Origin: Candidatus Kaiserbacteria bacterium
Lineage (GTDB): Bacteria; Patescibacteriota; Minisyncoccia; Phycocordibacterales; UBA2100
NCBI GenBank assembly: GCA_016217975.1
Contig: JACRFH010000065.1
Location: 1 to 35,390 of the forward strand
Direction: 5' to 3'
Length of the DNA: 35,390 nucleotides
Positions 1-35,390 of this stretch are shown here, in pieces (positions within the stretch are counted from its first letter, which is position 1; every line of letters starts with the position of its first letter). A model generated the notes under the pieces. That model saw only the letters and a program-made list of their open reading frames with translations. It was not told the DNA's origin and did not search any database. The translations under genes were made by a program, and so were the position numbers.

Positions 1-19
1 AAAGTATATACTGGGCTCC

Positions 20-2296
20 ATGTTGCCTGATGACGCAATCGCGAAGCATTTCCGGCTCAATGCTGTACATACGTCATCGCTCCGGCGTCTCGGCCTCATT
101 CGTCTCCGCGACCTCCTCTACCACTTCCCTGTGCGCTACGAGCAAGCAGGAAGTGAAAGCCATGCAGTGTCGCTAGTGCCTGGCACCAAGGTGACACTCA
201 TCGGGAAACTCTCGGGCCTCAAAGCAAAAAAGCTCTGGAAAAGTAAGCGCAATATCACCGAAGGATGGTTTGAGGATTCAAGCGGTCGCGTCAAAGTCAT
301 GTGGTTCAACCAGCCCTACATGAAATCGTATGTGAAGGAAAACGATGTCGTAAAAATGACCGGCGCCGTTGGTGGCTCTTCCGATCGTCCGTATATTTCA
401 AATCCCGAAGTCGAGCCCTCGACCTTTGACGAATCCGCCCGGAACCTTTTTGCCTCTTCTAGCAACCCCGAAAAGCAGCAAGCTGCCTACGGGGCAGGCC
501 AGCGACAAGCAGCTAGCAACTTGTTCCCCGTCTATCCCGAAACAAAAGGCGTCACAAGCAAGTGGTTCTATCATGCGCTTCAGCGGCTCTTTGCCGCAGG
601 CGTACACAAAAAGATAGACGATCCGATCCCCGAAGACGTGCGCGCACGCTATCATCTTCCCGATCTTGCATCCGCATTAATATGGCTACACGTTCCGGAA
701 AAACTCCCGCACACTGAATCTGCTCGCAAACGCTTTGCATTCGAGGAAATATTTGTGCTCCAAATCGTGCGCGCTCTCGAGCGCAAGGAAAATGATGCGG
801 AAACCGGATTCGCGCTGCATGATGCAAAAACGAAAGCGGATACCTTTCTTGCGTCGCTTGATATGACACCAACGAGCGCGCAGGCTCGCGTAGTCAACGA
901 GATACTGGTGGATCTCGAGAAACCACATCCGATGGCGCGTCTCTTGGAGGGCGACGTCGGAAGTGGAAAGACGCTCGTCGCAGCAGCGAGCAGCTATGCA
1001 GTCGTGACGTCGCGCCCGCCAGGCCGAACCAGCGGTACGCTCCAAGTCGGATATATGGCACCCACAGAAATACTTGCCGCGCAGCATTTTGAATCTTTCA
1101 TCAATTATTTCTCCTCCAGAGGAGGATCCGCCTCCGGCGGACGAGATCTGTCCATCAATATCGGTCTCATCACCGGAAGTGGATGCAAGAAATTCCCATC
1201 GAAATCACGCCGGGGGTATGCAACCGATATTTCGCGAACACAACTTTTGAAATGGGTGGCAAACGGCGAGATCGCGATGCTTGTCGGCACCCACGCACTG
1301 ATTCAAAAGAAAGTGCAGTTCCAACATCTTGCGCTTGCAATCGTGGACGAACAGCACCGTTTTGGCACGAGGCAGAGAAGAGCGCTCGCGCATAAAGCTA
1401 AATCGCCTAAGGGCGATCGCTCGAACTCGCCGGAGGCGAGTTTTAGAGGCGATGCAGTACCGCATTTTCTCTCGATGACCGCGACTCCGATACCACGCAC
1501 ACTCGCGCTTACGATGTATGGCGATCTTGATATTTCAATCTTGGACGAACTTCCCCCGGGCCGCGCGAAAATAACCACAGAGATCGTGAAGCCCGCGGAG
1601 CGGGAAAACGCATACGAAAAAATGCGCAAAGAATTGCAAAAAGGTCGTCAAGCGTACGTAATCTGCCCGCGCATTGAAGAGCCTGATCCTGCAAAATTGA
1701 ATGCGCTCCAGGCAAAAAGTGCAAAAGCAGAAGCGGCACGTTTGCAGAAAGATGTATTTCCTGAATTCGCCGTCGGACTGCTCCATGGCTCGATGACACC
1801 GAAAGAAAAAGAAAATGTGATGCGAGAGTTCGCTGAAAACAAAATCCATATACTCGTGGCCACATCAGTTGTCGAAGTCGGCGTCAATGTCCCCAATGCG
1901 ACGGTAATCATGATAGAAGGCGCCGAGCGATTCGGCCTTGCGCAGCTCCATCAGCTTCGGGGGCGCGTGATGCGAAGCTCGCATCCGCCGCTGTGCTTCC
2001 TTGTCCCAGAGACCAAAGGAGAAATGGCAATGAAAAGATTACGCATGATGGAAAAGTCGCAGGATGGATTTGTACTCGCAGAAAGCGATCTCTCCAATCG
2101 TGGTGCCGGAGATCTATTCGGCCGCAAGCAATGGGGAGTCTCCGACATCGGCATGGAAGCTCTCAAAAATCCACGCCTCATCGAAGCTGCACGCCTTGAG
2201 GCCTTTGCGCTTATTGAGCGCGCCCCTTCGCTATCGGAATATGAGGCACTGCGCACGCGTGCGGCACTCGCGGATGCCGAGATGCATGACGAATAA
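20..2296 (+). CDS. recG: ATP-dependent DNA helicase RecG
   Basis: 758 aa; Walker A LLEGDVGSGKTLVA, DEQHRFG (DExH), MTATPIPRTLALT, VVEVGVNVPNATVMI-like and QLHQLRGRVMRS motifs, N-terminal wedge/OB region. Confidence 0.97.
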   Translation: MLPDDAIAKHFRLNAVHTSSLRRLGLIRLRDLLYHFPVRYEQAGSESHAVSLVPGTKVTLIGKLSGLKAKKLWKSKRNITEGWFEDSSGRVKVMWFNQPYMKSYVKENDVVKMTGAVGGSSDRPYISNPEVEPSTFDESARNLFASSSNPEKQQAAYGAGQRQAASNLFPVYPETKGVTSKWFYHALQRLFAAGVHKKIDDPIPEDVRARYHLPDLASALIWLHVPEKLPHTESARKRFAFEEIFVLQIVRALERKENDAETGFALHDAKTKADTFLASLDMTPTSAQARVVNEILVDLEKPHPMARLLEGDVGSGKTLVAAASSYAVVTSRPPGRTSGTLQVGYMAPTEILAAQHFESFINYFSSRGGSASGGRDLSINIGLITGSGCKKFPSKSRRGYATDISRTQLLKWVANGEIAMLVGTHALIQKKVQFQHLALAIVDEQHRFGTRQRRALAHKAKSPKGDRSNSPEASFRGDAVPHFLSMTATPIPRTLALTMYGDLDISILDELPPGRAKITTEIVKPAERENAYEKMRKELQKGRQAYVICPRIEEPDPAKLNALQAKSAKAEAARLQKDVFPEFAVGLLHGSMTPKEKENVMREFAENKIHILVATSVVEVGVNVPNATVIMIEGAERFGLAQLHQLRGRVMRSSHPPLCFLVPETKGEMAMKRLRMMEKSQDGFVLAESDLSNRGAGDLFGRKQWGVSDIGMEALKNPRLIEAARLEAFALIERAPSLSEYEALRTRAALADAEMHDE
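1112..1141 (+). repeat. 30-bp in-frame palindromic cassette, copy 1 (in recG)
   Basis: TCCTCCAGAGGAGGATCCGCCTCCGGCGGA; encodes SSRGGSASGG; near-identical to 10309..10338 (-). Confidence 0.9.
1398..1446 (+). repeat. Variable-stem double palindrome, copy 1 (inside recG)
   Basis: CTAAA-TCGCCTAAGGGCGA-TCGCTCGAA-CTCGCCGGAGGCGAG-TTTTAG; same skeleton as 15366..15413 and 16035..16090. Confidence 0.75.
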
Positions 2297-2298
2297 AA

Positions 2299-3636
2299 TC
2301 AGCAATTGGCACCTTGCCAGTCGCATTTTTTCCATCCCCCGCCCGAACATTTCATGATGGGAAGCTGGGTACCGCCGCTGTAGGTGCCGTTGGTGAAAAA
2401 CGGCTCATAGGGAACCTCATTGCCATTTGCGACCTGCTGGTTCCCCCACGGCGTCGTACATCCTCCGCCGACATTCGTCACATTTGGTATAGATTGCGCG
2501 ACGCCGTTTTTGTCGACCCATGCGCCATTTCTGCACGTGAGCGCGAGACCGCCATAATTCCCGCATGAAGTCAGTGGTAATTTTACGTCCGCACAATTTA
2601 CTTCAAGTGTGATACCGTCGGCGTACGAAATGCCAGAATAGATGCACATTTTGGGCTCTACAAAAGGTGTCGTATTTGCGCCGTTCTTCAATAGATCGGC
2701 AAAAAATTGAGACGAGTAACTATCAGAACTACTGGCATTAGTACTCACATTGCTCGAGACGGACGAGCCTGAGACGAAAAACATGGGACTCGCCGTGCGC
2801 GCAATCGCAGCACCGGAAGAAAGTAGTGTCGCAAGGAAACGATACGTGCCGTTCCCCACGCTACAGAGACCCGTGCACGCTCCTCCAGGCTGCGCTATCT
2901 GCACTATACACGTGAGCGGATCTCCTGCGCACGTATCCGTGTTTGATGGAGGCACGGGAAGCGTCCAGTAATACGACCCGCTAGATGGCAGGCCCGACGA
3001 TACGGTACCGAGCAATTGGCCGGAAGCGTAGTAAAGCGAGAGCGCGACGCTCGAGCTTGCGGGAGCGTTCACACTCGTCCATGCTATCGGTATGGTCCCT
3101 CCAGGAGTTGCTGTAGTGCTCGTCGCGGGTTTGGTAAAAATAATGCTCGGTCGCACTAAAATTGCACTTGTCTGCGTGGCCATTCCTGTCCCTGTGGGTG
3201 GAATAACAGCTTCGGGTCGGCGCTGATCCTGACAGCCCGCGAGTCTCCGAATCGTTGCAAGGGTTTTCGCTCTGACTGCGCCGTACTCACTATCCGATGA
3301 TTTCACGATAGCTTGTGCTGTTTGAAAACGGCGCACGGCTGCGCGCGTAAGATTTCCATAATAGCCGGTAACCAGACCTTCGGGATATATCAAAGGATCG
3401 CGCGCAAGAAATCGCTGCAGCAGTGTGACGTCGGGACCGGAATCGGTATATGCAAGTATTTTCGCGGGGGCAACGCATGTGTCCGTTGCGCTCCCCGACT
3501 GCATCGCAAGAAGCTGCGCCTGCAAGACCTGCAACTGGGCAAGAAGTGCCTGGAGCTGCGTCTCTTGCGCAGAAAGAGCGCTCGCGCAAAGCGGAGCAAG
3601 CGTAAGAGTGACGAAAACCAGGGCCGCGCGCTTCAT
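2299..3636 (-). CDS. Secreted peptidoglycan-binding-like (PG_binding_1) protein with coiled-coil N-terminus
   Basis: Signal peptide, LLAQLQVLQAQL heptads, then DVTLLQRFLARDPLIYPEGLVTGYYGNLTRAAVRRFQ. Confidence 0.8.
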   Translation of the reverse strand: MKRAALVFVTLTLAPLCASALSAQETQLQALLAQLQVLQAQLLAMQSGSATDTCVAPAKILAYTDSGPDVTLLQRFLARDPLIYPEGLVTGYYGNLTRAAVRRFQTAQAIVKSSDSEYGAVRAKTLATIRRLAGCQDQRRPEAVIPPTGTGMATQTSAILVRPSIIFTKPATSTTATPGGTIPIAWTSVNAPASSSVALSLYYASGQLLGTVSSGLPSSGSYYWTLPVPPSNTDTCAGDPLTCIVQIAQPGGACTGLCSVGNGTYRFLATLLSSGAAIARTASPMFFVSGSSVSSNVSTNASSSDSYSSQFFADLLKNGANTTPFVEPKMCIYSGISYADGITLEVNCADVKLPLTSCGNYGGLALTCRNGAWVDKNGVAQSIPNVTNVGGGCTTPWGNQQVANGNEVPYEPFFTNGTYSGGTQLPIMKCSGGGWKKCDWQGANC

Positions 3637-3639
3637 GCG

Positions 3640-4773
3640 CTAGTTCGTTATGGTCACGCCTGCAGTATCCACCTGTGACCCGCGCGTAAGCGTTATGGTG
3701 TAGCTTCCGGCGCTCCCATACGTATGCGTTTTCGTAAGACCGCTGACGACACTTTGCGCGCACGATGTGCCTTGCGGTGGACCCGTATAGTTGTCGTTGG
3801 AGCCGTCACCCCAGGTGAGCGTGTAGGGCGAGCATGACGATCCGAGACTGAATGTTATTTGCACGGCGAGTGGATTACCTCCAATCCCGGGCGTTATCTG
3901 CATTCCGCCAAGCGGAATATTCGTGTTCGGTGCTGGTGTCGTTGGTGTCGTTGGCTGGCTTGGAGCCGTCGGGCCATAGACGGTAACGGTGGCAGACGTC
4001 TGATGGGCTCCCGCCGAGAGCGTTATCTGAAACGTGCCGCCGTAATTATAGACATGCGTGTAGGTTTGATTTATTTGCCCACACGTATTTGCCGAGACGG
4101 GAATTTGGACGCCATTGCTTCCATCTCCCCAGTTGAGACTATAGATCGCTCCGACGCAGGAATTCGTGGTATTAACCGTCGCCTGCACATTCACCGATAA
4201 CGGCGTGTTGCCGGAAATCGGTGAGACCTGAATGTAGCCGCCGACCGAGGATGCTTTGCCCGAAACTCCCGCGCCCGTGGAGCACAAAAGCGCGATTGCC
4301 GCGGCGGTGCGGGGGCCAACAACGCCGAATCCGGTACTCCCAGGCGTCCCAGATGAGACGATGTTGTACCTCGTCTGCCAATGCTCGACGGCTTTCTGCG
4401 TGAGAGAGCCGTAGTAGCCGCTTATGATCCCTTCCGGATAGATGGATGGATCGCCTGCGAGAAATTGCTGCAGACGAGTGACATCCGCACCGCTCGATCC
4501 TCTCTTGAGCACCCGCCCGATGTTGGGACACGTACTTGAATTCACTCCGGCGCCTCCGGCAACGGGCACACTCACGCCCGTTCCCGGGTAGACAGTACCG
4601 TTTGTTGAGGTGACAACTTGACCACCTTGTTGCGCCGCGAGCTGGGCTTGGAGTGCTTGCACCTGCGCAAGAAGCGCTTGAGCTTGCGCGTGCAGATCGG
4701 CGGTCGTTTGTGCTGAAGCGAGAGCTGGCAACGACATCATTACTAAAAGCGGAAAAACGATGAGTTTTCTCAT
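3640..4773 (-). CDS. Secreted PG_binding_1 protein with PKD-like repeats; paralogue of the downstream gene
   Basis: Signal peptide, QAQALLAQVQALQAQL, DVTRLQQFLAGDPSIYPEGIISGYYGSLTQKAVEHWQ, two LNWGDGS/LTWGDGS ... THTYGSAGSYTITLT PKD-like units. Confidence 0.82.
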   Translation of the reverse strand: MRKLIVFPLLVMMSLPALASAQTTADLHAQAQALLAQVQALQAQLAAQQGGQVVTSTNGTVYPGTGVSVPVAGGAGVNSSTCPNIGRVLKRGSSGADVTRLQQFLAGDPSIYPEGIISGYYGSLTQKAVEHWQTRYNIVSSGTPGSTGFGVVGPRTAAAIALLCSTGAGVSGKASSVGGYIQVSPISGNTPLSVNVQATVNTTNSCVGAIYSLNWGDGSNGVQIPVSANTCGQINQTYTHVYNYGGTFQITLSAGAHQTSATVTVYGPTAPSQPTTPTTPAPNTNIPLGGMQITPGIGGNPLAVQITFSLGSSCSPYTLTWGDGSNDNYTGPPQGTSCAQSVVSGLTKTHTYGSAGSYTITLTRGSQVDTAGVTITN

Positions 4774-4812
4774 ACCCCAATTGTCGCATGGCCAAGACGC
4801 TCTGCAACTAGG

Positions 4813-5271
4813 CTATGTGGCCAACTCATGGAGTGCCGTAGGTGCGTAAAAGCGTATGTTGTCTTTAATTTCAGGATTGACTCCCATATCTTCTTTCGAG
4901 AACCACCTCATCTCGCCGTCTTCATCCTCAGGTGTCAACGCGTCACTTTCACTCGTACCAAGATAGATAAAATCAACATGCTCGTGATTCTTTCCAGCTT
5001 CGGTGTAATGACGATTAACGAATCGTGGCGGCAAAAGCTCAATGCTTTTATCCGCCCACCGCTTCTCTGATTCGCCGACGAGTTTGACGTCGAGTCCCGT
5101 TTCCTCTTTCACTTCCCTCTTCGCGGCCTGCACTGGATCTTCATCAAGCTCGATGTGCCCGCCAGGCGGAAGCCAGATGTTGTATTTCTTATGCTTGTGC
5201 AGAAGCACTTTATTTTCAAATACCACATACACGCTCGCCGTAAAATCTATTCTTTCGTGAATATGGGCCAT
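4813..5271 (-). CDS. NUDIX hydrolase
   Basis: NUDIX box GGHIELDEDPVQAAKREVKEETGLDV; start taken at internal Met (MAHIHERIDF) because the upstream extension overlaps the next ORF. Confidence 0.88.
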   Translation of the reverse strand: MAHIHERIDFTASVYVVFENKVLLHKHKKYNIWLPPGGHIELDEDPVQAAKREVKEETGLDVKLVGESEKRWADKSIELLPPRFVNRHYTEAGKNHEHVDFIYLGTSESDALTPEDEDGEMRWFSKEDMGVNPEIKDNIRFYAPTALHELAT

Positions 5272-5273
5272 GG

Positions 5274-5528
5274 TCAAGAGAGAATCCAGTAGTTGAGAAC
5301 GCCATAGAAAAGGATGAGCATTATCATAATCGTGTTGAGAAAAATCCCGATTTGGTTCGCTTCTTTCCATGCACGATACGATGCATAGAGCCAGAAGATT
5401 TGCGACGTGAGATTGGAGATAAGTCCATATTGCGGCAATTTGAGCGCCGTCAACAAAAAGCCTAGGCCCGTAAAACCGACGAGGCCAACCTGCATTAAGG
5501 CATTGAACACTCGGTGATCAGAATTCAT
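5274..5528 (-). CDS. Small integral membrane protein
   Basis: 84 aa from MNSDHRVFNALM..., hydrophobic segments; the longer ORF start would run into the tRNA gene. Confidence 0.6.
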   Translation of the reverse strand: MNSDHRVFNALMQVGLVGFTGLGFLLTALKLPQYGLISNLTSQIFWLYASYRAWKEANQIGIFLNTIMIMLILFYGVLNYWILS

Positions 5529-5548
5529 TCCCAAGATTCTATCATCAG

Positions 5549-5621
5549 TCCGCCCGGAGGGACTCGAACCCCCAACCGCCGAGGTATAAGCTCGGAGCAA
5601 CTACCATTGTGCTACGGGCGG
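5549..5621 (-). tRNA. tRNA-Ile (anticodon TAT)
   Basis: Minus strand CCGCCCG...CGGGCGG-A acceptor, anticodon arm CCGAG-CTTATAC-CTCGG, T arm GGGGG-TTCGAGT-CCCTC; CCA not encoded. Confidence 0.88.
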
Positions 5622-5732
5622 ATCGCCTAACTGTATTGCAATTCTTCGTTATATTCAATCATCCGTTGTTGTGAAAATGTCCTACTTGTTTATCTTTCGC
5701 GACCGCGGATTATAAACAAGTTAATCAAACGC

Positions 5733-6704
5733 TCAAGTGATGAGTGCCGAGACAGACTCGCCCGAGTGGATGCGTTGAATGGCGTCGGCGACAAGCGGAG
5801 CCATTGGGATCACGGTGACTTTTACGCGCTTGGATTTGAGAAGTGCAGGATCATGGCGAATGGTATCGGTAACGATAAGCTCATCTACATGGCTCTCGTC
5901 GAAACGCTTGATCACCAATGCCGGGTCGGATGCGAACACCGCGTGGGTTGCATAACAAAAGATGCGCTTCGCGCCTGCTTTCTTGGCGGCCTGTGCATCT
6001 GCGACCATTGTGCCGCCAGAATCGATTATGTCGTCTACAAAAAGTACGTCCTTGCCTTCGACGGACCCGACTATTTTGATGGATTCTTTGTCAACTTCGC
6101 CCGGCGCAGAACGACTCTTATAGAAAACAACGAAATCATCCTGGCCAAGCCTGCGCGCGTAGCCTTCGACGCGTTTAGTACCTCCCTGATCCGGGGACGC
6201 TACGACGTAGGGGTCGGTGAGAATACTTTGAAGATACGGAACAGTGACCTTTGACGAATATAGATGGTCGACGATGCGCGGATACATGAACCCCGCGGTG
6301 GGCTCGGAGTGAAGATCGAAGAAAAGTGCACGGTCAACGCCGGTATTTCCCAAGAAGCGCATGATCGTACGCGCGGCAAGCGGGACGCGTGGTCTGTCTT
6401 TCCTATCTTGCCTGTTGTAGCCAAGATACGTGGGCACGAGGGTGATGCGACCGGCACTTGAATCGTGCGCGGCTTCGGCAAGCAACACCATTTCCAAGAT
6501 ATTTTCTGCAGGCGGATTTGTCTGGTTGATGATAAAAACGTCCGCATCGCGGACGTTCTCGAGTATCTGCACGCGCACCTCGCCATCGCGGAAGCGGTTG
6601 ACCATCGCCTCCCCAAGCGGTACTCCCAGATGTTTGCACACGTCTTCGGCAAAACCCTTCGATGCCGTGCCTGCGAATATCTTGATCTTGCGGTGTCCGT
6701 TCAT
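5733..6704 (-). CDS. prs: Ribose-phosphate pyrophosphokinase
   Basis: KIKIFAGTASKGFAEDV, GYNRQDRKDRPR, VLFVDDIIDSGGTMVADAQAAKKAGA PRPP-binding motif. Confidence 0.96.
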   Translation of the reverse strand: MNGHRKIKIFAGTASKGFAEDVCKHLGVPLGEAMVNRFRDGEVRVQILENVRDADVFIINQTNPPAENILEMVLLAEAAHDSSAGRITLVPTYLGYNRQDRKDRPRVPLAARTIMRFLGNTGVDRALFFDLHSEPTAGFMYPRIVDHLYSSKVTVPYLQSILTDPYVVASPDQGGTKRVEGYARRLGQDDFVVFYKSRSAPGEVDKESIKIVGSVEGKDVLFVDDIIDSGGTMVADAQAAKKAGAKRIFCYATHAVFASDPALVIKRFDESHVDELIVTDTIRHDPALLKSKRVKVTVIPMAPLVADAIQRIHSGESVSALIT

Positions 6705-6725
6705 AGATGGTTATTGTATACCATA

Positions 6726-7868
6726 TTATCTGACGGCTTTTGCGACTGCGGGGGCAACGCGTTTGTCGAACATGTCGGGGAGGATTTTATTTGCGGTCGG
6801 CTTTGGGACGAGCGCCGCGATTGCATGGGCAGCCTTGAGTTTTATTTTTTCGGTGATTTTCGTGACGCCGTGATCAAGCGCACCGCGAAAGATGCCGGGG
6901 AATGCAAGAGAATTATTGATCTGATTCGGGAAATCCGAGCGACCGGTACCGACCACATATGCGCCTCCCTTTTTGGCTTCATCCGGCATGATCTCTGGCG
7001 TCGGATTTGCCATCGCAAATACGATTGCCTTCTTTGCCATGAGTTTGATGTCGGCGGAAGTGCAAAGGCGCGGACCGGATACACCGAGAAGCACGTCTGC
7101 GCCCTTGAGCGCATCCTGCAAACTTCCACTTTCATTCTTTGGATTCGTCCACGACGCCAAATCTTTCTTGTGACCATCAAGACCGGGCCTGTTCCGTGAA
7201 ATGATACCGGTGCGATCAAGCATGATGATATTTTTTGCTCCTGCTGCTTTCAAAAGCTTCGCGGTCGCGGTGCCTGCCGCCCCCGCTCCTGCAATCACGA
7301 TTCGTACCTGTGACATTTTCTTGCTCACAACTTTAAGTGCATTTACAAGTCCGGCCAAAACGACTACAGCAGTTCCGTGCTGATCATCGTGCATTACCGG
7401 AATGTCGAGTACGTCCGAGATTCTTTTTTCTATCTCAAAACATTTAGGTGCGGCTATATCTTCGAGATTAATGCCGCCGAATGCGGGAGCGACCGCGAGA
7501 ACTGTTTCAATTATCTTTTCCGTATCCTGCGTATCCAAGACGAGCGGTATTGCGTCCACATTCGCGAATGTCTTGAAAAGCGCACACTTCCCTTCCATGA
7601 CCGGAAGTGCGCCGAGTGCGCCGATGTTGCCCAGTCCCAAGACCGCCGAGCCATCGGAGATCACCGCAACCATTCTTCCTTTAATAGTATAGTCTCGCGC
7701 AAGCTTTTTATTCCCCGCTACGAGCATCGAAACTGCCGCTACTCCGGGGGTATACACCAGCGAAAGATCCGCCCTGTTTCGTACCGGCGCAGCTGGGATG
7801 ATGCGAATCTTCCCGCCCAGTCTTTTGTGGAGTGATAACGCCTTTTTGTCGTTTTGAGATTTGTTCAT
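6726..7868 (-). CDS. NAD(P)-dependent malic enzyme
   Basis: YTPGVAAVS, SDGSAVLGLGNIGALGALPVMEGKCALFK, NLEDIAAPKCFEIE, DDQHGTAVVVLAGL, GAGAAGTA motifs. Confidence 0.95.
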   Translation of the reverse strand: MNKSQNDKKALSLHKRLGGKIRIIPAAPVRNRADLSLVYTPGVAAVSMLVAGNKKLARDYTIKGRMVAVISDGSAVLGLGNIGALGALPVMEGKCALFKTFANVDAIPLVLDTQDTEKIIETVLAVAPAFGGINLEDIAAPKCFEIEKRISDVLDIPVMHDDQHGTAVVVLAGLVNALKVVSKKMSQVRIVIAGAGAAGTATAKLLKAAGAKNIIMLDRTGIISRNRPGLDGHKKDLASWTNPKNESGSLQDALKGADVLLGVSGPRLCTSADIKLMAKKAIVFAMANPTPEIMPDEAKKGGAYVVGTGRSDFPNQINNSLAFPGIFRGALDHGVTKITEKIKLKAAHAIAALVPKPTANKILPDMFDKRVAPAVAKAVR

Positions 7869-7880
7869 ATAAAGAATTGA

Positions 7881-8525
7881 TTATAAGTCGAGCACAGGCC
7901 ATCCAGTATATATCCACCCCTTGCCTCGGCGATTCTCTATCCATTTTTTGCCACCCGATATATTCGATAACTTCTCATTTAACCTACCTACGGTCGAATT
8001 AACCGTTCCGTGGTTAGGTAGCTGCTCTTTGATTATGTTATGGGGAACAACGGTTCCTTTGTGGGAGATAAATAGGCTGAACACCTTCCACTGTTGAGGA
8101 GTGAGATACTCTTCGAATGTACCGCACGTCACACGTCTAACGCCAGGAAACAGCAAAAAGGGTCCCGTTTTTATAGGTTCTCCCTGATCGACGATTGTCT
8201 CCCTCTTGCGGTCCATATTCTTGTCTGATCTGACAGCACGCAAACTTCGCGCATGCAAACCTGCACGACCATGCGATGCGACAAGTTTTTCCCAAGTTGC
8301 ATATTCTTCTGGAGAAAGCCGATATCGTTCGAAGGCTTCGTCCCGACTTATAAGATTAGTATTGACGGCAGATACGACATTTGCTTTATCCTCCGATCGC
8401 CAAAAATACTTATCTTGAGAGACGCCTGGAGCCCAAGTGGCGGGGGGAAGATCCTCAAGAGTCAACACTGTTCCATCACTCTTCCTCGGGATCTTATTTT
8501 TACCTTTCTCGGCCTGCTCGTTCAT
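7881..8525 (-). CDS. SciP (DUF1153)-like domain fused to C-terminal OmpR-type winged helix
   Basis: N-terminus VLTLEDLPPATWAPG...ISRDEAFERYRLSPEEYATWEKLVASHGRAGLHARSLRAVR resembles SciP; C-terminus LTPQQWKVFSLFISHKGTVVPHNIIKEQL...VGRLNEKL...WIENRRGKGWIY resembles Trans_reg_C. Confidence 0.7.
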   Translation of the reverse strand: MNEQAEKGKNKIPRKSDGTVLTLEDLPPATWAPGVSQDKYFWRSEDKANVVSAVNTNLISRDEAFERYRLSPEEYATWEKLVASHGRAGLHARSLRAVRSDKNMDRKRETIVDQGEPIKTGPFLLFPGVRRVTCGTFEEYLTPQQWKVFSLFISHKGTVVPHNIIKEQLPNHGTVNSTVGRLNEKLSNISGGKKWIENRRGKGWIYTGWPVLDL

Positions 8526-8556
8526 ACCTATTGGTAGGACAAACGTAACACAAAGG

Positions 8557-9855
8557 TCATTCTCGCACTATCTCACCTTCGGAGTAGCGGATCTTCCCGC
8601 CGACGATGGTGTAGACCGCTTTGCCGGTGAGCTTCTTGCCGATGAAGGGTGAGTTCTTGCCCTTTGAAAAGAATTTCTTGGCATCGACGATCCATTCCTT
8701 ATCGGTATCAAATATCGCGATGTCGGCGTCGGCCCCTACGGAGAGATGGCCCTTGTCGACGCCGATGATCTTTGCGGGAGCTATCGTCATCTTTTCTATT
8801 CCCTTCGAGAAGTCGATGTGTTTCTTTTTCACCAAGTAGGTATTCATGACCGCAAAGCTTGTTTCAAGTCCCACGAATCCGAATGCCGCGTCTTGAAATG
8901 CTTTTATCTTGTCCGGCTCGATGTGCGGCGCGTGATCGGTCGTGAAGCAATCCACCGTGTCGTCCTTGATGCCTTCAATGATCGCATCGATGTGGTCTTG
9001 TGAGCGAAGTGGTGGATACATTTTCGCATTGGTGTTGTAGCCCATGCATTCCTCGTCGGTGAGCGCGAAATGCTGGACCGAGACTTCAGCCGATATGTTT
9101 TTGGCTCCACGCTTTTTTGCTGCGCGAATTTCGCGCATAGCCCCCGCGGTCGAATTATGGAGGAGATGTAATCGCGCGCCAGTCTCTTCTGCAAGCAAGA
9201 TATTTTTGTAGACCGCAAGGTCTTCGGTTCCGGCAGAGATTCCCGGAAGGCCGAGCTGGGTCGAGACCCAGCCTTCGTGCATGACGCCGCCTTCGGTGAG
9301 CTCTTCCGTCTCGCAGTGACTCATGAGGAGCATGTCGCAGGTGCGCGCGTATTCCATCGCGCGCTTCAAAACCCCTTCGTGCTGCACATCCACGCCATCA
9401 TCCGTAATTGCAATCGCGCCAGAATTCTTGAGTTCGTTTATTTCACTAAGCATCGCGCCATTTTCACCCTTGGTGATGGAGCCTGCCGGATAGATGTTGA
9501 TGAGATCAAGCTCCCGAGCGCGCTTGAGAATAAATTCGATCACCGTTTGATTGTCGGCAATCGGTGTCGTGTTGGGCATCGTCACTACGCTAGTGACTCC
9601 TCCGGCAAGCGCGGCCATACTTCCCGTCTCAAGCGTTTCCTTATCTTCCCTTCCCGGCTCTCTGAAGTGCACTTGGATATCTATGAGGCCCGGTGTGACG
9701 ACGAGCCCGCTTGCATCAATTGTCTTGTCCGCTTTTTCTTTTAGATTTTTCCCAATCTTTGCGATCTTCCCATTTTCAACAAACACATCCATCACTCCAT
9801 CGACGTCATTTTTCGGGTCTACCACTCGTCCGTTTTTTATCAAAAGTGTAGTCAT
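8557..9855 (-). CDS. pyrC: Dihydroorotase
   Basis: PGLIDIQVHFREPGREDKETLETG, TTDHAPH, SHCETEEL motifs. Confidence 0.95.
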   Translation of the reverse strand: MTTLLIKNGRVVDPKNDVDGVMDVFVENGKIAKIGKNLKEKADKTIDASGLVVTPGLIDIQVHFREPGREDKETLETGSMAALAGGVTSVVTMPNTTPIADNQTVIEFILKRARELDLINIYPAGSITKGENGAMLSEINELKNSGAIAITDDGVDVQHEGVLKRAMEYARTCDMLLMSHCETEELTEGGVMHEGWVSTQLGLPGISAGTEDLAVYKNILLAEETGARLHLLHNSTAGAMREIRAAKKRGAKNISAEVSVQHFALTDEECMGYNTNAKMYPPLRSQDHIDAIIEGIKDDTVDCFTTDHAPHIEPDKIKAFQDAAFGFVGLETSFAVMNTYLVKKKHIDFSKGIEKMTIAPAKIIGVDKGHLSVGADADIAIFDTDKEWIVDAKKFFSKGKNSPFIGKKLTGKAVYTIVGGKIRYSEGEIVRE

Positions 9856-9992
9856 ACCCGGTTAGTACAATTTCGAATAATTTCTTGTGTGGCAATAACA
9901 GCTGTCGCACGAATAACCACTTCAGTTGTTGTTCTAGATTTGGTTTGGTTTGTGTTCATAGTGAGCCATTCGAAATTGTCCTACCGGGCATA
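9853..9992. repeat. Intergenic long inverted-repeat element, copy 1 (pyrB-pyrC gap)
   Basis: Arms 9853..9878 CATACCCGGTTAGTACAATTTCGAAT and 9967..9992 ATTCGAAATTGTCCTACCGGGCATA. Confidence 0.8.
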
Positions 9993-9993
9993 G

Positions 9994-11046
9994 TCATTTG
10001 CGGACAAACTCTTTAGTCTTTCCGTCGATGCGGTCGCACAGAAGCCACAAGAGCGCCTTACGGACCGCCATGCCATTTTCTACCTGGCGCAAGATGTGCG
10101 ACTGCTCATCTACGGCGGCGAGCGCGGAGTGCACGTCGATATCGCGGATGACTGGTCCTGGGTGCATAAGAATTGCGTCCTTGCTCGCCAAGTCGAGGCG
10201 TTTGCGCGAGATTCCGAACATCTTGGAATATTCGCGCAGCGATGGAATGAAGCCGTTGGCCCCGCGCTCACTCTGCACTCGCAGTGCGTAGACGACATCA
10301 GCGCCTTTTCCGCCAGAGGCGGATCCTCCTCCGGAGGACAGCGCCTCTTCAATGTTTACAAATGTTTTTACGCCAAACTTCTCGACTTCTTTCGGCAAGA
10401 GCGTGAGTGGTGCCGCGACGCGGATCTCGGCTTTAAGCATTTTGAGGAGTCGCACGAGCGAGCCAAAGACGCGTGAGTGCGTGATGTCGCCGACGATCGT
10501 CACTGTCTTCCCTTTCATATCCTTGGATCCGAAATGATCGAGCATGGTGAGGCCGTCGAGAAGCGCTTGCGTGGGATGTTCGTGCCACCCGTCGCCCGCA
10601 TTCACGATCGATGCCTGCGTGTGCCGCGCCGCCATCTCGGGCACGCCGGATTCTTTGGAGCGGATCACGATTACTTTTACGTTGTATGCGTCGATGGTCT
10701 CGATCGTGTCGAGATAACTCTCGCCTTTTTGGAGCGAGCTGTTGGCCGAAACTCCCGCGGTATCCATCGAGAGCTGCTTGGCAGCGAGGTCGAAGCTTGA
10801 GCTCGTGCGAGTCGACGGTTCGAAGAAGGCGTTGACCTGCGAGTAGCCTTTGTTGAACGAAAATTTATAGGTGCGGTAGTCGCGGAATCTTCGTGCGACA
10901 TCGTAGATGAGCTCCAAATCCTTCTGCGTTACCTGATCAATCGAGACGAGATCTTGGAAAGAGAGGTCGCGATTTTTCCGAAAAGAATTGAGATCCTCTT
11001 CGGCTTCAGAAGGCGGTTTCCTTCGTAGCGCGATATCAGCAGTCAT
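9994..11046 (-). CDS. pyrB: Aspartate carbamoyltransferase catalytic subunit
   Basis: FFEPSTRTSSSFDLAAKQLS, HPTQALLDGLTM, MHPGPVIRDIDV motifs. Confidence 0.95.
   Translation of the reverse strand: MTADIALRRKPPSEAEEDLNSFRKNRDLSFQDLVSIDQVTQKDLELIYDVARRFRDYRTYKFSFNKGYSQVNAFFEPSTRTSSSFDLAAKQLSMDTAGVSANSSLQKGESYLDTIETIDAYNVKVIVIRSKESGVPEMAARHTQASIVNAGDGWHEHPTQALLDGLTMLDHFGSKDMKGKTVTIVGDITHSRVFGSLVRLLKMLKAEIRVAAPLTLLPKEVEKFGVKTFVNIEEALSSGGGSASGGKGADVVYALRVQSERGANGFIPSLREYSKMFGISRKRLDLASKDAILMHPGPVIRDIDVHSALAAVDEQSHILRQVENGMAVRKALLWLLCDRIDGKTKEFVRK
10309..10338 (-). repeat. 30-bp in-frame palindromic cassette, copy 2 (in pyrB)
   Basis: Minus strand TCCTCCGGAGGAGGATCCGCCTCTGGCGGA; encodes SSGGGSASGG between EAL and KGADVVYALRVQ. 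Confidence 0.9.
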
Positions 11047-11087
11047 TAAAAGAGAAGTATAGCATGTATCCCCAAAAAAGCAAGTTT

Positions 11088-11118
11088 GAGGCCGGGCAAC
11101 GGTGAGCCGCCCGGCCTC
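11088..11118 (-). terminator. Rho-independent-like terminator
   Basis: Minus strand GAGGCCGGGC...GCCCGGCCTC hairpin followed by AAACTTGCTTTTTTGG. Confidence 0.65.
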
Positions 11119-11127
11119 GCGCGCAAT

Positions 11128-11289
11128 TCACTTCTTCTCGGCTGGTTCGGGCTTAGCGACCACCTTCCGGAACTTTCGGGGAATTGCCCCGGTGTTCCGC
11201 AAGAGTCGCCTCGCCTGGGCGGAATTAGTATGTTCCGCCTGTTTCCTGACGAGATCGATGAGCTTGCGCGGTCCGCTTGGATTTGACAC
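11128..11289 (-). CDS. Small basic protein (53 aa), GTG start
   Basis: MSNPSGPRKLIDLVRKQAEHTNSAQARRLLRNTGAIPRKFRKVVAKPEPAEKK; GGAG Shine-Dalgarno upstream of the GTG and terminator directly downstream. Confidence 0.5.
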   Translation of the reverse strand: MSNPSGPRKLIDLVRKQAEHTNSAQARRLLRNTGAIPRKFRKVVAKPEPAEKK

Positions 11290-11351
11290 CTTTCGGTCTC
11301 CTCTATCACGAACGCAAGTCCAACCTATCACCGAAAACTCATGCTTGCGAA

Positions 11352-11469
11352 TCACGCCAGCGGCTGGTGCTCGATGTCTTCCTTTTTCTTGGGAGTCACG
11401 CCATTTGCGATGAGGATCTTCTCGAATTCGTCGCGTTCTATTGTTTCGACTTCGACAAGCGCTTTAGCA
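11352..11469 (-). pseudogene. Duplicated ftsH 3' end
   Basis: Encodes [38 protein letters not shown], identical in protein to the FtsH C-terminus at 12890..13006; the DNA differs at about 10 synonymous sites. Confidence 0.92.
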
Positions 11470-11479
11470 GCCTGTCCCA

Positions 11480-11776
11480 TTATAACTCCCTCGGTCTTGG
11501 AGGCATCCGCGAGGAATGACGAACATGAACGACGACGATCGTTTCCTTCTCCACCGTGAAATATACAAGGTACGGATATGAGGAAACGGGCATGACACGG
11601 ACCCGTTCGTTGCTCGTCTCAAGTCCGTAGCCTGGAAATTCTCCGATAGCAGTGACGCATCGTTCGATGGCACGCCGCACGCTCTCCGCCCCTTGCGGGC
11701 TTTCCTTGATGAGATAGTTTCGAATATCCGTGAGATCGCGCACGGCACGCGGGCTCAACCGCGTCTTCAATGCCAT
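11480..11776 (-). CDS. ParE/RelE-family toxin
   Basis: LSPRAVRDLTDIRNYLIKESPQGAESVRRAIERCVTAIGEFPGYGLETSNERVRVMPVSSYPYLVYFTVEKETIVVVHVRHSSR, typical RelE/ParE layout. Confidence 0.88.
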   Translation of the reverse strand: MALKTRLSPRAVRDLTDIRNYLIKESPQGAESVRRAIERCVTAIGEFPGYGLETSNERVRVMPVSSYPYLVYFTVEKETIVVVHVRHSSRMPPRPREL

Positions 11777-11997
11777 GGCTTGCGCAAGACTGCATCCACC
11801 TCCTTTTCCGACGCAAATTCGCCCCGATCAGCTTGCGCTAATCCTTCTTCCACGGCCGCGTTTTCCTCGGGCGAAAGCTGGTAGACACCACCGTGTCGTG
11901 CCCCAATCTCGTCGATCGTCTGTGCAAGTTCGTCGCGCGCCTTCTTGGAAAGAAGCGCGATACGCTCCGCAAGAACTGCCACGTCTTCCTCGGTCAT
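11767..11997 (-). CDS. Antitoxin partner of ParE/RelE toxin
   Basis: 76 aa ORF directly upstream and overlapping the toxin start; YQLSPEENAAVEEGLAQADRGEFASEKEVDAVLRK resembles antitoxin C-termini. Confidence 0.8.
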   Translation of the reverse strand: MTEEDVAVLAERIALLSKKARDELAQTIDEIGARHGGVYQLSPEENAAVEEGLAQADRGEFASEKEVDAVLRKPWH

Positions 11998-12039
11998 GCC
12001 ATCTACTATAGCATAATCCTTTTCATTAAAACGGCGTAT

Positions 12040-12054
12040 TGAGATGTCATCTCA
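12040..12054. promoter_or_regulatory. Candidate operator palindrome of the toxin-antitoxin operon
   Basis: TGAGATG-T-CATCTCA, perfect 7-bp inverted repeat, about 43 bp upstream of the antitoxin start. Confidence 0.4.
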
Positions 12055-12135
12055 TTACATCTGTCGGCAAGAAGAATTTCGGGCGCGTCATCGTCGGCAA
12101 GCACTCTCTCGCCCTCCCCGCAATCGCGTAATAGC

Positions 12136-12810
12136 CTATTTGCCCAATGCTCGAATGCTATCTCTAAGTTTTGACAATGACTGTCGAATGGCTTCCATCG
12201 TTTGTATCTCTGACTCGATTTTCTTTAGAGTCTCGGCACGATCTTGAGAAAAACTTAGTTTATCAATTTCATATTCAATGTTTCGCGACGCACTCTTGGC
12301 GTTTGTGCCAGCCCGGTCAACTTCCACAAGATTTGCAGTTCGCGCACTACTGATATTATCCATTTCAACTCCTATCGCTGCAGCCTCATCACGTCTACCG
12401 CGCTCTGCGTATTGCTGGCGCAGATTCCTCTTTGGTGCTAGGAGTTTTTCATACGCTGGTCCGGAAATGGCTTCTATTTCTTTCGAGAGTGTATCAATTG
12501 CCGCGAGTTTCTCTTTTGCAATATTACGAATTTGGGCTTCACTTAGTTTGCTGACATCAACCTTTGATTCAGCGCCGCCAATCTGTACACCTAACTCTTT
12601 TAGGCGGTCAGTTGATTTTTTTATCGCGTCTTGATGCTTGGGAAGTTCTTTCAATAATTTTTCGGCTGCGCCCTTTAAGCCTTCCTGCGCATGTGCTTCG
12701 CCCGAAAGAGTAGTGGTCGACAGCACGAATGCGGCAAAGGCGATTCTCAATCCGTCCTGTAATCTGTTCATTAACTGCTCACCTGCTCCACTAGCTTTTT
12801 CCAAGCCCAT
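12136..12810 (-). CDS. Secreted coiled-coil hypothetical protein
   Basis: N-terminal hydrophobic signal-like segment ending AHAQ, long helical charged body; no family recognised. Confidence 0.65.
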   Translation of the reverse strand: MGLEKASGAGEQLMNRLQDGLRIAFAAFVLSTTTLSGEAHAQEGLKGAAEKLLKELPKHQDAIKKSTDRLKELGVQIGGAESKVDVSKLSEAQIRNIAKEKLAAIDTLSKEIEAISGPAYEKLLAPKRNLRQQYAERGRRDEAAAIGVEMDNISSARTANLVEVDRAGTNAKSASRNIEYEIDKLSFSQDRAETLKKIESEIQTMEAIRQSLSKLRDSIRALGK

Positions 12811-12889
12811 AATGTTTTATGGTTAAGTTCCTAATGCGTTGATCGTAGCACCGACAATCAAATACGCCAGACACTATTCAGGGTATATC

Positions 12890-14842
12890 TCAAGCCAGCG
12901 GCTGATGCTCGATGTCTTCTTTTTTCTTGGGAGTGACGCCGTTGGCGATGAGGATCTTCTCGAATTCGTCGCGCTCTATTGTTTCGACTTCCACAAGTGC
13001 TTTGGCAATCGCCACAAATGCTTTCTTGTGCGTCGTGATCACATCTTCGGCTTTCTTATAACAAGAGTCGATTATCTGCTTCACCTCATGATCAATCTGC
13101 TTGGCCACTTCTTCCGACCGCTCGCCACCTTCCAGGCCATTACCAAACATCGCGCGGCCGCGTGATGCATCAAACGCCATCGGGCCCATCTTGTCACTCA
13201 TGCCGTAGAGCGTCACCATGTCGCGCGCGAGTGACGTGAGTACTTGCAAGTCATTCGATGCGCCCGTCGTGAGATCATCAAACATCATCTTCTCGGCAAT
13301 GTAGCCGCCAAGTGAGACCGCAATGTCGTCAAGAAATTCTTTTTTCGACTGCATGCGCTTGTCATCAAACGGAAGTTTGAGCGTGTACCCGGCAGCTCTG
13401 CCGCGTGAAATGATCGAGACTTTGTGTACCGGATCGGCATATGGAAGCACGCTTGATACGATCGCGTGTCCCGCTTCGTGGTATGCGGTGATTTCTTTCT
13501 CGCGCCTATTGAGTACGTGTGAGGTGCGTTCGGGCCCAAGCATGACTTTCTCGATCGATCTGATGAGATCGAACTGCGTGAGCTCTTTCCTATCTTCGCG
13601 CGCGGCAAGAATCGCCGCTTCGTTCATAAGGTTGGCCAAGTCTGCTCCGCTAAATCCAGGCGTGCGTTCTGCGATGACGAACAATTTCACGTCGGGGCCA
13701 AGCGGCTTCTGGCGCGCATGCGTCGTTAAAATATCTTCGCGGTCTTTCCTATCCGGTAGATCAATCGTCACGCGCCTATCAAATCTGCCCGGGCGCAAGA
13801 GCGCAGGATCCAAGACATCCGGCCTGTTCGTTGCCGCCATCACGATCACTTTTTCATTGGGCTCGAAACCATCCATTTCGACGAGAATCTGATTCAAGGT
13901 CTGCTCACGCTCATCGTTGCCACCGCCGACCCCCGTGCCACGAATACGCCCCACCGCATCGATCTCGTCGACGAAAATAATTGCAGGCGCAGCTTTTTTG
14001 GCAGTCTGGAAAAGATCGCGCACGCGCGATGCGCCGACGCCTACAAACATTTCCACAAATTCTGATCCCGAGATCGAGAAAAATGGCACACCAGCCTCGC
14101 CTGCTACAGCTCTTGCAAGTAGCGTTTTTCCGGTTCCCGGTGCCCCCATCAATAAAACGCCCTTGGGAATTCGCGCACCGATCTGAATAAATTTCTTTGG
14201 ATTTTTCAAAAAGTCGACGATTTCCGTGAGTTCCACTTTCGCCTCCTTCGCACCTGCGACATCTTTAAACGTCACGCGCTGCACTTCGTCTTCGGGCGAT
14301 ATCAAACGCGCGAGAGATCTCCCAAACGTAAATGCCTGCATGCCTCCGCCTCCGCGAAGCTGCCGCGAGAGATACCAGATGACACCAAAAAGAAGTAGTG
14401 CTGGCACAAGTATCGGCACAAGCGTGAGGAACCAAAATCTGATGCCGCCTTCGTCCTTGATATCGATCGCGACAGCCCCAAGCTTTTCCGGCGAAACCTG
14501 AAAGCCGGAGAGTGTCTGCGTGAGCGACGCCTCACTTTCTTTGCGCGAAGTCTTTGTCGTCTTGTCAGAGTAGGTAGCGGTGAGCGAATCGCCTTCGATT
14601 GTAATAGCCGTAATCTTCCCTGCATCGATGTCAGTTGCGATCTGCGAAAGCGGCACTTCCTCACTTTTATTCGTCACATAATCGCGCACGAGCGAGTAGC
14701 CGGCAGAAAGCGCGAGGAATACCACAAGGGCTAGGCCCAGCTGCATCCAGATATTTGGACCCTCCCCTTTTGGGGGCGAGACGTTTTTGCCCTTCTTGGG
14801 CTTGTCTTTGTTGGAAGACGGCATGATAGACGCATTATACAT
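12890..14842 (-). CDS. ftsH: ATP-dependent zinc metalloprotease FtsH
   Basis: [26 protein letters not shown]-region [19 protein letters not shown], zinc-site HEAGH. Confidence 0.97.
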
Positions 14843-14846
14843 AATT

Positions 14847-14945
14847 AGCTCGCAGCTTCTAGTAACTAGCTTTTAGCCTCTAGCAAATCCGATTCTTTTA
14901 CTTTTCTAGAAGCTAGCACCTAGAAGCTAGAAGCTATATGCTAGT
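14847..14945. repeat. Clustered CTAGAAGC/GCTTCTAG direct and inverted repeats between ftsH and smpB
   Basis: AGCTTCTAGTAACTAGCTTTTAGCCTCTAGC ... CTAGAAGCTAGCACCTAGAAGCTAGAAGCT. Confidence 0.7.
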
Positions 14946-14948
14946 GGG

Positions 14949-15386
14949 ATGTCGCTCATAGAAAACGCAAAAGTAACGTTTGACTACGACCTACTCGAGA
15001 CGATGGAGGCGGGTTTGGAGTTGTTTGGATTTGAGGTGAAGTCTCTGCGGGCAAAGCTGGGCTCGCTCAAGGGCGCACGCGTGGTCGCCCGAGGTGGCGA
15101 GGCGTATCTGGTAGGGGCCACAATCCCCGCCTGGCAGAAAGCCAACGCCCCCAAAAGCTTTGATCCAGAGCGCACCCGGCGGCTCTTGCTCAAAAAGCAG
15201 GAAATTGCGCATATTTCAAGCGCTGAAGGCCAGGCTGGATTGACAATAGTGCCACTTTCGGTGTACAATTCCGGACGAAATCTGAAGCTCTCCATCGCGG
15301 TGGCCCGCGGAAAGAAAAAACAAGATAAGCGTCTATCTATACGGGCCCGCGAAGAGAAGCGGCGACTAAAACGTCTTACAATGTAA
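14949..15386 (+). CDS. smpB: SsrA-binding protein SmpB
   Basis: ENAKVTFDYDLLETMEAGLELFGFEVKSLRAKLGSLKGARVVARGGEAYLVGATI, ARGKKKQDKR. Confidence 0.96.
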   Translation: MSLIENAKVTFDYDLLETMEAGLELFGFEVKSLRAKLGSLKGARVVARGGEAYLVGATIPAWQKANAPKSFDPERTRRLLLKKQEIAHISSAEGQAGLTIVPLSVYNSGRNLKLSIAVARGKKKQDKRLSIRAREEKRRLKRLTM

Positions 15387-15413
15387 GACGTTCGCCCGGC
15401 TCGGGGAGCTTAG
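15366..15413 (+). repeat. Variable-stem double palindrome, copy 2 (3' end of smpB)
   Basis: CTAAA-ACGTCTTAC.AAT.GTAAGACGT-TCGCCCG-GCTC.GGG.GAGC-TTAG. Confidence 0.75.
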
Positions 15414-15451
15414 GGATTGAGTACGTTGAAAGAGGAGTAATCAGCTTCAAA

Positions 15452-15571
15452 GTGTGGCTCCAACCAGAAAGGAAGGTGATTCCGTTGTGGGAGGTCCACG
15501 CCCTGATCGCAGTGATCACGGTCGTAGCGCTCGCCAGCTTGCTGGCCGTCGCGCGCCGACTTGATCGGTGA
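15452..15571 (+). CDS. Candidate 39-aa single-pass membrane microprotein
   Basis: GTG start; MWLQPERKVIPLWEVHALIAVITVVALASLLAVARRLDR; one strong TM segment followed by a basic tail; AGAGGAG upstream but at non-ideal spacing. Confidence 0.35.
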   Translation: MWLQPERKVIPLWEVHALIAVITVVALASLLAVARRLDR

Positions 15572-15646
15572 CGGGGGGCGGGCTCTGAGGGAATTCGGAC
15601 CCGCCACACTTTGGCGCTGATTGATGATCTTTGAAAATTAAATAGC

Positions 15647-15767
15647 CCAGCCGGTCCCCATGAGATATTAAGGTTCGACAGAGTACACGATTGATTAGAT
15701 TACAGACTCGATAGTTGAAAAAGATTTTGGTATCTCACGAAGGCCGGTTGGAAAAGACCAGCCACTC
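15647..15767 (+). ncRNA. Candidate structured 5' leader of the GIY-YIG gene
   Basis: Nested long-range pairings CCAGCCGG(15647)/CCGGTTGG(15744) and TGAGATA(15661)/TATCTCA(15731), with a competing hairpin GGCcGGT/ACCaGCC next to the start codon. Confidence 0.4.
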
Positions 15768-15776
15768 AGCTAAAGT

Positions 15777-16052
15777 ATGTCTGTGAACTACGCAGTATAT
15801 ATTCTCTATAGCGAGAAAGATAAACGTCTCTATGTGGGATGCACATCAAATCTCGACGAACGTCTTGCTCGACATCGAAGAGGAGAAGTCGGGGCGACCA
15901 GATTTCGGAGACCGTTAACGCTCATTCATTCGGAAGAGTTCGTCGACAAAGCGGAAGCGTTCAATCGCGAGCGATTTCTCAAATCTCTTTGGGGAGCTCG
16001 CGAAAAGAAGAAAATACTGCGGGAGTATCTTGGGCTAAAACATTCTGCTTAG
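15777..16052 (+). CDS. GIY-YIG domain nuclease family protein
   Basis: YAVYILYSEKDKRLYVGCTSNLDERLARHRRGEVGATRFRRPLTLIHSEEF...FNRERFLKSLWGAREKK. Confidence 0.92.
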   Translation: MSVNYAVYILYSEKDKRLYVGCTSNLDERLARHRRGEVGATRFRRPLTLIHSEEFVDKAEAFNRERFLKSLWGAREKKKILREYLGLKHSA

Positions 16053-16090
16053 CAGAATGTTCGCCCGAACATGCCATAGGCATGTTTTAG
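16035..16090 (+). repeat. Variable-stem double palindrome, copy 3 (abuts tmRNA 5' end)
   Basis: CTAAA-ACATTCTGC.TTA.GCAGAATGT-TCGCCCGAA-CATGCC.ATA.GGCATG-TTTTAG. Confidence 0.8.
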
Positions 16091-16478
16091 GGGGGTGACT
16101 GGCTTCGACAGGAAGTTCAGTTTGCCTGTGTGCAAGACGAAGGCGGACGAACCTTCTAAAAATCGTCCAAACCTAAGTGCAAACAAAACTGCACGGGGGG
16201 TTCTCTCTCCTATTCAGGTGGGAAATCTCGGCTTCGCCTTCGCCTAAACGCGCGGTGCGACCGTTCACTCGATGATTCCGATGCGCTGATGTGAACGTCA
16301 TATTATCGGATACGGCTTTTAATTCACTCCGACTAAAAGCTTAAAGAAAGAGAGTCCGACGCACGACTATGTTGCGCATTCTGTAGGTCGTATGTCTAAA
16401 CAAAATTGAATGCCCTACGTCTTGTAGATTCGCTTGCAGATCATTTTCTGGACTCGGGATCATTCCCCGACACCTCCA
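16091..16478 (+). ncRNA. ssrA: Transfer-messenger RNA
   Basis: 5' GGGGGTGACTGGCTTCGACA pairing with 3' CACCTCC-A; tag reading frame after AAGT-GCA-AAC; located downstream of smpB. Confidence 0.95.
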
Positions 16479-16484
16479 CCCATT

Positions 16485-16516
16485 AGCAAAAGACTCCCTT
16501 TCGGGAGTTTTTTGCT
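16485..16516 (+). terminator. Rho-independent terminator of ssrA
   Basis: AGCAAAAGACTCCC-TTTC-GGGAGTTTTTTGCT. Confidence 0.88.
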
Positions 16517-16529
16517 ATTTGTGACTACT

Positions 16530-16679
16530 CTACTTACGACCGCTATTTCTTCCAAAGCGTACTGAGCCACGACGCGTGCCTTTTGCCGCGAGCATCGCGT
16601 ACTTCGCTTTCAAGCGCTTGCCCGTCTTCCTCGAGCGCGACTTCTTGTTCTTGATATCCTGATTTGCTCGTTTTGCCAT
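16530..16679 (-). CDS. Small highly basic protein (49 aa)
   Basis: MAKRANQDIKNKKSRSRKTGKRLKAKYAMLAAKGTRRGSVRFGRNSGRK*; below the ORF-track length cut-off, complete ATG-to-stop. Confidence 0.55.
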   Translation of the reverse strand: MAKRANQDIKNKKSRSRKTGKRLKAKYAMLAAKGTRRGSVRFGRNSGRK

Positions 16680-16711
16680 TCGGAGACTATACCGTACTTC
16701 GTGAAATTCTC

Positions 16712-16975
16712 CTACCGATGCAGCCGATTCCAGATGTAGGCGAATGCATAGCCGATTACGTAGCCAATTATCGCAGTGATGATGATAAGAACTGCCGCAG
16801 CCGCGAGATCGAACGGACCGATGACAATCGGCATATGGATCATGTGCGCATAGAGGACGAAATCATAGATAGATTGGCCCCAGCCGAGCACGACGATAAG
16901 CGACCATACGATATGAAATCCGCCGAGAAAGATCGCAGTCGTGAGCGCGGTCTTTTGGACATTGAGTTGATTCAT
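16712..16975 (-). CDS. Small membrane protein
   Basis: 87 aa with two or three hydrophobic helices. Confidence 0.65.
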   Translation of the reverse strand: MNQLNVQKTALTTAIFLGGFHIVWSLIVVLGWGQSIYDFVLYAHMIHMPIVIGPFDLAAAAVLIIITAIIGYVIGYAFAYIWNRLHR

Positions 16976-17024
16976 ACTGATTGTGAATTCGTAATGACGA
17001 ACGAAACCCGATGCAGTTCGTGTA

Positions 17025-17237
17025 TCAACGGCGCTTGCTCTTTAGCTGATAATCCCGGCGCTCTTGCTCGCTGTATCCCTGTCGCTTCAACACGCGCGGT
17101 ATCTCTACACGAATTTTTTTCGGCTTTTTCACCAACTCCTTCGCTTTTCTCGCTTTCTCCTTAAGCCGCGGCGGGCGCGTAAGGTGCATCAATTCGCGGA
17201 GCTCTTTCTTCGTGCGCTTATTGGTAATTCTTTTCAT
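17025..17237 (-). CDS. Small highly basic protein
   Basis: 70 aa, Lys/Arg rich, MKRITNKRTKKELRELMHLTRPPRLKEKARKAK... Confidence 0.55.
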   Translation of the reverse strand: MKRITNKRTKKELRELMHLTRPPRLKEKARKAKELVKKPKKIRVEIPRVLKRQGYSEQERRDYQLKSKRR

Positions 17238-17245
17238 ATATGAAA

Positions 17246-17527
17246 TTATTTATCGCCACCTTTTGTCTCGTCTGGCTTGATCGGACTCAACATCGGCTCG
17301 TTGGAAAGTCGGCCGTCAATGACAATGTTGTTGTTCTTCTCTATCTCTTCAATCTGGAGACCCATCGCTCGAGAGATCTGCTTCGCGAGTGGAAGTGGCA
17401 AGATGTATGTGGAGAGCATGTCGCCGGATTGGAGCGTGAGATTCATGAGCCCATTGATGATGCGCAGATGCGACTTATCAACGAATATCTTCTCCGGCCC
17501 TGCATCAAAATCAAATGGAGGTTCCAT
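17246..17527 (-). CDS. Conserved hypothetical protein, possibly DUF3467-like
   Basis: 93 aa; FVDKSHLRIINGLMNLTLQSGDMLSTYILPLPLAKQISRAMGLQIEEIEKNN. Confidence 0.55.
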   Translation of the reverse strand: MEPPFDFDAGPEKIFVDKSHLRIINGLMNLTLQSGDMLSTYILPLPLAKQISRAMGLQIEEIEKNNNIVIDGRLSNEPMLSPIKPDETKGGDK

Positions 17528-17666
17528 ACCCGGTCAGTACAATTTGGCATAGTTTCTGCCGTTGTTCAACTCGACCAAAGCCCGAGCTTGTTCGGGAGAA
17601 TGAACTTCCCGCTCTTGTCTCGGACTTCTGAAACCAAGGCGATGCCAAATTGTCCTACCGGGCATA
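17525..17666. repeat. Intergenic long inverted-repeat element, copy 2
   Basis: Arms 17525..17550 CATACCCGGTCAGTACAATTTGGCAT and 17642..17666 ATGCCAAATTGTCCTACCGGGCATA. Confidence 0.8.
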
Positions 17667-18332
17667 TCATTTCACTCGTGAGAACGATATCTCCGGCATG
17701 CCAGCGGCATAGGCTTCTACCTGGTACTGCTGGAAAATAAATGTAACGCTATTTTTGCTTATGAGGAACGTCTGGTAATTCTCCAGAGTCGGCGTCGCGC
17801 CTTCGGGAAATTGCACTATGTCGAAGTCTTTTGTGAGCTGCTTCGTCGCCGCATCTGCGACTTCAGGCAGTGTCTTTCCAATGAGCGCGAGTGCTTCGTC
17901 AAGGGAAATCGGCACACCGCTCGAAGCATCAAAATTGAGACCGATCGCGATCGCATTCCCATGTGCGCCACCGGTATCTTGATAGAGAATCAATCTCGCA
18001 CTTACGATATCGGGCCCAATGTATGCTGAATCATATGAGCCGTCGAATTCATATTTGGGAAATCCAGGCTCGTTATACGGCGGAACCATCTTGAAATCTG
18101 TCACAGCTCTATCAACGATTGCTTTGATCTGGATATCCGCCGCAGGAATCCCAAATTGCGGATACGCGACATTGATGACATAGCCACTCGTCTCTTCCTG
18201 GACGGTCGATGTGGCAAGTGTGGCCTGTGCCGGCGCAAGAGATGGCCCAGGCATGCGGAAAACGAACACCGCGCCGAGCACGAGAGCAAGAATAGCGGCT
18301 ACGGTGATAAGGAAGGCAATGAAGCGAGGCAT
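17667..18332 (-). CDS. Membrane-anchored DUF3298/RsiV-like protein
   Basis: N-terminal TM, YQDTGGAHGNAIAIGLNFDASSGVPISLDEAL motif. Confidence 0.75.
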   Translation of the reverse strand: MPRFIAFLITVAAILALVLGAVFVFRMPGPSLAPAQATLATSTVQEETSGYVINVAYPQFGIPAADIQIKAIVDRAVTDFKMVPPYNEPGFPKYEFDGSYDSAYIGPDIVSARLILYQDTGGAHGNAIAIGLNFDASSGVPISLDEALALIGKTLPEVADAATKQLTKDFDIVQFPEGATPTLENYQTFLISKNSVTFIFQQYQVEAYAAGMPEISFSRVK

Positions 18333-18377
18333 ATACTACAGTTTAACAGAAACGGCAAAGATGGGTAGAATGGCCGA

Positions 18378-19013
18378 ATGATGAAGCTCGACGAGATCGC
18401 GATCAATATTGAGCTGGTGCTCGTGAGCCTCATCGAAGGCGTGGCACTTGTGACGCTTGCGGAGCACGCAGCGGAAATCTTGCATGGACCTGATGCGCTT
18501 GTCTCGATTCCATATATCCTCGCAGGCCTCGCAATAATCCTTGCCTTCTGGTCGCAATCAATCTTGCATGCAGTCTCATTCATCCGCTGGCCCGTGCGCG
18601 TCGAGCACATGTTCCTCTACTTTGTTGCAGGATTTATACAGGTGATCGCGTATACAAATATCGATGCCGCAACAGCATGGTTTTTCTGGTGGAGCATTTT
18701 TACACTCGTCGCACTTTTGATGTATGCACTTGATCTCCGCATCATCCGCGAGTCGCGTGCTCGATTCCCCGCCGTTTTTCTCGCAGAAGTGGAGCGACGA
18801 CATATTTATGAGATGAAATATCTCGTGCCAATCGCGCTTGTATTCAACGCGGGTGCGTTAGCATTCGCATTCTTTTTCCCAGAAACATTTTCCACGGGCA
18901 TCGGCTTTTTCGTCCTCGGCTCGCTCCAACTCCTCATCTCCCTCCTCGCAATCTACGACTGCACAAAGAATTTCCGCGATCGTAGCGCGATGATCGCAAA
19001 ATTGAACACCTAA
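18378..19013 (+). CDS. Multi-pass membrane protein
   Basis: 211 aa with several hydrophobic helices; no specific family recognised. Confidence 0.7.
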   Translation: MMKLDEIAINIELVLVSLIEGVALVTLAEHAAEILHGPDALVSIPYILAGLAIILAFWSQSILHAVSFIRWPVRVEHMFLYFVAGFIQVIAYTNIDAATAWFFWWSIFTLVALLMYALDLRIIRESRARFPAVFLAEVERRHIYEMKYLVPIALVFNAGALAFAFFFPETFSTGIGFFVLGSLQLLISLLAIYDCTKNFRDRSAMIAKLNT

Positions 19014-19041
19014 AATGGCAAGGTTCGACCTTGCCATTTTT
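19012..19041. terminator. Bidirectional terminator-like hairpin, copy 1
   Basis: AAAATGGCAAGGT-TCG-ACCTTGCCATTTTT between convergent genes. Confidence 0.8.
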
Positions 19042-19063
19042 GTTCCAAGTTTCGCAAAACTAA

Positions 19064-19432
19064 TTAGTTCAGCCAACTCCAAACTCTCGTCGCGAGTGGC
19101 AAGACGAGAAGTACGATTAGCATGTACGTACTGCTCTTGCCTGGGAAACGAAATCCGATCCATCTATAGACATAGTGATCGATGCAGGGCTCAGTGTACG
19201 TCGCCCTTCCTTCACGAGAGCGGCGTTTATTTTCCCAAGTGGTAAAAAGACATCCCCCAAAAAGCGGCCACGATCCCACCACTATGATCGCAAATATGAG
19301 TGTGCCGAGGCCGAGGTACGTTATAGAGATGCTTTCTGGATGTTGCAGCACATAATATGACAATTCAAATGAGACCGCGACGAACGTTGCAAAAATTACT
19401 ACATGCAATACCAGCATCTGCTTTGAGTTCAT
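19064..19432 (-). CDS. Small membrane protein (weakly DUF2784-like)
   Basis: 122 aa, three TM segments; its start overlaps the CFA-like stop (ATGA), implying co-translation. Confidence 0.6.
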   Translation of the reverse strand: MNSKQMLVLHVVIFATFVAVSFELSYYVLQHPESISITYLGLGTLIFAIIVVGSWPLFGGCLFTTWENKRRSREGRATYTEPCIDHYVYRWIGFRFPGKSSTYMLIVLLVLPLATRVWSWLN

Positions 19433-20757
19433 GTCCTATGTTGTATGACCCCAGGGATTTGAGTTGTCGATAATGTTGACGCAAACGGAACTTCGTACTC
19501 TTTCATATCCGACAGATCACAAGGTTTTTCATACAGAAAATTGCGCGTGCGTGGATAAGAATCATGCACACCTTTCACAAAAGTGATTTGGAATGCTTTG
19601 TGGTTGGTAACGCCCGATGCATAAAAAGATTCGCTTGCACCAACGTAGTAGATGTTCCACGTCCTGCGGAATTTCTCGTCAAATATCGTGGGATCAATTG
19701 CTTTGATCCGTTCCCAATTTTTGTTGAGATTACCGAGCATCGCGCGCATGGTATCTGCATAGAAGAAACTTGAATTCTCGATATCAACTGCGTGCAGGTC
19801 GTTGTCTTCCATTGCTCCCAAGACACGCGCAAGGCTCAACAAATAGCATCCGCGCCAAATATATTTTCCAACAAAATATTCCATCATCCGGTGGTTCATA
19901 TGGCCGGTAAATGTAATTACGCCAATTCCGCCGGGCTTGAGTGCGGAAGCAATATTCTCAAGCCATTCCCGATAGCAATTCATTCCGGCGTGTTCATAGA
20001 CGCCGAGCGAGACATATTTGTCGTATTGTTCTTTTTCCTCTCCAAGCACTCGCGCATCGCGTACAACATTTTTTATTTTTTTGCCGAGCCCCATCTTTTG
20101 AATGCGCTCTTCGAAAACTCTATTCTGCTCCGGAATGAGACCATAGTTCACGACGTTTGCCCCGTATCTCTTCGCCATGAGAAGCGCCATTGTGCCCCAT
20201 GCAGTACCGATTTCAACGACCTTATTGCCTGGCCTCAAGCATAACTTCTTACATATGTAATCGTATTTTTTGAATTGCGCTTCATTTTGGGTCTCCGCAC
20301 CAGTTTCATAATAGCCTTCCGTGTATCCGTATAGTTCTCCGTTCATCAAATGGAAAAATTCGGCGGGAAGATTGTAGTGGCGATAGAGATTATCGAGCTC
20401 GACTTTAAAGTCTTTATTATCGAGACGATATTCCTGAATGCGCTGTAAAGCCCATGCCAACGGATTGCTTCGCTTATATTCTTTCGGAATCGCATAGTTC
20501 ATTCGGACTAATTTTTCAAGGGCATCAGGGCCCTCAACATCTATCGTGCCATTTCTGTAGCTCTCGCAGAAACCAATGTAGTTGAAAATGAGTGTCCGCC
20601 ACTCGGCGCCACGAGTCTTGAATATCATCGTAATCTCGGGTTCTCCAGAGACAGGCCGGAACGAAGAGCCGTCCGCGAATATAACTTTCATCGGGTACGG
20701 CTTGCTGCTTTTGGGAAGCGTATACGAGAGCACCTTGCGGATGATAAACCGCTTCAT
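19429..20757 (-). CDS. Cyclopropane-fatty-acyl-phospholipid synthase family methyltransferase
   Basis: VVEIGTAWGTMALLMAKRYGANVVNYGLIPEQ, YDKYVSLGVYEHAGMNCYREWLENIASALKPGGIGVITFTGH, FRRTWNIYYVGASESFYASGVTNHKAFQITFVKG. Confidence 0.9.
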   Translation of the reverse strand: MKRFIIRKVLSYTLPKSSKPYPMKVIFADGSSFRPVSGEPEITMIFKTRGAEWRTLIFNYIGFCESYRNGTIDVEGPDALEKLVRMNYAIPKEYKRSNPLAWALQRIQEYRLDNKDFKVELDNLYRHYNLPAEFFHLMNGELYGYTEGYYETGAETQNEAQFKKYDYICKKLCLRPGNKVVEIGTAWGTMALLMAKRYGANVVNYGLIPEQNRVFEERIQKMGLGKKIKNVVRDARVLGEEKEQYDKYVSLGVYEHAGMNCYREWLENIASALKPGGIGVITFTGHMNHRMMEYFVGKYIWRGCYLLSLARVLGAMEDNDLHAVDIENSSFFYADTMRAMLGNLNKNWERIKAIDPTIFDEKFRRTWNIYYVGASESFYASGVTNHKAFQITFVKGVHDSYPRTRNFLYEKPCDLSDMKEYEVPFASTLSTTQIPGVIQHRT

Positions 20758-20789
20758 CGCCGGATTATCTCATAAGATTTCCACTCGTC

Positions 20790-22148
20790 ATGCCATCTCC
20801 TCGTGTTAAAGTTTCCCACATGTCGCGATATCAAAAGAAAAAAGAGCGTCTTGAGAGGCAGATGCGAGACGCGCCAAGCAGTGTGCACCTCGACAAATCT
20901 ACCAGCAATCTCTTTCGTATCCGCACAAATGCAGGTCAATGTTTGGATGTGCATGATTTTAATGAAGTCATATCCATAGACCCCAATAAAAAATGGGTCG
21001 AGGTCGAGGGAATGACAACTTACGAGAAATTAGTTGATGCCACGTTGCCATATGGACTCATGCCATCAGTCGTACCAGAGCTGAAGTCGATTACGGTAGG
21101 AGGCGCCGTCTCGGGCACAGGACTTGAGTCCTCATCGTTTCGTTTCGGCTTTGTACATGAAACTGTACTTGAAATGGACATATTGTTGCCCAAAGGGAAT
21201 GTTATTACTTGCACACCCGAAAACGAGTATCGAGATCTTTTCTTCGGCATCCCCAACTCATATGGCACGCTTGGGTATATTTTGCGGCTCAAAATAAAAA
21301 CGACGCCAATAAAGCCCTATGTGCATCTGGTGCACCGTCGCTTTAGCACGACTTCAGTGTATTTCGAGGCAATGAAAAAAGAAAGCGAAAAGAAAGCGGT
21401 TGATTTTATCGAGGGCATAGTTTTCTCTCCTGATACCAATGTTCTGACGCTCTCCACATTCTGTGATGAAGTACCCTATACGAGCGACTATACGTATATG
21501 AATATTTATTATCGTTCTGTTCTTGCACGCAACGAGGACTACTTAACAGTGCGCGACTATATCTGGCGCTTTGACACCGACTGGTTCTGGCGTTCTGACC
21601 TCTTTTATGCGCAGAATCCTCTCGTCCGACTTTTGTTGGGCCGAAAACGCTTGAATTCGGTATTCTTTACCAAAATCTTCCGATGGAATAGCCGGCTCAA
21701 GATCACCGAGCGCATCAATCAGTTCTTTGGTGTGCACAAAGAACAGATCGTCCAGGATGTAGAAGTGCCTATCCAACACGCGCCCGCTTTTCTTACATTT
21801 TTGCATGGCGAAATCAATATATTGCCAATCATGATAGGACCCGTGATTGGAAGCCCGGTGGGAATTGCACGCTTCCCGCTCTTCCCGCTTGATCCAAAAA
21901 CGTTGTACATAAATATTGGGTTCTACGGTATCCGCCGAACCGACTATCCAGAATGGCATTTAAACAAACTCGTCGAGAAGAAAGTACTCGAGTTGCATGG
22001 TGTCAAAATGCTGTATTCCAATTCATTCTATGACCAAGAAACATTTTGGAGACTGTATGGCGAAGATACGTACAAGATTCTTAAGCAAAAATACGACCCG
22101 ACGGGAAAATTAGTCGATCTCTATGCGAAGTGTGTAAAACGACTGTAG
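20790..22148 (+). CDS. FAD-binding oxidoreductase (DHCR24/BfaA-TmsA-like)
   Basis: VDVHDFNEVISIDPNKKWVEVEGMTTYEKLVDATLPYGLMPSVVPELKSITVGGAVSGTGLESSSFRFGFVHETVLEMDILLPKG FAD_binding_4 signature. Confidence 0.88.
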   Translation: MPSPRVKVSHMSRYQKKKERLERQMRDAPSSVHLDKSTSNLFRIRTNAGQCLDVHDFNEVISIDPNKKWVEVEGMTTYEKLVDATLPYGLMPSVVPELKSITVGGAVSGTGLESSSFRFGFVHETVLEMDILLPKGNVITCTPENEYRDLFFGIPNSYGTLGYILRLKIKTTPIKPYVHLVHRRFSTTSVYFEAMKKESEKKAVDFIEGIVFSPDTNVLTLSTFCDEVPYTSDYTYMNIYYRSVLARNEDYLTVRDYIWRFDTDWFWRSDLFYAQNPLVRLLLGRKRLNSVFFTKIFRWNSRLKITERINQFFGVHKEQIVQDVEVPIQHAPAFLTFLHGEINILPIMIGPVIGSPVGIARFPLFPLDPKTLYINIGFYGIRRTDYPEWHLNKLVEKKVLELHGVKMLYSNSFYDQETFWRLYGEDTYKILKQKYDPTGKLVDLYAKCVKRL

Positions 22149-22237
22149 AGATATTCAGACATCGTTGATCCGAATATTACTGCTCAAAACAACCACATGA
22201 CTCTCCTTCCGAGGCCGCGAATGGAGCGCTATATCTC

Positions 22238-22266
22238 AAATGGCAAGGTTCAACCTTGCCATTTTT
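22238..22266. terminator. Bidirectional terminator-like hairpin, copy 2
   Basis: AAATGGCAAGGT-TCA-ACCTTGCCATTTTT; almost identical to 19012..19041. Confidence 0.8.
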
Positions 22267-22431
22267 CTATTCGAAAATAGAAGGGGCAGTTTCCATATGC
22301 TTCATGCAATCTTGAAATTGAAAAGGGAGACACTGATTCGTTGGAAATACTCCAACAACCCAAACATAGGCCGCGAAACAAACCAAAGCGAGCGTGACGA
22401 GAAATAGCGGATTTCTGAATGTGTTCGGCAT
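22267..22431 (-). CDS. Small membrane protein (54 aa)
   Basis: MPNTFRNPLFLVTLALVCFAAYVWVVGVFPTNQCLPFQFQDCMKHMETAPSIFE*; one TM, two to three Cys; complete ORF below the track cut-off. Confidence 0.5.
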   Translation of the reverse strand: MPNTFRNPLFLVTLALVCFAAYVWVVGVFPTNQCLPFQFQDCMKHMETAPSIFE

Positions 22432-22433
22432 AA

Positions 22434-24812
22434 TTATTTGATTTTGAGAGTGGCGGGCCAGCGCCAGTTGCGGATTTCGGGCATGTCTTCGCCGTGAACG
22501 ATGACGTATGTGCGATGTTCGGCTAGTTTTTTGTCCATGAGCTTGAGAAGTGCTTTTTCTTTCGTGCCTTTTTTCGGCAAAGAATTAATGACGTACTGCA
22601 CTACGTGGTAGCGATCGATGGAATTCAAGACAGTCATATCAAACGGCGTTGTGGTCGTCCCCTCTTCCTGGTAGCCGTAGACATGCAGGTTTTCATGGTT
22701 GGGGCGACTATAGGTGATGCGGTGGATGAGCGAAGAATATCCGTGGAATACAAATGTGATCGGTTTGTTTTTTGTAAAGAGCTTCTCATATTCTTTGTCG
22801 TCGAGTCCGTGCGGATGATTCTTGCGCGGACGCAGTGTCATGAGATCAACGACATTTACAAAGCGCAGCTTGAGATCAGGTAAGTGTTCTCGAAGAATAG
22901 ACGCGGCGGCAAAGGCTTCTAGCGTTGGCACGTCGCCTGCGCATGCCAAGACCGCATCGGGCTCGCCGCTCGCGGTACTCGCCCACTTTACAATACCGAG
23001 ACCTTTTTTGCAGAGCACGGCAGCTTCGGCAAAAGTAAACCATTCGGGCATCGGATGCTTTCCCGCGACTACGATATTTATCTTGGCTGTACTCTTCATG
23101 CATGCGTCCATGACGGTAAGAAGTGTGTTGGAATCTGGAGGCAGATAGGCGCGCACGATGTCGGCTTTTTTGACGTAGATGTGATCGAGAAAACCGGGAT
23201 CTTGATGCGTAAAGCCGTTATGTCCCTGTCGCCACACGTGCGACGTAATCAGATAATTGAGCGAAGGAATGGGTTTACGCCATTTGATACCACTTGCGAT
23301 GTCGAGCCATTTTGCATGCTGGTTGAACATCGAATTGATGATGTGGACGAACGCTTCGTAGCACGTAAAGAGCCCGTGCCTGCCGGTCAAGATGTAGCCC
23401 TCGAGCCAACCTTCGCATTGATGTTCGCTAAGCACTTCCATGACGCGCCCCTCTCGTGCGGTGCTGTCGTCATCCTTGGTATAGCTGCCGAGCCACTGGC
23501 GATTGGTAACTTCAAAAACCGCGCCGAGGCCATTGGAAACGACTTCGTCCGGCCCAAAGAGACGGAAGTTTTTCATGTTTGACTTGATGACATCGCGCAG
23601 GTAGCGCGCGAACACTCTCGTTGCTCCTTCGCCGGGCTGCCCGTGCTGCGTAACGCGCACCGCATAGCGCTCAAGACTTGGAAGCTTCAAAGGCTTCATC
23701 AGGAGTCCGCCGTTGGCATGTGGATTTGCGCCCATGCGCTGTTTTCCATATGGAGCGAGCGCAGCGATCTCCGGCAACAGCTTCCCATATTTGTCGAACA
23801 ACTCTTCGGGGCGATAAGATCGCAGCCAATCCTCAAACTCCGCAAGATGCTTACTGTTGATCTTGAGGTCGGCATAGATGACCTGATGCGAGCGGTGTGT
23901 GCCGGTGTTGCGCCTGCCGTCTATCTTTTTCGGACCTGTCCAGCCTTTGGGCGTCTTCAGAATGATCATCGGCCAGCGCGGACGCGTCGTGACCCCCCGT
24001 GTGCGCGCATCTTTTTGAATACGACGGATTTCTTCAGTCGCGATATCGAGAGCTTGCGCCATCAGGCCGTGCATGAGCATTGGATCACTCCCTTCGACGA
24101 TACGGGGCTCGTAACCGTACCCGCGGAAAAGTTCCTCAAGCTCCTTGCGTGTGATACTCGAGAAAATCGTGGGATTCGCTATTTTGTGACCGTTCAAATG
24201 TAGTATCGGCAAAACCGCGCCGTCGTTTTTTGGATTCAGGAATTTATTGGAATGCCACGCGGTCGCAAGCGGGCCGGTCTCCGCTTCTCCATCCCCCACG
24301 ACGCATGCAGCGACGAGATCGGGATTGTCGAACACCGCGCCGTATGCGTGACTTAGTGAATAACCAAGCTCGCCGCCTTCGTGGATAGATCCCGGGCACT
24401 CCGGCGTCACGTGGCTCCCTACGCCGCCCGGATACGAAAACTGCTTGAAGAGCTTGCGCATGCCGCGCTCGTCCCTGCTGATTTCTGGATATGCCTCGGT
24501 ATAAGTTCCTTCGAGATAGGTGTTGGCAAGCAAGGCCGGCCCGCCATGCCCGGGGCCGGATATATAGAACATATCGAGGCCGTATTTTTTTATGATTCTA
24601 TTAAGGTGTACATAGATAAAATTCTGGCCCGGGCTAGTCCCCCAGTGGCCCATGAGAAGCGGCTTAATATCGCTTGAAGTAAGCGGACGCTTCAGAAGCG
24701 GATTATCGAACAAATAGATCTGCCCGATAGCAAGATAATTCGCCGCACGAAAATACGCGTCCATCTTTGCGACCTCGCTTTCCGGCAAATACTTTTGCTT
24801 TGGCACGGCCAT
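22434..24812 (-). CDS. xfp: D-xylulose 5-phosphate/D-fructose 6-phosphate phosphoketolase
   Basis: [69 protein letters not shown] motifs; start at [10 protein letters not shown] rather than the longer ORF. Confidence 0.97.
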
Positions 24813-24874
24813 AAAGGCAATATACACTGTCGTGCAAATCCGCCCAAATTGCACCAAAATGCTATAGTGCCGCC

Positions 24875-25492
24875 ATGGAGATACATACCGACAAGGTAGC
24901 GTTCCCCGCGCAGGTACCAACTCCGCTCTATGAGGCAAAGCTCATCGGGACGGCAGAGAATAAGGGCGAACAATTTGATATCTTTCTCGGTCTCGACAAA
25001 TCTATGGTTGAGAAATTAAAAAAACTCTCGCTCGATCCGAATGATCCGGAATTAGATGCAAATACGTCCGATAGAAAACGATTCGGCGAAGGATCGTACG
25101 AGGAGTGGTATGCAAAAAAGCGCGTCCCTTTCGCGCTCGTACATAAAACAACTGGGCAGCTCGCGGCTCTCACATGGTTTGGTCCGAAACCTCTGGGCCG
25201 CAAGTCTCTAAAATACCTCTCGAAAGAAGATCAAGAAAAAGAATCTGCGCAAACCGAGGATACTTGGCATCTTATTTCATATCGTTCGTACCCACCATTC
25301 CGAGGCACTGGAATAATGAAAGATTTCCTGCGCACAACAATGGAAACGTACCTGCATTATTTTCCCAATGCGCGACTATGGGCTGGAAGTAGCAGAAGTA
25401 ATCCCGCGTCGATCGCGCTCTCCGAAAGACTCGGCCTTACGATCGACGAATCCGCCTCCGACCCCGAATGGGTCGCGATGGTCAAAAAATAA
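24875..25492 (+). CDS. GNAT-like acetyltransferase
   Basis: 205 aa; [56 protein letters not shown]. Confidence 0.6.
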
Positions 25493-25496
25493 TCGG

Positions 25497-25616
25497 CTAC
25501 CGATCTTCTCGCAGGCGCTTACGAAGACGTTCTACCATCTCATCAACCATTTGATTTGTGAGAACACGCATCTCTTGTGAAGAATATCCTTCTTTTTCCC
25601 TATCAATTTTTTTCAT
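25497..25616 (-). CDS. Small charged protein (39 aa)
   Basis: MKKIDREKEGYSSQEMRVLTNQMVDEMVERLRKRLREDR*; complete ORF below the track cut-off. Confidence 0.35.
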   Translation of the reverse strand: MKKIDREKEGYSSQEMRVLTNQMVDEMVERLRKRLREDR

Positions 25617-25671
25617 ACACCGATCGTACGCGCCGAGAGAATATTGTCAACGCGATTTCTTCATCAAAATC

Positions 25672-26682
25672 TCACTTTTTCCTGTCTTTTTTCGCCTGCG
25701 CAGCTGCGATAAGCGCGCTATGAACTATGTCTTCGACGCTCGCACCTCTTGAAAGATCGTTGATAGGCTTCGCAAATCCTTGGCCGATTGGACCGATGGC
25801 TTTGGCGCCCGGCACAAGTCGCTCAACCAGCTTGTACGCGATATTGCCAGCATCAAGTGATGGAAAGACGAGTACGTTGGCTTTGCCGTGCCCGATGGCG
25901 CTCTTTTTGCCTACTTTCCGCTGCGAAATCGCTTCTATAAGCGCCGCATCGGCTTGAAGTTCGTCTTCTATTTTGATATCGGGGCGCTTCGCTCTCACAA
26001 TCGCACCCGCTTCGCGTACAAGCGGGACTGAAACGCCGTTGTCTCCGCCTGAACCTTTTGTGCTATATGAAAGGAGCGCGACACGCGGCTCATCGCCTAC
26101 CACAAAAACTCGCGCGTCAGCCGCAGCAATTGCAATATCGGCGAGTTGCTCTGCGGTCGGATGCTTCACAACTCCGCAATCGGCAAATGTCAGCACCTCT
26201 TCTTTTTCTCCACCACGAAACGGCGGCACTACCATATAGAACGAGCTTGATATCGTCTCGACGCCTTCTTGTTTCCCTACCACACGCAGTCCTGCACGAA
26301 TAACTTCAGAAGTTGTCTTTATTTTCCCCGCGACGAGACCATCGGCTTCACCGATCTTGAGAAGATACATGCCATAGACGAGTGGGTCATCCGCGAGCTC
26401 TTTCGCTTCAGTGGGAGACATGTTGCCATTGCCTCCGCTAAGAAGCATATGTTCAAGCGTCTTCGCATGATCAGGATCAATGGTGACCTGCGTCAATCCT
26501 CCGAGAGTCATCGCCGCCGTATCTTCGCCAGGATGACGTACCACCATGATTGGCTTCGCGAGTCTCATCTCTCGTAGATGCTGCGCTGCCGCAATCACTG
26601 CGGGATCTGTTTCAACAAATAGTATCCGCTCTTGACCGCCTTCTGTGGCTCGCGCACGCAAGCTGGAAACAAATTCGCTCAT
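25672..26682 (-). CDS. pta: Phosphate acetyltransferase
   Basis: PTA_PTB family: DPLVYGMYLLKIGEADGLVAGKIKTTSEVIRAGLRVVG, ALLSYSTKGSG, DAALIEAISQRKVGKKSAIGHGKANVLVFPSLDAGNIAYKLVERL; start at MSEFVSSLRAR. Confidence 0.93.
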   Translation of the reverse strand: MSEFVSSLRARATEGGQERILFVETDPAVIAAAQHLREMRLAKPIMVVRHPGEDTAAMTLGGLTQVTIDPDHAKTLEHMLLSGGNGNMSPTEAKELADDPLVYGMYLLKIGEADGLVAGKIKTTSEVIRAGLRVVGKQEGVETISSSFYMVVPPFRGGEKEEVLTFADCGVVKHPTAEQLADIAIAAADARVFVVGDEPRVALLSYSTKGSGGDNGVSVPLVREAGAIVRAKRPDIKIEDELQADAALIEAISQRKVGKKSAIGHGKANVLVFPSLDAGNIAYKLVERLVPGAKAIGPIGQGFAKPINDLSRGASVEDIVHSALIAAAQAKKDRKK

Positions 26683-26738
26683 AAAGCGAATAGTAGCGCA
26701 TGGGTTGCGGCCGAGCAATGTACACTGTATTTCAACGT

Positions 26739-27296
26739 ATGATGCGAAGACTCGTTGCGACGGCCATACTTTTGGCAACCATCGCGTTTGTTGTGATCGG
26801 TGCGAGCGCGCCGCCGGAGAAAGCAGCCGCGCCCGCCGCGGCGGGCGCGGCTCTTCCCGCGCAGACACAACCGGGCGCAACACTGTATCCTGTCGCGAGG
26901 GTAGTCGATGGCGACACAATCGTCGTCTATATGAATGGCAAGAATGTAAAAGTCCGCCTCATCGGCCTCGACACGCCAGAAATCGTCGATCCTCGCAAGC
27001 CTGTACAGTGTTTTGCAAAAGAAGCTTCCGACAAAGCCAAAGAGATGCTTACAGGAAAAAGCGTCCGGCTTGAGCAAGACCCGACACAAGATACGTACGA
27101 TAAATATGGACGGCTTCTCGCGTATGTATTTCTGCCAGACGGCACGAATTTTGAGAAATATATGATCGCAGAAGGTTACGGCCACGAATACGCCTATCGA
27201 ATTCCCCACAAGTACCAAGCCGAATTCGAAGCAGCAGAGAAACAAGCGCTCGAAACAAAGAAAGGCTTGTGGGCCGACGGTGTTTGCGCGCCTTAA
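26739..27296 (+). CDS. Secreted thermonuclease-like (SNase) protein
   Basis: Signal peptide; VARVVDGDTIVVYMNGKNVKVRLIGLDTPEIVDPRKPVQCFAKEAS, YDKYGRLLAYVFLPDGTNFEKYMIAEGYG. Confidence 0.92.
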   Translation: MMRRLVATAILLATIAFVVIGASAPPEKAAAPAAAGAALPAQTQPGATLYPVARVVDGDTIVVYMNGKNVKVRLIGLDTPEIVDPRKPVQCFAKEASDKAKEMLTGKSVRLEQDPTQDTYDKYGRLLAYVFLPDGTNFEKYMIAEGYGHEYAYRIPHKYQAEFEAAEKQALETKKGLWADGVCAP

Positions 27297-27319
27297 AGTC
27301 CCCAGTACCCAACTAATGA

Positions 27320-28822
27320 GTGTTTTTGCACGATATACTTAGGCGGATGTTCATATCCGTCCGGCGAACATTTCTCTGCGCGTTGTGGATGTGTTCGTTC
27401 ATTGTTTTCTTCCTATTACCGATCCTCCATGCGCAGGCTGCTGACAGCTGTTATCCCGCTCCTCCCGCGGGATCGGAGGCATACAACCATCTTATTCAGG
27501 TGGGATTTAAACCGGCAACATCGAACGGCAAGCCTATGTTATGCGGCCCGGATAATCCGGTTCCGAGAGATCCAAATTCTACGGCATGTCCGCCAGGATT
27601 TCACGCGGCGAAAGCTAATGAAGTGCCCGGGGTCGCAGCTGGAAGGTGCACCGACGACAAAGTAGCGCCTGGTGCCAATCTGAACGGTGGATGCGATACC
27701 AATCCTTTCCCCGAACTAGAGAAATACAACAAAGGTGCACAGCTCACTCCACAAGGGGGCGACGCCGGTAGCAAAGAACTCCGCCAGGGCATTAATCCGG
27801 TGCTTGCATGTCGCCTTGTGAAATTCTTCGATTTCGCGCTTAAGGAGAAAAGCTGCAAGTTCACGATTACAAGCGGATACCGAAGCGCGCAACACCAACA
27901 AAGAGCTTGTCAGGCCATATGCGGCAAGGATAGTTGCTCGATACGCAACGGTGATAAAGGTGATTGTGCGCCACCAGGAGCATCATGTCACCAGTACGGT
28001 CTTGCCATAGACACAACTGCACCGTGCCTTTCGTGGGCACAATCGTATCTCGGGATCGGTAGCCCTGCTTCGGGCGCACAAGAATACAAAATATTCTTCC
28101 CTATCGGGAGCGACAAGGTTCATATCCAATGCATCGAAAATAGACAAGGAAGCTGCAGGAACGTGCAGCAAGGCTGCGACGGCACTGGTGGCAACATCAC
28201 TCCTGATATGAATTTCACACCAGGAGCAAATACTGCTGTACAATCTCCAATGTCCCAAATCGGCCAAGCGCTTCGCAATTATCTGAATCCGCAGCCGCAG
28301 CAGCCAGCGCCAGTTGTGCCTTCGACACCCGCTGCTGTATGTATCCAATACACGCCGGTCTCGGTGCCATCAGCTGATCCTTGCACCTACTATGTACCAC
28401 CGAGCGTCGCAAGCAGTACGAATGCAACGAGTACAAATATAAATATCAACAACAGCACGTCGAGTGCGATCTCGGATCTCATCAACGCGATAGCGAATCC
28501 TCCGAGTGCAACGACAACCGCGACCGGCACGCCCATTACTCTGAATACTGATTTGAGAAACGGCGTATCGCTTACTCCCCGTCAGAATACTGTCGTGGAA
28601 AATCCAACCTATACACTCGGGACGAGTAGTTCACAGACCTTCACGTCGCAAGACTTGAGCCAAACCCGACCGCCCCCGAATTACGGGACATACGGAGCAA
28701 ACGCTACGTGGCAAAAGCTTGAGCAACTGAAACAATTACTCCTCAAGGCACTCGCGTATCTCCGACCATTTGGCGGGCCTCTGCGTGTACCGAATTCCAC
28801 GACCGTCTTCAAGGTAGATTAG
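27320..28822 (+). CDS. Secreted peptidase M15-like (D-Ala-D-Ala carboxypeptidase fold) protein with low-complexity tail
   Basis: TITSGYRSAQHQQ, GASCHQYGLAIDTTA, DKVHIQC zinc-site spacing; Ser/Thr/Asn/Pro-rich C-terminus. Confidence 0.7.
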   Translation: MFLHDILRRMFISVRRTFLCALWMCSFIVFFLLPILHAQAADSCYPAPPAGSEAYNHLIQVGFKPATSNGKPMLCGPDNPVPRDPNSTACPPGFHAAKANEVPGVAAGRCTDDKVAPGANLNGGCDTNPFPELEKYNKGAQLTPQGGDAGSKELRQGINPVLACRLVKFFDFALKEKSCKFTITSGYRSAQHQQRACQAICGKDSCSIRNGDKGDCAPPGASCHQYGLAIDTTAPCLSWAQSYLGIGSPASGAQEYKIFFPIGSDKVHIQCIENRQGSCRNVQQGCDGTGGNITPDMNFTPGANTAVQSPMSQIGQALRNYLNPQPQQPAPVVPSTPAAVCIQYTPVSVPSADPCTYYVPPSVASSTNATSTNININNSTSSAISDLINAIANPPSATTTATGTPITLNTDLRNGVSLTPRQNTVVENPTYTLGTSSSQTFTSQDLSQTRPPPNYGTYGANATWQKLEQLKQLLLKALAYLRPFGGPLRVPNSTTVFKVD

Positions 28823-28859
28823 CTCCCACGTTGTGTGCATGGTATAGTGGGATTTACAG

Positions 28860-29462
28860 ATGGGATTCACTAAATACACGACTCAGGCGGAAAAACAAAA
28901 CGTCCGCATGAACGAGAATATACGCGTGCCCGAAGTGCGCGTCTTGGGACCCGAAGGAGAGAATTTCGGCATCCTCGCGCTGCGCGATGCACTCGCAAAA
29001 GCGCGCGAACTCGGATACGACTTGATTGAAGTTTCTCCCAATGCGCAGCCGCCAGTGTGCAAAATTACCGACTACGGAAAATTTAAATATGAGCAAAAGA
29101 AAAAAGACAAGCAAGTAAAATCGCGCGCGCATGTGACCGAGACAAAAGAGGCGCAGGTCAAGATCGGCACATCGGAGAATGACATGCGCATCAAGGCCGA
29201 TAAGATCGGTGCATGGCTGCGTGAGGGCCACCGCGTGAAAATCGACCTCTTTCTCTGGGGTCGTTACAAATACATGGAATTCAACTTCTTGAAAGAGCGC
29301 TTGGAGCGATTCATGGCCTACATCCCCGAGGCCTACAAAATCGCCGACGAGATCAGGAAGAGCCCCAAAGGCCTTTCAATTGCCATCGAGCGTGATGGCT
29401 CAAAGAAACCGCCTCGCCCTGCGCAGACCAAACCCTCGGAAACTCACGAGTCTCTATCGTGA
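28860..29462 (+). CDS. infC: Translation initiation factor IF-3
   Basis: NENIRVPEVRVLGPEGENFGILALRDALAKARELGYDLIEVSPNAQPPVCKITDYGKFKYEQKKK. Confidence 0.96.
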   Translation: MGFTKYTTQAEKQNVRMNENIRVPEVRVLGPEGENFGILALRDALAKARELGYDLIEVSPNAQPPVCKITDYGKFKYEQKKKDKQVKSRAHVTETKEAQVKIGTSENDMRIKADKIGAWLREGHRVKIDLFLWGRYKYMEFNFLKERLERFMAYIPEAYKIADEIRKSPKGLSIAIERDGSKKPPRPAQTKPSETHESLS

Positions 29463-30155
29463 CACCTTAGCTGTAAATCTAACTCCGCCTTGTTTGTTTC
29501 TGACCCCCCATGAATATACCCGTCCGATTTTGTTGCCGTAAACGTCATCATTTCTGTTGCCGCTAAAAGGAGACATCTCCGTGCCGTTAAATGAGGCGCC
29601 TGGGCGCGGAACGAATATCACATATCGAGTTGCAACGCTATTTAGGAATTGCGCCCATAAGACCGCAACCTTGTATTGCTGTTCCTGGTCATACTTCAAT
29701 GCTCGAGACAAATCGTAAAGATTGTCGCCGAGCTTTTCTACCGCCTCTTGCAGAAAAAACTCATCGTTTGATCCAGGTTTGAATTCAGCTTGAGACAACT
29801 TCTCTATATTGCGCATACCAGCTGATATATCTGAAACAGATTTTTGGATGTTCGCGTCCTTTGCTCGCATCTGTTCTGTTCGAGTGAAGAAATCCGCAAT
29901 TGGTTCATAGGACTTTTTATTCGCGGGATCAGCTATCGCCGTGCGGATAAACTGATCCAACGGCGGAGAAATATACAGACCGGTGCTTGATTCGGAAATC
30001 GTTGTAGCCTGCGGCATCTGTTGGCTTCTACGAACAAAAGCAGTGCCCACTTTAGCCTCAAAAGCTGCAACCTGATCTGGCGGCATCTGTTTGAGTAGTT
30101 GGTCTAACTGGTTGAGAAACTGCTCTTCAGGACTCTTGGGTGTTTCTACTGTCAT
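29454..30155 (-). CDS. Hypothetical protein inserted antiparallel in the infC-rpmI-rplT locus
   Basis: 233 aa; no family recognised; stop overlaps the infC 3' end by 9 nt. Confidence 0.65.
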   Translation of the reverse strand: MTVETPKSPEEQFLNQLDQLLKQMPPDQVAAFEAKVGTAFVRRSQQMPQATTISESSTGLYISPPLDQFIRTAIADPANKKSYEPIADFFTRTEQMRAKDANIQKSVSDISAGMRNIEKLSQAEFKPGSNDEFFLQEAVEKLGDNLYDLSRALKYDQEQQYKVAVLWAQFLNSVATRYVIFVPRPGASFNGTEMSPFSGNRNDDVYGNKIGRVYSWGVRNKQGGVRFTAKVSR

Positions 30156-30227
30156 GGCGATATCGTATCACGGGAGTCATTGAGAACAGCTTGCGCTCGG
30201 GATAAGTATCTTGCACACTATATACAT

Positions 30228-30395
30228 ATGAAGGCTAAAAACACGACCAAAACACATAAGCGGATCAGGGATATCGACGACATCACTAGGCTGGCTGCGT
30301 ATTCCAAGACCTTCGATTTCCTTGCCGATGAAGCTGAATTATATTCGAACAAAGATCTGAAGCGCCGATATACGTATGGACGGAAGCTGGCGTAA
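30228..30395 (+). CDS. Small hypothetical protein (55 aa)
   Basis: MKAKNTTKTHKRIRDIDDITRLAAYSKTFDFLADEAELYSNKDLKRRYTYGRKLA. Confidence 0.45.
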   Translation: MKAKNTTKTHKRIRDIDDITRLAAYSKTFDFLADEAELYSNKDLKRRYTYGRKLA

Positions 30396-30452
30396 TGTAG
30401 AGAGTTGATGTATAGTGCCCTCGGCCCGAAAAGGGCCGTTTAGCTTGAAAAT

Positions 30453-30635
30453 ATGAAGACCAACAAATCCTACACGAAGCGCCTGCGCGTCACCAAAAAC
30501 GGGAAAATCGTTGCCCGTACCCCTGGCCACAACCACTTCAACGCCAAGGAATCGGGCTCGGGTCGCATGCGCCGCCGACGCTCGTGGATCGTGAAGATGT
30601 CGGCAAGCGATCGTAGCCGTTTTCTTCCTAACTAA
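30453..30635 (+). CDS. rpmI: Ribosomal protein bL35
   Basis: MKTNKSYTKRLRVTKNGKIVARTPGHNHFNAKESGSGRMRRRRSWIVKMS; adjacent to rplT. Confidence 0.93.
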   Translation: MKTNKSYTKRLRVTKNGKIVARTPGHNHFNAKESGSGRMRRRRSWIVKMSASDRSRFLPN

Positions 30636-30638
30636 CAT

Positions 30639-30986
30639 ATGGCAAGAGTTAAGCGTGGAACTTTAAAAAATAAGCGCCGCAAGAATATCCTTGCGCAGAC
30701 AAAGGGCTATCGCTTTGATCGCTCGACTAAGGAGCGCGTCGCGCACGAAGCGATCCGGCACGCAGGAGCGCACGCCTACCGTCATCGCAAACAGAAGAAG
30801 CGCGAGTTCCGCAATCTCTGGACGCTGCGCATCAATGCAGGTGCCCGTGAGCAAGGCATGTCGTACTCGAAATTGATCGGCACCATGAAGAAAGCCAAGG
30901 TAGTGCTCGATCGCAAAGTACTCTCCGAGCTCGCAATGAATCACCCTGAAGTCTTCGCTCGTGTGCTCGCAAACCTCTCAAAGTAA
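30639..30986 (+). CDS. rplT: Ribosomal protein bL20
   Basis: MARVKRGTLKNKRRKNILAQTKGYR...RDLW-like FRNLWTLRINAGAREQGMSYSKLI. Confidence 0.97.
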   Translation: MARVKRGTLKNKRRKNILAQTKGYRFDRSTKERVAHEAIRHAGAHAYRHRKQKKREFRNLWTLRINAGAREQGMSYSKLIGTMKKAKVVLDRKVLSELAMNHPEVFARVLANLSK

Positions 30987-31000
30987 GATACAATCTCCAT

Positions 31001-31237
31001 ATGGAAGCGCCTGATCCGGAACGACAAAAATTCGACCGGGTCTTGAAGAAGACGCAAGATCTGCTCGAAAAGAACGGGTGGCAAATGAAAAAAGATGACG
31101 CCGTAAGAACGCTTACTCGAGAGCTCAACATGGACGAAGACGATGTTCGCGAAACGCTTGATAAAGTTGTCGCTGATCCACACAACAACGTCAAGAAAGG
31201 TACAGGCGCCCACGAATTCATCTACTATCAAAAGTGA
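31001..31237 (+). CDS. Small acidic/basic hypothetical protein
   Basis: 78 aa, closely follows rplT in the same direction. Confidence 0.55.
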   Translation: MEAPDPERQKFDRVLKKTQDLLEKNGWQMKKDDAVRTLTRELNMDEDDVRETLDKVVADPHNNVKKGTGAHEFIYYQK

Positions 31238-31332
31238 ATCTTGCTGGACTACTGCTGCTTGCTTCGCGGATGCAATTTGGCTATAACAAATAGAGCAGCG
31301 CTGTTGCTGCAATCCAGAAAGGCAGGTGAATC

Positions 31333-31530
31333 ATGTCCCGCGACGATATCCGCACGGACATCCGTAACGCCTTACGGCACAATCCTGGTCTTGGACAGTA
31401 CTACCTGGTCTCGCAGATATCGCGGCACCGCGATATCTGCTGTCTTTCGATCAACGAGGTGCTGGACGAGATGTTCAGGAAGGGCGAGATCGTCCGCCAG
31501 GGCGAACTCGTGATCCTTGAAGAGAGCTAA
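31333..31530 (+). CDS. Small wHTH-like hypothetical protein
   Basis: MSRDDIRTDIRNALRHNPGLGQYYLVSQISRHRDICCLSINEVLDEMFRKGEIVRQGELVILEES; purine-rich AGGCAGG upstream. Confidence 0.55.
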   Translation: MSRDDIRTDIRNALRHNPGLGQYYLVSQISRHRDICCLSINEVLDEMFRKGEIVRQGELVILEES

Positions 31531-31548
31531 GGCTCTCGCCCTTCTGGA

Positions 31549-31583
31549 AACGCCCGGACACGCTTACGTGCCCGGGCGTTTCA
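31549..31583 (+). terminator. Strong hairpin terminator-like
   Basis: AAACGCCCGG-ACACGCTTACGTGC-CCGGGCGTTT. Confidence 0.65.
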
Positions 31584-32267
31584 TCAAAGGATCACACTGT
31601 CTTTCCTTCCCGTCCCGCCCCAGCCATCTTGGTTGTTGTAGACCAAATTACGCTCCGCTTTGTCTTTCTGTACAAACTCGATAAGCCGTGCAACGAGCGC
31701 CTTGGGATCGGGATCGAAAAATATCCGGTCGCTCGCACGATGCGCATTATCGATGATGCTCCGCAATATATTGTCGGTCTGCCAACCCCCTTCGAGAATA
31801 CCGATGGGGCGTCTGTCTTCAAATGCAACGGAAAACTCATTGAAGGTGCCAATCCTGCCGGGCCCAATAATCATCGCGTCTGATGATCGGACAAATAGAA
31901 GATCTCGCCCAGAGTAGCCAAATCCAGTGTAGACCACCACATCCATGTAGTCGAGCGGCAATTTGTATGTCTCCACATGCTCGCGCTCGGTCGCGGCCGG
32001 TGAAAAGCCGATTGAGAATCCGCATTCGTCCTTGGCACCCATTGCCGCATACATCGGAAATCCCGTCGTCGCCCCCGTTGTGATGATCGCACCCTGCAGA
32101 GCGATCTCTCGCCCTATTTCCTTTGCTTTTTCATATGCATCAAGGCCAGAATTTCCGGTTTCTGCCGCACCCGAGACACCGATCTTCACCACTCCGTAGC
32201 CATCGGGCAATCTGCAAAAATTCCGCGGCACTGCGACATGATTGGGATGCATGATTCTTTTGGCCAT
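31584..32267 (-). CDS. SLOG/LOG-family (lysine decarboxylase-like) protein
   Basis: KIGVSGAAETG, GAIITTGATTGFPMYAAMGAK, IIGPGRIGTFNEFSVAFEDRRPIGIL. Confidence 0.78.
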   Translation of the reverse strand: MAKRIMHPNHVAVPRNFCRLPDGYGVVKIGVSGAAETGNSGLDAYEKAKEIGREIALQGAIITTGATTGFPMYAAMGAKDECGFSIGFSPAATEREHVETYKLPLDYMDVVVYTGFGYSGRDLLFVRSSDAMIIGPGRIGTFNEFSVAFEDRRPIGILEGGWQTDNILRSIIDNAHRASDRIFFDPDPKALVARLIEFVQKDKAERNLVYNNQDGWGGTGRKDSVIL

Positions 32268-32287
32268 GGGAAAAGTATATCATCTGA

Positions 32288-33676
32288 TTAGAAATCTATT
32301 TCGATCGACTCACCTGCATGTGGCGTGACAGCCTCAACACCGAGAAAATCACGGACGCGCTGTGCGAGGAACATCGAGGCTCTCGGCTCGCCCATGACGA
32401 CAAACACCTTTTTCAAACTCTCGCCTGCGCTTTCGACAAACGAAAGCAATTCATCCCTATCTTTGTGGCCCGAATAGCCGGTAAGGGAACCGATGCTCGC
32501 GCGCACCGGCACGTGCTCGCCGTCGATAACGACATTCTTGCCGCCCTCTTGAATACGACGACCAAGTGAGCCGGGAGCTTGATAGCCAGTGAATAGAATC
32601 GAAGCTTTTGGGTCGGGCAGGTGTTTCTTTTCGTGCGCGCGGATGCGCCCACCCGACGACATGCCCGCGCCTGCGATTATGACTTTGGGATCTGGGCGCT
32701 CGTGGATGGCATGCGAGTGGCCGGTCGTTATCACTTCGACGAGTCCGGGAAAAGAGAAAATATCTCCCTTCAATGCTTGCGCGCGCGCAGTCGGATTCAA
32801 GAGATTCGGATATCGTCTGAATACTTCGGTGATCCGCTCCGCCAGAGGCGCATCGAGATACACCGGGATCTGTTGCAACTTCCCTTCGCGGAGCATCGTA
32901 TCGATCTCATAGAGGAGAATCTGCGTGCGCTCGATCGAGAAGGATGGAATAAGAAGAGCCCCGTGACGCGACCGCGCATTATCGATCGCACGACGTAAGA
33001 TTTCTTGCCGTTCTTCCCTTCCTTCGTGTACACGGTCGCCATAGACACTCTCTATGACAAGATAGCCCGCACCTTCCGGGCTTTCAGTGTCCTTCAAAAG
33101 CGGCTCGGGCGAATTGCCCAAGTCCCCTGTAAAAATGATGGACTTACGATCTCCATCACGTATGTAGGACACCGGGTGTCCTACATTTCGACATATCCGG
33201 ATCATTGATGAGCCGAGAATGTGCCCTGCGTCGAGAAAATCCACCGAGATATCATTGATGTTGAAGGATTCGTGATATTCGTGCGTTTGCCATCGCGAGA
33301 GAGTAGCGTCAACATCTTTTTTCTCATACAACACGTCGCACCCATTCTGCCTTGCGTCGTCGCCCATGACTTTCAGCGCGTCGTCAAACATCAAGGCCGA
33401 GATGTCCTTGGTCGCAGGTGTTGAGAAGACAGTGCCGCGGAATCCTTCGCGCAACAATTTCGGCACGCGGCCGATATGATCTTGGTGCGCGTGCGTGATA
33501 AGAAGTGCGTCGATCGCTTTCACGTCATAGGAAAATGGTGCGTGATTGGCTGGATCGCAAATATTTTCTCGCTCGTGCGTACCGCAATCGATGAGAAGCT
33601 TCGCGCCACTCGTGTCGAACATAAAATTCGCCCCTGTCACGCTTCCCGCCCCCCCGTAAAATGTTATTTTAGCCAT
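32288..33676 (-). CDS. Beta-CASP metallo-beta-lactamase RNA-processing nuclease
   Basis: LLITHAHQDHIGRVPKL, FLDAGHILGSSMI, FTGDLGN, ESVYGDRVHEGREER, AGAGMSSGGRIRAHEKKHLPDPKASILFTGYQAPGSLGRRI, SGHKDRDELLSFV. Confidence 0.95.
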   Translation of the reverse strand: MAKITFYGGAGSVTGANFMFDTSGAKLLIDCGTHERENICDPANHAPFSYDVKAIDALLITHAHQDHIGRVPKLLREGFRGTVFSTPATKDISALMFDDALKVMGDDARQNGCDVLYEKKDVDATLSRWQTHEYHESFNINDISVDFLDAGHILGSSMIRICRNVGHPVSYIRDGDRKSIIFTGDLGNSPEPLLKDTESPEGAGYLVIESVYGDRVHEGREERQEILRRAIDNARSRHGALLIPSFSIERTQILLYEIDTMLREGKLQQIPVYLDAPLAERITEVFRRYPNLLNPTARAQALKGDIFSFPGLVEVITTGHSHAIHERPDPKVIIAGAGMSSGGRIRAHEKKHLPDPKASILFTGYQAPGSLGRRIQEGGKNVVIDGEHVPVRASIGSLTGYSGHKDRDELLSFVESAGESLKKVFVVMGEPRASMFLAQRVRDFLGVEAVTPHAGESIEIDF

Positions 33677-34041
33677 GGACGTTCGTACTTTGCGATAGTA
33701 CCTGCAGTAACGCCTCCAATGACATCGAAAACGAGATCTTTAATGGTGTCGGCCCAATATCCCATGAATGGACCGACAGAGCCGCCGACGCCATTTGTGT
33801 ATTCAAATATCTCCCACAGAATCCCGACACCAAAAGCAAACAGTGCGCATTCCAAGACCGACAATCGTCTTTTCCAGTTGAAGAAAAACCACGCGCCCAA
33901 AAATCCTGCCCATAGCCCGCCGAGAAAGTGCGCTGGGATATCCCACCACCAAATCGAGAGATAGAGTCCCAGCTGCGGCCCCAGATAGAGACCAACGAGC
34001 CAGGCAAGTAGTGCGGTAATGATCTGCGCCCAGAAAAGCAT
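33664..34041 (-). CDS. DUF2238-like integral membrane protein
   Basis: LSIWWWDIPAHFLGGLWAG...FAFGVGILWEIFEYTNG...YWADTIKDLVFDVIGGVTAG. Confidence 0.7.
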   Translation of the reverse strand: MLFWAQIITALLAWLVGLYLGPQLGLYLSIWWWDIPAHFLGGLWAGFLGAWFFFNWKRRLSVLECALFAFGVGILWEIFEYTNGVGGSVGPFMGYWADTIKDLVFDVIGGVTAGTIAKYERPWLK

Positions 34042-34069
34042 CGAAGCATTCTAGCATCATTGAGGCGCC

Positions 34070-34220
34070 AAAAATCCCACGGTTGAGGTGGGACACTTGG
34101 TCGCGGCGGTACGGTGAGCCTGGTATTGGAGCCAGGTGGGTGTCTTCAGCATCTACCCCACGGGGCAGAGCGATTCAGACTCCCGATATCGCACCAGCAG
34201 GTTTTCGTACCTACCGCTGT
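34070..34220 (-). ncRNA. Candidate freestanding structured small RNA
   Basis: Minus strand: -10-like TATAGT (34225..34230) with CTTGCA at 16-nt spacing; terminal pairing GCGG-TA-GGTACG/CGTACC-G-CCGC; hairpins GCGAT..ATCGC and TCTGCCCCGTGGGGTAGA; terminator CCCAC-CTCAACC-GTGGG-ATTTTT; no ORF. Confidence 0.6.
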
Positions 34221-34258
34221 CCCTACTATACCACCATTCTGGATGATGCAAGTGTGAA

Positions 34259-34609
34259 TTACGCGTTCTTGATTACGTTGTCAATGAAATTAGGATCCAT
34301 CTTCTCCCCGCCGAGTACAAACAGAGGCTTGCTTGGGTCATGTTCATGATGATGAAGCGTTGTGTGCACTTTATCGCCCTTGATCTCAAAGACTGCGTGC
34401 GGCGACTCTCCGCCAGGATGAAATGACGTCTGATACGCCTTGTTGTCGCGCACCGTGTACTGTGCCTTCAGCCCTTCTTCCCTATTTGCCTGCACATCTG
34501 GATGGTATTCCGACTTGAAAATATTGCCGCCTTTCATCACAAACTGTGGCTTGGCGGTATGCACACCGCCGGGATTACCATATCGTGCATTATGAAGATA
34601 TTGCATCAC
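34259..34609 (-). CDS. Hypothetical protein
   Basis: 116 aa; overlaps the ndk stop by 4 nt (translational coupling). Confidence 0.6.
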   Translation of the reverse strand: MMQYLHNARYGNPGGVHTAKPQFVMKGGNIFKSEYHPDVQANREEGLKAQYTVRDNKAYQTSFHPGGESPHAVFEIKGDKVHTTLHHHEHDPSKPLFVLGGEKMDPNFIDNVIKNA

Positions 34610-35211
34610 TCAAGGATACCGTCGAGATTCACATCGTACAAGATTTCCTCGTGGATGATGCGGTAGTCAGTCAACTCGGCGTCAGTAAACCAATGCTTGA
34701 TCTCCGCATTCGCTTCTTCAACGGAGCCCGACATGTGGACGAGGTTGCGTACCGCGCGGCCATCCACATCGGCCATCTGGTATGAATCCAAAACGTAGTC
34801 ACCACGGATGGTGCCAACATCGCTAGAGAGTGGCTCCGTGCCGCCGCCGAGCTTGCGCACGATCTTAACCGCATGCGCGCCTTCCCAGACCATAAAGACC
34901 GCGGGGCCGGAGGCGAGGTATTTCTTGAGATTGGCAAGGATCTTTGCCGTAATCTCGAGCGGGTCCATAGAAGGCGGCGTCATCCCCTTGGCTTGATAGC
35001 TCGAAATCGTCTTTTCACCCGTCACTCTTTTCCAATTCGGATCGAGCGTATAGTGCTCTTCCACCTTGTTTGCATCCGGCACCATCATCTTCATGCCCAC
35101 AAGCTTGAGTCCCACCTTTTCAAACCGGCCAATGATCTCGCCGACAAGCGAGCGCTGCACGCCGTCAGGCTTTACGATAACTAACGTACGTTCGTCGCTT
35201 GGATGTTGCAT
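34606..35211 (-). CDS. ndk: Nucleoside diphosphate kinase
   Basis: ERTLVIVKPDGVQRSLVGEIIGRFEKVGLKLVGMKM, TIRGDYV, RNLVHMSGSVEEANAEIKHWF. Confidence 0.93.
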   Translation of the reverse strand: MQHPSDERTLVIVKPDGVQRSLVGEIIGRFEKVGLKLVGMKMMVPDANKVEEHYTLDPNWKRVTGEKTISSYQAKGMTPPSMDPLEITAKILANLKKYLASGPAVFMVWEGAHAVKIVRKLGGGTEPLSSDVGTIRGDYVLDSYQMADVDGRAVRNLVHMSGSVEEANAEIKHWFTDAELTDYRIIHEEILYDVNLDGILE

Positions 35212-35321
35212 GAACGCCAGAATAGCACGACTTTATTGCTCCGCATAGACATCCTTGTAGCCAGAAATAAAAGGCACCGAAACCTCTCGGGTAGCTAGTA
35301 ATTCGGGTACCGTGCCGCCAT

Positions 35322-35390
35322 ATGAATATGGCCAACAAACAAGGAGTGTTCGAGGAGAAGCTGGAAGAGTACTGCAAGGCCAGGAAGACG
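35322..35390 (+). CDS. Truncated ORF at window edge, possibly an integrase/transposase N-terminus
   Basis: MNMANKQGVFEEKLEEYCKARKT...; resembles N-termini of CPR integrase-core proteins but is cut by the window end. Confidence 0.3.
   Translation, partial: MNMANKQGVFEEKLEEYCKARKT

Follow-up and report, generated by a model that had tools for sequence, protein, structure and literature searches.

Introduction

SciP, CtrA and GcrA are cell-cycle regulators of alphaproteobacteria. In Caulobacter, SciP occupies GCGNC-type sites 60-90 bp upstream of transcription starts, mostly together with CtrA sites, and the SciP and CtrA proteins touch each other (PMC4287350). SciP leaves CtrA on the DNA, while the recruitment of polymerase is blocked (PMC6169604). 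A single gene in a Candidatus Kaiserbacteria contig raises the question of what a SciP-type domain does when it is joined in one protein to a winged helix, and whether the pairing has anything to do with the SciP-CtrA partnership. A preliminary description of this gene, made from sequence alone, had proposed that a SciP-like regulator is fused to a CtrA-type DNA-binding module without a receiver domain. Here the two halves of the protein, its locus and its relatives are considered in turn. The window is the whole stretch of 35,390 nucleotides that was analyzed.

Two domains in one chain

A SciP/DUF1153 domain and an OmpR-type winged helix are confirmed in one receiver-less chain (Table 1). In Pfam, PF06627 (DUF1153) matches residues 15-97 with 67.2 bits against a cut-off of 23.5 (E 1.4e-18); the HMM search thus places the N-terminus where the preliminary description had seen a resemblance. 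PF00486 (Trans_reg_C) matches residues 141-204 with 27.0 bits against 26.2, a narrow pass for the proposed Trans_reg_C-like winged helix. Neither Pfam nor NCBIfam finds a receiver domain in the 214 residues, in agreement with the original reading. In a sequence search of the PDB, the sole solved relatives of the N-terminal half were the DUF1153 structures 2jrt (5e-10) and 2oa4 (2.7e-6).

The AlphaFold2 model (mean pLDDT 79, pTM 0.50) shows two confident domains, with many blocks at 84-93, on either side of a disordered linker. With Foldseek, the N-terminal half is matched to 2jrt, at 41% identity in the fold alignment, and the C-terminal half to the DNA-binding domains of PhoB, PrrA, CadC and RstA, so that both expected folds are supported. 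The alignment of 13 rows that served as input to AlphaFold2 included hand-picked CtrA winged helices, so that for the C-terminal fold the model falls short of fully independent evidence.

Table 1. Coordinates of the fusion gene, its encoded domains and the neighboring genes in the window
Feature	Position	Strand	Basis
Fusion protein gene, 214 aa	7881..8525	-	ORF with ATG start; Pfam; AlphaFold2 mean pLDDT 79
SciP/DUF1153 domain, aa 15-97	8235..8483	-	PF06627 67.2 bits; alignments; 2jrt by sequence and fold
Predicted flexible linker, aa 99-111	8193..8231	-	AlphaFold2 pLDDT < 50
OmpR/PhoB-type winged helix, ~aa 118-208	7902..8174	-	PF00486; Foldseek; shortened loop before the recognition helix
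pyrB, aspartate carbamoyltransferase	9994..11046	-	Pfam OTCace_N and OTCace
pyrC, dihydroorotase, upstream, 31-bp gap to fusion	8557..9855	-	Pfam Amidohydro_1/DHOase
Malic enzyme, downstream, 12-bp gap to fusion	6726..7868	-	Pfam malic and Malic_M
prs, ribose-phosphate pyrophosphokinase	5733..6704	-	Pfam Pribosyltran_N and Pribosyl_synth

The SciP half

The best NCBIfam model for the fusion protein is the SciP equivalog NF051866, with 70.1 bits. The core residues L26, P27, W42, K47, A48, V50, V51, A64, R67, Y68, L70, E74, W78, G86 and L90, which are those invariant in an alignment of the window protein with six SciP proteins, are intact. In the alignment, 8 additional residues precede the conserved Trp42, and the basic WVIRRK stretch of SciP reads WRSEDK in the window protein, so that much of its basic character is gone. 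Compared with SciP (PF06627; NF051866), the alphaproteobacterial inhibitor of CtrA, the N-terminal 83 residues are thus alike at 67 bits, whereas the window protein differs in its score below the equivalog cut-off of 100 bits, its eroded basic stretch, its 8-residue insertion, its fusion to a winged helix and the lack of a detected CtrA partner in its genome. The proposal of a SciP-like regulator accordingly stands as far as membership of PF06627 is concerned, but not as a SciP of equivalog grade (70 against 100 bits) in a genome in which CtrA was found.

A transposase-type helix-turn-helix, which the preliminary description had named as the competing identity of this half, was rejected, as HTH_28 gives 15.0 bits (cut-off 25) and IS481 17.8 bits, against 67 for DUF1153.

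The partial loss of the basic stretch might suggest that the SciP half is a protein-interaction module, in which case the winged helix would find the DNA and the SciP half would contact polymerase or another regulator. This would resemble the way in which SciP represses through contact with CtrA, keeping polymerase off (PMC6169604). However, SciP also binds a DNA motif of its own (PMC4287350), and the window protein retains the helix-turn-helix core, for which a pI of 9.5 is calculated; we consider the interaction module distinctly unlikely.

The N-terminal domain probably stems from SciP stock common to alphaproteobacteria and some CPR bacteria; the SciP tree singles out no donor for it, and neither a direction nor a number of transfers between these groups.

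The winged helix

The C-terminal half had been described as a CtrA-type DNA-binding module, and this part of the description is not supported by the sequence comparisons. In NCBIfam, the VanR model (17.2 bits) and the CtrA model (NF045991, 16.9 bits) are equally weak matches. In a tree of winged helices, a branch with 100/100 support separates seven CtrA-type domains, among them that of a second fusion protein discussed below, from generic response regulators. The window domain falls among the latter, where it joins a regulator of Methylocystis, but its branch is so long that the exact position is unsure. When the winged helix alone was searched against 397 genomes of the order, no close kin was found (best other match, 1.3e-4). 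Because clear kinship with CtrA is lacking, the fusion is not a simple joining of two known partners.

The fold is that of the OmpR/PhoB DNA-binding domains (PF00486), as in PhoB, PrrA, RstA and CadC, and the Pfam cut-off is narrowly passed. Unlike OmpR/PhoB response regulators, however, the window protein has a SciP domain in place of the N-terminal receiver, belongs to no clear subfamily and has a loop before the recognition helix that is shorter than in every regulator aligned. A comparison with the CtrA-SciP pair is similarly two-sided: the fusion holds the same two kinds of DNA-binding module that cooperate in Caulobacter, but its winged helix falls outside the CtrA clade, it has no receiver, and it is one chain rather than two proteins.

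Genomic context and the probable insertion

The host genome (0.94 Mb, 90.6% complete, contamination estimate 0.09%) shares its genus with Candidatus Kaiserbacteria bacterium RIFCSPHIGHO2_02_FULL_55_25 (G001), and the label of a CPR-type genome was therefore right. On the minus strand the order of genes is pyrB, pyrC, the fusion gene, malic enzyme and prs. Among the same-genus genomes searched with pyrC, close homologues were found only in G001 (79% identity) and G034 (70%). In G034 the genes run pyrB-pyrC-malic enzyme, pyrC leading directly to the malic enzyme gene with no regulator between them, and in G001 a different gene follows pyrC. The codon score of the fusion gene is 0.03, compared with 0.24-0.28 for the malic enzyme gene, pyrC, pyrB and the frame at 12890-14842, and its GC content is also unlike that of its neighbors. 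On the strength of the G034 site without the gene and the atypical codon usage, the fusion gene is read as an insertion: it looks like foreign or atypical DNA placed into an existing operon.

Contamination or misassembly could also produce a gene of atypical composition. Such an artifact is hardly credible here, given that the gene sits in a one-strand run whose pyrC is closely matched in two same-genus genomes, that the genome-wide contamination estimate is very low, and that the relatives described below (G453 set aside) occur on CPR contigs of 19-326 kb.

No relative of the whole fusion protein was found by exact-pattern scans of the genome and viral collections. A tblastn search with the fusion returned none in phages, and in alphaproteobacterial plasmids it returned only separate SciP genes or response regulators. 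Within the collections searched, the fusion in this domain order is thus known from a single genome. This rarity, together with the differing codon usage and GC content, the G034 site without the gene and the erosion of SciP consensus residues, would be expected of a gene that was acquired recently and has no settled role, either a chance fusion or a decaying passenger in the pyr operon. Yet the frame is open across 214 codons, both domains score above their Pfam cut-offs, the fold-defining residues are kept in both and both model well, and the two domain types are fused again, in reverse order, in a second genome. A gene without a settled role is therefore rated as rather unlikely, though with an appreciable chance of being correct.

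No promoter-like site was found near the fusion gene, and a search for inverted repeats ahead of it and of pyrB gave none. Full-site SciP motifs number 27 in the window where 30 are expected, which is no enrichment. A search for CtrA in the window genome (G000) matched nothing beyond one generic response regulator and an isolated receiver; as the assembly is ~90% complete, CtrA could be absent merely from the assembly. Elsewhere in the window (14949-16481), an SmpB-like frame, recognized by eye, lies near a tmRNA gene (Rfam RF00023, 106.6 bits).

SciP, CtrA and GcrA homologues in other CPR genomes

DUF1153 is rare in the CPR genomes sampled. Of 397 genomes from the order, 6 have a match above the cut-off; the class gave 2 among 387 genomes and the phylum sample 1 among 382, the window's own genome being counted each time. 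The three samples overlap, and Caulobacter, the positive control, was detected. This agrees with the earlier expectation that the fusion would be unusual in CPR genomes. Within the genus, DUF1153 matches were found in 4 of 52 genomes, including G453, whose CtrA and SciP matches lie on ~1-kb contigs in an assembly that is both oversized and fragmented; these were excluded as probable contamination. Two further candidates were rejected: the match in G204 is below the cut-off, falls across a ribosomal-L10-like frame and appears fortuitous, and that in G047 looks like an IS3-type OrfA. In what follows, flanking genes that were not run against Pfam or NCBIfam are named from a reading of their translations.

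In G001, SciP is followed by CtrA and a ParB-like gene and adjoins fmt, def and mreB (MFLL01000021.1, 19,079 bp; 1846-4792), on a contig whose GC content shows no sharp break along its length. On a 326-kb contig, G025, of the same genus, encodes a 91-residue SciP flanked by NUDIX and DNA polymerase III delta-prime-like genes, with mreB close by. At 128.7 bits in G001 and 129.8 in G025, both SciP proteins exceed the 100 bits that the equivalog model requires. The CtrA equivalog cut-off of 350 is passed by the proteins of G001 (357.1) and G446 (367.7). The latter genome and G447 are both of the same genus, and their CtrA homologues (contigs C7 and C9) are 61% and 42% identical, respectively, to CtrA of G001.

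In G704, a ParB-like, a CtrA-like and a SciP gene follow one another, flanked by rpe-like and transketolase-like genes. In G773, SciP and a CtrA-like gene converge, and a ParB-like gene and a terminal oxidase operon lie next to them. For the CtrA-like proteins of both genomes CtrA is by far the best model, and their receivers fall under the Pfam cut-off, i.e., are degenerate. The same G773 contig encodes a GcrA homologue (C2:104722-105207), with 178.7 bits for PF07750 (cut-off 26.9); in NCBIfam it reaches 268 bits, short of the 280 set for the equivalog. A search of ten genomes for ChpT returned none. G634 has SciP alone, and G1088 has a distant DUF1153 match of 42 bits. As side observations, the CtrA-like protein of G773 has a weak C-terminal ribbon-helix-helix match below the cut-off, and the CPR genome G646 contains, at the end of a contig, a CtrA-type winged-helix fragment (C3:22397-22615) that converges with a groEL-like gene and is possibly chimeric.

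CtrA and SciP homologues are both present in viral contigs. One 35.5-kb IMG/VR viral contig carries a SciP-like gene (2935-3198) with 51% identity over 59 residues to Sinorhizobium SciP. The presence of both homologues in viral contigs makes a viral route of transfer possible. It could also be taken, together with the weak transposase-type matches and the horizontally acquired look of the gene, to mean that the fusion is a regulator or remnant of a mobile element, combining a transposase-type helix-turn-helix with a winged helix. This is very improbable, however, since DUF1153 outscores HTH_28 by 67 to 15 bits, the operon neighbors examined include no transposase or phage gene, and the viral and phage searches returned no relative of the fusion itself.

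An opposite-order fusion

The proposed search of CPR genomes for the same fusion yielded no other protein with the domain order of the window protein and one with the opposite order. The latter is a 191-residue protein from G565, of the same order (L072:1489-2064), in which the winged helix is N-terminal and DUF1153 C-terminal (36.2 bits). Its winged helix scores 51.6 bits, and CtrA is its best model (57.6 against 36.6 bits). The gene adjoins a dnaX-like gene on a 107-kb contig. Like the window protein, it joins a winged helix and a SciP domain in one receiver-less chain in a CPR genome; unlike it, the order is reversed, the winged helix is CtrA-like, and the gene lies elsewhere in the genome. 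The reversed order and the unlike winged helices point to separate fusion events for the two proteins. The occurrence of such fusions in both orders further suggests a functional partnership, i.e., that the two domain types work together.

Proposed mechanism

The reading that we slightly favor, at little better than even chances, is that of a phosphorylation-independent, two-headed DNA-binding repressor in which a covalent link stands in for the SciP-CtrA contact. The SciP-type helix-turn-helix, tethered to the OmpR-type winged helix through the flexible linker, would form a two-headed transcription factor, and because there is no receiver domain, the protein would not be switched by phosphorylation. 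One polypeptide could then read a composite site made up of a SciP half-site and a winged-helix site, where the most likely outcome would be repression. In PhoB-type activators, the loop before the recognition helix contacts polymerase. The shortening of this loop in the window protein therefore fits repression better than activation. The most likely target, tentatively predicted, would be the protein's own pyrimidine/malic-enzyme operon. DNA binding, repression and targets are what we infer for the fusion.

Counted in favor of the two-headed repressor are the action of SciP and CtrA at adjoining DNA sites in Caulobacter (PMC4287350; PMC6169604), the calculated pI of the fusion protein (9.6), the adjacency of SciP to CtrA-like genes in three CPR genomes (G001, G704 and G773), the lack of CtrA in the host assembly, the opposite-order fusion, the support for both folds and the insertion. 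Counted against it are the partial loss of the basic stretch, the sub-equivalog score, the failure of the searches to return a homologue of the whole fusion, the absence of enrichment of SciP sites and of a promoter-like site, the lack of clear CtrA kinship in the winged helix and the chance that CtrA is missing only from the ~90% assembly.

On a wider scale, the homologues are hints that parts of a well-studied cell-cycle circuit moved across phyla. It is plausible, if somewhat short of an even chance, that some CPR bacteria acquired SciP, CtrA and GcrA and rewired them, the window gene being the most compact outcome, a phosphorelay-free SciP/winged-helix repressor in one protein. The rewiring itself, held with the same reserve, would be visible in CtrA-like proteins whose receivers are degenerate and whose genes neighbor ParB-like genes, as well as in the fusion of SciP and winged-helix domains twice, in opposite orders.

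Implications

A literature search, which did not extend to subscription papers and preprints, returned no paper reporting SciP, CtrA, GcrA or their fused forms in CPR bacteria. The locus presents a SciP domain, otherwise typical of alphaproteobacteria, fused to an unrelated DNA-binding domain in a tiny uncultured CPR bacterium. Equivalog-grade SciP and CtrA proteins, one GcrA homologue and the fused forms together provide a direct comparative handle on this circuit in CPR bacteria. They open the question of whether contact between SciP and CtrA is the functional core, retained even where there is no phosphorelay, and that of how division might be controlled in episymbiotic bacteria, which have few regulators.
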